From NCBI GenBank assembly GCA_947648875.1, contig CANSPM010000006.1:1-64000 (forward strand): DNA of 64,000 nt, in the 5' to 3' direction. This document shows positions 1-64,000 of this stretch, in pieces (the stretch's first letter is position 1; each line of letters begins with the position of its first letter). The stretch comes from an uncultured Lachnospiraceae bacterium (GTDB taxonomy: Bacteria > Bacillota > Clostridia > Lachnospirales > Lachnospiraceae). The position numbers and the translations under genes are program-made. The notes below the pieces were generated by a model, which made no database searches, was not told the origin of the DNA, and saw only the letters and a list, made by a program, of their open reading frames with translations.

Positions 1-55
1 AGTAGAAGGACAGGGAATGGGCTTTTGGACACGGGTTCGACTCCCGTCTACTCCA
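1..55 (+). ncRNA. ssrA: 3' end of probable tmRNA (truncated by window edge)
   Basis: GGAC followed by T-arm ACGGG-TTCGACT-CCCGT and acceptor strand CTACTCC-A; no anticodon arm precedes it, as expected for a tmRNA 3' end. Confidence 0.65.
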
Positions 56-170
56 CTCTTACGGCGACATGACCGGAGTCGAACCCGCAGGTTCTGACTC
101 CCGTCTACTCCAGGATGACCGTTTTTCAAGGCGTGGTTATCAGGGGTGGAACACGGAAAACAGGCGAAAG

Positions 171-238
171 TATGCCAGGTTAAGCGGCTTTTACCAGCCG
201 CCCTTAACCTGGCATATTTAAACGGAACGGTTTTTTTT
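171..238 (+). terminator. Long hairpin followed by a T-rich tract, probable tmRNA terminator
   Basis: TATGCCAGGTTAA...TTAACCTGGCATA stem with inner CGGCT/AGCCG; T8 at about 231-238. Confidence 0.5.
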
Positions 239-469
239 AAAAAAGAAGAATTTTGTCAAATTGCATAGATCTGTAGAATGTGTGCATGAAAAACTGTTAT
301 GTTGCCATTTACATCAAAGTTCACAATTATAAAACATAATATATAATTGTGAATTCTGTATGCCCGCGAAAATGCGGACCGACACAATTTGGCAAATAGT
401 TACAATGCGGCAAAAAGCGCTGATTCCGGCTTGATACAGCACTCCAATGCGGAAAAAAGACAAAAAGAC

Positions 470-498
470 TTGACAATTAAAAAAGTGTTCATTATACT
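470..498 (+). promoter_or_regulatory. Sigma-A type promoter of the opp-like operon
   Basis: TTGACA (470-475), 17-bp spacer, TATACT (493-498). Confidence 0.75.
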
Positions 499-651
499 AA
501 ATGCATAAATTGCATGCGTTGTTGATTGTATACAGGTATCCAGAGACGGATGCAGGTATTTACGCTGTTTTCCATAAGTGGTTTCACCTTATGAATTTAG
601 TGCAATAAAGTAACAAAGTATGCAAGGAAAAAATATAGGGAGGAAAAAGAG

Positions 652-2970
652 ATGAAAAAGAAATTGTTGACATTGCTGCTGACAGCTACCATGACGGTTT
701 CCATGGCTGCCTGTGGCAATAATAACAATGAAAACCAAGGTAGCTCGACACCCGGTACTGAAAGCCAGACCCCCAGTACCGAAAGCCAGGCCTCCGGCAA
801 TGAGAGCCAGACCCCCAGCTCTGACAGCGGCAGCAATGAGAACGCGCCGATCGAGGATACCACATCGCTTATGGCTGATCTGAATAAGCAGGCGGATGTG
901 GATGTGGCTGCTCACGACGAAAAGTCCGAAGAGATCTACAACACTGTCTTCGGCGAGTTTCAGACTGCCTATGATGAGGCGCTGGCCGAGACCAACGTGA
1001 GCATGCGTCTGGCCAAGATGGCTATCGCGGAGGCAAAGCTCCTGGAGGCCGGGGCCGTTACGCCTTATGCGAATGATGCCGGCAACTATGCCATCAGCGC
1101 CATTGTGCCGCACACGATTCCCGCTGTCGAGTGGGGATTTGATGGCGAGACCCGCGGCTTCAGCAATCTGCTGATTGCCGATCGCCTGCTGACTCCGGAG
1201 GAGCGCACGGAACTCACAACCAAGTGGAGCGAACTGGTAGGAACCGGTACATGGGAGGAATATGCCGTGCAGTGGGCCGCGGACAACGGCATCACTTTGG
1301 CGGACAGCTATACCCTGGGTTCCGATACCAATGACGAGCCTACCACCTGGGATTATCTGTCTTCTTCCAAGACTGCTGACGGCCAGACCCTTTCCGCTAC
1401 CTGGGACGGTCTGCTGCGCTATGACTCCGAGAACATCCAGCAGCCTGCTCTTGCCGAGAGCTATGAGATCTCAGACGATAACCTGACATACACCTTCCAT
1501 CTGCGCAAGGGAGTGAAGTGGGTTACTTATCAGGGCACGGAAGTGGCTGAACTGAAAGCCGACGATTTTGTGGCGGCCATGCAGCACATCGGCGATACTC
1601 CGTCAGGCGGCCTGTATGCCGTGGTTTCCTGTATTGAGAATCTGGCGGCCTATGCCACAGGCGAGATTACCGATTTCTCCGAGGTTGGCGTCAAGGCCCT
1701 TGATGACTATACTGTTCAGTACACATTGAGCGAGCCTACTCCGTGGTTTTTATCTGTAGTCGGATATTCCGCGATGGCTCCTCTGTGCCGCAGTTACTAT
1801 GAGTCTCAGGGAGGAAAATTCGGCGAGGAGTTTGATCCCACAGCCGCCGATTATACTTTCGGCTCCGACGCGCAGCACATCGTTTACTGTGGGCCTTATC
1901 TGGTGAGCAACTATACTTATCAGAATACCATCGTGCTTACGGCAAACCCCAGCTATTACAATGCGGATAAGGTCCGCATCAAGACCGTTACCTTTAAGTT
2001 CAATGACGGAACGGATGAGCTGTTCTCCTGGAACAATTATATGAACGGCACTTTCAACGCCGGTCTGGGACTGGGCGCCTCTGCGCTGGAGCAGGCCAAG
2101 GCTACTGCCGTACCCGATGATCCTGACGGCAAGAACTACTTTGAAAAGTATGCATACGTTGTCTCCGAAAGTGCGATCTCTTACCTGAATTTTGTAAACC
2201 TGAACCGTTACGCTTACGCCAACTACAATGACGAAACCCAGGTAAAGTCCGCAAAGACACAGCTGCAGGCTGAACGCAGCCAGGCCGCCATGATGAATCA
2301 GAATTTCCGTCTGGCGGTGGCGCTGGCCAATGACCGCGGCACGGTGAACGCTCTCAGCAGGGGTGAGGATCTGAGATATGCCCGTCTGACCAATTCCTAT
2401 GTGCCGGGCAGTTTCATCAGCGTCTCCGAGGAGATTACGGTTGACATTAACGGCACTGCCACCACCTATCCCGTTGGCACCTATTACGGGGAGATCCTGC
2501 AGGATCAGATTACGGCCGACGGCTATCCCATGCAGGTCTGGGATCCCAGCGGTGCTGACGGTGCGGGCTCCAGCCTTGGATTTGACGGCTGGTATCTGCC
2601 TGAGGAGGCTGTAAAATATCTGGAGAAGGCGATTGAAGAGCTTGCCGCGGAGGGCGTTGAGATCAGCGAGACCAACCCTATTTATCTGGATATGCTTTAT
2701 CAGGACTACAGCACCATCGGTTCTGCCATGAATCAGGCTCAGAAGAAGACCATTGAGGAGATTCTTGGCGGTAAGGTAGTTATCAATCTGGTTCCCTGCG
2801 TATCTGATGACAACAGGTCCTATGCCGGATATTACGGAGAGTATGGGTATCAGATGAACTATGATTACGGCGGAAGTACCGGTTGGGGTCCCGATTACGG
2901 TGATGCCCAGACCTATCTGGATACTCTGATGTCTGGTGGTTATATGTGCTTTGCCATGGGACTTTGGTAA
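652..2970 (+). CDS. ABC transporter substrate-binding lipoprotein, peptide/nickel family 5 (SBP_bac_5-like), apparently circularly permuted
   Basis: Lipobox ..MAACG; NALAESYEIS..LTYTFHLRKGVKW core; GGAGG RBS; followed by Opp permease and ATPase genes. Confidence 0.9.
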   Translation: MKKKLLTLLLTATMTVSMAACGNNNNENQGSSTPGTESQTPSTESQASGNESQTPSSDSGSNENAPIEDTTSLMADLNKQADVDVAAHDEKSEEIYNTVFGEFQTAYDEALAETNVSMRLAKMAIAEAKLLEAGAVTPYANDAGNYAISAIVPHTIPAVEWGFDGETRGFSNLLIADRLLTPEERTELTTKWSELVGTGTWEEYAVQWAADNGITLADSYTLGSDTNDEPTTWDYLSSSKTADGQTLSATWDGLLRYDSENIQQPALAESYEISDDNLTYTFHLRKGVKWVTYQGTEVAELKADDFVAAMQHIGDTPSGGLYAVVSCIENLAAYATGEITDFSEVGVKALDDYTVQYTLSEPTPWFLSVVGYSAMAPLCRSYYESQGGKFGEEFDPTAADYTFGSDAQHIVYCGPYLVSNYTYQNTIVLTANPSYYNADKVRIKTVTFKFNDGTDELFSWNNYMNGTFNAGLGLGASALEQAKATAVPDDPDGKNYFEKYAYVVSESAISYLNFVNLNRYAYANYNDETQVKSAKTQLQAERSQAAMMNQNFRLAVALANDRGTVNALSRGEDLRYARLTNSYVPGSFISVSEEITVDINGTATTYPVGTYYGEILQDQITADGYPMQVWDPSGADGAGSSLGFDGWYLPEEAVKYLEKAIEELAAEGVEISETNPIYLDMLYQDYSTIGSAMNQAQKKTIEEILGGKVVINLVPCVSDDNRSYAGYYGEYGYQMNYDYGGSTGWGPDYGDAQTYLDTLMSGGYMCFAMGLW

Positions 2971-3020
2971 GAAGACGGGTGTTAGAATCCTCAGAACAGT
3001 TTTTCTTTTATAACAGATGG

Positions 3021-3056
3021 GGGGCGAGGGAGTCCTCGCCCCTCTTGTGTTGTTTT
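3021..3056 (+). terminator. Hairpin between the SBP gene and permease genes (terminator/attenuator)
   Basis: GGGGCGAGG-gagt-CCTCGCCCC followed by T-rich sequence. Confidence 0.6.
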
Positions 3057-3093
3057 CATTTTCATCCATTATTGTGAGAGAGTTGGATTACTT

Positions 3094-4674
3094 ATGGGAA
3101 GATATGTGTTAAAGAGATTGCTGCATGGAATCGTATCCATCATTCTGGTGGTTTTTATTGTCATGCTGCTGGTTTACGGACTGATGAACCGTGACCTTGT
3201 GTTTGCCAAGGATGCAAACTTTGGCAAACAGACCAACAATAACAGACGTACTTATATGCTTCAGCAGTGGGAACTGTTCGGTTATTACGACTATGTCCCC
3301 TACGCTGATTATATGTTGATGCTTCGGCAGGAGGGAGAGATTGATGAGGAGACCCGGGCCGAGGCAGTAAAGCTTGGACGTGACGCGGACGGAAGCAAGG
3401 ATTCCGAACTCGCGGCACAGTATATCGAACAATTTACAGAATATTATGAGTCGAAAGGCTATACGGTGGAGCGTCTGGGCGCTGTGCTGTCCAGAGGCAA
3501 AATTGCCCCCGGCGGTCAGCCCGCGCTGTTTGCCTATAAGGATAATTCCCTGCTGGAACGGCTCTGGACATATTTTACCGGCCTCATTCAGGTGGACAAC
3601 ATTCATTATGTGCCGGAATGCAATGACATCGGAGAGAGAGGTCTCACTTTTACGCTCTATGATCCGTTGTATGGCGGCGATAAGTTTTCTCCCGCGATTA
3701 TGGGCAACGGGACCAAACATAAGTATCTTCTTTATTTTGACAACAGATTTCCCTATATCCATCAGAACCTGGCTACCGTCAATCTGGGCGTCAGTTTTTC
3801 CATCAGCCGGGGGGTGGATGTATTCACTACCATGACGCAGAGCCAGGGTTCCTGGGTGCAGTCCGCAATCACCTATCCCACAGGATTAAGTGAGATGAGC
3901 GCCGATGATCTGCACACGGCTACCTATATCGCTGGGTCCAGGGATACCAGTGAGATGCTCCAGGCCCGTTTTACGGATGATTATACCAGTGTTATGACGG
4001 TGAGAGGCAGTTATTCCCGCTTGGGCTATTCGTTCCTGATCGGTATCATTGCCTCCATAGTGACTTACGTTTTGGGACTGCCCATTGGCGTGTTGATGGC
4101 GCGTTTCAAGGAGGGGCTTTTTGACAAGATTGGCACGGTGTATATCATGTTTATCTCCGCTGTCCCGTCCCTGGCCTATATTTTCCTGTTCCGGGGCATT
4201 GGCAGCGCCATGGGGCTGCCGACGATGTTCGACATGGATAACGTGAAAAAGGCCATGTATTTGTTGCCCATTGTTTCGCTTGCGCTTCCCTCGGTGGCCA
4301 GTATGATGAAATGGATGCGTCGGTACATGATTGATCAGATGAATTCCGACTATGTGAAATTCGCCAGATCCGGCGGTATGTCGGAGACGGAGATCTTTTT
4401 CAAGCATGTGATGAAGGTTGCCGCTATTCCCATTGTGCAGGGCATTCCCGGCACACTCCTGTTTGCCATGACGGGAGCGCTCATCACGGAACGTGTCTAT
4501 CTGGTTCCCGGTGCGGGCGGGCTGCTCATTGATGCCATCAATCAGTATGACAACTCGGTAATTGTAGGCGTGACGTTGTTTTACGCGGTCCTGTCGGTTT
4601 TGGCGCTGATTCTGGGCGATGTGATGATGGCCATGGTGGACCCCAGAATTTCCTTTACGAATAAAGCGAGGTGA
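3094..4674 (+). CDS. Oligopeptide ABC transporter permease, OppB/DppB-like, with large insertion after TM1
   Basis: N-terminal RYVLKRLLHGI TM1; C-terminal permease core with FARSGGMSETEIFFKHVMKVAAIPI; 526 aa, well above the usual ~310. Confidence 0.9.
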   Translation: MGRYVLKRLLHGIVSIILVVFIVMLLVYGLMNRDLVFAKDANFGKQTNNNRRTYMLQQWELFGYYDYVPYADYMLMLRQEGEIDEETRAEAVKLGRDADGSKDSELAAQYIEQFTEYYESKGYTVERLGAVLSRGKIAPGGQPALFAYKDNSLLERLWTYFTGLIQVDNIHYVPECNDIGERGLTFTLYDPLYGGDKFSPAIMGNGTKHKYLLYFDNRFPYIHQNLATVNLGVSFSISRGVDVFTTMTQSQGSWVQSAITYPTGLSEMSADDLHTATYIAGSRDTSEMLQARFTDDYTSVMTVRGSYSRLGYSFLIGIIASIVTYVLGLPIGVLMARFKEGLFDKIGTVYIMFISAVPSLAYIFLFRGIGSAMGLPTMFDMDNVKKAMYLLPIVSLALPSVASMMKWMRRYMIDQMNSDYVKFARSGGMSETEIFFKHVMKVAAIPIVQGIPGTLLFAMTGALITERVYLVPGAGGLLIDAINQYDNSVIVGVTLFYAVLSVLALILGDVMMAMVDPRISFTNKAR

Positions 4675-5660
4675 GAGGCGTGGAAGATTTCAGTAAAAAG
4701 TATAATATGCCGGACGCGGAGCTTTTTGCTCCTGTCAATCATGATGATCTTGCTTCCGAGAAGATCACCGCGCCCAGGTATTCCTATTGGAAATCCGTAT
4801 TCCGCGTGTTCTTCCGGAATCGGGTCAATATTGTCGTTCTTTCGCTGCTGGCTGTTTTGGTTGTGTTCGCGTTTATCTATCCCGTTATCATCGGCTATGA
4901 TCCTGAGGTGAATCCTTACATGAATCTGACCGATATGGCCGCGCAGCATCTGAATCCCAAGAAAGCCATCGAACATTTTGGATTCAGTATCAAGTGGATT
5001 TTCGGTACCAGCGGGCAGGGGGCGTCTACTTTTGACTCCATCTGGCATGGTTCGCGCCTGTCCATCATGCTGGCTGTGGTCTGTGCCGCCATCAACATGA
5101 CTATTGGCATTATTCTGGGCGCTGTCTGGGGCTTTTCCCGGAAAGTGGATATTGTCATGAACGAGGTATACAATGTGCTGGGCAATATTCCCATGACCCT
5201 GCTGATCTCCGTTATGGTGCTGGTTTTCTCTCCCAGTTTCTGGACGCTGGTCTTTGCCATGACGGTAATCGGATGGCTGGGCATGGCCTACTATATACGT
5301 ACGCGGGTTATTATTATTCGAGATCATGAGTATAACCTGGCGTCGAGATGCCTGGGTACCAATATTTTTAAGATTGCCACCAAGAACATTTTGCCGTTTA
5401 TGACTTCTGTCATTGTGCTGGAGATTGCCAGCGCCATTCCGGGTTATATATCCTATGAGGTGTTCCTGAGCTATATTGGACTGGGTATCAACGAGGCAAC
5501 CCTGGGCCGTCTGATTCAGGAGGCTCAGAACGCCATGTCAACACCCGGCTGGGGGTGGGAGTTCTGGTCTCCTGTGGCGGTAGCGTCTGTCATCACCGTG
5601 GTTCTGTATGTCGTCGGTCAGAATCTGGGCGACGCGTCTGACCCCAGAACGCATATGTAA
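4671..5660 (+). CDS. Oligopeptide ABC transporter permease, OppC/DppC-like
   Basis: GTG start overlapping upstream stop; EAA-loop region SRCLGTNIFKIATKNILPFM; hydrophobic segments. Confidence 0.9.
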   Translation: MRGVEDFSKKYNMPDAELFAPVNHDDLASEKITAPRYSYWKSVFRVFFRNRVNIVVLSLLAVLVVFAFIYPVIIGYDPEVNPYMNLTDMAAQHLNPKKAIEHFGFSIKWIFGTSGQGASTFDSIWHGSRLSIMLAVVCAAINMTIGIILGAVWGFSRKVDIVMNEVYNVLGNIPMTLLISVMVLVFSPSFWTLVFAMTVIGWLGMAYYIRTRVIIIRDHEYNLASRCLGTNIFKIATKNILPFMTSVIVLEIASAIPGYISYEVFLSYIGLGINEATLGRLIQEAQNAMSTPGWGWEFWSPVAVASVITVVLYVVGQNLGDASDPRTHM

Positions 5661-5673
5661 GGAGGACACAGCA

Positions 5674-7431
5674 ATGGAAGACAAGAAAGTACTGCTCTCT
5701 GTTCGCGATCTCCATGTTAAGTTCCGTGTCCGCGGCAGAGTGTTGACCGCAATCCGCGGTATTGACCTCGATATTTATGAAAATGAATCTATCGCCATTG
5801 TAGGTGAGTCAGGCTCCGGCAAGTCCGTCTTTACCAAAACTTTTGCGGGAATGCTGGATTCCAACGGATTTATCTCTGAAGGGCGTCTCATATTTTCCGA
5901 TGACGAACTGGCCGATACCCATGTCCGCATCGGCTCTGTGGCACAGAATTTCATCAGACATGCAAGGGCCAGGCTGGACGAGTATTCCAGATACGAGTTC
6001 GGAGCCGGGACCTGGCAGGCCATGGAAAAGCTGAAAACTGAGCGGGAGGAACGCATGGGACTTTCCCACCAGGAGCAGGAGGCCGCTGACAAGGCGCTGA
6101 AAAGTCTTGTGGATGAGCGAATCAGTGTCTTTAATCTGAAACAGACTCTGGATTCCAGAAATCAGAAGCAGGAGATCCGGGAAGCCACCGCAAAAATGAA
6201 GGAATACGACCGGAAGATCAAGGAGCTTAAAGCGGCTAACGCCCAGAAAGCCAGAGCCCATAAGGCCGCCGCTTCCAGCGACACGGCTTATCAGAGTGAA
6301 TATGAGAAGGAAATGGCCAAGCTCAAAACCCGCTACGCGAAAGAGATCACGGGCGCGCCTGATAAAAAGACGCTGGAGCGCAATGAGATTCTTGCGAAGG
6401 AGATCTATCTTTCTATTGGCCGCTACGGCTTCAGCAAGCGCCTGCAATTGATGAACGGTCTTCTGAAAGCCTTTAAGAAAGCAATGATAATGGGTGTGGA
6501 TCTGGATGACGAGGCGCAGAGAAACAAGGTGTTTGACACTGTGGCTTTTCGTGTGAAATACCTGGATGAAACACCGCGGGAGCTTCATGGTACCTGCATT
6601 TTGAATCTTGCCAATGTGAAATTTGCCGGCGACTGGAACCAGATTCGCGGACGGCGTATCGCTACGGTGTTCCAGGACCCCATGACCAGCTTAAATCCCA
6701 TTGTTACCATCGGGAAACAGATTACCTCCGTTATTGTGCGCCATCAGGGCTGTTCGGAGGCGGAGGCCAGACGCCGTGCCATCGAACTCATGCACAAGGT
6801 GGGGATTCCCAAGGCGGAGAGCAGATTTGACGATTATCCGTTCCAGTATTCCGGCGGTATGCGGCAGCGGATCGTTATTGCCATTGCCCTTTCCTGTCAG
6901 CCGAAAATTCTGATCTGTGACGAGCCTACTACGGCTCTGGATGTGACCATACAGGCGCAGATCCTGAAGCTCATCAAGGATTTGCAGAGAGAGTTCGGGT
7001 ATACCATTGTATTTATTACCCATGATTTGGGTGTTGTAGCCAATATTGCGGACCGTGTGGCGGTGCTGTATGCCGGGCAGGTGATCGAACTGGGCAATGT
7101 GGATGAGGTTTTCTATGATCCGCGTCATCCCTACACCTGGGCATTGCTTTCCAGCCTTCCACAGCTTGCGCAGAGCGGCAGCAAGCTCTATTCCATTACC
7201 GGTACGCCGCCGTCTCTCTACAACAGCATTACCGGGGATGCCTTTGCGCCCCGTAATCCGTTCTGCCTGAAAATTGATACGCTGGAAGAACCGCCGATGT
7301 TTCAGATAACGGACACCCATTATGCGAAGACCTGGCTGCTTGATCCAAGAGCGCCGAAGATTGATAAACCTGAAAGCATTCAGGATATTCACGAGAAGAT
7401 TCTGGACGCTTACAACGTGGAAGAAGTATGA
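5674..7431 (+). CDS. Oligopeptide ABC transporter ATPase, OppD-like, with ~200-aa insertion
   Basis: GESGSGKS Walker [19 protein letters not shown] signature; [12 protein letters not shown] Walker B; start ATG 5674 with GGAGG RBS. Confidence 0.92.
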
Positions 7432-7448
7432 GAGAGGAGGCGAACAGG

Positions 7449-8744
7449 TTGAGTAAGATGACGAAAAAAAGCCTCCTTGGCGATTGTCCGGTGGATGCAG
7501 AGGGCAGAGAGATTCTGCTGAGTCTGAAAAATGTGGACATTACTTTCGGTAAGGGTGAAAATGCCGTCCGTGCTGTCACTGATGCGTCCTTTGACATTTA
7601 CAGGGGGGAAACTTTCTCACTGGTAGGGGAATCCGGTTCCGGAAAAACCACCATTGGCCGGGCAGTGATCAGAGTCAATCCGCTGGCCGCCGGTGAGATA
7701 GATTACCGGGGAGTGAGGATTTCCGGTAAAATTCCCCATGCGTTGGACAGGGAAGTGATCAGGAACATCCAGATGGTGTTTCAGGACCCGGCCGCGTCCT
7801 TAAACGAGAGGGCCACGGTTGACTATATTATCTCCGAGGGGCTCTATAATTTCCATCTGTTTGAGAATGAAGCCGACAGAGTCCGTAAAGTGGAGAAGAT
7901 GATTGCAGAGGTCGGTCTGCTGCCCGAGCATCTGACCCGTTATCCGCATGAGTTTTCAGGCGGGCAAAGACAGCGGATCGGCATTGCCCGCGCGATGGTT
8001 ATGGAGCCTGAACTGGTGGTGGCAGATGAGCCTATTTCCGCCCTGGATGTGTCTATCCGCGCCCAGGTGCTGAATCTGATGAAGAAATTTCAGCAGGAAA
8101 AGCATCTGACTTATCTGTTTATCGCGCATGATTTGTCCGTGGTACGCTTTATTTCCGACAGAATCGGAGTGATTTACAAGGGACGGATCGTTGAAATAGC
8201 CTCCGCGGAGGAGCTTTTCAATTTCCCGCTCCATCCGTATACGCATTCGCTGATCTCCGCGATTCCTATTCCGGACCCGCAGCTTGAGAAGAATAAGGTG
8301 CTGTATACTTATGATCCTTCTATTCATGATTATTCCGTGGATAAGCCGGAGTTTGTGGATATCGGACATGATCACTGGGTTTATGGCAATAAGGAGGAGA
8401 TTGAAAAATACAGGACTTTGCGGGAAAAGAATGAGCCGGTGAGGGCTATCACCATTACTTTCGATCCGGAGAAGCTAAAGGCTTCCGCGGAGGAGAAAGA
8501 GGCGCAGGACGCGGCTGCGGAAACGCAGTTTCTGGAGGCTCCGGTGCATGATACCGGCAACAGATTGTATGCCATAGCATCCTTTTTCCTGCCAATTTTA
8601 GGGTTGATCGTAGGCTTTGTTTTCAGACATTTTCATTATATACGCAACTATAAAATGTGCAAAAAGGGTGCTGTTGCGGGATTGCTTGTGCTGGGTGTCA
8701 TTGTGCTTATTTTCCTGTTGCTGCTTCTGCTGGCGGTTATTTAG
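7449..8744 (+). CDS. Oligopeptide ABC transporter ATPase, OppF-like, with C-terminal membrane domain
   Basis: [29 protein letters not shown]; hydrophobic C-terminus; likely TTG start 7449 after AGAGAGGAGG (ORF track starts at 7428). Confidence 0.9.
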
Positions 8745-10010
8745 ATGAGGGGGACACGAAGGGGAGGCAGCCCACATATCCCGAAAACTTTCAAGATCGA
8801 GATCTCGGACAGACATGTAAAAGCCCGGATTATTGCGGCAGTCATTTTTCTTGTGATAAGCGCGGTTTCTCTGGGCTATGGGGTCAGCGTACTGACTGGA
8901 ACGGACAAGGGCTGGCAGTTTATTTCCTTCTCCGGCGATGGCGCGGAATATGCGGCTTCGTTTGCACTGACCTATGAGCTGGGTGTGACGGACAAATCGG
9001 CCAGAAACGAGAACAGAGAGATCCGGCGGATATATTCCGAGGCGTGTCTGAAAGCAGGAAGGGCTTTCGATGCCTATGTGGTAAGTCCGGGCAATATACG
9101 GGCTCTGAACGAAGCCCCCAATGAAGTGATGGTGCTGGATTCGGTGCTGTATGATGCGCTGGCTCTTCTGGAGCAATATGAGAACAGGACGGTGTATCTG
9201 GGGCCTGCTTTCCGATTTTACGAGAATGTATTTTCCTGTACGGAGGACTGGCAGTTGGAGGATTTTGACCCGGAATCCAACGAAGAGCTTGGAGCGCTGT
9301 TTGATCGGATTGCCGCTTATGCGCGTGATCCGGACAGCGTAAGGGTAGAGCTCCTGGGGGAGAACAGGGCGAGGCTGCATGTGTCGGAAGAATATCAGGC
9401 CTTTCTTGCGTATGAGGAACTGGGCGGGGCGTTGGATTTCGGCTGGATGAAAAATGCTTTTATTACGGATTATATTGCGGATTCACTCACCAGCGCCGGT
9501 TACACCCGGGGGAGTGTAGCAAGCTACGACGGCTATACCAGAAATATGGATGACGGCAGCGGCACAATGTACAGTCTGAATATTTTTGACTGCATGGACG
9601 GCGCGGCGGCCGTGGTGGCGCGTCTCGATTATCAGGGCGCTATGACCTTTGTCTCCTATCGGGATTTCCCGATCAGCGCCATGGATTCTCAGCGCATATA
9701 TGTGACTGCGGACGGAGAACGGAAGACCCTGTTTCTGTCTTTGGAGGACGGACTGCCCTGCGCAGCCGCGGACAGTTTGACGGTGTATTCCGATACGCTG
9801 GGCTGCGCGGAGACCATGCTTTTATCCATGCCGGTTTTTCAACAGGAGAAGATTTCCGTCGATGATCTGACATACCTCACAGATTGCGGAGGGCTGGCCG
9901 TTTTGGCCGGAGACAGAAAACTTTTTGTCACGGATAGCAAGGTTGTACTCAACAGTCTGTACGACGGGTATGAGGTAGAATATACAGGATCAGGGACCGT
10001 GACGGAATGA
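8745..10010 (+). CDS. Membrane-anchored protein with putative degenerate ApbE-like domain
   Basis: Single N-terminal TM (RIIAAVIFLVISAVSLGYGVSVL); ALDFGWMKNAFITDYIADSLTSAGYTRGSVASYDGYTRN resembles the ApbE core segment; starts immediately after oppF-like stop. Confidence 0.5.
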   Translation: MRGTRRGGSPHIPKTFKIEISDRHVKARIIAAVIFLVISAVSLGYGVSVLTGTDKGWQFISFSGDGAEYAASFALTYELGVTDKSARNENREIRRIYSEACLKAGRAFDAYVVSPGNIRALNEAPNEVMVLDSVLYDALALLEQYENRTVYLGPAFRFYENVFSCTEDWQLEDFDPESNEELGALFDRIAAYARDPDSVRVELLGENRARLHVSEEYQAFLAYEELGGALDFGWMKNAFITDYIADSLTSAGYTRGSVASYDGYTRNMDDGSGTMYSLNIFDCMDGAAAVVARLDYQGAMTFVSYRDFPISAMDSQRIYVTADGERKTLFLSLEDGLPCAAADSLTVYSDTLGCAETMLLSMPVFQQEKISVDDLTYLTDCGGLAVLAGDRKLFVTDSKVVLNSLYDGYEVEYTGSGTVTE

Positions 10011-10063
10011 TGGCGTTATGGGGAACTGTGGGCGTTTCATTTTCATCGGTGCGTTTGTAATTT

Positions 10064-10110
10064 AAAAACCTGTTTGCATTGTCATAAATGGCATGCAGAC
10101 AGGTTTTTTG
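10064..10110 (+). terminator. Rho-independent terminator of opp-like operon
   Basis: AAAACCTGTTTGCAT...ATGCAGACAGGTTTTTT. Confidence 0.85.
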
Positions 10111-10145
10111 AATGGTTGCCTTTCTTTCTTTTTATCCGTGAAAGA

Positions 10146-11531
10146 TCAGAATTCATTGCCGGGGAAATGGGGAATACCGTCAAAACCCGGCTTTAAGTCT
10201 TCGTCCGTAGGAATGTAGTCCTTCATTTCTCCGTTGTTAAATCTCTCGTAAGCGACCATGTCAAAGTAGCCCGTGCCGGTGAGACCGAATAAGATGGTCT
10301 TTTCCTCTCCGGTTTCCTTGCATTTCATGGCCTCGTCGATGGCTACGCGGATGGCATGGCTGCTTTCGGGGGCAGGAAGAATGCCCTCCACTCTGGCAAA
10401 TTGGGTCGCCGCTTCGAACACGGCGGTCTGCTCCACGCTGGTGGCTTCCATGATACCGTCGTGATAGAGTTGGGACAGGATGGGGCTCATGCCGTGATAG
10501 CGCAGTCCGCCAGCGTGGTTGGCTGAGGGGATAAAGCCGCTTCCCAGAGTGTACATCTTGGCCAGAGGGCATACTTTGCCGGTATCGCAGAAGTCATAGG
10601 CGAATACGCCTCGGGTGAAGCTGGGGCAGGAGGCAGGTTCCACCGCGACGAGGCGGTAATTCCTCTCCCCACGGATCATCTCGCCCGCAAAGGGAGAGAT
10701 CAGACCGCCCAGGTTGGAGCCGCCGCCTGCGCAGCCGATAATGATATCGGGTACAATGTCATATTTGTCCAGGGCTGCCTTGGTCTCCAGTCCGATGATG
10801 GTCTGGTGGAGCAGCACCTGATTCAGTACGCTGCCCAGCACATAGCGGTATCCCTCGCGATTTTGTTCCGCCTCCACCGCTTCGGAGATGGCGCAGCCAA
10901 GACTTCCGGAGGTACCGGGATGCTCGGCCAGAATCTTCCGGCCCACTTCGGTGGTCATGCTGGGGGAAGGCGTTACAGTGGCTCCATAGGTCCGCATAAC
11001 CTCCCTGCGAAAGGGTTTCTGCTCATAGGAGACTTTCACCATATATACCTGGCAGTCCAGGCCGAAATAGGAACATGCCATGGAGAGAGCCGTTCCCCAT
11101 TGCCCGGCACCCGTTTCGGTGGTGACGCCCTTCAGCCCCTGCCTTTTTGCATAGTAAGCCTGGGCGATGGCGGAGTTCAGTTTATGACTGCCACTGGTGT
11201 TATTCCCCTCAAATTTGTAATAGATTTTGGCGGGAGTCTGTAATTTTTCCTCCAGGCAGTAGGCCCTTACCAGAGGAGACGGGCGGTACATCTTATAGAA
11301 ATCCTGAATTTCCTTGGGAATGGGGATGTACGCGTGCGTGTCATCCAGCTCCTGGGCCACCAGTTCATCACAGAAGACAGCGCCCAGTTCCTGGGCGGTC
11401 ATAGGCTGCAGGGTGTCGGGATTTAAAAGGGGCGCGGGCTTGTTCTTCATGTCGGCCCGCAGATTGTACCAGCTGTCGGGAATCTCGTTTTCTTCCAGAT
11501 AAATCTTATAAGGGATTTTCTTCTCGTGCAT
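10146..11531 (-). CDS. TrpB-like pyridoxal-phosphate enzyme (TrpB2-type tryptophan synthase beta)
   Basis: RPSPLVRAYCLEE; KFEGNNTSGSHKLNSA PLP lysine motif; ETGAGQWGTALS; GCAGGGSNLGG. Confidence 0.9.
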   Translation of the reverse strand: MHEKKIPYKIYLEENEIPDSWYNLRADMKNKPAPLLNPDTLQPMTAQELGAVFCDELVAQELDDTHAYIPIPKEIQDFYKMYRPSPLVRAYCLEEKLQTPAKIYYKFEGNNTSGSHKLNSAIAQAYYAKRQGLKGVTTETGAGQWGTALSMACSYFGLDCQVYMVKVSYEQKPFRREVMRTYGATVTPSPSMTTEVGRKILAEHPGTSGSLGCAISEAVEAEQNREGYRYVLGSVLNQVLLHQTIIGLETKAALDKYDIVPDIIIGCAGGGSNLGGLISPFAGEMIRGERNYRLVAVEPASCPSFTRGVFAYDFCDTGKVCPLAKMYTLGSGFIPSANHAGGLRYHGMSPILSQLYHDGIMEATSVEQTAVFEAATQFARVEGILPAPESSHAIRVAIDEAMKCKETGEEKTILFGLTGTGYFDMVAYERFNNGEMKDYIPTDEDLKPGFDGIPHFPGNEF

Positions 11532-11756
11532 GTTCAGTTCCTCCTGATTTTATTTCGCATATCTCCCCGGCAGATCGCAGTGCTGGCATCAAAATCCGGT
11601 CGTACCGGCATCCCGATATGGGACAATGGGGTTGCGGGGGTATGCCTGGTTACAAAATGGGCGATTTATATTCAATCACTGAGTATATATATTAACATAG
11701 TTTGGAAAAACATACAATTTATTTTTGGCATCGGAAAGGCCAAATGTGTTACGGTA

Positions 11757-11785
11757 TTGCATTTTAAATATGCATGTGCTATAAT
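11757..11785 (+). promoter_or_regulatory. Sigma-A promoter with extended -10 upstream of the L,D-transpeptidase gene
   Basis: TTGCAT, 17-bp spacer, TGcTATAAT. Confidence 0.75.
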
Positions 11786-11836
11786 TTCAGCGTTGCAAAG
11801 CGTATCATCAGGAGGAAAGATTAAGGCAGGTACACT

Positions 11837-12649
11837 ATGAAAAAAATGGTTGGGATGTTGTTGAGAGTATTGTGCGTAAGCGCGTTGCTGTTTTGGGTCC
11901 CGGTGGACTCTGTCCGGGCGGAGGAATTGCAGGAACTGTCGGCTGTAGATGTTTTTGCCGATCCCAGGCCGGATTATACCATATTTGTAAACAGAGCATT
12001 AAACTGTATCTCCATTGTACAGACGGAGGTGGATGGTACTGTGACACCTGTAAAGTCAATGGTCTGTTCCTGTGGCAGGGAAGGACATGAAACCCCGGAG
12101 GGCGTATTTCAGACTTCCGATTACTATGAATGGCGTCTGATGGTGGACAACAGCTACGGAAGATACGCGGTGCGGTTTAATGGGAAAATCCTTTTTCACT
12201 CAGTGCCCTATGAGGAAACTTCCCCGGATTCGCTGGAATGGGAAGAGTACAATCTGCTGGGTGAAAACGCTTCTCTGGGCTGTGTCAGGCTTTCGGTGGA
12301 GGATGCCAAGTGGATATATGACAATTGTAAACCGGGTACGACGGTGGTCGTATACTCTGACAGCGAAACGGCAGGATTGCTTGAAAAGCCCACTGCTGTC
12401 AAAATCGCGGAGGACTCTCCCTGTAGAGGATGGGACCCCACGGATGTGGATGTGCAAAATCCCTGGTTCGCAACTGTGAATGAAAACGCGGAAGTGCCTG
12501 CGGTCGTCACGCTGGAACAGTTCAATTATATGGATTATGCCGACAGGTATCCCGACTTGAAACAGGCTTTTGGCTATGATCGGGATGTGCTGTATCTTCA
12601 TTACATACTCTATGGAATAAATGAAGGAAGAATTGTAACTTTAAATTGA
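11837..12649 (+). CDS. L,D-transpeptidase (YkuD family) with C-terminal YPDLKQAFG...YGINEGR module
   Basis: Signal peptide; HSVPY...ASLGCVRLSVEDAKWIY catalytic motif. Confidence 0.88.
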   Translation: MKKMVGMLLRVLCVSALLFWVPVDSVRAEELQELSAVDVFADPRPDYTIFVNRALNCISIVQTEVDGTVTPVKSMVCSCGREGHETPEGVFQTSDYYEWRLMVDNSYGRYAVRFNGKILFHSVPYEETSPDSLEWEEYNLLGENASLGCVRLSVEDAKWIYDNCKPGTTVVVYSDSETAGLLEKPTAVKIAEDSPCRGWDPTDVDVQNPWFATVNENAEVPAVVTLEQFNYMDYADRYPDLKQAFGYDRDVLYLHYILYGINEGRIVTLN

Positions 12650-12667
12650 ACTGCCGATGCCAGTCAG

Positions 12668-12690
12668 TCCCCCGGCCTCAGACCGGGGGA
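12668..12690 (+). terminator. GC-rich hairpin downstream of L,D-transpeptidase
   Basis: TCCCCCGG-cctcaga-CCGGGGGA; a second hairpin GCGCCGGG/CCCGGCGC at 12703-12733. Confidence 0.45.
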
Positions 12691-12851
12691 TTATGCTTGT
12701 GAGCGCCGGGAGTATCCGATCTCAGCCCGGCGCGCAATGGGACAACAGGCGCGTCTGGTTGGACGGAAAATCTGATTGTCCATAAGCATACTTGTGATGG
12801 AGAAAAAGGCATAGTGGAAGAGGGAGGAAAGGGGCAAGCCCCGACAGAGAG

Positions 12852-14258
12852 ATGAGGAAGGACAAGAGCAGGAACTCCTTTTCGGGTTCCATAGGATTTG
12901 TTTTGACTGCCGCAGGGAGCGCGGTGGGGCTGGGAAACATCTGGAGGTTTCCCTATCTTGCGGCTAAAGACGGAGGAGGTTTGTTTCTGGCGGTGTATCT
13001 GGTGCTGGCAGTCACTTTTGGATTTACATTGCTTACCACGGAGATTGCCGTTGGACGAAAGACAAAACAGAGCCCTTTGACCGCATACGGCAGACTCCAT
13101 CCGAAATGGGGTTTTCTCGGGGTATTTGCCAGCCTGGTGCCAGTGATTATCCTGCCCTATTACTGTGTGATTGGCGGCTGGGTGGTAAAATATTTCCTGG
13201 CCTATCTCACGGGGGAGGGACCCCAGGCGGCGTCGGAGGGATTTTTCACGGATTTTATCACCGGACAGTGGCAGCCAATTCTGTTTATGGCCATATTTTT
13301 GTTCCTGGTGGCATTTGTGATTTTCCGGGGTGTCAACAAGGGGATTGAGTCCTTCTCCAAGGTGCTTATGCCGCTGTTGCTGCTTCTAGTGGTAGGAATA
13401 GCCGTTTTTTCGCTGACCATCCTTTATCAGGACGAGGCGGGAACGGTGCGGACAGGTGTGGAGGGATTTTGGATCTATGTCATTCCTGACTTAAAGGGTA
13501 TGACCGTTAAGGGATTTTTTACGGTGTTGCTTGATGCGATGGGGCAATTGTTTTTCAGCCTCAGTGTGGCTATGGGAATCATGGTCACCTATGGCTCCTA
13601 TGTGCGGGACGATTCCAACCTGGTCAGATCTATCAATCAGATCGAGATATTTGACACGGCGGTGGCTTTTCTGGCGGGGGTCATGATTATTCCGGCAGTA
13701 TATACCTTTATGGGCAGAGAGGGAATGGCGGCTTCGGGCCCCAGTCTGATGTTTGTATCACTCCCCAGAGTCTTTGACTCTATGGGAAAAGTGGGGAATC
13801 TGGTGGGGGCGCTGTTTTTTGCCATGGTGTTGTTCGCGGCGTTGACAAGCGCGGTGTCAGTCATGGAGGCGGTGGTTTCCTGTCTGATGGACAAGTTTCA
13901 TATGTCTCGTTTTAGAGCGACGGCGCTGGAGACAGGTATTGCTCTGGCGGGTGCGGTGATTGTGTGCCTGGGTTACAATAAGCTGTATTTTGATATTACG
14001 CTGCCCAACGGGGCTCATGCACAGATTCTGGACATTATGGATTATATCAGCAACAATGGTCTCATGCCTGTGGTGGCCATAGGAACCTGTGTGCTGATCG
14101 GCTGGATTGTCAAACCGGGTGTGGTGATAGAGGAGGCGGAGAAATCCGGGTGCCGATTCGGCCGGAAGAGGTTGTATGTGGCGATGATCCGCTATGTGGC
14201 TCCGGTGCTGCTGGTGATTTTGCTGCTGAAATCTCTGGGCGTACTGACGGTGATATAG
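12852..14258 (+). CDS. Neurotransmitter:sodium symporter (SNF/NSS) family transporter
   Basis: GSAVGLGNIWRFPYLAAKDGGGLFLAVYL signature; multiple TM segments. Confidence 0.93.
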   Translation: MRKDKSRNSFSGSIGFVLTAAGSAVGLGNIWRFPYLAAKDGGGLFLAVYLVLAVTFGFTLLTTEIAVGRKTKQSPLTAYGRLHPKWGFLGVFASLVPVIILPYYCVIGGWVVKYFLAYLTGEGPQAASEGFFTDFITGQWQPILFMAIFLFLVAFVIFRGVNKGIESFSKVLMPLLLLLVVGIAVFSLTILYQDEAGTVRTGVEGFWIYVIPDLKGMTVKGFFTVLLDAMGQLFFSLSVAMGIMVTYGSYVRDDSNLVRSINQIEIFDTAVAFLAGVMIIPAVYTFMGREGMAASGPSLMFVSLPRVFDSMGKVGNLVGALFFAMVLFAALTSAVSVMEAVVSCLMDKFHMSRFRATALETGIALAGAVIVCLGYNKLYFDITLPNGAHAQILDIMDYISNNGLMPVVAIGTCVLIGWIVKPGVVIEEAEKSGCRFGRKRLYVAMIRYVAPVLLVILLLKSLGVLTVI

Positions 14259-14422
14259 TGTATAAATCCATTTTTTCCGGTTGAAGCAGATCCCAGACTT
14301 CCAGATTGCAACGCATCTGGAACGGATCAGACCGGGAGACGGATGAAGTCCGGGCTCATAATCATGCGGAGAAGGTGCATATAATATGGTATATCTTCGT
14401 AAATGTGGAAGGAAATATATTT

Positions 14423-15631
14423 ATGCCGGAAGGAACAGCGATTTATGTAGTACAGCGGGGAGATACGGTGGACAGCATCGCCGCAGGCTATGGGGTAAGC
14501 GTTGAGACTATAATTCGTGATAACCAGATTATTTATCCATATGAGCTTGCTTTGGGGCAGGCTCTTTTTATTGATCTGGGGACAAGGCAGCCCTATCGTT
14601 CTCTGCGGGTTACGGGCTATGCCTATCCCTATATCAACGAGACGGTCCTGGCGGATACATTGCCCTATCTGTCGGAACTGGCCATCTTTTCTTACGGGTT
14701 TACCACACAGGGACGACTGCTGCCCCCGGCATTGCCTGACGAATGGATGATAGAGATGGCGCTGCAAAACGGCACCGCGCCGATTTTGACTCTGACACCT
14801 CTGGATGAGCAGGGGAGGTTCAGCAATTATCTGATTCATAATGTGGTACAGAACCAGGAAGCGGTCAGCCAGTTGATAGACAATCTGCTGGAGACCATGG
14901 CGGAAAAAGGGTATGAGGGCGTGGATATCGACTTTGAGTACATACTGGCGGAGGATCGGGACGCGTTCACGGATTTTGTCCGGCAGGTAGCGGAAAACAT
15001 GCGGGCTAATGGATATCACACTTCCGTGGCGCTTGCGCCCAAGACCAGCGCCAATCAGAAAGGCGTTCTCTACGAAGGCAAGGACTACCGGGCGCTGGGG
15101 GAGGCGGCGGATCATGTGCTGCTGATGACGTATGAATGGGGCTATACCTACGGTCCACCCATGGCTGTAGCCCCTTTAAACCAGGTGCGTCGGGTGGTGG
15201 AGTACGCAGTGACGGAGATTCCGGTGCAAAAGATAGATCTGGGGATTCCCAACTATGGCTATGACTGGCCCCTGCCCTTTGTAAAAGGGGAGACTAAGGC
15301 CACCTCCATAGGCAATATTCAGGCGGTGCGTATCGCCATAGAACAGGGGGTGCCCATTCGGTTTGACGATGTGGCGCAAAGTCCGTTCTTCACTTACAGT
15401 CAGGCGGGGGACAATGCTCCCCAGGAAGGCGGGGGAGCGGGCGCGGTAGTTTCCCAGGGAAGCGGAACCGCCGTGGAGCACGAGGTCTGGTTTGAGGATG
15501 TGCGGAGCCTGCAGGGCAAGTTTGACCTGATCCGGGAGTTCGATCTGGGGGGCTGTGGGTACTGGCAGATTATGCGTTGGTTTGCGGCAAACTGGAGACT
15601 GCTGTATAAGAATTTCTATATTGAAAAATAG
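14423..15631 (+). CDS. LysM + glycoside hydrolase family 18 protein (spore cortex/YaaH-like)
   Basis: YVVQRGDTVDSIAAGYGVSVETIIRDN LysM; GVDIDFEYI GH18 active-site motif; start assigned to ATG 14423. Confidence 0.9.
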   Translation: MPEGTAIYVVQRGDTVDSIAAGYGVSVETIIRDNQIIYPYELALGQALFIDLGTRQPYRSLRVTGYAYPYINETVLADTLPYLSELAIFSYGFTTQGRLLPPALPDEWMIEMALQNGTAPILTLTPLDEQGRFSNYLIHNVVQNQEAVSQLIDNLLETMAEKGYEGVDIDFEYILAEDRDAFTDFVRQVAENMRANGYHTSVALAPKTSANQKGVLYEGKDYRALGEAADHVLLMTYEWGYTYGPPMAVAPLNQVRRVVEYAVTEIPVQKIDLGIPNYGYDWPLPFVKGETKATSIGNIQAVRIAIEQGVPIRFDDVAQSPFFTYSQAGDNAPQEGGGAGAVVSQGSGTAVEHEVWFEDVRSLQGKFDLIREFDLGGCGYWQIMRWFAANWRLLYKNFYIEK

Positions 15632-15651
15632 TAAAAGATTTAAGAAAGTAC

Positions 15652-15680
15652 TTGCATAATTTCAGACACTATGGTAAAAT
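15652..15680 (+). promoter_or_regulatory. Sigma-A promoter of rplS
   Basis: TTGCAT, 17-bp spacer, TAAAAT. Confidence 0.65.
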
Positions 15681-15757
15681 CTTACCGTTGCAAAAATGAG
15701 ATGGTCCTCTGTTACGGAATGTATTAAGAACATCAAGTCAATTTTAGGAGGTTCGTG

Positions 15758-16105
15758 ATGAGCGATATTATCAGAGAGATTGAAGCAGAACAGATGAAAG
15801 CTGCCGTGGATGACTTTTCGGTTGGCGATACCGTGAAGGTATATGGCAAGATCAAAGAGGGTAACCGTGAGAGAATCCAGGTGTTCGAAGGTGTGGTTCT
15901 GAAGAGACAGGGCGGAAGCAATCGTGAAACCTTTACCGTGAGAAAGACTTCCAACGGTATTGGCGTCGAGAAGACCTGGCCGTTACACTCCCCCAATGTG
16001 GAGAAGATTGAGGTGGTCAGAAGAGGTAAGGTAAGGCGTGCAAAGCTGAACTATCTGAGAGACCGTGTGGGCAAGAAAGCCAAGGTAAAAGAGTTAGTAA
16101 GATAA
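15758..16105 (+). CDS. rplS: 50S ribosomal protein L19
   Basis: [42 protein letters not shown]. Confidence 0.98.
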
Positions 16106-16117
16106 TCTGCCGGAATG

Positions 16118-16150
16118 GGACAATTACTTTTTTGTAGTTGTCCTTTTCTA
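16118..16150 (+). terminator. Terminator downstream of rplS
   Basis: GGACAATTAC-tttttt-GTAGTTGTCC followed by TTTTCTATTTTT. Confidence 0.7.
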
Positions 16151-16267
16151 TTTTTGTGGAATGTGTTATACTATTATGAGGAATGCTGTGAAATATCACT
16201 GAAATCCAAATTTGTCTTGCGCGCATAGCCTTTTTTGAGTGTGCGCCGATTACCAGGAGGAACAGTA

Positions 16268-16846
16268 GTGCCGCACAACAGGGGTTTGAACTTCTATAAA
16301 CGGAAAAAAAAGATCAGTCCGCTGGCTGTCAGGGAAGTCTTTGTGATGTTGTTCGGCATGGTGGCCGCCGTGTTCATCGCAGTGGTGCTCACCTACTTTT
16401 TCGGAACTTATACCAATATGGTGGGGGTATCCATGGAGCCTGGCCTGCATAACGGACAGAGGGTGTATGTCAACCGTTTCAGCTATATCCTGTCAACTCC
16501 GGAGATTGGGGATGTGGTGGTGTTTCTGCCCAATGGCAACACAAACACGCACTACTATATAAAGCGGGTGGTAGCCGGGCCGGGAGATACGGTATTGATC
16601 CAAAACGGTGTGTTGTATATAAACGGTACGGTAAGTCCCTGGGTCGATGTAAAGATTTTGGATGCGGGAATTGCCGGGGTGGAACTAACAATGCAACAGG
16701 GACAATATTTTTGCATGGGAGATAATCCCGGCAGCAGCGAGGACAGCCGGTCCGCCAATATTGGTCCGATCAGAGAGCAAGATATTATCGGAGAGGCTTG
16801 GCTGCACCTGGGCAGTGACGAAGGAGGCATGGGGCTGGTCCATTAG
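16268..16846 (+). CDS. lepB: Signal peptidase I (first paralogue)
   Basis: GVSMEPGL catalytic Ser; YYIKRVVAGPGDTV; FCMGDNPGSSEDSR; GTG start after CAGGAGG. Confidence 0.93.
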   Translation: MPHNRGLNFYKRKKKISPLAVREVFVMLFGMVAAVFIAVVLTYFFGTYTNMVGVSMEPGLHNGQRVYVNRFSYILSTPEIGDVVVFLPNGNTNTHYYIKRVVAGPGDTVLIQNGVLYINGTVSPWVDVKILDAGIAGVELTMQQGQYFCMGDNPGSSEDSRSANIGPIREQDIIGEAWLHLGSDEGGMGLVH

Positions 16847-16858
16847 GGGAGAGGGAAT

Positions 16859-17728
16859 ATGAATTATCAATGGTATCCGGGGCATATGACGAAAGCTGTC
16901 CGGATGATGCAGGAAAATATAAAGCTGATTGATCTGATTATAGAACTGGTGGATGCCAGAATACCCTTGAGCAGCCGCAATCCGGATATTGATAAACTGG
17001 CGGCGGGTAAATACAGAATCGTGCTGTTGAACAAGTCTGATCTGGCGGACCCGGTCTATAATAAGCGGTGGACGGATTTTTTTGAGAGCCGGGATATTCG
17101 TGTGCAGGAGATCAATGCAAAGACGGGGGGCGGTGTAAAGTCCATTCAGGGGCTGGTTACGGAGGTCTGTAAAGAGAAGATTGAGCGGGACCGCAGGCGG
17201 GGAATCGTAAATCGACCGGTGAGAGCCATGGTGGTGGGGATTCCCAATGTGGGAAAATCTACATTTATCAATTCTTTTGCGGGAAAAGCCTGCACCAGGA
17301 CCGGCAATAAACCCGGTGTTACCAAGGGAAAACAGTGGATTCGTTTAAATCGGGGGCTGGAACTGCTGGATACGCCCGGCATTCTGTGGCCCCGGTTTGA
17401 GGACCAGCAGGTAGGTATGCGGCTGGCCTTTATCGGTTCCATGAATGATGAGATAGTTATAATGGATGAATTGGCCTGTGATCTGATTTGCTGTCTGCAA
17501 TCTCTTTATCCCCAGGCTCTACCCATGCGATATGGGATCAGCGGGGCGGGAGCCCCTTCCGCCGTGCTGACGGAAATCGCAAAGGGCCGGGGCTGTTATG
17601 GCAGAGGACAGGAATTGGATCTGGAAAAGGCGTCTTCACTGCTCATGGAAGATTTTCGCGGCGGTCGCCTGGGCAGGATGACATTGGAGAGACCTGAAAG
17701 TTTCAGCGAAGTTGACAGACAAAAATAA
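16859..17728 (+). CDS. rbgA: Ribosome biogenesis GTPase A (circularly permuted GTPase)
   Basis: YQWYPGHMTKA; NKSDLAD; GIPNVGKSTFIN; DTPGILWP. Confidence 0.96.
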   Translation: MNYQWYPGHMTKAVRMMQENIKLIDLIIELVDARIPLSSRNPDIDKLAAGKYRIVLLNKSDLADPVYNKRWTDFFESRDIRVQEINAKTGGGVKSIQGLVTEVCKEKIERDRRRGIVNRPVRAMVVGIPNVGKSTFINSFAGKACTRTGNKPGVTKGKQWIRLNRGLELLDTPGILWPRFEDQQVGMRLAFIGSMNDEIVIMDELACDLICCLQSLYPQALPMRYGISGAGAPSAVLTEIAKGRGCYGRGQELDLEKASSLLMEDFRGGRLGRMTLERPESFSEVDRQK

Positions 17729-17750
17729 ATATAAAGGTTGGATGAACGGT

Positions 17751-18296
17751 ATGAAAAAAGTATTGAGAGAAGTATTGAGTACAGGGCTTTATCTGTTGAT
17801 TGTACTGTGCCTGACCTATCTGGTCATCGCGTTTGTAGGACAGAGGACGGAGGTGAACGGTGCCAGTATGGAGCCGACGCTGAGTGATGAGGACAATCTG
17901 ATTGTGGATAAGATCACCTATCGTTTTCATGACCCGGAGCGCTTTGATATTATTGTTTTTCCCTATAAATTTAAGGAGAAGACCTATTTTATCAAGCGCA
18001 TCATCGGTCTGCCGGGGGAGACGGTACAGATTGACGCAGAGGGAAATATCTACATAGACGGTGAAATTCTCAAGGAGAGTTATGGCAGAGAGGTCATTTC
18101 AGCCGATCACATCGGGCTGGCTGGCGAGCCCATCACGCTGGGCGAGGACGAATACTTTGTGATGGGAGACAATCGAAACAACAGTACGGACAGCCGGGTT
18201 GCGCAGGTGGGGAATATCAAGCGGGATGATATAATCGGCAGAGCCTGGCTGCGCATATGGCCTTTCGATAAGTTTGGCATATTAAAGCACCAGTAA
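17751..18296 (+). CDS. lepB: Signal peptidase I (second paralogue)
   Basis: NGASMEPTLSDEDNLIVDK; YFIKRIIGLPGETV; FVMGDNRNNSTDSR. Confidence 0.95.
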   Translation: MKKVLREVLSTGLYLLIVLCLTYLVIAFVGQRTEVNGASMEPTLSDEDNLIVDKITYRFHDPERFDIIVFPYKFKEKTYFIKRIIGLPGETVQIDAEGNIYIDGEILKESYGREVISADHIGLAGEPITLGEDEYFVMGDNRNNSTDSRVAQVGNIKRDDIIGRAWLRIWPFDKFGILKHQ

Positions 18297-18348
18297 GGGA
18301 GCGCGATATCGCAGGCCAAGTCTGGCGGTACGCAGGAAAGAGGGAAGT

Positions 18349-19107
18349 ATGGCGATCGGGATCGGGGAAGTAAAGGCACAGTTGCAGGCAGCTTGTGAAA
18401 ATGAGCTGCCTGCTTTCGTAGCGCAGTATGAGGGGGACTCCAGGAGCGGTGTACAAAAATGTGTGGAGACGGCCAGAAAGCGGATGGAAGCCCTGGCGAA
18501 GGAGAGAGCGCGGACGGAAAAGCTGTGGGAGTATGAGCGCCGTTATGGCTGCTATTCCTATATCTGTGGTATAGACGAGGTGGGCAGAGGTCCTCTGGCA
18601 GGTCCGGTTGTGGCGGGAGCGGTCATACTGCCTGAGAATTGTGACCTTTTATATATTAATGATTCCAAGCAACTGTCCGAAAAAAAGAGAGAGGAACTTT
18701 ATACGGAGATTATGGAAAAGGCGCTGTGTTGCGGAATCGGGTATGCCTCTCCGGAGAGGATCGACGAGATCAATATTTTGCAGGCCACATATGAGGCCAT
18801 GCGGGAAGCCATCGGAAAGCTCTGTCCTCAACCGGATCTGCTCCTAAATGACGCTGTGACAATTCCCATGATATCCATTCGGCAGGTGCCCATTATCAAG
18901 GGGGATGCCAAGAGCATTTCCATCGGCGCCGCCAGTATTATCGCCAAAGTTACCAGGGACAGACTGATGCGCGAGTATGACCGGTTATTCCCGGAATACG
19001 GTTTTGCCGGGAACAAGGGGTATGGCAGTGAGGTTCATATTAAAGCGCTGAGAAAGTATGGCCCCACCTCCATCCATCGAAAAAGTTTCATACATAACTT
19101 TGTATAA
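18349..19107 (+). CDS. rnhB: Ribonuclease HII
   Basis: CGIDEVGRGPLAGPVVAGAVILP; GYGSEVHIKALRKYGPTSIHRKSF. Confidence 0.97.
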   Translation: MAIGIGEVKAQLQAACENELPAFVAQYEGDSRSGVQKCVETARKRMEALAKERARTEKLWEYERRYGCYSYICGIDEVGRGPLAGPVVAGAVILPENCDLLYINDSKQLSEKKREELYTEIMEKALCCGIGYASPERIDEINILQATYEAMREAIGKLCPQPDLLLNDAVTIPMISIRQVPIIKGDAKSISIGAASIIAKVTRDRLMREYDRLFPEYGFAGNKGYGSEVHIKALRKYGPTSIHRKSFIHNFV

Positions 19108-19145
19108 TCGCATGGCAAGAAAATGTTTAAGGGGAGGCTGCTATT

Positions 19146-20867
19146 ATGTGGATAATGGATTTGCTACAGGCAGGAAAACAGACTGACAACACGCAGAATG
19201 CGAAAAGTGCCCAGAACACGCAGACAACGGGCAGACATCAGACAGCATCCGTGTTGCAAAAGGAAATCCGCGCGCTTACTCCCGGACAGATTCTCTCCGG
19301 ACAGGTATTGGAAAAAAACGGAGCAGAGCTAAAGTTGCTTGTGAACTTTCAGGGTACGGATCTGGAGCTTCAGGCCAAACTGGAGCAGAACATGGCTCTG
19401 CCCACGAGCAGGAATATTCTGTTTCAGGTGAAAAATAACGGTAGCAGTCTTTCCTTAAATCCGCTATTTGAAAATATGGGTATGGAAGCCAATGCTCAGA
19501 AGGCAGTGGAAATGGCCTCTCTGCCGGTAAATGATACCACCATGCAGCTGGCAGGGCAGCTTATGCGGGAGGGAATGCCCATCGACAAAGAGTCTCTTCA
19601 GAACTTCTACCATGAGGTGACCAGCTTTGCGGATGCGGAGATTATGGACATTATTGATCTGCATAAGCTGGGGCTGCCGGTCAACGTGGAGAATCTGGAG
19701 CAGATTCGTTCTTATAAAAATATGACGCATCAACTTATGGGGGGGATAAGTGATCTTTGCGAGCAACTGCCACAGCTTTTGCAGGATATGGCAGGCCGGG
19801 GGCTGGACCGGGAGATCGGCAGGCTGCTGGAGACGATTTTGTTAGGCGAGAAGGGCATTCCTCAGGCCGGGGGCGGTGAGCCCTCGATATCCGTACAGGA
19901 AACGGAGATACCCATCCTGCGAAGTGAAGCGGAGGGGCTGGATACCCAGCCGGGCCAGGCAAAGATTGTGTTTGCGGAAGGGGAAATCCTACAGCAAATA
20001 GGGGATGGGAAAGAGGAGATCTTACAGTCCCAAGGAAACGGAAAGGGAGAAAACATTCTCTCACAGCAGGAGATAAAAGTGCAGGAGGATGGCGCGGAGA
20101 GTCAGCCGGGCCGGGAGATACCAGAGAAAGCAGGAGGAGATCCGGCGCAGCAGACCGTCCGCACGGATTCCTTCCATCTGCTGCGTCATGTGGCCCGGGC
20201 CCTGTCGGAGGGAAGGTCTCTGCCTCTGAAGGAACTGGCTAAATCTCCGCAATTTCAGAGAGAGCTACAGGAGTATGTGAAACAGGAACTGTCCCTGCGG
20301 CCGCAGGATACCAGCAGGGAGAAGCTGGGGGAAGTATATAGCCGACTGAGTAGACAGCTGGGCGCTCTGTCAGAGGCTTTGAGCAGTACGGGACAGGAGA
20401 GCAGCGCGCTTGGCAGGACCGTTCAGAATCTGAACCAGAATCTCAATTTTTTAAATCAGTTGAATGACACATACTCTTATGTACAGTTGCCTTTGAAAAT
20501 GACGGAACAGGATACCCATGGTGAATTGTACGTATATGCCAACCGGCAGAAAAAGCCGGTACGGGAGGGTGAAGTCAGCGCATTGCTTCATTTGGATATG
20601 GCCAATCTGGGGCCTATGGATATCTATGTCCAGATGAAAGACAATCATGTGGGAACCCGATTCTATCTGCCGGATGAGGAGATGCTGGATTTTATTGCGG
20701 AACACATCGACCTGCTCAACAGTAGATTGGAAAAGCGGGGATATCAGATGAACTGCGCTTTTCAGACCAGAGAGATGAGGGAAGAAAACACAGTGATGCA
20801 GGAATTGCTGGAAGAGCAGAGCAATCGGCCAATAAGTGCGGATTATTCCTTTGACGCGTTTGCCTGA
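19146..20867 (+). CDS. FliK-like (flagellar hook-length control C-terminal domain-like) protein
   Basis: C-terminal GELYVYANR...LHLDMANLGPMDIYVQMKDNHVGTRFYLPDEEMLDFIAEHIDLLNSRLEKRGY; followed by an FlhB-C homologue as in the B. subtilis ylqG-ylqH arrangement. Confidence 0.7.
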   Translation: MWIMDLLQAGKQTDNTQNAKSAQNTQTTGRHQTASVLQKEIRALTPGQILSGQVLEKNGAELKLLVNFQGTDLELQAKLEQNMALPTSRNILFQVKNNGSSLSLNPLFENMGMEANAQKAVEMASLPVNDTTMQLAGQLMREGMPIDKESLQNFYHEVTSFADAEIMDIIDLHKLGLPVNVENLEQIRSYKNMTHQLMGGISDLCEQLPQLLQDMAGRGLDREIGRLLETILLGEKGIPQAGGGEPSISVQETEIPILRSEAEGLDTQPGQAKIVFAEGEILQQIGDGKEEILQSQGNGKGENILSQQEIKVQEDGAESQPGREIPEKAGGDPAQQTVRTDSFHLLRHVARALSEGRSLPLKELAKSPQFQRELQEYVKQELSLRPQDTSREKLGEVYSRLSRQLGALSEALSSTGQESSALGRTVQNLNQNLNFLNQLNDTYSYVQLPLKMTEQDTHGELYVYANRQKKPVREGEVSALLHLDMANLGPMDIYVQMKDNHVGTRFYLPDEEMLDFIAEHIDLLNSRLEKRGYQMNCAFQTREMREENTVMQELLEEQSNRPISADYSFDAFA

Positions 20868-20940
20868 GAGGCATGGCGGCTGCGGGTGCTGCGGCCAGTG
20901 TCTGAGAAGCATGGCGGCTGCGGATGCTGCGGCCAGTTTC
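20865..20940. repeat. 38-bp tandem repeat x2 with partial third unit
   Basis: TGAGARGCATGGCGGCTGCGGRTGCTGCGGCCAGTKTC at 20865-20902 and 20903-20940; third start TGATAAG at 20941. Confidence 0.9.
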
Positions 20941-21047
20941 TGATAAGAGGGACGCTCGTGGGAGAGCGCGGCGGATGTTTGAGAAGGACGACAACCGAGC
21001 ATGTCCGTATAGACGGATATATAGAATAAGTTTTTTAGGAGATTGGT

Positions 21048-21341
21048 ATGGCGGAAAAGAATAAGCCCAGGCAGGCGGTGGCCTTGGAATACAATCCTCA
21101 GGAGGACGCGCCCAAGGTCATCGCCTCCGGAAGAGGAAAGCTGGCTGAGAGAATCATTGAGAGGGCACAGGAGAACGATGTACCCATACACCGGGATGAT
21201 AAGCTGGCGGATACATTGTCAAGGTTGGAGATCGGGGATATGATACCGCCGGAGCTGTATGAGGTGGTGGCGGAGATACTGGTATTTGTGGATTCCATGG
21301 ATAAACTCAAAGGAAAAGTAGGAACGAAAGGTTGGAAGTAA
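21048..21341 (+). CDS. Standalone FlhB C-terminal-domain homologue (EscU/YscU/HrcU switch-protein family)
   Basis: QAVALEYNPQEDAPKVIASGRGKLAERIIERAQENDVPIHRDDKLADTLSRLEIGDMIPPELYEVVAEILVFV. Confidence 0.88.
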   Translation: MAEKNKPRQAVALEYNPQEDAPKVIASGRGKLAERIIERAQENDVPIHRDDKLADTLSRLEIGDMIPPELYEVVAEILVFVDSMDKLKGKVGTKGWK

Positions 21342-21344
21342 ATT

Positions 21345-21698
21345 ATGAACAAGCGTAAAGTGGGGGCAAACAAGGAAATGCTGGCCGCCGCTTTTCTGGA
21401 AAAACAGGGTGTGACCATATTGGAACGCAATTACCGAAACCGAAGCGGGGAAATCGATCTGATTGGCAGGGATGGAGAGTATCTGGTCTTTTGTGAGGTA
21501 AAATACAGGCGTAACGCGGAAATGGGGCATCCGGAAGAGGCGGTGGGATATGCCAAGCAGAGACAGATCTGCCGGGTGGCGGATTACTATCGCTGTACCA
21601 GGGGCCTTCCCGCGCGGACGGCCGTTCGATATGATGTGATCGCCATCGAAGGAGAACAGGTGCGCTGGGTAAAAAATGCTTTTCCGCATTACAGTTGA
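21345..21698 (+). CDS. YraN/UPF0102 family protein
   Basis: GANKEMLAAAFLEKQGVTILERNYRNRSGEIDLIGRDGEYLVFCEVKYR. Confidence 0.93.
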   Translation: MNKRKVGANKEMLAAAFLEKQGVTILERNYRNRSGEIDLIGRDGEYLVFCEVKYRRNAEMGHPEEAVGYAKQRQICRVADYYRCTRGLPARTAVRYDVIAIEGEQVRWVKNAFPHYS

Positions 21699-21737
21699 TC
21701 ACAAGGCCATATTTCGGGGGTATACGGGGAAACGGAG

Positions 21738-22649
21738 GTGTTTATGGAACAGATCATAAGAGCGGCAGGCCGGGAGTCTGTGATCCGTCAGCAAAAAGCG
21801 GGGGAAGTGGAATATCTCACTTTTCCATTGCTCTCCGCCCAGCAGGGTATTACCCACGGGTTTTCTACCAGGAAAGGCGGGGTCAGCAGGGATATCTATG
21901 CCTCCATGAATCTGTCCTTTACCAGAGGGGACGAGGAGCAGAGTGTGCAGGAGAACTTTCGGCGCATGGCGGCGGCGCTGGGTACGGATGTACAGCATAT
22001 GGTATGTACTTTTCAGACGCATACTACAAATATCCGCCGGGTCTATGCGACAGACGGGGGCAGGGGGATTGTCCGGGAGAGAGGGTATACCGATGTGGAC
22101 GGTCTGGTGACGGGAGACAAAGAGTTGTGTCTGGTGTGTTTTTTTGCGGATTGCGTACCTTTGTATTTTGTGGACCGTGCACACGGGGCCATCGGACTGG
22201 CGCATTCCGGTTGGCGCGGAACGGTGGCAGGCATGGGCAGATATATGGTAGAGCGCATGGGACAGGAATTTGGCACCAGACCCCAGGACCTGGTGGCGGC
22301 AGTGGGTCCTTCCATCTGTAGGGACTGCTATGAGGTCAGTGAAGAGGTGGCGGAGCAGTTTAGACAGATGGAGGCTTCCATTCCGGACAGCCGGAAAATG
22401 TTGAGGGAGTTGGCTGCGCGAAAGGCTTATCCCCGGGAGCAGATTTTAAGTCCCGGAAAGGAGGCCGGTAAATACCAGCTGGATCTGTGGCTGGCGAATC
22501 TGCTGATTTTGCTGGCGGCGGGGATTTCTGTGTCCCGGATACAGGTGACGGATGTCTGCACCTGCTGCAACAGCGGCTATCTGTTTTCCCATCGGGCGAC
22601 CCAGGGAAAGAGGGGCAACCTGGCGGCATTTCTGATGATGCGGGATTGA
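21738..22649 (+). CDS. pgeF: Peptidoglycan editing factor PgeF / YfiH (laccase-domain) family
   Basis: HGFSTRKGGVS; DGLVTGDKELCLVCFFADCVPLYFVD; AHSGWRGTVAGM. Confidence 0.93.
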   Translation: MFMEQIIRAAGRESVIRQQKAGEVEYLTFPLLSAQQGITHGFSTRKGGVSRDIYASMNLSFTRGDEEQSVQENFRRMAAALGTDVQHMVCTFQTHTTNIRRVYATDGGRGIVRERGYTDVDGLVTGDKELCLVCFFADCVPLYFVDRAHGAIGLAHSGWRGTVAGMGRYMVERMGQEFGTRPQDLVAAVGPSICRDCYEVSEEVAEQFRQMEASIPDSRKMLRELAARKAYPREQILSPGKEAGKYQLDLWLANLLILLAAGISVSRIQVTDVCTCCNSGYLFSHRATQGKRGNLAAFLMMRD

Positions 22650-22707
22650 GCATATTGTTTCAGGATTGGCACAGAAAACGGATACGGGATTTGAAGCGGG
22701 AGGCTGT

Positions 22708-23406
22708 ATGGCAAATATATTGGTATGTGATGATGATCGGGAAATTGTGGAGGCCATTGATATCTATCTGCGTGAGGAGGGATATCAGGTGTACAAGGCT
22801 TATGATGGGGAGCAGGCTGTGGAACTGCTTGCCAGAGAAACGATTCATCTGCTGATTATGGATGTGATGATGCCCAGAATGGACGGAATCGCAGCCACAC
22901 TGAAAATCAGGGAGAGCAGCAGCATTCCCATCATTATTCTGTCTGCCAAATCCGAAGATACAGATAAAATTCTGGGGTTGAATACCGGTGCGGACGACTA
23001 TGTGACAAAGCCCTTTAATCCGCTGGAACTGGTAGCCAGAGTAAAGTCAAATCTGCGTCGATACACTTCACTGGGCAGTCTGGGACATGAAAATACGCAG
23101 ACTTATAGGACGGGAGGACTGGTTATAAACGATGAGACCAAGGGGGTCTCCGTGGACGGAGAGACGGTAAAACTGACTCCAATTGAATACAATATCCTGT
23201 TACTGCTTGTGAAAAATCAGGGCAGAGTCTTTTCTATCAACCAAATTTATGAAAATATCTGGAATGAGGACGCTATAGGCGCCGACAATACAGTGGCCGT
23301 ACATATCCGTCATATTCGTGAAAAGATCGAGATCAATCCACGAGACCCCCGCTATTTGAAAGTGGTCTGGGGAGTGGGCTATAAAATAGAGAAACAGGAT
23401 CAGTGA
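22708..23406 (+). CDS. OmpR-family response regulator (VanR-like)
   Basis: ILVCDDDREIVEAIDIYL; LLIMDVMMPRMDG; winged-helix DNA-binding C-terminus VWGVGYKIEKQ. Confidence 0.93.
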   Translation: MANILVCDDDREIVEAIDIYLREEGYQVYKAYDGEQAVELLARETIHLLIMDVMMPRMDGIAATLKIRESSSIPIIILSAKSEDTDKILGLNTGADDYVTKPFNPLELVARVKSNLRRYTSLGSLGHENTQTYRTGGLVINDETKGVSVDGETVKLTPIEYNILLLLVKNQGRVFSINQIYENIWNEDAIGADNTVAVHIRHIREKIEINPRDPRYLKVVWGVGYKIEKQDQ

Positions 23407-23428
23407 CTTGTCATGAACAGGAGTATCA

Positions 23429-26182
23429 ATGAAAAAGAACAGAGTGGTAAGCCGGCTGGTGCTGCATGCGTTGCAGCATCTTTTTGCCATTGGGATAGCG
23501 GTGATGGTGGGAATTATTGTCGTCAACTCCAATATTGTCGTGGATAATATGTATGGTGACGCAATTGGTTATCGGATAGGACTGATGGATAATGCGGGGG
23601 AATTTGAGGATTCCCGCATATTCACCGATATATTCCGAAATGCCATCAATGATATAACCCGATTGGCGGTAATCAAGGGACAGTTGGAGTCCAACGGACA
23701 GTTTGACGGTGCCAAGGTTATTAATGTGACCGATTTTGTGAACCGTGTTTCGCAGAAAAGCAGCTGTCCAGTCAACGCCAGTTTTCAGTTGGATGAACTG
23801 ATCCGCTGGGGGAAATACGGGCTGGAAATTCAGACGGTAACTTTCCAGAGCAAATTTGACTTTATCGCCTACTTTGGCTATGACAGTATTTTTTCCAGCT
23901 ATGGATATGGAGATAATCTGGAGCAGTTTGGGCTTTCGGAGGGAACAGTCTCTAACATGATTGCATGGGATATCAAAAACGAGATGGACAACCCGGATGC
24001 GACCGGCGATCAGGAAGATGAAAGAACCGTGACGGACTTTGATCTTATGGAGCAGGAGGAAGCATACGAATTTGTGAGAGAGTATGTGGAAAGTTACTGG
24101 GGAATTGACTCTCTGTTCAACCGGATTACCACAGAGATGGCAATGTTGGGAAAACAGGTGAAGATTCTTGACCGGGGCGGACAGGAGATTATCAGCTTGG
24201 AAATGTTGGTACCCAGATATGTAACCGTGACGGATCAGTCCATTGTGGCCTGTTGTACCAACTGGCCGGATTATTGTATGCTGGAAGCGGATGTGATGGA
24301 GACTGTAAACACGCTGGCCTACAATTATAACCTGTATCAGAATCAAAATGATCTCTATGCACGGGGCAAAACCAACCTACAGTTTTTTATCAGTACCACC
24401 ACCAGGAGCGGACAGGAGTACTACACCAATATGGAAGAGGCTTTTGCCGGGCGTACAGACAGTGAGAAGACCGATTATTTTCATGATCTCGGCAAATATG
24501 TAGTGTATTTTACGGATGCCTTGCGTCTGGACTCCAATGCGGATATTACGGAGAATGAGATGTTTGACAATGTCAGCGATTATGAGTATGCCTTTCCGGA
24601 GAATACCAAACTGTGGATCGGAGTGAACACCCATTTTCCGATTCAAGGGGATCAGTTCTATCTGGCCCAGGATACGTATAACAATATTATTCCGCATATA
24701 TGGCTGAAATTAATTCTCTCCGGTGTCTTTACACTGCTTTGGCTCGGGATCGGGGGCTATATCAGCTATACTACGGGCAAGGAGGAAGAGGAGGGAAAGA
24801 CGGTATCCCGGTTGTATCTCTTTGACAGATTGCCTACAGAGTTCGCTCTGGCGCTTTTACTTGCGGCGTGCTTTGGCCTGTGGCTGCTTTTTCGCCTGAT
24901 TTATGGAAACATATATGATTCGGTTTTCTATCGCGGCAGTCGTGCCACACTACAGCAGCTGGCTACGGCAAAGCAATATGTTCTGGCTATGATCGGAGGC
25001 CTTGGGCTGTTGACGAGCTTAACCGTCTGTCTGTTCTGGTATAGCATGTTGAGAAGGCTGCAATGCGGAAACCTGTGGAGAAACAGTATATTCTTTCAAA
25101 TAGGCAGGGGAGCGGGAAGAGGATTGAATCAAGTGCTGGAAAATCCCAGCGCGGTGATCAGGACTTTTATGCCGTATAACATTTTTCTGCTGGCAAATTT
25201 TCTGTGTGTGCTGGCCTTGTACGAGCTTCGGGAGGACCCCCGCAGGCTGTTTTTGATTCCTCTGCTGTGTATCGCCCTGCTGGATATGGGCGTGGGAATC
25301 TATATTTTTCGCAGAAGCGCGGAGCGCAGTGACATTATAAAGGGCATTTCCAGGATCAGAGAAGGGGATATCAATTATGTTCTGGACAGTGCGCGTCTGC
25401 ATGGAGATAACAAGGAACTTGCGGTGTCCGTAAACAACATGGGGGATGGAATCCGCAAGGCTGTGGCTACCAGTATGAAGGATGAGCGGATGCAGGCGGA
25501 TCTGATCACCAATGTGTCCCATGATATCAGGACGCCGCTCACTTCCATTATCAACTATGTGGACCTGTTAAAAAGGGAAAAGATTACCCAGGAACCGGCC
25601 AGCGGCTATATTGCGGTGCTGGATACCAAAGCCCGGCGTCTTAAACAACTCACTGACGACTTGCTGGAGGCATCCCGGATTTCATCAGGCAATATCACGC
25701 TGGACAATAGCAGACTGGATCTGACGGAACTGGTGCGCCAGTCCGTGGGGGAGTTTTCGGAAAAGTTGGATGCCAAAAGACTTCAGGTCCTGATTACGGA
25801 ACCCGGCGGATCGGCCTATATCTATGCGGACAGCCGCCGCATGTGGCGCGTGGTTGAAAACCTGTTCAACAATATCTGCAAGTATGCCATGGAGGGAACC
25901 CGGGTCTATGTGGATTTGGAGAAAGCGGAGGGTGTGATTACGGTATGTGTAAAAAATATCTCCGAGACCTCCCTGAATTTCAGTCCGGATGAACTGACAG
26001 AGCGTTTTGTACGGGGGGATGTGTCCCGGAGCAGCGAAGGCAGCGGACTGGGGCTGTCAATTGCCAAGAACCTGACGGAATTACAGAAGGGTGAATTTCA
26101 GATCGTATTGGACGGAGATCTGTTCAAGGTGCTTCTGCGCTTCCGGGAATATCAGGAACCTGAGCAGGAACAGCATAATTAA
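23429..26182 (+). CDS. Membrane sensor histidine kinase with large extracytoplasmic region
   Basis: NVSHDIRTPLTSIINYVDLLKRE H-box; ENLFNNICKYAMEGTRVY N-box; GSGLGLSIAKNL. Confidence 0.95.
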   Translation: MKKNRVVSRLVLHALQHLFAIGIAVMVGIIVVNSNIVVDNMYGDAIGYRIGLMDNAGEFEDSRIFTDIFRNAINDITRLAVIKGQLESNGQFDGAKVINVTDFVNRVSQKSSCPVNASFQLDELIRWGKYGLEIQTVTFQSKFDFIAYFGYDSIFSSYGYGDNLEQFGLSEGTVSNMIAWDIKNEMDNPDATGDQEDERTVTDFDLMEQEEAYEFVREYVESYWGIDSLFNRITTEMAMLGKQVKILDRGGQEIISLEMLVPRYVTVTDQSIVACCTNWPDYCMLEADVMETVNTLAYNYNLYQNQNDLYARGKTNLQFFISTTTRSGQEYYTNMEEAFAGRTDSEKTDYFHDLGKYVVYFTDALRLDSNADITENEMFDNVSDYEYAFPENTKLWIGVNTHFPIQGDQFYLAQDTYNNIIPHIWLKLILSGVFTLLWLGIGGYISYTTGKEEEEGKTVSRLYLFDRLPTEFALALLLAACFGLWLLFRLIYGNIYDSVFYRGSRATLQQLATAKQYVLAMIGGLGLLTSLTVCLFWYSMLRRLQCGNLWRNSIFFQIGRGAGRGLNQVLENPSAVIRTFMPYNIFLLANFLCVLALYELREDPRRLFLIPLLCIALLDMGVGIYIFRRSAERSDIIKGISRIREGDINYVLDSARLHGDNKELAVSVNNMGDGIRKAVATSMKDERMQADLITNVSHDIRTPLTSIINYVDLLKREKITQEPASGYIAVLDTKARRLKQLTDDLLEASRISSGNITLDNSRLDLTELVRQSVGEFSEKLDAKRLQVLITEPGGSAYIYADSRRMWRVVENLFNNICKYAMEGTRVYVDLEKAEGVITVCVKNISETSLNFSPDELTERFVRGDVSRSSEGSGLGLSIAKNLTELQKGEFQIVLDGDLFKVLLRFREYQEPEQEQHN

Positions 26183-27375
26183 TTATTCAGCGCGAAATTC
26201 CTGCGGCTGTTATATGTCTCCACATAATTATGTATTTTTTCCGTGGGGGTGGCGGCATTGCTGAGAGATACATCATGGTTCATAAAATCAATGATGGAAG
26301 CCATGAATTTGCTCATATCCGCCTCCACAAAATAGGGTCTGGTATAGATTTCGGGGGGCAGGTAGGTCAGGTTGGTGGTAATCACCTTGTCGAAATGTCC
26401 CTGTTCATAAGCGTGGTCAAACGCTTTCAGACCGTCGGTAAACAGGCCGAAAGTACAGCAGATATATACCCGCCGGGCATTCATACGTTTCAGCTGTCTG
26501 GCAGTATCCAGCATACTGCCGCCGGAGGAAATCATATCATCGATGATAATAATGTCCTTGCCGTCAATATTGTCTCCCAAAAATTCATGGGCTACGATGG
26601 GGTTTTTGCCATTTACGATAGTGGAGTAATCCCGGCGCTTGTAAAACATACCCGTATCTACCCCCAGCACGGTGGCGAAATAGATGGCCCGGTCCAGAGC
26701 TCCCTCGTCGGGGCTTATGACCAGCAGATGTTCTTTGTCCACCAGCAGGTCTTCCTCGGCGCCAAGGAGTGCCTGTAGAAACTGGTAGGGGGGCTGAAAG
26801 TTGTCAAAACCGCTTAAGGGGGTGGAGTTTTGCACTCTGGGGTCGTGGGCGTCAAAGGTCACAAAATTGGCCACCCCCATATCCCGCAGTTCTTTCAGCG
26901 CATAGGCGCAGTCCAGAGACTCCCGCCCGTTTCGCTTGTGCTGTCTTCCCTCATACAAAAAGGGCATAATAACATTGACGCGGTGGGCTTTGCCGCCTAT
27001 GGCGGATATGGTGCGTTTCAGATCCTGATAGTGGTCGTCCGGGGACATGTGGTTGGTATAACCATTCATCTCATAGGTGATACTGTGATTGCACACATCC
27101 ACCAGAAGAAACAGGTCCTTTCCACGGATAGATTCATGGAAGATGCCCTTGGCTTCCCCGGTGCCAAAGCGGGGACAGTCTGCAAGGATAAGGTAGCTGT
27201 TCTCGATATAGCCGTGAAAGGCGGGATCATTTTTTACTTTCTCATTGTTGATACTGCGGCGGAACTCCACCAGATAATCATTGATTCTGCGGGCCATCCG
27301 CTCTGCGGAGGGCAGGGCGATCAGCTTGAGTGGCGCCACAGGCATTGCGTTTTCCAACTCTCGTAAATTGGGCAT
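26179..27375 (-). CDS. prs: Ribose-phosphate pyrophosphokinase-family protein (398 aa)
   Basis: FVTFDAHDPRVQNSTPLSGFDNFQPPY; LVISPDEGALDRAIYFA; DIIIIDDMISSGGSMLDTA. Confidence 0.9.
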   Translation of the reverse strand: MPNLRELENAMPVAPLKLIALPSAERMARRINDYLVEFRRSINNEKVKNDPAFHGYIENSYLILADCPRFGTGEAKGIFHESIRGKDLFLLVDVCNHSITYEMNGYTNHMSPDDHYQDLKRTISAIGGKAHRVNVIMPFLYEGRQHKRNGRESLDCAYALKELRDMGVANFVTFDAHDPRVQNSTPLSGFDNFQPPYQFLQALLGAEEDLLVDKEHLLVISPDEGALDRAIYFATVLGVDTGMFYKRRDYSTIVNGKNPIVAHEFLGDNIDGKDIIIIDDMISSGGSMLDTARQLKRMNARRVYICCTFGLFTDGLKAFDHAYEQGHFDKVITTNLTYLPPEIYTRPYFVEADMSKFMASIIDFMNHDVSLSNAATPTEKIHNYVETYNSRRNFALNN

Positions 27376-27615
27376 CGAATTTCCTCCAAAAGTGTAGAAA
27401 CTTTGTGTAAAAGTAGAGATTGCTGTTCAATAAATAATTTAACATTAAGGGAGTGGACACGTCAAGATATTTCTAGTAAACTGTAGATAAAGTTGCCGGG
27501 ACCGGTACAGAACATGGAACAGCCCATGACGCGCGGAAAGAGATAAATATGGAATTAAATTTCCAAATATGTATTCAGGAATATCGCGGGCACGGATATT
27601 CGCGGAGAGGAAGAT

Positions 27616-28956
27616 ATGGAAAAGAAAAAGGGGCATGTTGTAAGCAGAGTCCTGCCGGGAAGTATTGCGGAGGAATTGGAGATTGAGGCGGGAGACAGGC
27701 TGCTGCTCATAGACAATACGGAAATTGAAGATATATTTGATTATCAGTTCCTGATTCAGGACACTTATATTGAGGTGGTAATCGAAAAGCCGGACGGAGA
27801 GCAGTGGCTTCTGGAGGTGGACAAGGAATTTGACGAGGATCTGGGGATTTCGTTTGAGAACGGACTGATGGATGAGTATCGAAGTTGTCATAATAAGTGC
27901 ATTTTCTGTTTTATAGACCAGATGCCCGGGGGAATGCGGGATACTCTGTATTTCAAGGATGATGACTCACGACTGTCTTTTTTGCAGGGCAATTATGTGA
28001 CGTTGACCAATATGTCAGATCATGATATCGACCGAATTATCCGCTACCATCTGGCCCCCATCAATATTTCCTTCCATACCATGAACCCGCAGCTCCGGTG
28101 CAGGATGCTAAATAATCGCTTTGCGGGAGAGGCTCTGAAAAAGGTGGACAGACTCTTTGATGCGGGGATTGCGATGAACGGACAGATTGTTTTATGCAAG
28201 GGAGTCAATGACGGCGCGGAACTGGAGTACAGCATTTCCAAACTGACCGGATATCTGCCCTATCTGGAGAGTGTGTCCGTGGTGCCCGTGGGGCTGTCCA
28301 GATACCGGGAGGGCCTGTATCCGCTGGAGCCGTTTACCGGTGAGGACGCCCGGGAAGTGCTGCGGATTATCCATGGATGGCAGGAGAAAGTTTACAGGGA
28401 ACAGGGCACTCATTTTGTCCATGCCAGCGACGAGTGGTATATTCTGGCCCAGGAGGAACTGCCTGGGGAAGACCGCTATGACGGGTATTTACAGCTGGAA
28501 AACGGCGTGGGCATGACCCGGCTGCTTCTGAGCGAATTTGACCGGGAACGAAAGAGGCTGCGGCAGGAGAGACAGATTCCGGATCTGTCCGTGCGGGAGG
28601 AGATGTCCATAGCTACGGGCAGATTGGCCTATCCCTATATTCTACGGATGGCTGAGAATATGATGGAAGATTTCCCAGGTCTGCATATCCATGTCTATGC
28701 CATCCGCAACGACTTTTTCGGAGAAATGATTACGGTATCCGGGCTGCTGACAGGACAGGACATTCTGGCGCAGCTTAAGGATAAAGTGCTGGGAAGGAGG
28801 CTGCTTCTGCCGCAGAACGTGCTGCGCAGCAGGGAAGAGGTCTTTCTGGATGATTTGACGGTGGAGGAGCTGAAAAACACTTTACAAGTGGAGATTAATA
28901 TTGTAAAATCAAGCGGATGTGATTTTATGCAAGCCGTATTGGGCGGCTTGTCCTGA
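27616..28956 (+). CDS. PDZ + radical-SAM-like + DUF512 protein
   Basis: N-terminal PDZ-like [72 protein letters not shown]. Confidence 0.9.
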
Positions 28957-29042
28957 CGCGGGCACGGCCCGCGCCGGGAATGGGTAAGAGTATTGACGCA
29001 GTGTCGCGGGCATGTCCGGCGATTTGCAGGAATGAGGTAAGT

Positions 29043-30389
29043 TTGAAAACGAAAAGAAGAACAGGAAAACCTATAGTGGCTGTGGTGGGAAGGCCTAATG
29101 TGGGCAAGTCAACTTTGTTTAACGCTTTGGCAGGTGAAAAGATATCCATTGTCAAGGACACTCCCGGAATTACAAGAGATCGGATCTATGCGGACGCTAC
29201 TTGGCTGGATCGCGGTTTTACTTTGATTGACACCGGCGGTATCGAGCCGGAGAGCAAGGATATTATCCTCTCTCAGATGCGGGAACAGGCGCAGATCGCC
29301 ATGGACACGGCGGATGTGATTATATTTCTGGTGGATGTGCGCCAGGGATTGCAGGACGCTGACGCCAAGGTGGCGGACATGCTGCGCCGCTGTCATAAGC
29401 CGGTGGTGCTGGTGGTCAACAAGGTTGACAGTTTTGAAAAATACATGGCGGATGTATATGAGTTTTATAATCTGGGCATAGGAGAACCTTTTCCTGTATC
29501 CGCTGTGAACAAGCTGGGACTGGGGGATATGTTGGAAGAGGTGGTTTCTCATTTCCCGGAGCCTTCCGGGGAGGAGGAAGAGGACGACCGCACCAGGGTC
29601 GCCATCGTGGGCAAGCCCAATGTGGGCAAGTCTTCCATTATCAACAAGCTGTTGGGGGAGAATCGTCTGATCGTATCGGATATTGCGGGCACTACCCGGG
29701 ACGCGGTGGACACGGAGATTTCCTATGGCGACCGGGAGTATGTGTTTATCGACACGGCGGGACTGCGGCGCAAAAATAAAATTAAGGAAGAGCTGGAGCA
29801 TTATATGATCATTCGCACCGTGGGCGCGGTGGAGCGGGCCGATGTGGTAGTTCTGGTGATCGACGCGTCGGAGGGCGTGACAGAGCAGGACGCCAAGATC
29901 GCCGGTATCGCTCACGACAGGGGTAAGGCCGTGGTCATCGCGGTCAACAAGTGGGACGCTGTGGAAAAGGACGACAAGACCATTTACCGATTTACCGAAA
30001 AGGTGCGAAATACGCTGTCTTTCATGCAGTACGCCGAGCTGGTGTTTATCTCCGCCAAAACGGGGCAGAGGCTTCCCAAACTCTTTGAGACCATTGATAT
30101 GGTAAGTGAGAATCACGCCATGCGGGTAGCCACCGGCGTGCTCAACGAGATCATGGCAGAGGCGGTGGCCATGCAGCAGCCTCCTTCGGACAAAGGCAGG
30201 CGCCTTCGGCTGTACTATATCACACAGGTATCCGTAAAGCCTCCCACCTTCGTGATATTTGTCAACGACAAGGAACTGATGCATTTTTCTTATACCAGAT
30301 ATATTGAAAATCAGGTAAGAGAGACTTTTGGCTTCAGAGGAACGCCTCTGCGGTTCATTATCAGGGAACGAAAGGATAAGGAATCATGA
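29043..30389 (+). CDS. der: Ribosome biogenesis GTPase Der (EngA), tandem G domains
   Basis: [15 protein letters not shown] and [17 protein letters not shown]-like C-terminus; start uncertain (TTG 29043 or upstream). Confidence 0.97.
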
Positions 30390-31081
30390 TACGGATTATA
30401 TGTGTGCTGATTGGTTATGGGTTTGGCCTGTTTCAGACCGGCTACTTTTATGGAAAGGCCCATGGGATAGATATTCGGGAGCACGGCAGCGGCAATTCCG
30501 GCACCACAAACACGCTGCGAGTGCTGGGCACTAAGGCAGGGCTTATTGTCTTTGCCGGGGACTGCCTGAAATGTATGGCGGCGGTGTGGCTGGTGCGGCT
30601 TCTCTTCGGCGGCAGCCATCATAATATCATATACTTGCTGTGCCTGTACACAGGGGCCGGGGCGATTCTGGGACATAATTATCCTTTTTATATGCATTTT
30701 AAAGGGGGAAAGGGAATTGCGGCCACTGCGGGAATGGTTCTATCCTTCCATCCCTGGTTTATTGTGATGGGCGTGGTGGCGTTTTTTACAACTTTTTTTA
30801 CCACCCATTATGTATCCCTGGGATCTTTGTTTGTGTACACCTTGCTGATGATTCAGCTGGTGGTCAGCGGGCAGACGGGATTGTTTTCGGAGATGACCCA
30901 GGGACAGCTTGTGGAGATGTATGTGCTCTTTGGCTGTTTGACGGCGCTGGCTTTTTGGAAGCACCGGGAAAATATCGGGCGGCTTCTCCACGGTACGGAA
31001 CGCAAAACCTATTTGACTAAGAAAAACAAGGTGGAGGACGGCAGCGGTCACGAGGCCGGACAGAAGGACGGGAAGCACTGA
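30386..31081 (+). CDS. plsY: Glycerol-3-phosphate acyltransferase PlsY
   Basis: [46 protein letters not shown]. Confidence 0.96.
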
Positions 31082-31188
31082 TGGCGGCGTGAAATGGAAA
31101 CGGGCGAAGGAGATATTTCCCTCATAGGGATGAAAATGTTGTACAATTGCGGAATTTAGGTATCCGTGATGGAAAGGACAGGGGTGTC

Positions 31189-32202
31189 ATGGCAAGGGTT
31201 ACGGTGATTGGCGGAGGAAGCTGGGGGATTGCTCTGGCGGTATTGCTGCACAGGAACGGACATCAGATCACGGTCTGGTCCGCTCTGGAAAAGGAGATTG
31301 AGATGTTGCAGGCGCAGCATGAGCACAAGATGCTGCCGGGGGTGAAGCTGGCGGAGGATATCCGCTTTACCCTTAAGGAACAGGAGGCCGTGGAGGGGGC
31401 GGAGCTTTTGGTAATGGCGGTGGCCAGCAGTTTCACCCGCAGGACGGCGGCAAAGCTCTGTCCTTTTGTAGCCCCGGGCCAGCTGATCGTCAATGTGGCA
31501 AAGGGCATTGAGGAGCACACACTGATGACCCAGGCGCAGATCACGGAGCAGGAAATTCCCCAGGCCCGGGTGGCGGTGTTGTCGGGGCCTTCCCATGCGG
31601 AGGAGGTGGGCAGGGGGATTCCCACCACTATTGTGGTGGGGGCCAGGAGACGTTCCGACGCGGAATATATTCAGAATCTGTTTATGAACGAGGTGTTTCG
31701 GGTTTATACCAGCCCGGACGTGCTGGGGATCGAACTGGGCGGAAGCCTGAAAAATGTGGTGGCGCTGGCGGCGGGGATTGCGGACGGTCTGGGCTACGGC
31801 GACAACACCAAGGCGGCGCTGATCACCCGGGGAATTACAGAGATCGCCCGGCTGGGTACGGCCATGGGGGGACGTTTTGAGACGTTCTGCGGCCTTACGG
31901 GCATCGGGGATCTGATTGTGACCTGCGCCAGCATGCATTCCCGAAACCGCCGGGCAGGTATTCTGATCGGACAGGGAAAGACCATGGAGGAAGCCATGGA
32001 ACAGGTGCAGATGGTGGTGGAGGGAGTGTATAGCGCCAAGGCCGCCATGGAACTGGCCCAAAAGTATGACGTGCAGCTTCCCATCATCGAGCAGGTCAAC
32101 AAAATCCTGTTTGAGGGAAAGCCTGCGGATGTGGCGGTGAAAGAACTGATGCTGCGGGATCGGAAGATTGAAGTGTCGGATGCCCTGTGGGAAGAGGAAT
32201 GA
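31189..32202 (+). CDS. gpsA: NAD(P)H-dependent glycerol-3-phosphate dehydrogenase
   Basis: VTVIGGGSWGIALAVLLHRNGH; LSGPSHAEEVGRGIPTT; SLKNVVALAAGIADGLGYGDNTKAALITRG. Confidence 0.97.
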   Translation: MARVTVIGGGSWGIALAVLLHRNGHQITVWSALEKEIEMLQAQHEHKMLPGVKLAEDIRFTLKEQEAVEGAELLVMAVASSFTRRTAAKLCPFVAPGQLIVNVAKGIEEHTLMTQAQITEQEIPQARVAVLSGPSHAEEVGRGIPTTIVVGARRRSDAEYIQNLFMNEVFRVYTSPDVLGIELGGSLKNVVALAAGIADGLGYGDNTKAALITRGITEIARLGTAMGGRFETFCGLTGIGDLIVTCASMHSRNRRAGILIGQGKTMEEAMEQVQMVVEGVYSAKAAMELAQKYDVQLPIIEQVNKILFEGKPADVAVKELMLRDRKIEVSDALWEEE

Positions 32203-32505
32203 GTGTTTATGGGCGGCGGAGCCGCCGGCCCCGACTATGGAATCGCTCCCTTTGCCTGTTTTATGACCCGGGGGGAAAGTCCGGGCGCGGAAAAACTTCG
32301 GGAGGCATATCGGCAGAGTCTGGCGCAGTCCTTTATGCCCCGGCGGCTGCTGGCGGATGAAGTGGAAGAGTATGCCATGACAAGAAAATACTATGAACTA
32401 TATCCTGAGAAATACTCTATTTATGAAAATCTCGACGAAAACGCCCTGTGCGATACGGCTGGTTATTATGTGCTGGGGACCCACGGGTGCCAATATTTCA
32501 CATAG
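32203..32505 (+). CDS. Hypothetical protein abutting gpsA
   Basis: ORF starts at the codon after the gpsA stop; no family recognised. Confidence 0.35.
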   Translation: MFMGGGAAGPDYGIAPFACFMTRGESPGAEKLREAYRQSLAQSFMPRRLLADEVEEYAMTRKYYELYPEKYSIYENLDENALCDTAGYYVLGTHGCQYFT

Positions 32506-32530
32506 ATGGTCTTCTTGCCGATTTTGTCAG

Positions 32531-32659
32531 GATATTGCAGTATTCCATGCGGGCAGACTGATCCAACGCGGAAGTCATAATGCGTTGGCCAGCGACAAGT
32601 CCGGAATGTATTACAAGCTGTGGGGCGCTCAAGCACAATACTATGAAACAGAAAATTAA
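32531..32659 (+). pseudogene. C-terminal remnant of an exporter-type ABC transporter ATPase
   Basis: DIAVFHAGRLIQRGSHNALASDKSGMYYKLWGAQAQYYETEN* matches the post-Walker-B C-terminus of ABC exporters; no upstream ABC domain present. Confidence 0.7.
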
Positions 32660-32691
32660 TCACTGCGATAGCGCAAAACATAGTGTTTATA

Positions 32692-32725
32692 CTGATTTCA
32701 GGAATTTTGAAATTCCTGAAATCAG
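32692..32725. repeat. Perfect 16-bp inverted repeat
   Basis: CTGATTTCAGGAATTT-tg-AAATTCCTGAAATCAG. Confidence 0.9.
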
Positions 32726-32768
32726 CTTGTGCGAGGAAAAAAATCTGTAATGACAGTTAATCTGGGGG

Positions 32769-33194
32769 CTATTCTACTATTATATTGGCATTTTCACCAT
32801 TTAACAGTCTGTTTGCAAATGCACTGAGTGCTTGACATGGTTCATATTTCGTCTTATAACCAACACCATCCATCACAAAAAATGGGTTATATGCCATGGC
32901 TTCTGTCTGTGTTCCGTCTGACAATATCAGCGTAAATGTTACGCCTTGTCCGCTATACTCTGTATAGGAGTTATCTTCATTATAGATAACCACATCATTT
33001 AAATATCCGGTTAATTCCTCGATTTCTGCTATTTGAATGGTGGTGCCTGGCGGAGTCAATCGTACTGTGGCTGACACTATTTCCGATGGTTCCAAATCCT
33101 TAAACGGTTTTTGAACACAAGCAGTATTGCAAATAATGATAATCCCAATAAATAATATACATGTTAATATACCTATCAACGCCTTCTTTTTCAT
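32769..33194 (-). CDS. Putative lipoprotein, unknown function
   Basis: MKKKALIGILTCILFIGIIIICNTAC signal/lipobox-like; RBS GAGGAG upstream of ATG at 33194. Confidence 0.65.
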   Translation of the reverse strand: MKKKALIGILTCILFIGIIIICNTACVQKPFKDLEPSEIVSATVRLTPPGTTIQIAEIEELTGYLNDVVIYNEDNSYTEYSGQGVTFTLILSDGTQTEAMAYNPFFVMDGVGYKTKYEPCQALSAFANRLLNGENANIIVE

Positions 33195-33324
33195 ACCGCT
33201 TCTCCTCATATCTTTATAAGCCATATAAATGTTATAACAAAAACTTTTGTTATCATATTTATACTTTTTGAATTTTTATGGATACGCAATTCCGAAAAAG
33301 GCGATTTTACATAATAGTTTCCCT

Positions 33325-34200
33325 CTACAGATTATGCCGAAGAGGGCGGATGGTTTCCATAATTTCCGCTGCCATCTTGGGCCTGTTCATGGTGTAGATG
33401 TGAATGCCGTCCACGCCGTTCTGTTCAAGGTCAATCATCTGGCGGACTGCGTAGTCAATCCCGGCCTTGCGCATGTCCTCCTTGGAATCCCCGTAACGGG
33501 CGATCATGTCGGCCAATGCCTTGGGGATGGTGGCGCCGGAGAGGGAGATACTGGTGCCCAGTTGTCCCGCGCTGGTAACGGGCATGATCCCCGCGTGTAT
33601 GGGCAGAGTGATTCCCTTTCGCCGGGCTTTCTCCAGAAACTCATAGAAACAGTCGTTGTCGAAAAACATCTGGCTGATCAGATCCCGGGCCCCCGCGTCC
33701 TGCTTAAGCTTTAAATATCCCAGATCGGACTGCATACTGAAACACTCATAGTGTTTCTCCGGGTAGCAGGCGGCAGAGATGTGCAGCGTGGGGTCAAGTT
33801 CTTTCAGGTAGGCGATCATGTCGCTGGCATGTTCAAAATCCCGTGCGGCAAACTGTTCGTCCGTCATGTCTCTGGGGCGGTCCCCCCGCAAAGCCAGCAC
33901 ATGGGTTACCCCGGCTTCCTTTAACGCGGAAACCACGCTTTGCAGTGCTTCCCGTTTGCTGCCCACACAGGTGACATGCGCCAGGGCAGGGAGTTTTAAC
34001 CGGTTTTGTATGTAGGAGGCGATCTCCACGGTCTTTCCGGAGTTGCTGCCCCCCGCGCCGTAGGTCACGCTGATAAAGGCGGGAGCCAGCGCTCCCAGCT
34101 TGTCCAAGGTGGCGAAAGCCGCCTCAAATTCTCCGTCCTTCTTGGGGGGGAACACTTCAAAGGAGACGGGGATGGATTTTTTGTCCACTGTCGTATTCAT
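33325..34200 (-). CDS. metF: Methylenetetrahydrofolate reductase (MetF family)
   Basis: SFEVFPPKKDGE; FISVTYGAGGS; HVTCVGSKREAL; VLALRGDRP. Confidence 0.94.
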   Translation of the reverse strand: MNTTVDKKSIPVSFEVFPPKKDGEFEAAFATLDKLGALAPAFISVTYGAGGSNSGKTVEIASYIQNRLKLPALAHVTCVGSKREALQSVVSALKEAGVTHVLALRGDRPRDMTDEQFAARDFEHASDMIAYLKELDPTLHISAACYPEKHYECFSMQSDLGYLKLKQDAGARDLISQMFFDNDCFYEFLEKARRKGITLPIHAGIMPVTSAGQLGTSISLSGATIPKALADMIARYGDSKEDMRKAGIDYAVRQMIDLEQNGVDGIHIYTMNRPKMAAEIMETIRPLRHNL

Positions 34201-34213
34201 GTTTTATGCCTTT

Positions 34214-34421
34214 CTGATTAAGAGTTCCGCATATCCCCTCCCGGCACACAGGCCAGGTGATCCATATCCGGCCGCTGCGGCGTCCAGACATGGATCCGTG
34301 CGCCGTCCGGGGATATGCTGATTAAGAGTTCCGCATATCCCCTCCCGGCACACAGGCCGGGTGATCCATATCCGGCCGCTGCGGCGTCCTGACATGGATC
34401 CGTGCGCTGTCCGGGGATATG
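34214..34421. repeat. 104-bp palindromic element, exact-period tandem duplication
   Basis: CTGATTAAGAGTTCCGCATATCCCC... at 34214 and 34318, next junction at 34422; unit ends form GCATATCCCC/GGGGATATGC inverted repeat. Confidence 0.92.
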
Positions 34422-34601
34422 CTGATTTAATTTTTTGGTAATTAACTTGCTTTTCCATGGAGAATATCGTAACATGTTAGTAGACATTTTTCAAGTCATA
34501 TAGTTTTCTGTTTCTTTTAAAAGAAATGTGCGGCTTACGTAATACGCAACTGTTTAAATAAGAGGGGTGTATATAATACCAGCCAGCGTAGGAGGTATAT
34601 A

Positions 34602-35459
34602 ATGTCTATATTTGATCGTTTTAAGAAAAAGCCTGTAGCCGGTCCCACCGACTCCCCTGCCTCAAAGTGGCCGCAGCCTCCGGCAGAAGATACCATGTGT
34701 CTGCTGCTCATGGACAGGGTGCTGGAAGATGTTACTTCTGTGGCAGAACACCTGAAATCGGTCTTTGGCAGTCAGGCCGCCGGTGAGATTGATCGCGGGC
34801 ATCCACGGGTTCCGGCATTTATTGCCACCATAGACGGTTTGGAGTTCTGGTGCTCCTATCTGCCCATGCCCATTCCTGCCGATACAGCGGATATTCCCAC
34901 GGCGGCACAATACAGCTTTCTCCTTACCGATGCGGAAAAGCAGGCTTTTGCAGGCCACAAATCCTTCTGGATGCTGGCGCAAAAGGGAGGCGGCACCTCT
35001 CTGGAGGAAAAGCGCAGGGCTTGCTGGGCATTTTCCCTGCTCTGTGCCGCGTTGCTGGAACTGGAAGGCGCGGTGGGCGTCCACATCGTAAATCGGGGCG
35101 GTCTTCTGGTTAGTAAACGTCATTATCTCCAGCAGCGGGAACTGATGGAAGATAAGAAATCCACCAACGAGGAGGGGTATTTTCCTGTACCTCTGTGGGT
35201 GTGGGTCTATGGCAGTTATCAGGGTAAGACCCCCATTATCCGGACCCAGGGATTGCAGGACTTCGGGCTTCCGGAGCTGGGTTTTTATGATCCCAAACAA
35301 TTTGACACCGGTGAGCTTTTGGACTTTCTGTACTCCATGTCCAGCCTCCAGATTACAGGCCGCCAGTTGTACCGCAATGCCGCCTTAATTCCGTTGAATG
35401 AGAAAACGGAAGTGGTCTGTAAACAGGACGGTGATATTTTATTCTTTTTCGGGGCTTAG
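34602..35459 (+). CDS. DUF4261-like domain protein
   Basis: MCLLLMDRVLEDVTSVAEHLKSVFG...; ALLELEGAVGVHIVNRGGLLVSKRHY; overall resemblance only. Confidence 0.55.
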   Translation: MSIFDRFKKKPVAGPTDSPASKWPQPPAEDTMCLLLMDRVLEDVTSVAEHLKSVFGSQAAGEIDRGHPRVPAFIATIDGLEFWCSYLPMPIPADTADIPTAAQYSFLLTDAEKQAFAGHKSFWMLAQKGGGTSLEEKRRACWAFSLLCAALLELEGAVGVHIVNRGGLLVSKRHYLQQRELMEDKKSTNEEGYFPVPLWVWVYGSYQGKTPIIRTQGLQDFGLPELGFYDPKQFDTGELLDFLYSMSSLQITGRQLYRNAALIPLNEKTEVVCKQDGDILFFFGA

Positions 35460-35698
35460 AATGCGCAAAAAAGTGGGGAGGCGCCGGATGGGAATCTATT
35501 TAAGTCAGGGACAGAGGGTATGCTCAGGCTCTGGAGGGGCATGGGAGAGAGATCCTTTTGTCGGAATAAACTATGAATAAGAACAACATGGACAAGCCCC
35601 ACAGTTGCGTGATTGAAAAATCCAGGTAGGACACGGTCTATAAGTCATGCTGAGAGAGGAACCATTGTTCAGAATAAAAAGACAGGAGAACGAATCCA

Positions 35699-36523
35699 AT
35701 GAGTGAAAACACCAATCAATTTCAGGGAACCAGAGAATATGTAGCCAGCGAGGAACTGATGGCCAGCGTGAACATTGCCATGGCACTGCAAAAGCCGTTG
35801 CTGATCAAGGGAGAGCCGGGCACGGGCAAGACCATGCTGGCGGAGGCGGTGGCCAGGGCGCTGGACAAGCGGCTGATTATCTGGAACATCAAGTCCACCA
35901 CCAAGGCCCAGGACGGTCTGTATGTATATGATACCATACAGCGTCTCTACGACGGACAGTTCGGTGTGGAGGGAGTGGACGATATAGCCCGGTATATCAA
36001 GTTGGGAAAGTTGGGTGAGGCTTTTGACAGCGAGGAGCAGGTGGTGCTGCTCATCGACGAGATCGATAAGGCGGATCTGGAGTTTCCCAACGACCTGCTG
36101 TGGGAACTGGACCAGATGGAATTTTATATAAATGAGACCAAGCGTACTGTGAAAGCGAAGCACCGTCCCATCGTGATCATCACTTCCAACGCGGAGAAAG
36201 AATTACCGGACGCATTCCTGCGCCGCTGTATATTCCACTATATTGATTTCCCCTCCAAAGAGTTGATGGAGGAGATTGTACGGGTGCATTTTCCCGATGT
36301 GGAGGAGCACTTGTTGAAAAATGCCATGGAGGTATTTTACAATATCCGCAGTATCCGGGACATTCGCAAAAAGCCCAGCACTTCGGAGCTGATCGACTGG
36401 GTCAACGCCTTGCAGATCGGAGGAATCAGTGCCGACCGTATCCGCGGCGCGCTGCCTTTTATCGGCGTAGTGGTCAAAAAGGACGAAGACCTGGAGTTGG
36501 TGCGCCATGAGACAAATCTGTGA
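35699..36523 (+). CDS. MoxR-family AAA+ ATPase
   Basis: KPLLIKGEPGTGKTMLAEAVA Walker A; VVLLIDEIDKAD Walker B; FLRRCIFHYIDFP. Confidence 0.92.
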   Translation: MSENTNQFQGTREYVASEELMASVNIAMALQKPLLIKGEPGTGKTMLAEAVARALDKRLIIWNIKSTTKAQDGLYVYDTIQRLYDGQFGVEGVDDIARYIKLGKLGEAFDSEEQVVLLIDEIDKADLEFPNDLLWELDQMEFYINETKRTVKAKHRPIVIITSNAEKELPDAFLRRCIFHYIDFPSKELMEEIVRVHFPDVEEHLLKNAMEVFYNIRSIRDIRKKPSTSELIDWVNALQIGGISADRIRGALPFIGVVVKKDEDLELVRHETNL

Positions 36524-36668
36524 AGACGGGAGCGACTCCGGCTTTTTTGCAAAGGTATTCCGCCTTGGAAAAGAAATGTCTTTTCGCAGGATTGGCTGTA
36601 TCTGAATGAAAAGCGTTTTGTGAAGGGATGGATGTGGAAAGACAGAAATATACGCGGAGGGAATATGC

Positions 36669-37871
36669 ATGTTCATAAAATTTTTTGACACGCTGCGGGC
36701 AAAGGGGCTCCGAGTGACGCTGGGGGAGTGGCTGACTTTGCAGGAGGCGCTGGATAAGGGACTGTGTGACAGTTCTCTGACGCAGTTTTACTATGTGGCC
36801 CGGATGATTCTGGTAAAGAGCGAGACGGATTTTGACAAATTTGACATGGCCTTTGAGGAATGTTTTAAGGCGGCATCGAAGGAGACCGAGGTGGGAGCCC
36901 AGATGCTCCGATGGCTGGACAAATCCGAGATGATGGAGCTGGCCCATGAGGAGGCCCGCAATCACTTAAACCAGATGGAGGATATCCATGTGGACAAGGA
37001 GCAGGTGGAGGAGACTTTCAAGCAGCGGCTGAAAGATCAGAACGAGGAGCATAACGGAGGGAGTTTCTGGATTGGCACCATGGGTAAGACTTCCTTTGGC
37101 AATATGGGCGGCAATGTGGGAGGTGTCCGTGTGGGGGGCAAGACCGGATATCAATCTGCCTTTGCCGTGGTGGGTGCCCGAAAGTACCGGGACTTTCGGG
37201 ACGACCGGGTGCTGGACAACCGGCAGTTCCAGCTCGCGTTTCGCAGACTTCGGCAGTTCTCCAGCAGACTGGACATTCCCGAGACGGAACTGGACATAGA
37301 CGGCACAGTGGACAAGACCTGCAACAACGGCGGATGCCTGCAGATTGTTATGAAGAAACCCCGCAAGAACGCGGTAAAGCTGCTTCTTCTGATGGATTCC
37401 GGGGGGACCATGATCCCTTTCAGCTCTCTGCTCAACGATCTGTTCCAGGCGGTACACAAGTCTAACCATTATAAGGATGTAAAGACCTATTATTTTCATA
37501 ACTGTATTTACAGCAAGTTGTATAAGACTCCGGAGTGCGAAAACGGAGATTGGGTGGATACGGAGTGGATGTTCCGCAATGTGGGCAGCGATTACAAGGT
37601 GATTATCGTGGGGGACGCGGCCATGGCGCCGGAGGAACTCTATTCCGCCAGCGGTAACTACCGGGGCCCCAATGGCGGCCTGTCCGGCTACGAATGGCTG
37701 CAACTGGTGAAGCGCAAGTATAAGAAGGTGGTCTGGCTCAATCCCAAGATGGCTCCGGGACACGCCCCCTGGCGGGAGGCGGAGACTGCGGTGAAACAGC
37801 TTTTCCCCATGTTCAAGCTGACGGTGGATGGGCTGAACCGGGCCATGGTCACGCTGATGGCAAATAAATGA
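36669..37871 (+). CDS. VWA-domain CoxE-like protein, MoxR partner
   Basis: KLLLLMDSGGTMIPFSSLLNDLF MIDAS-like; adjacent to MoxR. Confidence 0.88.
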   Translation: MFIKFFDTLRAKGLRVTLGEWLTLQEALDKGLCDSSLTQFYYVARMILVKSETDFDKFDMAFEECFKAASKETEVGAQMLRWLDKSEMMELAHEEARNHLNQMEDIHVDKEQVEETFKQRLKDQNEEHNGGSFWIGTMGKTSFGNMGGNVGGVRVGGKTGYQSAFAVVGARKYRDFRDDRVLDNRQFQLAFRRLRQFSSRLDIPETELDIDGTVDKTCNNGGCLQIVMKKPRKNAVKLLLLMDSGGTMIPFSSLLNDLFQAVHKSNHYKDVKTYYFHNCIYSKLYKTPECENGDWVDTEWMFRNVGSDYKVIIVGDAAMAPEELYSASGNYRGPNGGLSGYEWLQLVKRKYKKVVWLNPKMAPGHAPWREAETAVKQLFPMFKLTVDGLNRAMVTLMANK

Positions 37872-37876
37872 CCCTG

Positions 37877-37912
37877 ATGCCTGCATTTGGAATGGAAATG
37901 CAGGCATTTTTC
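37877..37912 (+). terminator. Terminator downstream of coxE-like gene
   Basis: ATGCCTGCATTT-ggaatgg-AAATGCAGGCAT followed by T tract. Confidence 0.85.
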
Positions 37913-38024
37913 TGCACACAGCATTTCTTAAACAAATCTTAAAATTCCCTGTCTTGTTTCCTGGCGGCACAATTTATATAATAGAAACAGCAACTACATC
38001 TGATATATACCGGGAGAGGAAATT

Positions 38025-40412
38025 ATGAACAGGTCGGCGGGACTGGAATATTGTGCCATAATGCTCTTTTTATTGCTGTTTTTGGGGGGATGTGGGGAAG
38101 CAGGAGCGCCCTCTTCCAGGAGGGAGGAATCGGAGTCTGTCTCCCTGCGGGAACAAGTGATATCCTGTGACTTGCTGGAGGAAAAATGGATGTCGGAGCG
38201 GGTGGATACGGAAAGCGCTTCCTGGAGTGTGACCGATTGCCTGGAGGTAACGCTTCCGGACGCGTCAGCGGCGGACTATATCTATTATTACAGCGCCATA
38301 GAGGATTCCTGTTACTATATTTTGGAGGATCTGGTGACGGAAGGGGAAAAGACGGAACAGGCTCTTTTCTGGAGTACCACGGACCTGGTAGAAGGGGAAT
38401 CTGTCCTGGAGAATTGGATGCTTGGGACGGCACCGGGAGCGGAGGAGAAGGAGGAAGTAGATTCCCTCTTGAAGGCTTTTGCCGAAAGCCAGGCGCTACT
38501 TACCGGAATGGACGTATCCGGGGGCAGAATTTATTTGTTTTTTCAGCAGTGGGATTTTGAGAGTCCCGGGAAAGTTCGGTATGTCAGAGCGCAGGCGGAC
38601 CGTGAAGGCCGCATAGAGGGAGTGCTGGATCTGTCTCCTGCCCTGCTGGAGGGGAATCTTATGCCCCAGGACAATGTAATACTGCCGGGAGGGCGCTGCG
38701 ACAAAACGGGAAGATCTTATATGGCCGACTGCGTCATGGGGCGTATCGCCGTCATAGACGGGGAAGGCCGACTGCTGACAGTCCTGGAGGAGACCGGCAA
38801 ATCGGGAGAGGCAAAACCGCTAACATATATGGGGAAAACGGAGGAGGGAAATCCTCTGTACGCCTGCGCGGATTCTCAAGGACAGAGCCTGGTCATTCTG
38901 GGGTATGCCGGAGAGGGGAAAAAGGAACTCTACAGGGGTGATTATGAGCTTTTGCAGAATTGTCTGATCAGGCCGGACGGCAGCCTGTTGTATGGCAAAA
39001 ACGGCCGACTGTTTCGCTGGAATGTGTTAAACGGTGCCTATGAGAGCCTGTATAACGGAAAAAATCTGAATTTCCTTAATTGCGATGGACTGCTGGAGGG
39101 GCCGGACGGGGAAGTGTATGCCGCGTTCCGGCAGGCGGATGGGACCTTTCTCTACGGTTTTGCGGACCAGGCAATGGAAAATGTGGTGATCCGGCTGGAA
39201 CTGCTGACATGGGGAAAAGACTATATAGAAACCTGTGCGGCGGAGTATGCCCGGCGGCATCCCGGGGTGGTCATAGAGATCACGGAGCCTCAGGAGGATG
39301 TACAGGCGCAGCAAATCCGTGTTATGGCTCAGATTTCCCAGGGGCAGGGCCCGGAGCTGGTGCTGGTGAGAAGACCGCAGTTGCTGGCCATGCAGAGGGA
39401 AGGGGCTTTGGCCGAGCTGTCGGACGTGCTGCCGACGGAGGACCGGGAGCAGATTTTTCCGTCCGCACTGGAAAACGGCAAAGTTGGCGACGAACTGTAC
39501 GGCATAACCTGCGGCGCCACTTTTTCCACGCTGCTGGTATCAAAAGAGGTGTGGCAGGATACAACCTGGTCTCTTGAGGAGGTGATGGGGATCCTAAAGG
39601 AGCTGGAGATGCAAGGGCACCCTGTGGAACTGTTCGCGGCTGTCCCCTTCAGTGATGGCAGCATGCAGGCTTCCCACACGTTCTATGATCTGGTGCTGGC
39701 CAATATAGGCCAGTGTTCTCTGCTGGATCTGGAGGCAGGTAAATGCTATTTTAACACGGTGGAATTTTATAATATACTGGAATTTTGCAAAAAGAGCGGA
39801 GAAATGATGCGGGGCAGCGCAGAACTCACCACGCAGGAAACGGGGCGGCGGGTTCGGGAACAAAAAGCCCTGGTCTATAAGGCGGAAGGAAATCTGATGT
39901 CCATCAGCCGGGCATTTGCACTTTTGGGTGAGGGATATCATGCGGTGGGATATCCCACCGACGGGGAGAGCGGAAATCTTATGATGGCCTATGATGGCTA
40001 TGTGGCAGTGAATGCTCATGCGGGGAACAGGGAGATTGTGGATGATTTTCTTTGCTTTCTGACAGACTATAAGTCCCAGCGGCAGTACAGCGCCGACTGG
40101 ATACGGAAGGATGTGCTGCGGGACTGCGTGGAGGAGCGGAGGGAGCTATATGGATATCCGGCATTGGTGCCCGTATTTAAGAGCGGCGACCGGTCTGTGA
40201 CTGTGCTGGACGGCAGGGCGGACGGCACTTCCTATCTGGAGGAATTTCTACAGATTGCGGAGTTTGGCATCCCCTACGCCACGGAGCTGGACGCCATTCG
40301 TGGCATTATGCAGGAAGAGTCGGATGTCTGCTTTGCGGGAGACCTCAGTCCGCAGGAGACGGCAGAGGTGATCCAGCGCCGGGTGCAATTATATCTGGAC
40401 GAAACCAGGTAA
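38025..40412 (+). CDS. Extracellular solute-binding lipoprotein (family 1-like) with long N-terminal extension
   Basis: Lipobox LLLFLGGCGE; C-terminal half with RHPGVVIEITEPQEDVQAQQIRVMAQISQGQGPELVL and GYPTDGESGNLMMAYDGYVAVNA. Confidence 0.75.
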   Translation: MNRSAGLEYCAIMLFLLLFLGGCGEAGAPSSRREESESVSLREQVISCDLLEEKWMSERVDTESASWSVTDCLEVTLPDASAADYIYYYSAIEDSCYYILEDLVTEGEKTEQALFWSTTDLVEGESVLENWMLGTAPGAEEKEEVDSLLKAFAESQALLTGMDVSGGRIYLFFQQWDFESPGKVRYVRAQADREGRIEGVLDLSPALLEGNLMPQDNVILPGGRCDKTGRSYMADCVMGRIAVIDGEGRLLTVLEETGKSGEAKPLTYMGKTEEGNPLYACADSQGQSLVILGYAGEGKKELYRGDYELLQNCLIRPDGSLLYGKNGRLFRWNVLNGAYESLYNGKNLNFLNCDGLLEGPDGEVYAAFRQADGTFLYGFADQAMENVVIRLELLTWGKDYIETCAAEYARRHPGVVIEITEPQEDVQAQQIRVMAQISQGQGPELVLVRRPQLLAMQREGALAELSDVLPTEDREQIFPSALENGKVGDELYGITCGATFSTLLVSKEVWQDTTWSLEEVMGILKELEMQGHPVELFAAVPFSDGSMQASHTFYDLVLANIGQCSLLDLEAGKCYFNTVEFYNILEFCKKSGEMMRGSAELTTQETGRRVREQKALVYKAEGNLMSISRAFALLGEGYHAVGYPTDGESGNLMMAYDGYVAVNAHAGNREIVDDFLCFLTDYKSQRQYSADWIRKDVLRDCVEERRELYGYPALVPVFKSGDRSVTVLDGRADGTSYLEEFLQIAEFGIPYATELDAIRGIMQEESDVCFAGDLSPQETAEVIQRRVQLYLDETR

Positions 40413-40629
40413 CGCCCCCATTTTATGCAGGCAACCGTTGAACTGTGGGGGCTACGCTCCGCGCATAGGGTAGCGGATGGAATAAACAAATGGAATGAAT
40501 ACGTTAAGTGCGGACGCCGGATGAAAATACCGGTGAGAAAAATGCCTGCAAAAATCATACAGCAAAATTATAGGAAAAAGAGATTGACACATCTGATTTT
40601 ATCGGGTACAATAAGCCCAGGTTTTGAAA

Positions 40630-40908
40630 AAAGCGAATGCGATGAAGAGAAAGAGTACTGTCATTCCACTTTGTACAGAGAGCCGCCGGTTGGTGAGAGG
40701 CGCACAGAGCCTGACAGGAATACATCTCGGAGCAGCAAACCCAAATGCGGCATACAGTTTTCCGCAGAGTAGGCTTTGACGGCGGGCCCCGATATCGGCC
40801 ATGAGTATTGATGGATACTCTCGGAGCCATAAGACGCGAGTTTTATGGGAAAAAAGGTGGTAACACGGGTACTGGCCCCGTCCTTTTATGGGATGGGGCT
40901 TTTTTGTG
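40630..40908 (+). promoter_or_regulatory. T-box riboswitch, predicted tyrosine-specific, upstream of tyrS
   Basis: T-box motif AAGGTGGTAACACGGGT (40854-40870), candidate specifier TAC at 40721-40723, terminator GGCCCCGTCC...GGGATGGGGCTTTTTT (40873-40906). Confidence 0.9.
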
Positions 40909-40913
40909 CATTC

Positions 40914-40955
40914 GTGTACTGCCACATTTAGCTGAAAGTAGATGTGGCAGTACAC
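40914..40955. repeat. Perfect 14-bp inverted repeat directly after T-box terminator
   Basis: GTGTACTGCCACAT-14 nt-ATGTGGCAGTACAC. Confidence 0.9.
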
Positions 40956-41007
40956 CAGTTCCCGGCAGAGCCAGATATTGAAATGTTGGCGGCGCGCAGG
41001 ACCTGCG

Positions 41008-41173
41008 CTATCCGAAAACAGGCGATTGCGAACCTCTTTTTCGGTATACAGGGATTGGGTAACATATACAAACTAAGGGCGACTTGCCACCGCATTGGAG
41101 CCCGTTTTGTATATGTTGACCGATTCCGTCACTTACAGAGAACATTTCGCAATCGCCTGCTACCCGAAAACAG
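41008..41173. mobile_element. MITE-like hairpin element with flanking direct repeats
   Basis: Terminal IR CAGGCGATTGCGAA (41019-41032) / TTCGCAATCGCCTG (41146-41159), internal IR AACATATACAAA / TTTGTATATGTT, flanks CTAtCCGAAAACAG (41008-41021) and CTAcCCGAAAACAG (41160-41173). Confidence 0.6.
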
Positions 41174-41191
41174 AAAAAGGAGAGAAGAAAA

Positions 41192-42418
41192 ATGACGGTA
41201 TTTGACGAATTGAAAGCCCGGGGCCTGCTGGCCCAATTGACGGATGAGGAGGAGATCAAGGAGCTGATCAACAACGGAAAGGCGACATTCTATATCGGTT
41301 TTGACCCCACTGCGGACAGCCTTCATGTGGGACATTTTATGGCGCTGTGTCTGATGAAGCGCCTGCAAATGGCGGGAAACCGTCCTATTGCTCTGGTGGG
41401 AGGCGGCACGGGTATGATAGGCGATCCTTCCGGCAGAAGCGACCTGCGCTCCATGATGACCACGGAGCAGATTGACCATAATTGCGAGTGTTTCAAAAAG
41501 CAGATGAGCCGATTTATAGAGTTCGGTGAGGGAAAAGCCATGATGGTGAACAATGCGGACTGGCTCAGAAATTTGAACTATATAGAGTTTATACGAGATA
41601 TTGGGGTACACTTTTCCGTAAACCGCATGCTCACCGCAGAGTGCTACAGACAGCGAATGGAAAAGGGACTGAGTTTTCTGGAGTTTAACTACATGATCAT
41701 GCAGAGTTACGATTTTCTGTGCCTGTACGAGAAGTACGGCTGTAACATGCAGTTCGGCGGCGACGACCAGTGGAGCAATATGCTGGGAGGCACGGAACTG
41801 ATCCGCCGCAAGCTGGGCAAGGACGCCTACGCCATGACCATAACACTGCTTTTAAACTCCGAGGGCAAGAAGATGGGCAAATCCCAGAAGGGGGCCGTGT
41901 GGCTGGACGCTGAAAAGACAACTCCCTTTGAGTTCTACCAGTACTGGAGGAACGTGGCGGACGCGGATGTACTGAAATGTCTGCGGATGCTGACTTTCCT
42001 GCCTCTGGAGGAGATCGAAGCCATGGAAAGCTGGGAGGGGAGCAGACTCAACGAGGCCAAGGAGATTCTGGCCTTTGAGCTGACTGCCATGGTACACGGT
42101 GACGAGGAGGCCCGGAAGGCACAGGAAAGCGCCAGAGCGCTGTTTGGGGCCGGCAACGCGGAGAATATGCCCACCTATGAGTTGCAGGAAGCCGATTTCA
42201 AGGACGGTGTCATAGATATCATCGGTGTGGTGGCCGCCGCCGGACTGACGGCTTCCCGCTCCGAAGCCCGGCGCGCGGTGGAACAGGGCGGCGTCACCGT
42301 GGACGGAGAGAAAGTGACGGATCTAAAGAAGACATACACCAAGGAGGATTTTGCCGGGGATGGCAAGGTGGTAAAGCGCGGAAAGAAGAGCTTTAAGCGC
42401 GTGGTGACAAGTATATAA
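41192..42418 (+). CDS. tyrS: Tyrosine-tRNA ligase
   Basis: [20 protein letters not shown]-like; [13 protein letters not shown]-like; C-terminal S4 domain. Confidence 0.98.
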
Positions 42419-42566
42419 AGGCAGGAGAGCGCATCCGGAAGCGGCGGACTATTAACAAAGGGCCATGTGACCGAGGGCAACCTTCGGAACATCAAACAGA
42501 ATAAACATTCATGTATCGGGAGCCTTTCGCATATACATATACCAGTATAGGCGGGAGGTTCTTTAT

Positions 42567-44054
42567 ATGGAAAATTATGCGATGAATACTTATGACCTCT
42601 ATCATGATATACAGCAGCGGACCGGTGGGGAGATCTATATCGGTGTGCTGGGGCCTGTGCGCACGGGAAAATCCACGTTTATCAAGCGTTTTATGGATGT
42701 GATGGTTCTTCCTTATATGGAGGACGAACACGCGAAGACCCGTGCCATGGACGAATTGCCCCAGAGCGCCGGGGGGCGTACCATCACCACCACGGAACCT
42801 AAATTCATTCCCAAAGAGGCGGCCCATGTGGTGCTTAACGAGGATGTGGAAGTGGATGTACGACTGATAGACTGCGTGGGCTACATGGTGGACGGCGCGG
42901 CGGGGCACATGGAGGAAAATGCGGAGAGGATGGTGAAAACGCCCTGGTTTGAGAATGAGATTCCCTTTACCAAGGCGGCGGAGATTGGCACGGATAAAGT
43001 GATGAATGATCACTCCACCATCGGTCTGGTGGTGTCAACGGACGGCAGCTTCGGGGAACTTCCCAGAGAGAGTTTTCTTCCGGCGGAGGAGAAGACCATC
43101 AATGCCCTTAAGAAATTACATAAACCTTTTCTGGTGCTTTTAAACAGTCAGAAGCCCTTCTCAGAGGATACCAGAGCGCTGGCGGAACAGATGCAGGAAA
43201 AATACGGTGTCGCCGTGCTGCCGGTAAACTGCGAACAGCTTAAGAAAGAGGACATTCATAAGATTCTGGAAAATGTGCTCTACGAATTTCCCATATCCGT
43301 GATTGAGTTCTACATGCCCAAATGGGTGGAGATGCTGCCCCGGGATAATCGGATGAAGCAGGAACTGATCGAGCGGGTAAAGGGTATCATGAAGGAATAC
43401 ACCACCCTGCGGGATTGCCTGGAGCACCCCATCGCCATTGACAGCCAGTATGTAAGGCGGACCAAGGTGGACCAGATTTCCTTAAGCGACGGATGTGTGC
43501 GGATTCAGCTGGAGGCCGACGACGCATATTATTATGAGATGCTGACGGAGATGGTGGGAGAGGATATCGGGGATGAATATCAGCTTCTCTCGAAATTACA
43601 GGAATTTGCCAGAATGAAGTCGGAGTACTCCAAGGTGCTGCAAGCGGTAAACATGGTGCGGATGAAGGGGTATGGTGTGGTGATGCCCATGAAGGAGGAA
43701 ATTGTTCTGAATCAGCCGGAGGTGATACGCCATGGCAACAAGTACGGGGTGAAGATCAAGGCGGTGAGTCCCTCCATACATATGATCAAGGCCAATATCG
43801 AGACGGAGATCGCTCCCATAGTGGGCACACAGGTACAGGCGGAAGATCTGATTCAGTATATCAACAACACGGACCATGAGGGAGAGGGGATCTGGGAGAC
43901 CAATATATTCGGCAAGTCTGTGGAACAGCTTGTAAATGACGGAATTGCCACCAAGATTGCCTCCATAGGAGACGAATGTCAGGTAAAGTTGCAGGATACC
44001 ATGCAAAAGATCGTAAATGACAGTAATGGAGGGATGATCTGCATTATCATTTAA
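42567..44054 (+). CDS. spoIVA: Stage IV sporulation protein A
   Basis: MNTYDLYHDIQQRTGGEIYIGVLGPVRTGKSTFIKRFMD; full-length family match by eye. Confidence 0.97.
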   Translation: MENYAMNTYDLYHDIQQRTGGEIYIGVLGPVRTGKSTFIKRFMDVMVLPYMEDEHAKTRAMDELPQSAGGRTITTTEPKFIPKEAAHVVLNEDVEVDVRLIDCVGYMVDGAAGHMEENAERMVKTPWFENEIPFTKAAEIGTDKVMNDHSTIGLVVSTDGSFGELPRESFLPAEEKTINALKKLHKPFLVLLNSQKPFSEDTRALAEQMQEKYGVAVLPVNCEQLKKEDIHKILENVLYEFPISVIEFYMPKWVEMLPRDNRMKQELIERVKGIMKEYTTLRDCLEHPIAIDSQYVRRTKVDQISLSDGCVRIQLEADDAYYYEMLTEMVGEDIGDEYQLLSKLQEFARMKSEYSKVLQAVNMVRMKGYGVVMPMKEEIVLNQPEVIRHGNKYGVKIKAVSPSIHMIKANIETEIAPIVGTQVQAEDLIQYINNTDHEGEGIWETNIFGKSVEQLVNDGIATKIASIGDECQVKLQDTMQKIVNDSNGGMICIII

Positions 44055-44062
44055 GGAAGTTG

Positions 44063-44095
44063 GGGGCTGTGACGATAAGAGCAGCCCCTGCTTTT
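44063..44095 (+). terminator. Possible terminator downstream of spoIVA
   Basis: GGGGCTG...CAGCCCC followed by TGCTTTTG. Confidence 0.45.
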
Positions 44096-44290
44096 GTGCG
44101 TGTGCTGTTGCCGGACAAACTGATGGCAACCTGTGGTTGCGAAAATTCCAAGGATAATTGGTGGAATATTTTCTCCGGGACAGGTACAATAAGGATGATA
44201 TACAGTCAGCATGCCCCCCTGACAACAGCCGATTTTGATAAGAGGGTCACCGTATGTCCGGGCGGCAAAATCTTGAACGGAGGAATAGCT

Positions 44291-44914
44291 ATGAGTATCG
44301 GAAAACGGATTCAGCAATTGCGCATAGACAACGGTCTTACGCAGGAGCAGCTGGCCGAAAGACTTGCCGTTTCCAGGCAGTCCATCTCCAAGTGGGAAAT
44401 GGATCAGTCACTGCCGGAAATCGACAAGGTGGTGCAGATGAGCAAAGTGTTATCCGTTGGAACGGATAAAATACTGCTGGAGGAGGCGGATGTCAAAAGG
44501 ATTCGTCCGCAGCAACTTCACCTGGGCAGTGTGTACCTGATCGCAAGGGACTTTGAGGCATCCGTCGCTTTTTATGAAAAACTTCTTTCCATGGGGGTGT
44601 CCAACCGGAACTGCGGCAACAGGTTTGCGGAATTTTTCTTTGACAACAAATGTCTGGCCATTATGAATGAGGAGAACCTGCCCGGACATCACTACGGAGA
44701 GGGAGACCACAAGTTTGTGTTGAATTTTTGGGTGGAGGATCTGAGGAGAGAGTACCGGCGAGTGAAAGAACTGGGGATAGGCCGGATGACCGGGATTGAG
44801 AAAGTCCATGAAGGATATTACTATTTCAACATTTATGATCCGGACCGTAACGTGTGTGAGATAACCGGCGGGTATGAGGAGCATAAGATATCGGATGGCG
44901 GTGTTTCATATTAA
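44291..44914 (+). CDS. XRE-family regulator fused to VOC/glyoxalase-like domain
   Basis: HTH: IGKRIQQLRIDNGLTQEQLAERLAVSRQSISKWEMDQSLPEIDKVVQMS; VOC: LGSVYLIARDFEASVAFYEKLL...YYFNIYDPDRNVCEITG. Confidence 0.88.
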   Translation: MSIGKRIQQLRIDNGLTQEQLAERLAVSRQSISKWEMDQSLPEIDKVVQMSKVLSVGTDKILLEEADVKRIRPQQLHLGSVYLIARDFEASVAFYEKLLSMGVSNRNCGNRFAEFFFDNKCLAIMNEENLPGHHYGEGDHKFVLNFWVEDLRREYRRVKELGIGRMTGIEKVHEGYYYFNIYDPDRNVCEITGGYEEHKISDGGVSY

Positions 44915-45049
44915 AGTGGCAGGGATTCCGTCGGAACTTAAATCTGTCTGGTCAATGAATGTGGAAAGAACGTTTTACAGCGTCGAAACAGACATGTCCG
45001 GTAAGGGCATGGCAGTCTGAAAGCGGAACGAATGAGAGGAGAAAATGAG

Positions 45050-45319
45050 ATGAACAGAGTATGTCAGAGCTGCAGCATGATGATGGGGGAGGAGGATTAC
45101 GGGCACAATGCCGATGGAAGCAGAAACACGGATTACTGCAAATACTGCTTTCCCAACGGAAACTTCGGAAGAGACGAAACCATGGAAGAAATGATAGAAA
45201 GCTGTATTCCGTTTTGGGTGAGGGGCGGAAAATGTAAAACTTCGGAGGAAGCCCGAGAGCAGATGAAAATGCTGTTTCCGACTTTGAAGAGATGGAAGAA
45301 CCAGGGACGGCCGCAATAA
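45050..45319 (+). CDS. Zinc-ribbon domain protein
   Basis: RVCQSCSMMMGEEDYGHNADGSRNTDYCKYCFPNGNF with four cysteines. Confidence 0.8.
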   Translation: MNRVCQSCSMMMGEEDYGHNADGSRNTDYCKYCFPNGNFGRDETMEEMIESCIPFWVRGGKCKTSEEAREQMKMLFPTLKRWKNQGRPQ

Positions 45320-45340
45320 AGCGGCGGTCCCAAACTTTTT
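45304..45340 (+). terminator. Terminator overlapping the 3' end of the zinc-ribbon gene
   Basis: GGGACGGCCGC-aataaa-GCGGCGGTCCC then CTTTTT. Confidence 0.7.
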
Positions 45341-45351
45341 GTCTAATGGAA

Positions 45352-45380
45352 TTGCTTTTTAGGAATAAATTGGTTATAAT
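45352..45380 (+). promoter_or_regulatory. Sigma-A promoter of the nucleoside-salvage cluster
   Basis: TTGCTT, 17-bp spacer, TATAAT. Confidence 0.7.
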
Positions 45381-45410
45381 GTGCGTGTAGGAAAAGAAAA
45401 GGAGAACGCC

Positions 45411-46247
45411 ATGCAATCAACGGTCTATGAGAAACTGAAAAAATGTGAATCCTGTGTACGGCGGATCACGGATTTTACTCCCAGAGTGGCAATTGTTCTT
45501 GGCTCCGGGCTGGGGGACTACGCAGACACCATAAGGGTTGTGGCCCAGGTGCCTTATGGAGAGATCGAGGGATTCCCTGTTTCCACTGTTCCGGGACATG
45601 ACGGGCGGTTTATCTTCGGTTATGTGGAAGACGTACCGGTTGTGTGCATGAAGGGAAGAGTACATTACTATGAGGGCTACGACATCAGTGATGTGGTTTT
45701 GCCCATACGGCTTATAAAATTGCTGGGGGCGGAGATTCTCTTTCTTACAAACGCCTCCGGCGGTGTAAACACATCCTTCCACGCGGGAGATCTGATGCTG
45801 ATTACCGATCATATTTCCTGCTTCGCGCCCAATCCGCTGATCGGCGGAAATATTGAGCAGCTGGGGACTCGTTTCCCGGATATGAGCCATGTATATGACC
45901 TAGGCCTACAGGATATCATAAAGACGGCAGCCAGGGAGAGGGGGATCTTTCTCCAGCAGGGGGTGTATGCCCAGCTGACGGGGCCTTCTTTTGAGACTCC
46001 TGCCGAGATCCGGATGTTGCGGATATTGGGATGTGACGCAGTGGGTATGAGCACGGCGGTGGAGGCAGTGGCTGCCGCGCATACGGGCATGCGCGTCTGC
46101 GGGATCTCCTGTGTGTGCAACCTGGCTGCGGGCATGACGGCCAACCCTTTGAGCCATAAGGAGGTGCAGGAGGCAGCGGATCAGGTGGCGCCCGCGTTTA
46201 AGAGTCTGGTGACGGAATCAATAAAGGGGTTCGGTACAATACAGTAG
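45411..46247 (+). CDS. Purine-nucleoside phosphorylase
   Basis: VLGSGLGDYAD; GRVHYYEGYD; LTNASGGVN; AVGMSTAVEAVAAAHTGMRV. Confidence 0.96.
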   Translation: MQSTVYEKLKKCESCVRRITDFTPRVAIVLGSGLGDYADTIRVVAQVPYGEIEGFPVSTVPGHDGRFIFGYVEDVPVVCMKGRVHYYEGYDISDVVLPIRLIKLLGAEILFLTNASGGVNTSFHAGDLMLITDHISCFAPNPLIGGNIEQLGTRFPDMSHVYDLGLQDIIKTAARERGIFLQQGVYAQLTGPSFETPAEIRMLRILGCDAVGMSTAVEAVAAAHTGMRVCGISCVCNLAAGMTANPLSHKEVQEAADQVAPAFKSLVTESIKGFGTIQ

Positions 46248-46343
46248 GAAATTTGCATTTCATCAAACAGGGGAGAGGTGTTGCTCACTGGCCGTGGCCA
46301 GAGGAGAAAAGTCCGTGTTGGGGCAGTACATACGCGGATTGCA

Positions 46344-46811
46344 ATGCGTCGGAAGGGGTATGCTGTGGACAGACAGAAGCGTAACAAGGAACTGATACAG
46401 GCGGCCATGGAGGCAAGGAAGCTGGCTTATGCGCCCTATTCCCGGTATTTGGTGGGAGCGGCTCTGCTGACGGGCGAAGGGGAAGTCTACCAGGGCTGCA
46501 ATATAGAGAACGCCTCCTATGGGGCCACTAACTGTGCCGAGCGGACAGCCTTTTTCAAGGCAGTCAGTCAGGGGAGCAGGGATTTTCTGGCCATTGCCAT
46601 TGTGGGCGGCAGCGGGGAAGGGCCGCAAGGCGATTGTTTTCCGGAAATGGCGTATCCCTGCGGCATATGTCGACAGGTGATGCGGGAGTTCTGCGGGCCG
46701 GATTTTTGTATTCTAGTGGGCAGAAGTACAGAGGATTTTGAGGAATATACATTGAAAGAGCTGCTGCCTGAGAGTTTTGGACCTTATATGGCTATGTGGA
46801 GGAATTGTTGA
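46344..46811 (+). CDS. cdd: Cytidine deaminase
   Basis: APYSRYLVGAALLTGEGEVYQGCNIENASYGATNCAERTA; PCGICRQVMREF; start uncertain. Confidence 0.94.
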   Translation: MRRKGYAVDRQKRNKELIQAAMEARKLAYAPYSRYLVGAALLTGEGEVYQGCNIENASYGATNCAERTAFFKAVSQGSRDFLAIAIVGGSGEGPQGDCFPEMAYPCGICRQVMREFCGPDFCILVGRSTEDFEEYTLKELLPESFGPYMAMWRNC

Positions 46812-46910
46812 ACTGATCATTGGATTGATAAGACATAATAAAGAGAAGAAAAGCAAGTAGAAACGCTTTTCCGAAAAGGGAGATAAAGAAAAAAGGGGAA
46901 AGAAAAGGGA

Positions 46911-48215
46911 ATGAATTTAAGATTATATAATGCCAGAATTTTGACCATGGAACCTGGCAGGGATATCTTTTTTGGAGAGATCTGGGTCAAGAACGAAAAG
47001 ATCGTTTATGTGGCGGATCAGGAGGAGATCGAGAGGGAGTGGAGGGGGGAGGGAGTCCCCCGAATCTCCTGGGATTGTGAGATAGACTGTGAGGGGAATC
47101 TGTTGATGCCGGGATTTAAGAACGCGCACACCCATTCCGCCATGACTTTCCTGCGGTCCGCGTCAGATGACGTACCTTTACAAAACTGGCTACAGGACAG
47201 CGTATTTCCGATGGAGAAGAAACTGAGGGATCAGGATATCTATCAGATGACCCGGCTGGCGATTCTGGAGTATCTTACCAGCGGCATAACCGCCATTTTT
47301 GATATGTATCTGCGGCCTGACGTGACCGCGAAAGCCTGTCAGGACATGGGAATGCGCTGCGTGTTGGTCAGCGGCCTGAACAATTTTACCTCCTCCATAA
47401 CCCAGGTGGAGGAGGAGTATATGCACTGGAACCGCAAAAACCCTCTGATCAGTTACCAGCTGGGCTTTCACGCGGAATATACCTGCGACCGGGCGCTGAT
47501 GGTACAGCTGTCCGGGCTGGCTCATCGGCACAGGGCGCCGGTGTTTACCCATATGTCCGAAACTATGGAGGAAGTGCGGGAGTGCAAGAAAAAATACGGT
47601 ATGACCCCTGCCTTTTTTCTGGATTCTCTGGGAATGTTTGATTTTGGAGGAGGCGGGTACCACTGTGTACATATGACGGATTCGGATATGGATGTTTTCC
47701 GCAGACACCGGATGTATGTAATCACCAATCCGGCCTCCAACGCCAAGTTGGCCAGCGGAGTGGCTCCCATCAGGGATTTCCTCAAAGGGCAGATTCCGGT
47801 GGCCATCGGGACGGACGGCGCTGGCAGTAACAATGCGCTGGACATGTTTCGGGAAATGTTTCTGGTTTCCGGGTTGTCCAAGCTGCGGGAGATGGATGCC
47901 GCCAGTCTGGACGCCATGGAGGTGCTGAAGATGGCTACGGTAAACGGAGCCAGGGCCATGCGCCTCGGCAGGGCGGACGTACTGGCCAAGGGGAAACTTG
48001 CGGATATGATTTTGTTGGATTTGCAGCAGCCCAACATGCAGCCCATCCACAATATTCCGAAAAACATAGTTTACTCCGGCAGCAAATCCAATGTAAAGAT
48101 GACTGTCATAAACGGCAGGATTCTGTACAAAGACGGATGGTTCAATATAGGAGATAAGCCCGAAAATATTTACGCGGCCTGCAACGCCATCGTACAGAGG
48201 TTGTTATCTGAGTGA
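46911..48215 (+). CDS. Amidohydrolase (MTA/SAH deaminase-like)
   Basis: LLMPGFKNAHTHSAMTFLRSASDD; TDGAGSNNALDMFREM. Confidence 0.9.
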   Translation: MNLRLYNARILTMEPGRDIFFGEIWVKNEKIVYVADQEEIEREWRGEGVPRISWDCEIDCEGNLLMPGFKNAHTHSAMTFLRSASDDVPLQNWLQDSVFPMEKKLRDQDIYQMTRLAILEYLTSGITAIFDMYLRPDVTAKACQDMGMRCVLVSGLNNFTSSITQVEEEYMHWNRKNPLISYQLGFHAEYTCDRALMVQLSGLAHRHRAPVFTHMSETMEEVRECKKKYGMTPAFFLDSLGMFDFGGGGYHCVHMTDSDMDVFRRHRMYVITNPASNAKLASGVAPIRDFLKGQIPVAIGTDGAGSNNALDMFREMFLVSGLSKLREMDAASLDAMEVLKMATVNGARAMRLGRADVLAKGKLADMILLDLQQPNMQPIHNIPKNIVYSGSKSNVKMTVINGRILYKDGWFNIGDKPENIYAACNAIVQRLLSE

Positions 48216-48335
48216 TCCGCTCAGACATCAATAGTCACTGTTAATCCTCTTCTGACAGTAGATCCGGACCATGTTTCCGGCAGAAAACGGCCGTCCACTG
48301 GCAGCAAGGGGAATCTTAAATCAGGAGGGAACCAA

Positions 48336-49760
48336 ATGTTGGAAAAACTCTTTCATCTCAAAGAGAACAAAACAAATGTTAAGACCGAGATCATTGCGGG
48401 ATTGACGACATTCATGACCATGGCGTACATTATCGCCCTCAATCCCAATCTGCTCACCGGCTTTGGCTATAACGGGACACCGGCGCTTTGGAACGCTGTA
48501 TTTTTGTCAACCTGTATTGCCTCGGCGGTGGGTATGTTTGTCATGGCTTTCCTGGCAAACAAGCCCTTTGCCATGGCGCCCGGCATGGGGCTGAACAGTT
48601 TCTTTGCCGTGGTGGTTGCCAATATTGTAAGCATCACCGGGCTTTCCTATGTGGAATCCTTTCAGGCAGGCCTGTGCATTATTCTGGTGGAAGGCATTGT
48701 ATTTCTGGCTTTGTCGGTGCTGAATGTGCGGGAAAAGATTGTGGATGCCATTCCTCTGGGGGTGCGTCTGGGGATTGCGCCAGCCATCGGTCTGATGCTG
48801 ATGAACATTGGCCTTGGCTCCAACGCGGGCGTCGGCGCAAACAGCCAGTTTTATGTAATGCGTGACTTTTTTGGTTCTCTCACGGCCGGTCTTGCCAGCA
48901 CAAATATGGGAGAGGATTATTCCGCCATGGTGCTGACCGTGGTGACTATGTTTGTGGGTCTGTTTGCAATCGTGATTCTGGCGCAGAAAGGCGTGAAAGC
49001 GGCTGTAATTCTGGGCATGTTGGCGGCCAGCGTGATCTACTGGGCGGGGCAGGCCATATTCCTACACACAAATCCTTTCGCCAGTCTACAGGGAGCCTCC
49101 TTTGTACCGGCCTTTGGGGATATGGTATCTACAACCCTGTTTAAGTTTAATTTTAAAGGCCTGATGGAGATTGGCTGGTTTACGGCGATCACGCTGGTAA
49201 TCACCTTCTGCATTATTGACATGTTTGATACCATCGGTACGCTGGTGGGCACTGCCAGCCGCGCGGGTATGTTGGATAAAAACGGCAAGATGCCCAAAAT
49301 GAAGGAGGCTTTGCTGGCGGATGCCGTGGGTACCGTAGCCGGCTCTCTGACGGGGACTTCCACGGTCACGACCTTTGTGGAATCCGCTTCCGGTGTGGAG
49401 GCTGGCGGTCGTACCGGACTGACGGCCCTGACCACGGGCATTGTATTTCTGGCCTGTGTGTTTATTGCGCCTGTTGCGGCAATCATACCTGCGGCAGCTA
49501 CTTCCGCAGCCCTGATCTACGTGGGTGTACTGATGATTACCGGTCTGAAAAACATTAATTTTGGCGATATTGCCCAGGTTCTGCCCGTGGCAATTATGCT
49601 GATCTCCATGCCCATTTCCGGCTCCATAGGGCATGCGATTGGTCTGGGACTGATATCCTATACCGTTATCAAAGTATTTACCGGAAAAGCGAAGGATGTG
49701 TCCGCGCTGACCTATGTGATTTCCGCAATTTTCCTGGTGAAATTCTTCCTGGTGGTATAG
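48336..49760 (+). CDS. NCS2-family (AzgA-like) purine permease
   Basis: KTEIIAGLTTFMTMAYIIALNP; MAPGMGLNSFFA; DMFDTIGTLVGTASRAGM. Confidence 0.95.
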   Translation: MLEKLFHLKENKTNVKTEIIAGLTTFMTMAYIIALNPNLLTGFGYNGTPALWNAVFLSTCIASAVGMFVMAFLANKPFAMAPGMGLNSFFAVVVANIVSITGLSYVESFQAGLCIILVEGIVFLALSVLNVREKIVDAIPLGVRLGIAPAIGLMLMNIGLGSNAGVGANSQFYVMRDFFGSLTAGLASTNMGEDYSAMVLTVVTMFVGLFAIVILAQKGVKAAVILGMLAASVIYWAGQAIFLHTNPFASLQGASFVPAFGDMVSTTLFKFNFKGLMEIGWFTAITLVITFCIIDMFDTIGTLVGTASRAGMLDKNGKMPKMKEALLADAVGTVAGSLTGTSTVTTFVESASGVEAGGRTGLTALTTGIVFLACVFIAPVAAIIPAAATSAALIYVGVLMITGLKNINFGDIAQVLPVAIMLISMPISGSIGHAIGLGLISYTVIKVFTGKAKDVSALTYVISAIFLVKFFLVV

Positions 49761-49845
49761 TGCGGGATTGCGTTCAAATATTGTAAAACGGCGAAAAGAG
49801 GGCAGTATATCCAATCTGCTCTCTTTTTGCCAGAGAGGCAGGCAG

Positions 49846-51540
49846 ATGGAATATATCATATTTTGGGGTGCCATGGGGCTTTTTGTTCTGGTTTTGATGG
49901 GGCAGGGAGTTCTGGCGGACAGCAGAGAGAAGAAACGATTTGAGCGGAAACTCTACGAAAGCTATGGAAAGAGGCCGGACAAGGAATACAAGGTGGAGCG
50001 CTTTGTGCGTATTTCCGGATACTATGAACATCACAGGGAACCCGGACAGATTGATGATATCACCTGGGACGACTTGTCCATGGACCAGGTGTTCATGCGG
50101 CTGAACTACACCATATCTTCCAGCGGGGAGGAGGTGCTGTATCATATGCTTCGCACCCCGGTCCGGTCCCAGGAGGAACTGGCGTATTTTGACAGGGTAG
50201 TGACTTACTTTATGGAACATCCGAAGCAGCGGGTGGCTTTCCAGAAACTAATGCGGAGTCTGGGAAGCACCGGGAAGTTTTCCCTGTATGATTATCTGGA
50301 ATATCTGCACACTCTGGGAGAAAGATCCAATGCAAGAGATACCCTTGTCAATCTGCTGTATTTCCCCGCCATACTGCTGCTGTTTTTCAAACTGCCCGTG
50401 GGGTTGTCCGCCATCGCCGTGCTGATGGTATACAATATTGTCACCTACATGGGAATCAAGAGGGAAATTGAACCCTATGTCACCAGCCTGGCCTATATTG
50501 CCCGGCTGCTCTCGGAGGCACAGGCGGCAGCCGATTTACAGATTCCGGTGTGTGAACGGGAAAATCAGCAGCTCCTTCGGGGAAAAAAGACGCTAAACAA
50601 GTCCCAGAGAGGCGCTTTCTGGGTGTTTTCCAAGACAGGAACGTCCACGGGAGGAAGTCCAGCGGATGTGCTGCTGGACTATGTGCGGATGGCGTTTCAT
50701 GTGGACCTGATTATTTTTAACCGTATGCTGCGGGAGATCGGCAGACATGGAGAGGAGATTGACCAATTGATTACGACACTGGGATATCTGGAGTCTGCTG
50801 TCAGCATTGCCATGTACCGGGCGAGTCTGGACGCGGAAGGTTTGACCTGGTGCAGGCCGGATCTCCAGGGGAATACCCTTTCCGCAGAGCAGCTGTATCA
50901 CCCGTTGATTGATCAGCCGGTGAAAAACAGTATATTCACTCACAGAGGCGTGCTGCTGACAGGCTCCAATGCCTCCGGCAAATCTACCTTTCTCAAAACC
51001 GTGGCTCTGGGCGCTCTGATGGCGCAGACGCTGCATATGGTTTTGGCAGACAGCTATCGTGCTCCCCTGTACCGCATCTATTCCTCCATGTCTCTTCGGG
51101 ATGACCTGGAGGGAGGGGAAAGTTATTATATAGTGGAAATCAAATCTCTGAAGCGTATTTTGGACGCCAGGAGAGAAGAGGGTGCCAGACCGATTCTGTG
51201 CTTTGTAGACGAGGTGCTACGGGGAACTAATACGGTGGAACGGATCGCGGCGGCCACTCAGATTCTGGTCAGTCTCACGGGAGAGGGGATTCAGTGCTTT
51301 GCCGCCACCCACGATATCGAACTGACGGATCTGTTGGCCGACTTGTACGATAATTATCATTTTGAAGAGGAGATCCGGGAGGGTGACATTCTCTTTAACT
51401 ACACTTTGCGTGAGGGCAGGGCAAACAGCCGAAATGCAATCCGGCTGCTGGAGATCATGGGTTATGATCCGTCAATTATACAGAAGGCTCAGACCCAGGC
51501 GGAGGGATTTCTGCGACAGGGAATCTGGAAACTGTCTTGA
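49846..51540 (+). CDS. Membrane-associated MutS-family ATPase
   Basis: LLTGSNASGKSTFLKTVALGALMAQT Walker A; CFVDEVLRGTNTVERIAAATQIL; N-terminal and central TM segments. Confidence 0.88.
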   Translation: MEYIIFWGAMGLFVLVLMGQGVLADSREKKRFERKLYESYGKRPDKEYKVERFVRISGYYEHHREPGQIDDITWDDLSMDQVFMRLNYTISSSGEEVLYHMLRTPVRSQEELAYFDRVVTYFMEHPKQRVAFQKLMRSLGSTGKFSLYDYLEYLHTLGERSNARDTLVNLLYFPAILLLFFKLPVGLSAIAVLMVYNIVTYMGIKREIEPYVTSLAYIARLLSEAQAAADLQIPVCERENQQLLRGKKTLNKSQRGAFWVFSKTGTSTGGSPADVLLDYVRMAFHVDLIIFNRMLREIGRHGEEIDQLITTLGYLESAVSIAMYRASLDAEGLTWCRPDLQGNTLSAEQLYHPLIDQPVKNSIFTHRGVLLTGSNASGKSTFLKTVALGALMAQTLHMVLADSYRAPLYRIYSSMSLRDDLEGGESYYIVEIKSLKRILDARREEGARPILCFVDEVLRGTNTVERIAAATQILVSLTGEGIQCFAATHDIELTDLLADLYDNYHFEEEIREGDILFNYTLREGRANSRNAIRLLEIMGYDPSIIQKAQTQAEGFLRQGIWKLS

Positions 51541-51638
51541 CGGAGACTGGCAGGTATTGCTATAATAGTTTTTGCAAAGCGGCTTTCCAATGCTGGCTGG
51601 GAAGCCGTGGAATACTTAAATCAGGAGGCATTTTTATT

Positions 51639-51791
51639 ATGATAGCTTTTTTCAATTCGTTTTTATCCTATCTGATGCTTATGGTGGTAATCGCAGCTGT
51701 GGCGGGGATAGCGATCTTTATTGGCATAACCATGCGCAGGAAAAAGAATTTGACGGAGACAGCGGAAACGGAACATGCGGGAGAAAAGTAA
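51639..51791 (+). CDS. Small (50 aa) single-TM membrane protein
   Basis: ATG 51639 with AGGAGG RBS; MIAFFNSFLSYLMLMVVIAAVAGIAIFIGITMRRKKN. Confidence 0.65.
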   Translation: MIAFFNSFLSYLMLMVVIAAVAGIAIFIGITMRRKKNLTETAETEHAGEK

Positions 51792-52488
51792 ACCGGATTT
51801 TACCACTCTGCTGTGGGATGTGGACGGGACTTTGCTGGATTTTGATTATTCCATGCGGGGAGCGCTGCGGAAATGTTTTTACACTGCCGGAAAACCCCTC
51901 ACGGAGGAGATGATCCGGAACTACAGCCAGATCAATGACAGCTACTGGAGGAGACTGGAGCGGGGAGAAGTGACCAGGGAGCAGCTTCTGACCGGTCGGT
52001 TTCGGGATTTTTTTGCCCTGGAGAAACTGGAAGGCATAGACCTGGAGGCTTTCCAGGAGGAGTTTGTATCTGGCCTGGGGCAGATCTACGCGTATAGGGA
52101 TGACTCGCTTACGTTGGTAAAATCCTTGCAGGGGCATTATAGACAGTATGTGGTCACCAACGGCGTGACGGGCGTTCAGGAGAGCAAATTGCGCCTTTCC
52201 GGTCTTGCGGAGGTCATGGACGGCGTGTTTATCTCTGAGATGATCGGTCATGCCAAACCCGGCAGAATTTTTTTTGAGTACTGCCTTGAGCGCCTGGAGG
52301 AGAAGGACCGGGGGCGGATACTGATTGTGGGGGATTCCATGACCAGTGATATTCTGGGCGGTATGCAGGCCGGGATACGGACCTGTTGGTATAATCCGAA
52401 AGGGCAATCCTGCGACTATCCCTACAGAGCCGATTATGAAATATTTGTCTTGCAGCAGCTTTATGAGGTATTGGGCATTTATGTATAG
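51775..52488 (+). CDS. HAD-superfamily hydrolase (YjjG-like)
   Basis: TLLWDVDGTLLDFDYS; VVTNGVTGVQESKL; GDSMTSDILGGMQAGIRTCWYNP. Confidence 0.92.
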   Translation: MREKSKPDFTTLLWDVDGTLLDFDYSMRGALRKCFYTAGKPLTEEMIRNYSQINDSYWRRLERGEVTREQLLTGRFRDFFALEKLEGIDLEAFQEEFVSGLGQIYAYRDDSLTLVKSLQGHYRQYVVTNGVTGVQESKLRLSGLAEVMDGVFISEMIGHAKPGRIFFEYCLERLEEKDRGRILIVGDSMTSDILGGMQAGIRTCWYNPKGQSCDYPYRADYEIFVLQQLYEVLGIYV

Positions 52489-52576
52489 CTCTGTCTGTCG
52501 GCGTCTCCTCTTTCTTTCGCCCTGCGGAGCGACAACAGATTCAGGGTAGTTCGTTCAAAGATGCGTGCCCGTATTC

Positions 52577-52625
52577 CAGCCTGACCAGGGATATAGAGAT
52601 ATATATCCGGCCAGGCTGCTTTTTC
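52577..52625 (+). terminator. Terminator downstream of HAD gene
   Basis: CAGCCTGacc...ggcCAGGCTG followed by CTTTTTC. Confidence 0.7.
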
Positions 52626-52698
52626 GGCATCACGAGAGGGATTCATTTTGCGGCGGCCGGTTTTGTCGTCTGCGCATACGAACAGGAGATAAAGATCT

Positions 52699-53745
52699 AT
52701 GGCCAGGGCATCAGGACAAAAATTAAAATTGCTGTATTTGGTTAAAATATTGATGGAGGATACGGACGAAGAGCATCCTATCAGCACACAGGAACTGATC
52801 AGCCGCCTGGAAAGCCTGGGGATACACAGCGAGCGCAAGAGTATCTATGACGATATTGCCTGCCTGCAGCAATTCGGCTATGATATCCTACAGATACAGA
52901 GCAGGCAGGGAGGCGGCTATTATATGGCGGGCAGGGAGTTTGAACTGGCGGAACTGAAACTTCTGGTGGATGCGGTTCAGTCTTCCCGCTTCATTACAAC
53001 CAGAAAGTCCCGGGAACTCATCGGCAAATTGGAAAAGCTGGCCAGTAGTCATGACGCGGGCAAACTCAGGCGCCAGGTTCATGTGGTGGGCCGTGTCAAG
53101 GCGGAGAATGAGAGAGTGTATTATTGTATTGATGCTCTGCACCGGGCGATTCAGGGCAACCGCCAGATCACTTTCCGGTACCTGGAATGGAATGAAAAGG
53201 GACAGCTGGAGCCCCGCAGACAGGGGCGCCTTTACAGGGTCAGCCCCTGGGAACTGATCTGGCGGGAGGAGAATTACTATCTGCTGGCCTGGGACGAGTC
53301 TGCGGCCATGATGAAACATTATCGGGTGGATAAGATGGACCAGGTGGAGGAAATGCCAAAGCGGCGGCAGGGAGACGAAGCCTATGCCGCGCTGGATCTG
53401 GCAGTGTACGCGGACAAGACGTTTGGCATGTTCGGAGGCCGGGAGGAGACAGTAGTGCTGGAATTGCTTCCGCGCCTGGCAGGGGTGGTGCTGGATCGCT
53501 TTGGAAGGGAGATATCTCTGCGCAGGGAGGGGGAAAACTGTCTGCGGGCCAGAGTCACTGTAGTAGTCAGCGAACAGTTTTACGGATGGCTGGCCGGACT
53601 GGGGCGCCAGATCCGAATCGTGAGTCCTTCGTGGGTCAGGGAAGAATATTGCGGCAGACTGCGGGATATTTTGGGACAGTATCTCCCGGAGGCGCAAATG
53701 CCGCTGAAAGAGGATTCCGGCGCGGAAATTGCGGGAAGTCAATAA
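52699..53745 (+). CDS. WYL-domain transcriptional regulator
   Basis: N-terminal HTH; RQITFRYLEWNEKGQLEPRRQGRLYRVSPWELIWREENYYLLAWDE. Confidence 0.9.
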   Translation: MARASGQKLKLLYLVKILMEDTDEEHPISTQELISRLESLGIHSERKSIYDDIACLQQFGYDILQIQSRQGGGYYMAGREFELAELKLLVDAVQSSRFITTRKSRELIGKLEKLASSHDAGKLRRQVHVVGRVKAENERVYYCIDALHRAIQGNRQITFRYLEWNEKGQLEPRRQGRLYRVSPWELIWREENYYLLAWDESAAMMKHYRVDKMDQVEEMPKRRQGDEAYAALDLAVYADKTFGMFGGREETVVLELLPRLAGVVLDRFGREISLRREGENCLRARVTVVVSEQFYGWLAGLGRQIRIVSPSWVREEYCGRLRDILGQYLPEAQMPLKEDSGAEIAGSQ

Positions 53746-53810
53746 AAATCTGAAATAAAAAATGACAAATTTTACATTTCTTTTTCATGGAATATTCTAC
53801 AGATCATTCG

Positions 53811-53839
53811 TTGACTTTTGGCACATTTTTTTTTATACT
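53811..53839 (+). promoter_or_regulatory. Sigma-A promoter of nrdDG
   Basis: TTGACT, 17-bp spacer, TATACT. Confidence 0.75.
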
Positions 53840-53849
53840 AGAAGACAAG

Positions 53850-53905
53850 CACTAAATATAGAAGTCAAAAAGTCAAATGCCTACTATATATAGTAGGCAT
53901 TTGAC
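53850..53905. promoter_or_regulatory. Tandem NrdR-box-like operators; the second lies inside a 34-bp perfect palindrome
   Basis: CACTAAATATAGAAG (53850-53864) and CTACTATATATAGTAG (53881-53896), offset 32 bp; palindrome GTCAAATGCCTACTATATATAGTAGGCATTTGAC (53872-53905). Confidence 0.7.
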
Positions 53906-53933
53906 GACGGCCACAGGAAAGGAATGGGGTAGC

Positions 53934-56123
53934 ATGAACAATTTGGCGGGACAGGAGAGCAGGAATGCGGAGGATTATGGCATTATCTATAAGCCGGAGC
54001 AGACGGTATATGTCATTAAGAAAGACGGCAGCAAAGAATCTTTTAATGTTCAGAAAGTGATTGATGCCGTGGGGAAAAGCGCGTACCGTGCCCTGACCAA
54101 GTTCACCGATGAGGAGAAGCGCCATATCTGCCAGTATGTGGTGGACAAGGTGGATGAACTGGGGCAGACACAGATCCCCATCCCCATTATGCACAATATT
54201 GTGGAGAGCGCGCTGGAGCAGGTCAAGCCTGTGGTGGCCAAGAGCTATCGGGATTACCGCAACTACAAGCAGGACTTTGTGCGCATGCTGGATGATGTGT
54301 ATAAAAAGAGCCAGTCCATTATGTATGTGGGGGACAAGGAGAATGCAAACACGGATTCCGCTCTGGTGTCCACCAAGAGAAGTCTGGTTTTCAACCAGTT
54401 GAACAAGGAATTATATCAGAAGTTCTTTATGACTACAGAGGAGATTCAGGCATGTCGGGACGGATATATCTATGTCCATGACATGTCCGCCCGCCGGGAT
54501 ACCATGAACTGCTGTCTATTTGATGTGGAAAACGTACTGCGGGGCGGTTTTGAGATGGGCAATGTGTGGTACAATGAGCCAAAGACTCTGGACGTGGCCT
54601 TTGACGTGATCGGAGATATTGTACTCAGTGCCGCCAGCCAGCAGTACGGTGGTTTTACTGTGCCCAGCGTGGATCTGATTCTGGAGCCCTATGCGGAGAA
54701 ATCTTATCGCAAATACCTGGACAAATACGCCCGTCTGGGGATTGACCCGGCCACCGCCGAAGCGGAGGCAAGCGCGGACGTGGAGCGGGAGTTTGAACAG
54801 GGCTTCCAGGGCTGGGAATATAAATTTAACACCGTGGGCAGCAGCCGGGGGGATTACCCTTTTATCACGGTGACGGCGGGCACGGGTACGGGCCGTTTTG
54901 CCAGACAGGCTACCATCACGATGCTGAATGTGCGCAGAAAAGGACAGGGCAAGGCGGAATGTAAGAAGCCGGTGTTGTTCCCCAAAATTGTGTTTCTTTT
55001 TGATGAAAATCTGCATGGCCCGGGCAAACCCCTGGAGGATGTGTTCGAGGCAGGGGTGCAGTGTTCCGCAAAGACTATGTATCCAGACTGGCTGAGTCTC
55101 ACCGGCAAGGGATATGTGGCCAGCATATACAAGCAGTATGGCAGGGTTATATCCCCCATGGGGTGCAGGGCGTTCTTATCTCCCTGGTATGAGAGAGGCG
55201 GCATACATCCTGCGGATGATGCCGATATCCCCGTATTTGTGGGGCGATTCAATATTGGGGCAATATCCCTGCACCTGCCTATGATTCTGGCCAAAGCCAG
55301 AAAGGAGAGTCGGGATTTCTATGAAGTGCTGGACTATTATCTGAACCTGATCCGGCAGCTGCATATCCGAACCTATGCCTATCTGGGAGAGATGCGCGCG
55401 TCGACCAATCCTCTGGCCTACTGCGAGGGCGGCTTTCTGGGGGGACATCTCAAGCTGACGGATAAGATCAAGCCTCTGCTGAAATCTGCCACGGCCAGCT
55501 TTGGGATCACGGCTCTGAACGAATTGCAGGAGTTGTACAATGGAAAGAGCCTGGTGGAGGATGGGGCCTTTGCGTTGGAAGTAATGGAATATATCAATGC
55601 CCAGGTGACGCGGTTCAAGGAGGAGGACGGCAATCTATATGCCATCTACGGTACGCCTGCGGAAAATCTCTGCGGTGTGCAGGTCAAGCAGTTCCGCAAG
55701 AAATACGGTATTGTGGAGGGTGTTTCGGACAGGGAGTATGTGAGCAACAGCTTTCACTGCCATGTGTCGGAAGAGATCACCCCCATTGAGAAGCAGGACA
55801 TGGAGGATCGTTTCTGGGATCTGTGCAACGGCGGCAAGATCCAGTATGTGAAATATCCCATTGATTATAATATCGACGCAATTAAGACCCTTATTTACCG
55901 CGCTATGGATATGGGTTTTTACGAGGGAGTAAATTTGTCTCTGGCCTACTGCGATGACTGCGGTCATCAGGAGTTGGAGATGGATGTGTGCCCCAAGTGC
56001 GGAAGCCGCAATCTGACCAAAATTGACCGTATGAACGGTTATCTGTCGTATTCGAGAGTACACGGGGATACCAGATTAAACGAGGCAAAGATGGCGGAGA
56101 TTGCGGAAAGGAAGTCCATGTAG
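53934..56123 (+). CDS. nrdD: Anaerobic ribonucleoside-triphosphate reductase
   Basis: ATP-cone N-terminus; zinc site CDDCGHQELEMDVCPKCGSRNL; C-terminal region with RMNGYLSYSR. Confidence 0.97.
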   Translation: MNNLAGQESRNAEDYGIIYKPEQTVYVIKKDGSKESFNVQKVIDAVGKSAYRALTKFTDEEKRHICQYVVDKVDELGQTQIPIPIMHNIVESALEQVKPVVAKSYRDYRNYKQDFVRMLDDVYKKSQSIMYVGDKENANTDSALVSTKRSLVFNQLNKELYQKFFMTTEEIQACRDGYIYVHDMSARRDTMNCCLFDVENVLRGGFEMGNVWYNEPKTLDVAFDVIGDIVLSAASQQYGGFTVPSVDLILEPYAEKSYRKYLDKYARLGIDPATAEAEASADVEREFEQGFQGWEYKFNTVGSSRGDYPFITVTAGTGTGRFARQATITMLNVRRKGQGKAECKKPVLFPKIVFLFDENLHGPGKPLEDVFEAGVQCSAKTMYPDWLSLTGKGYVASIYKQYGRVISPMGCRAFLSPWYERGGIHPADDADIPVFVGRFNIGAISLHLPMILAKARKESRDFYEVLDYYLNLIRQLHIRTYAYLGEMRASTNPLAYCEGGFLGGHLKLTDKIKPLLKSATASFGITALNELQELYNGKSLVEDGAFALEVMEYINAQVTRFKEEDGNLYAIYGTPAENLCGVQVKQFRKKYGIVEGVSDREYVSNSFHCHVSEEITPIEKQDMEDRFWDLCNGGKIQYVKYPIDYNIDAIKTLIYRAMDMGFYEGVNLSLAYCDDCGHQELEMDVCPKCGSRNLTKIDRMNGYLSYSRVHGDTRLNEAKMAEIAERKSM

Positions 56124-56124
56124 T

Positions 56125-56688
56125 ATGCGATATCATAATATAACAAAGGACGACATGCTCAATGGGGACGGTTTGCGTGTCGTGCTGTGGGTGGCGGGCT
56201 GTAATCACTGCTGTAGGGAGTGCCACAATCCGATTACCTGGAACCCGGACGGAGGTCTGCTTTTTGACGGGGAGGCAAAAGAGGAGATATTTGCGCAGCT
56301 GGAAAAAATGTATATTTCAGGGATCACTTTTTCCGGCGGAGATCCTTTGCATCCGGCTAACCGACGGGAGGTGCGTTCTCTGATGGAAGAGATCAGGGAA
56401 CGGTATCCGAAAAAGACCATATGGTTGTATACCGGCGATCTATGGGAGAACGTTCTGCATTATCCTCTGATGCAATATGTGGATGTGCTGGTGGACGGTG
56501 AATTTCAGGCGGAGAAGAAGGATGCCAAACTGCTCTGGAAAGGCAGTTCCAACCAGAGGGTGATTGATGTGCAGGCCTCCCTGAAACAGCCGGACCCGAC
56601 AGTGCCGGTTTTGCACTGCGGAGACTATGCGGGAGACACTTTGCAGAGCGGTGAGATTCCATTAGGGCCCCGATGTGATCAGAGATAG
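56125..56688 (+). CDS. nrdG: Anaerobic RNR-activating protein
   Basis: GCNHCCRECHNPITW radical SAM motif; follows nrdD. Confidence 0.96.
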   Translation: MRYHNITKDDMLNGDGLRVVLWVAGCNHCCRECHNPITWNPDGGLLFDGEAKEEIFAQLEKMYISGITFSGGDPLHPANRREVRSLMEEIRERYPKKTIWLYTGDLWENVLHYPLMQYVDVLVDGEFQAEKKDAKLLWKGSSNQRVIDVQASLKQPDPTVPVLHCGDYAGDTLQSGEIPLGPRCDQR

Positions 56689-56745
56689 ATATATGAGACG
56701 GAAATTTGGGGTAGCGGACGCACGGATCAGAGGAAATGAGGAAAA

Positions 56746-57261
56746 ATGAAGAGAATAGCCAGATTTCATAAGGTTAGTATGGAACAATTCGCAGTTGCGA
56801 TGAGGGAGGAATATCCGGAATACGCAGAAGAGGGGATCAGGGATGCCTATGAGGCCATCAGATTGCCCGGCCGTGCCACCAAGGGCAGCGCGGGGTATGA
56901 TTTTTATTCTCCTTTTGCTTTTTCACTGGCTCCCGGCGCTTCCGTTAAGGTGCCCACAGGCATAAGAGCAGAGATGGAGGAAGACTGGGTGCTTAAACTA
57001 TATCCCCGCAGTGGCCTTGGATGCAAGTACCGACTACAGTTGAATAACACAGTGGGGATTATTGACAGTGATTATTTTTACTCGGATAATGAAGGGCATA
57101 TTATGGCCAAAATCACCAATGATTCCCAGGAGGGCAAAACCGTGGAGATTCGTGCCGGAGAGGGTTTCATGCAGGGGATATTTCTGGAATATGGCATTAC
57201 CGTGGACGATGATGCCAGCGGAATCCGCAATGGGGGATTTGGGAGTACCACAAGACGGTGA
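56746..57261 (+). CDS. dut: dUTP diphosphatase
   Basis: PGRATKGSAGYDFYS; YPRSGLGCKYRLQLNNTVGIIDSDY; GFGSTTR. Confidence 0.93.
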   Translation: MKRIARFHKVSMEQFAVAMREEYPEYAEEGIRDAYEAIRLPGRATKGSAGYDFYSPFAFSLAPGASVKVPTGIRAEMEEDWVLKLYPRSGLGCKYRLQLNNTVGIIDSDYFYSDNEGHIMAKITNDSQEGKTVEIRAGEGFMQGIFLEYGITVDDDASGIRNGGFGSTTRR

Positions 57262-57457
57262 GAAGATGACGGCCAATTCGGGTGGTGTCAGTTGACCGAA
57301 CTGAAATCAGAGTGCGGAAACGGCCCTCCGGCAAATCCTTGCAAGAGAGGATCTTGCGGCGCAGAGACGTTTTGTCGGAGACATTTTATCGGATGGCATA
57401 AACAATGATAAGTATAGCAAGAAGTATAAGTGCATCACTGAAAAACCAGTTTGTCAA

Positions 57458-57486
57458 TTTACAAAAACAATATTTTGTGGTAATAT
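57458..57486 (+). promoter_or_regulatory. Sigma-A promoter of mutS
   Basis: TTTACA, 17-bp spacer, TAATAT. Confidence 0.55.
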
Positions 57487-57573
57487 GAGGAACGGATACG
57501 TCTCGGGATGTATCCGTTTTCTGATGTTCAGAAGGAACCAAAGAGGCCGTTCTGCGGCAGAAGTGAGGTACAT

Positions 57574-60249
57574 GTGAACGAGAATATAAAGGTAGAGGAT
57601 CTGACCCCCATGATGCAGCAGTATCTGGAGACCAAAAAGGAGTATCCGGACTGCATTTTGTTTTATCGGCTGGGTGACTTTTATGAAATGTTTTTTGAGG
57701 ACGCCCTGACGGCCTCCAGAGAACTGGAAATCACACTGACGGGAAAAAGCTGTGGCCTGGAGGAACGCGCACCCATGTGCGGCGTGCCCTATCACGCGGT
57801 GGAGAACTATTTAAGCAAGCTGGTGGCAAAGGGTTACAAGGTGGCCATCTGCGAACAGGTGGAAGATCCCAGACAGGCCCGGGGACTGGTAAAGCGGGAG
57901 GTGGTGCGGATCGTCACTCCGGGCACTAATCTGAATTTGCAGTCTCTGGAGGAGGGCAGAAATAATTACCTGATGTGTGTCACATTTACCCCGGCGGGTA
58001 TTGGCCTTACGGCGGCGGATGTAACCACCGGCGATTTCTATATGACGGAGGTGGAGGACCTGCGGCGGCTCATGGATGAGCTGATGAAATACGAACCATC
58101 GGAAATCATCTGTAACGACGCTTTTCTGGTCAGCGGCATGGAAATCGGGGACCTGCGTGGGCGATTACATATTGCGGTCAGCGCGGTGGACGCTCATTAT
58201 TTTGACGATCAGGTCTGTGTGCAGAGCATACTGCGGCATTTCAAGGTAAAAAGCCTGATTGGTCTGGGCCTGGAGGATTTTCCCATTGGAACCATCGCCG
58301 CCGGAGCGCTTCTGCATTATCTGTATGATACCCAGAAGACGGACCTGGGACACATCGCCCATATTCATTCTTATCTGACCAGCAGGTACATGCTGCTGGA
58401 CTCCTCCACCAGGCGTAATCTGGAACTGGCGGAAACCCTGCGGGAAAAGCAGAAGAGGGGGTCTCTTCTGTGGGTGCTGGACAAGACCAGGACAGCCATG
58501 GGCGCCCGGACTCTGCGCAACTGTCTGGAGCAGCCTCTGATCGAAAAAGCAGAGATGGAAAAACGTCTGGACGCCATTGAAGAGTTAAACCGGGACCCGG
58601 TGTCCAGGGACGAAATACGGGAATATTTAAGTCCCATCTATGACCTGGAGCGGCTGTTGGGTAAAGTCACTTACAAGACCGCCAATCCCCGGGATCTGCT
58701 GGCCTTTCGGGGCTCCCTGGAAATGTTGCCCCCAATCCGGAAAGTGCTGGCCGGATTCCGAAAGGAATTGCTGACAAATATCGCCAGAGATATGGACAGT
58801 CTGGAGGATTTGTATACCCTGATCGACAGCGCCATCAAGGAAGAGCCTCCCATTGCTGTCCGGGAGGGGGGCATCATCAAGGACGGTTACGACGAGACCA
58901 TCGACACGCTGCGCCGCGCCAAGCGGGACGGAAAGATGTGGCTGGCCCAGTTGGAGGAGCAGGACCGGGAGCGCACAGGCATCAAAAACCTGAAAATCAA
59001 GTACAACAAAGTATTCGGCTATTACTTTGAAGTGACCAACTCCTTTAAGGATATGGTGCCGGAGGACTATGTGCGCAAGCAGACCCTGGCCAACGCGGAG
59101 CGGTATACCACCCCCCGGCTGAAAGAACTGGAAGATACCATACTGAACGCGGAGGATAAGCTGTCAGCCCTGGAGTATGAAGTGTTCTGTAAGATCAGGG
59201 ATACCATTGCCGGAGAGATAGAGCGGATACAGCGCACCGCCAAGGCGGTGGCGGGGTTGGATGTATTCGCGTCCCTGTCCTATGTGGCGGAGAGGAATCA
59301 TTATGTGCGCCCGGCCTTGAATGAAAAGGGTATCATAGACATCCGGGACGGAAGGCATCCGGTGGTGGAACAGATGATTGATCACGAGATGTTTATTGCC
59401 AATGATACGCTGCTTGACAACGGACATCACTGCGTCTCCGTGATCACTGGGCCGAATATGGCGGGAAAATCCACTTATATGCGGCAGACGGCGCTGATCG
59501 TGCTCATGGCCCAGATGGGGTGCTTTGTACCCGCTAAGAGCGCCAATATCGGCATTGTGGACCGGATATTTACCCGGGTAGGCGCCTCGGACGATCTGGC
59601 CAGCGGGCAGTCCACTTTCATGGTGGAGATGAACGAGGTGGCCAATATCCTCAGAAATGCCACGGCGAACAGTCTGCTGATCCTGGATGAGATCGGCAGA
59701 GGCACTTCCACCTTTGACGGACTCAGCATTGCCTGGGCGGTCATTGAACATATCAGCAATAAAAAGCTCCTGGGGGCAAAGACTCTTTTTGCCACCCATT
59801 ACCACGAACTGACGGAACTGGAGGGCAAAATCAGCAATGTGAATAATTATTGTATCGCCGTAAAGGAGTGTGGGGATGACATTGTGTTCCTGCGCAAGAT
59901 CATCAAGGGCGGTGCGGACCGCAGTTACGGCATTCAGGTTGCAAAGCTGGCGGGCGTGCCGGATATGGTTATAGACCGGGCCAAGGAAATTGCGGAGCAG
60001 CTTTCGGACAATGATATCACCGAGAAGGTACAGAGTATTGCCATAGACCGCAAGGGGGAGGGAAAAGTCAGGAAAGCGCCCCGATATGACGAGGTGGATC
60101 TGGCCCAGATGTCCCTGTTTGACACGGTTTCCGACGAGGACGTGGTGAAGGAGTTGACGGAGATTGACATTACGGTGATGACGCCTCTGGATGCCATGAA
60201 CACCCTGTACAGACTCCAGAATAAGCTGAAAAACAGATACAGGGGCTAA
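57574..60249 (+). CDS. mutS: DNA mismatch repair protein MutS
   Basis: LTPMMQQYLETKKEYPDCILFYRLGDFYEMFFEDA; TGPNMAGKSTYMRQTALI; GTG start 57574. Confidence 0.98.
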   Translation: MNENIKVEDLTPMMQQYLETKKEYPDCILFYRLGDFYEMFFEDALTASRELEITLTGKSCGLEERAPMCGVPYHAVENYLSKLVAKGYKVAICEQVEDPRQARGLVKREVVRIVTPGTNLNLQSLEEGRNNYLMCVTFTPAGIGLTAADVTTGDFYMTEVEDLRRLMDELMKYEPSEIICNDAFLVSGMEIGDLRGRLHIAVSAVDAHYFDDQVCVQSILRHFKVKSLIGLGLEDFPIGTIAAGALLHYLYDTQKTDLGHIAHIHSYLTSRYMLLDSSTRRNLELAETLREKQKRGSLLWVLDKTRTAMGARTLRNCLEQPLIEKAEMEKRLDAIEELNRDPVSRDEIREYLSPIYDLERLLGKVTYKTANPRDLLAFRGSLEMLPPIRKVLAGFRKELLTNIARDMDSLEDLYTLIDSAIKEEPPIAVREGGIIKDGYDETIDTLRRAKRDGKMWLAQLEEQDRERTGIKNLKIKYNKVFGYYFEVTNSFKDMVPEDYVRKQTLANAERYTTPRLKELEDTILNAEDKLSALEYEVFCKIRDTIAGEIERIQRTAKAVAGLDVFASLSYVAERNHYVRPALNEKGIIDIRDGRHPVVEQMIDHEMFIANDTLLDNGHHCVSVITGPNMAGKSTYMRQTALIVLMAQMGCFVPAKSANIGIVDRIFTRVGASDDLASGQSTFMVEMNEVANILRNATANSLLILDEIGRGTSTFDGLSIAWAVIEHISNKKLLGAKTLFATHYHELTELEGKISNVNNYCIAVKECGDDIVFLRKIIKGGADRSYGIQVAKLAGVPDMVIDRAKEIAEQLSDNDITEKVQSIAIDRKGEGKVRKAPRYDEVDLAQMSLFDTVSDEDVVKELTEIDITVMTPLDAMNTLYRLQNKLKNRYRG

Positions 60250-60250
60250 T

Positions 60251-60435
60251 GGGACCATACCCTTTAGAGCTACCGCGCAGCGCCGAAGGGACTGTACCCT
60301 TTAGAGCGATCGCGCAGCGACGGTAAAGTCGCAAAGGCGCGCGAGAGCAAATTTCATGAAAGTATTAAGCATGAAATTTGTCTCTCCCAGGGCAGCGCCG
60401 AAGGGACTGTACCCTTTAGAGCGATCGCGCAGCGA
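60251..60435. repeat. Three copies of a repeat in the mutS-mutL gap
   Basis: 44-bp exact copies at 60277-60320 and 60392-60435; diverged copy from 60251; hairpin CAAATTTCATG/CATGAAATTTG (60348-60380) between. Confidence 0.92.
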
Positions 60436-60456
60436 TTTAATTAGGAGGAAAAAGAG

Positions 60457-62301
60457 ATGAATCCCATACAGGTATTGGATGCGGAAACCATAGACAGAAT
60501 TGCCGCCGGTGAGGTGGTGGAACGGCCCTCCAGCGTGGTGAAAGAACTGGTGGAGAACGCTATTGATGCCGGGGCGGATTCCGTCACCGTGGAAATCAAA
60601 GACGGGGGCATCGGTTTCATACGTGTCACGGACAACGGGGCGGGGATTCCCAGAGACCAGCTGCGGACCGCTTTTTTGCGCCATGCCACCAGCAAGATCC
60701 GGGGAGCGGAAGATCTGTCCGGCATCGCCAGCCTGGGGTTTCGGGGGGAGGCTTTGTCCAGCATCTGCGCGGTGGCCATGGTGGAGGTGATCACCAAGAC
60801 GGCGGATGCTCTTACCGGTACCCATCTGGTGATGGAAGGTCCCAGGGAGACCGCGTTTGAGGAGGTGGGGGCTCCCACGGGAACCACGTTTCTGATTCGA
60901 AACCTCTTTTTTAACACTCCCGCCCGGCGGAAATTTCTGAAAAGTCCCACCACCGAGGCGGGCTACATCGTAGATCTGATGGAGCATATGGCCCTGTCCA
61001 GGCCGGATATCTCCTTTAAGTTTCAGGTGGGCAGCCAGACTCGGTTCTACACTTCGGGAAACGGGGAACTGCGGGAGGTAATCTATCGGATCTACGGCAG
61101 GGACATGATTCAGAATCTGGTACCCTTCTCTCTGGAAACGGAAGCGTTTCAAATCGACGGCTATCTGGGCACCCCGGCCATTGTCCGCTCCAACCGCAAT
61201 TTTGAAGTCTATTTTCTGGGGGGCAGATATATCCGTAGCAATCTGCTGGGCAGAGCCATCGAGGAAGGGTACCGGGAATATCTGATGCAACACAAGTTCC
61301 CCCTCTGTGTGTTGCATATGAAACTGAAAGATATTTCCAGAGTGGATGTAAATGTGCACCCCAGCAAGATGGAAGTGCGTTTTATGGACGGCCCGGGAAT
61401 TTTCGACGCTGTGTCCGCAGGCATCAGGGAAAGGCTCAGAAACCGGGAGATGATTCCTTCTGTGGGTCTGGACGAAAAACAGCCTTCCCACAGAGAAATA
61501 CAGCTTTTGCAGGAAATGTCCCATCAGGGGAAGCCCGTCGGGGGAGGGAACCAGCGGCAATCAGGTTTTACAAAAGAAAAGCCCCAGATCGCTCCGGAGC
61601 CTTTTGAGGTAAACCGCGCCAGGCAGTACCGGGTCATGGAAGAGACTCGCTATCAGGCGGACCGTGGGCAGACGCAGGATTTCCATCAGGGAGAACTTTT
61701 TGAGGAAAAGGTGCTGACACCGGAAAAGCGGGTGTATTTCAGACTCATTGGCCAGGTTTTTGACACCTATTGGCTGATCGAGTACGAGGACAGGATGCTT
61801 GTCGTGGACCAGCATGCGGCCCATGAGAAGGTAAAGTATGAGCGGTTCATGAAGCAATACCATGAGAAAAGTTTGATAACCCAGAACCTGCTGCCCCCTG
61901 TTATCGTGAGTCTTACGGGACAGGAGGAGACCGCCTACAGGGAGTACGCGGCTGTCTTCGCGGAACTGGGCTTTGAGGTGGAGCCCTTCGGCGGCAGCGA
62001 GTATGCCCTGCGCAGCGTACCGGTGGACCTGTATGGCTGTCAGGAAAAAGAACTGTTTCTGGCAGTGCTGGATGAACTTCTGGAGGGAGGAATCCGGGGG
62101 GATCTGACCGTGGTGCGGGAAAAGATCGCCTCCATGTCCTGCAAGGCGGCCGTGAAGGGCAACAACCGTCTTAGCACCCAGGAGGCCCAGCGGCTTATCG
62201 ACGAACTGCTGACGTTGGACAATCCCTACAACTGTCCTCATGGAAGGCCCACAATCATTTCCGTGAGCAAATATGAAATGGAGAAAAAGTTTAAGAGATG
62301 A
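60457..62301 (+). CDS. mutL: DNA mismatch repair protein MutL
   Basis: IDRIAAGEVVERPSSVVKELVENAIDAGA; GFRGEALSSI; C-terminal QHAAHEK. Confidence 0.98.
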   Translation: MNPIQVLDAETIDRIAAGEVVERPSSVVKELVENAIDAGADSVTVEIKDGGIGFIRVTDNGAGIPRDQLRTAFLRHATSKIRGAEDLSGIASLGFRGEALSSICAVAMVEVITKTADALTGTHLVMEGPRETAFEEVGAPTGTTFLIRNLFFNTPARRKFLKSPTTEAGYIVDLMEHMALSRPDISFKFQVGSQTRFYTSGNGELREVIYRIYGRDMIQNLVPFSLETEAFQIDGYLGTPAIVRSNRNFEVYFLGGRYIRSNLLGRAIEEGYREYLMQHKFPLCVLHMKLKDISRVDVNVHPSKMEVRFMDGPGIFDAVSAGIRERLRNREMIPSVGLDEKQPSHREIQLLQEMSHQGKPVGGGNQRQSGFTKEKPQIAPEPFEVNRARQYRVMEETRYQADRGQTQDFHQGELFEEKVLTPEKRVYFRLIGQVFDTYWLIEYEDRMLVVDQHAAHEKVKYERFMKQYHEKSLITQNLLPPVIVSLTGQEETAYREYAAVFAELGFEVEPFGGSEYALRSVPVDLYGCQEKELFLAVLDELLEGGIRGDLTVVREKIASMSCKAAVKGNNRLSTQEAQRLIDELLTLDNPYNCPHGRPTIISVSKYEMEKKFKR

Positions 62302-63242
62302 AACCTTTGATTGTACTGACGGGCCCCACGGCGGTGGGGAAAACGGCGCTGTCCGTTGAACTGGCCAAAATGGCGGGAGGAGAAATCCTCTCCGCAGACT
62401 CCATGCAGGTCTATCGGGGCATGGATATCGGTTCCGCCAAGATCCGCCCAAGAGAGACGCAGGAAGTTCCTCACCATCTGATCGATGTGCTGGATCCGGA
62501 TCAGGAGTTCAATGTGACGGTTTTTCAAAAGCTGTGCAAACAGGCCATGGAGGGCATCTATGAGCGGGGACATATCCCCATCCTCACCGGCGGCACGGGC
62601 TTTTATATTCAGGCAGTGCTGCGGGATATAGACTTTACGGAGAATGAGGAAAATACCGGCTACCGCAGGCAGCTGGAACAGCTGGCCGTCAGGGAGGGAC
62701 CGGAATCTCTGCATAAGATGCTGGCCGAAGCGGACCCGGAGGCCGCCGGGGCCATCCATGCCCACAATGTGAAACGCATAATCCGGGCGCTGGAATTTCA
62801 TCATCTCACCGGGGAAAAGATATCGGAGCACAACACCAGGGAGGCTGGTCGGCAGTCTCCCTACAGGTATTGCTATTTTGTGCTAAACGATGACAGGGAA
62901 AGGCTTTACCGGCGTATTGAAGAGCGGGTGGATCAGATGCTGGAGGCGGGGCTGGTGGAGGAAGTGCGCCGCCTGACGGACCGGGGATGCAGGCGGGATA
63001 TGGTGTCCATGCAGGGGCTGGGCTACAAGGAGATTCTGGATTATCTGGCGGGAGATACCACTCTGGAGGAGGCTGTTTTCCGCATTAAGAGAGACACCCG
63101 ACATTTTGCCAAGCGTCAGCTGACCTGGTTTCGCAGAGAAAAGGATGTAATCTGGATAAATAAGCCAGATTTTGGATATGATGATAGGAAAATTCTGGAG
63201 GTTATGCGTCGGTATCTGAGAAGGGCGGAGATTTTGCCGTAA
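62298..63242 (+). CDS. miaA: tRNA dimethylallyltransferase
   Basis: LTGPTAVGKTALSVELA; SADSMQVYRGMDIGSAK; GGTGFYIQAVL. Confidence 0.98.
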   Translation: MKPLIVLTGPTAVGKTALSVELAKMAGGEILSADSMQVYRGMDIGSAKIRPRETQEVPHHLIDVLDPDQEFNVTVFQKLCKQAMEGIYERGHIPILTGGTGFYIQAVLRDIDFTENEENTGYRRQLEQLAVREGPESLHKMLAEADPEAAGAIHAHNVKRIIRALEFHHLTGEKISEHNTREAGRQSPYRYCYFVLNDDRERLYRRIEERVDQMLEAGLVEEVRRLTDRGCRRDMVSMQGLGYKEILDYLAGDTTLEEAVFRIKRDTRHFAKRQLTWFRREKDVIWINKPDFGYDDRKILEVMRRYLRRAEILP

Positions 63243-63343
63243 GCGCTTTCCGGCGGCGCGTTGTCCGGCAGCCGGGAAGCGGCGGGCTTTATATCCTCCG
63301 GTTTTGGCATCAAAGGAATGAGAATTGTATACGAGGAGTCTAT

Positions 63344-64000
63344 ATGAATATTGGATACAAAATGTATGAAGCCCTGGGCATTTCCAGGGAAGTTTACGAG
63401 TATGGGGAGACTGTGGCGGGGAATCTTGCGGAGCGTTTTGCCGGGATTGACGCCACAGCGGAATATAATCAGCTGAAAGTACTCAGGGGCATGCAGGATC
63501 ATCAGGTCAGCGAAGCCTGTCTGCTGGGTACCACAGGTTATGGCTACAATGATCTGGGGCGGGACACCCTGGAGCAGGTATACGCCTCCGTTTTTCATAC
63601 GGAGGATGCTCTGGTGCGTCCTCAGATTACCTGTGGTACCCATGCGCTGGCGCTGGCTCTTATGAGCAACCTGCGCCCCGGAGACGAGATTCTCTCCCCG
63701 GTGGGAAAGCCCTATGACACTCTGGAGGAGGTCATAGGCATCCGCCCCTCCAGGGGATCTCTGGCGGAATATGGCGTGACTTATGCCCAGGTGGATCTGC
63801 TGCCGGACGGCGGTTTCGACTATGAGAATATCCGAAGAGCGATAAACGGGCGGACCCGCCTTGTGACGATCCAGCGCTCCAAGGGTTACCAGACCCGGCC
63901 CACGCTGTCCGTGGCCAGAATCGGGGAGCTGATCGCATTTGTGAAAGAGATCAGACCGGATGTGATCTGTATGGTAGATAACTGTTACGGAGAGTTTGTG
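63344..64000 (+). CDS. Methionine gamma-lyase family / aluminium-resistance-type PLP protein (truncated by window end)
   Basis: ORF open to window end; TTGYGYNDLGRDTLEQVYASVFHTEDALVRPQITCGTHALALAL; located after mutSL-miaA as in other Firmicutes. Confidence 0.88.
   Translation, partial: MNIGYKMYEALGISREVYEYGETVAGNLAERFAGIDATAEYNQLKVLRGMQDHQVSEACLLGTTGYGYNDLGRDTLEQVYASVFHTEDALVRPQITCGTHALALALMSNLRPGDEILSPVGKPYDTLEEVIGIRPSRGSLAEYGVTYAQVDLLPDGGFDYENIRRAINGRTRLVTIQRSKGYQTRPTLSVARIGELIAFVKEIRPDVICMVDNCYGEFV

Follow-up and report, generated by a model that had tools for sequence, protein, structure and literature searches.

The gene at positions 652–2970 on the forward strand of the window (the whole stretch of 64,000 nucleotides analyzed here, from an uncultured member of the Lachnospiraceae) encodes a lipoprotein of 772 aa, which, judged by its sequence, is a permuted variant of the family-5 substrate-binding proteins (SBPs; SBP_bac_5) and not an ordinary member. 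Taken as a whole, it is read with high confidence as a natural circular permutant among the lipid-anchored oligopeptide-binding proteins (AmiA/Ali-like; SBP_bac_5, cluster C), serving the oppBCDF importer whose genes lie directly downstream. Oligopeptide-binding proteins are, to our knowledge, among the best studied components of transporters, with dozens of structures, all of which have been assumed to follow one chain order.

Chain layout and evidence for the rotated order

The open reading frame begins with a signal peptide and lipobox (residues 1–21; 652–714), which ends in ..SMAAC21 with a putatively lipidated Cys21; K2, L10, A20 and C21 are invariant among 14 relatives. A low-complexity tether rich in Ser, Thr and Asn (residues 22–89, ~65 residues; 715–918) leads to the moved C-terminal block (residues ~90–196; 919–1239), homologous to AliC 517–614 and AmiA 518–619 and including the motif WGFD (residues 161–164; 1132–1143). 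In the new junction (residues ~197–216; 1240–1299), placed by alignments and the AF2 model, the old C-terminus, the end of an alpha19-like helix, meets the old mature N-terminus; in the model, helices extend up to residue ~211 and the first core strand lies at ~219. The core (residues 214–772; 1291–2967), which by homology makes up the N-terminal lobe of canonical proteins and the larger part of lobe 2, carries GWGPDYGD (residues 744–751; 2881–2904) and terminates in GGYMCFAMGLW (2935–2967), an end point common to the permuted clade, whose complete members all reach their C-terminus 29–31 aa past the GWxxDYxDx motif (26/26). All these features lie on the forward strand.

In the view of Pfam the protein is ordinary and seemingly complete, with a PF00496 match of 137.1 bits (gathering score 32.4) at residues 264–763, covering profile positions 3–364 of 368. 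Since PF00496 ends at about the point where the block was excised, the domain annotation hides the rearrangement and such proteins look normal, so that the case exposes a blind spot in domain annotation. The source genome holds only three genes matching PF00496, and this is the sole AmiA-like one.

The first-pass annotation of this DNA had proposed that a segment resembling the C-terminus of family-5 proteins stands at the N-terminus, and three comparisons agree with it. By phmmer against the PDB, AliC was the best sequence match (E 4.6e-68), and its chain (8qlh) was covered in rotated order, query residues 229–759 aligning to 21–493 and residues 97–193 to 517–614; AmiA, AliB and AliD likewise gave two rotated stretches, the second of which is weak on its own. 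A profile of the block only, built from 14 relatives, had four matches in the whole PDB, all of them C-termini, namely those of AmiA, AliC, AliB and AliD (E 5.9e-8 to 2.5e-5), which excludes chance. By hhalign, the block matched the C-terminal ends of canonical Lachnospiraceae AmiA-like proteins over 93 columns with 97% probability (E 1.1e-10). The block, located earlier at residues ~91–180, shows homology over ~95–193; a canonical start near nt 1324 (residue 225) agrees with core homology from about residue 212–229. As was also noticed at first, the protein ends early, with the stop codon 13 residues past GWGPDYGDAQTYLDTL and without the closing region at the core's own C-terminus. It does not show the canonical order, in which the closing block follows the GWxxDYxDP motif; here the block precedes the core.

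Relocation of the block from the C- to the N-terminus was examined with a profile of the canonical C-terminal region (248 positions), for which the block was re-joined in silico behind the tail and compared with 20 shuffled blocks. The rotated order scored above all 20 shuffles in each of 26 proteins, on average 33 bits above the best shuffle, and tail and block together gave one continuous hit over ~25–243 of the 248 positions. On this profile the permuted tails stop at 126–135 and the blocks begin at 130–154; they abut, which indicates a clean cut at which little sequence was lost or doubled. With a canonical profile of the whole length, the native and the rotated order could not be told apart, as an insert splits the alignment.

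Conservation, operon context and predicted peptide pocket

Block-before-core order was found in 28 proteins (hmmsearch, all loci), whereas canonical AmiA-like proteins show the block after the core. When 396 sampled genomes of the family were searched with a junction-spanning profile, scores were bimodal: 14 hits at 319–567 bits spanned the junction and the remaining ones, at <=159 bits, were without the block. Within the genus, 8 of 60 further species have a full-length collinear relative (in one of the eight, G001, the gene is divided between two contigs), and such relatives are also present in named metagenome-assembled genomes of Eisenbergiella, Lachnospiraceae and others. Among 288 sampled genomes of the class, five possess the permuted order, one of them outside the family. 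For the closest four relatives dN/dS amounts to about 0.1 in the block and 0.06–0.09 in the core, and both are under purifying selection.

That the architecture stems from misjoined tandem SBP genes, as an artefact of assembly or annotation, might be considered, as tandem canonical SBP genes do occur in relatives and could be misassembled. However, one conserved cut point, the purifying selection and the recovery of the same junction in independent assemblies of many species at 37–91% identity speak against it; with the order conserved in 28 proteins this reading was rejected and its likelihood is regarded as negligible.

In every examined permuted locus with downstream sequence, oppB follows, with oppCDF behind it for as long as the contig continues. 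In the window these genes, all on the forward strand, encode an OppB/AmiC-like permease of 526 aa (3094–4674) in which a long N-terminal region separates the first transmembrane segment from the permease domain, an OppC/AmiD-like permease (4671–5660), an OppD-like ATPase of 607 aa (5608–7431; the true start is probably near 5674) with an insert of ~230 aa, and an OppF-like ATPase (7428–8744) with a hydrophobic C-terminal extension. The OppD insert sits between Walker A and Q-loop; the OppF extension resembles two transmembrane segments, which is unusual in a cytosolic ATPase. OppD matched the Mollicutes OppD model NF043079 from end to end, insert included, with 716 bits (cut-off 740; 756 bits in genome G303), and full-length matches to this model were obtained in only two genomes among 398 sampled of the phylum, both of which carry the permuted SBP. 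The best match of OppC was likewise a Mollicutes Opp model.

Two further observations concern the surroundings. Directly after oppF, a protein of 421 aa (8745–10010) had no Pfam or NCBIfam match; it is found in the same place in three relatives (L034, L036 and L038) at 35–75% identity. At the start of the contig a perfect 17-bp direct repeat, GACTCCCGTCTACTCCA, occupies window positions 39–55 and 96–112; it resembles the 3' end of a tmRNA gene and is possibly an integration-site remnant, and ARAGORN called no complete gene at the repeat.

The AF2 model of residues 76–772 shows one compact SBP fold (mean pLDDT 93.6, pTM 0.91). It was computed from 85 rows, comprising permuted proteins together with core-only and block-only rows from canonical relatives, and may therefore lean on AF2's memory of the fold; a shallow input of the 14 permuted sequences only yielded pLDDT 54, was unusable, and its Foldseek hits were disregarded. 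A pTM of 0.91 would be hard to reach with the N-terminal 19% of the chain floating free, and an intact three-domain, two-lobe fold with the block docked back is predicted. With this model, Foldseek placed AliB, AliD and AmiA near the top (TM 0.66–0.72 to target); as it aligns sequentially, the block is unusable in the match, which covers the core. The domain-swapped AliC crystal structure ranked first by E-value with poor superposition, as expected for a swapped chain. Helices at residues ~182–211 of the model are now internal, and homology runs into helix alpha19 (in AmiA to 619).

A different reading of the same architecture is three-dimensional domain swapping, in which the block completes the fold of a neighbouring molecule and the functional form would be an intertwined dimer or a chain instead of a monomer. 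AliC, the closest solved relative, is indeed a domain-swapped dimer in the crystal and dimeric in solution (PMC11192437), and an exchange of the flexible N-terminal block from one molecule to another is conceivable. Yet the swap in AliC involves whole lobes rather than the C-terminal block, with no functional role shown there (PMC11192437), and the AF2 monomer closes at the high pTM given above, so that swapping is considered unlikely and docking of the block within its own chain is preferred.

In AliD, D501 and W498 hold the N-terminus of the peptide, and I603, close to the C-terminus of the protein, is among the residues of pocket P1 (PMC11192437). By phmmer alignments, with the numbering offset of +25 applied by hand, these residues correspond to D748, W745 and F163 of the 772-aa protein; W745 and D748 as well as W161, G162 and D164, which flank F163, are invariant in the clade. 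As the equivalent F163 sits in the moved block, the pocket needs this block, and the claim is directly testable by structure and binding. Conserved pocket residues and the conserved oppBCDF operon suggest that the protein binds oligopeptides, its most likely role being their capture for the downstream Ami/Opp-type importer.

These residues also bear on the idea that the block is an independent accessory domain from another SBP and that the shortened core functions with no C-terminal part of its own. In sequence the block does look like an extra domain before a Pfam-complete SBP_bac_5 region, but all complete members lack a block at the C-terminus, block and core abut on the canonical profile without overlap, a pocket residue lies in the block and the model is compact, all of which make an accessory domain very improbable. 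The block aligned nowhere but with the C-terminal region of family-5 proteins, and the core is not a complete canonical fold joined to an unrelated domain; the permutation proposed at first is thus supported.

Recurrence, origin and membrane anchoring

Two further permuted lineages were found. Type 3, a DppE/OppA-like SBP (L031:1087–2862, forward strand; also L115–L119, with synteny in L167–L169), occurs in five species of the genus of the window, located after oppBCDF. Its cut lies 29 aa past the GWxxDxxDP motif, in the same loop as that of the window protein (type 1); residues 138–586 match DppE 22–444 and residues 66–128 match DppE 451–513, and against a canonical sister (L121) residues 157–615 align to 39–511 and 80–154 to 530–605 at 57% identity. 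Type 2 (L014:1342–3012, reverse strand; L016:568–2295 and L165:11195–12937, both forward strand) was cut in a different loop of lobe 2, after FNINN, and residues 303–555 align to 29–279 and 65–299 to 309–541 of B. anthracis OppA (E 4e-61); in one genome (G073) type 2 is present twice, and behind each copy stands a separate set of opp genes. Like the window protein, both types are SBP_bac_5 lipoproteins that come with opp operons and show this kind of rearrangement, but they form separate clades among canonical OppA/DppE-like proteins.

In a tree of the shared core only, types 1, 2 and 3 are separate supported clades amid canonical lineages, and three changes are needed; the sister grouping of type 3 has moderate support (96/72). 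AU tests rejected joint clades of types 1 and 2 (p 0.0008), 1 and 3 (p 0.028) and 2 and 3 (p 0.032), the latter two values being only moderate evidence, since the groups were named after the data had been seen. A single event for types 1 and 3, as their shared cut site might suggest, was rejected, as canonical lineages stand between them on the tree in addition to the AU result. Three independent origins of permuted family-5 SBPs are supported, and the tree shows a single origin of the type 1 permutation. A conserved permuted clade, together with two additional origins within one bacterial order, provides a natural experiment on the influence of the membrane-tethering site on capture and delivery.

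According to the textbooks, circular permutants arise when a gene is duplicated in tandem and the outer parts of the pair are then lost. For the window protein, the ancestral SBP gene would have gone through these steps; the chain would have been joined where its ends used to be, with the C-terminal helix (alpha19-like) continuing into the former first strand, and opened anew at roughly AliD residues 525–534, in a loop on the surface of Domain III (lobe 2). The last ~100 residues now come after the signal peptide and the long, presumably flexible tether; they would dock onto the core, rebuilding lobe and peptide pocket, and the protein would capture peptides and pass them to OppBC in the usual way. 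Canonical amiA-like genes standing side by side in tandem were observed in two Lachnospiraceae genomes, at L073:4262–8129 (copies 50% identical) and L074:4582–8523 (broken frames), and such an arrangement is the starting point needed for permutation by duplication; among the relatives examined no duplication intermediate was found.

The median tether length is about 53 aa for the permuted clade and about 28 aa for canonical relatives, both with heuristic boundaries. Domain III (lobe 2) of AliD comprises residues 297–582 (PMC11192437); by alignment the type 1 cut falls near AliD 525–534, type 3 was cut in this loop as well, and type 2 close to where Domain III begins. As all three cuts lie in lobe 2, the N-terminal lipid anchor should be joined to lobe 2 instead of lobe 1 in all three types. 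The extracellular domains of AmiC have been modelled as clamping the binding protein, with ECD2 contacting lobe 1 only (PMC11192437). Tentatively, and with doubt prevailing, the repeated permutation (at least three times) in family-5 SBPs of Clostridia might be an adaptive re-orientation relative to membrane and permease rather than a neutral accident, in which case the geometry of the tether would be a tunable parameter of ABC importers.

Comparison with known systems

The Opp system of Mollicutes (NCBIfam NF043077/79/80, MMSYN1_0165–0169) is, by OppD, of the same transporter type as that of the window, but its OppA is canonical, with the core starting at profile position 49 and the C-block at 785–886 of 896, and was rejected as a permuted relative. 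The window SBP scored 114.5 bits with the OppA model NF043077, under the equivalog cut-off of 650 bits; direct genome searches for Mollicutes OppA gave no match, which is not evidence of absence. Because Mollicutes OppA is canonical although Mollicutes OppD is closest to the OppD of the window, the permutation arose, most simply, inside this transporter lineage after the split from Mollicutes Opp.

Circular permutation is already known from another SBP cluster, and CPSARST reported that binding proteins for glycine-betaine and for molybdate, as well as CysB, are related by permutation (PMC2395249). For family-5 SBPs no report was found in the open-access literature searched, the sole literature checked, in line with the impression of the first-pass annotation; the permuted family-5 SBPs are new as far as this literature shows. 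A precedent is TpMglB-2 (TP0684) of Treponema pallidum ('Cluster Bc'), a natural, functional, permuted and lipid-anchored SBP conserved in a bacterial group, for which a link to membrane anchoring was also suspected (PMC4990184). It differs in its cluster B sugar-binding fold, not seen in the 772-aa protein, whose matches are family-5 (cluster C) structures, and in that N-terminal strands moved to the C-terminus, and represents an unrelated family and a separate event.

Closest are the pneumococcal proteins AmiA, AliB, AliC and AliD (PDB 8a42, 8qlj, 8qlh, 8qlc; PMC11192437), the best sequence and fold matches to core and moved block. Shared with them are the Trp/Asp clamp for the peptide N-terminus and a C-terminal helix of the alpha19 kind and, with the Ami system, the pairing of the lipoprotein with an importer in which the AmiC-like permease carries a long region outside the cell. 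The pneumococcal proteins differ, however, in their canonical order, with the anchor on Domain I (lobe 1) and the last ~110 residues at the C-terminus.
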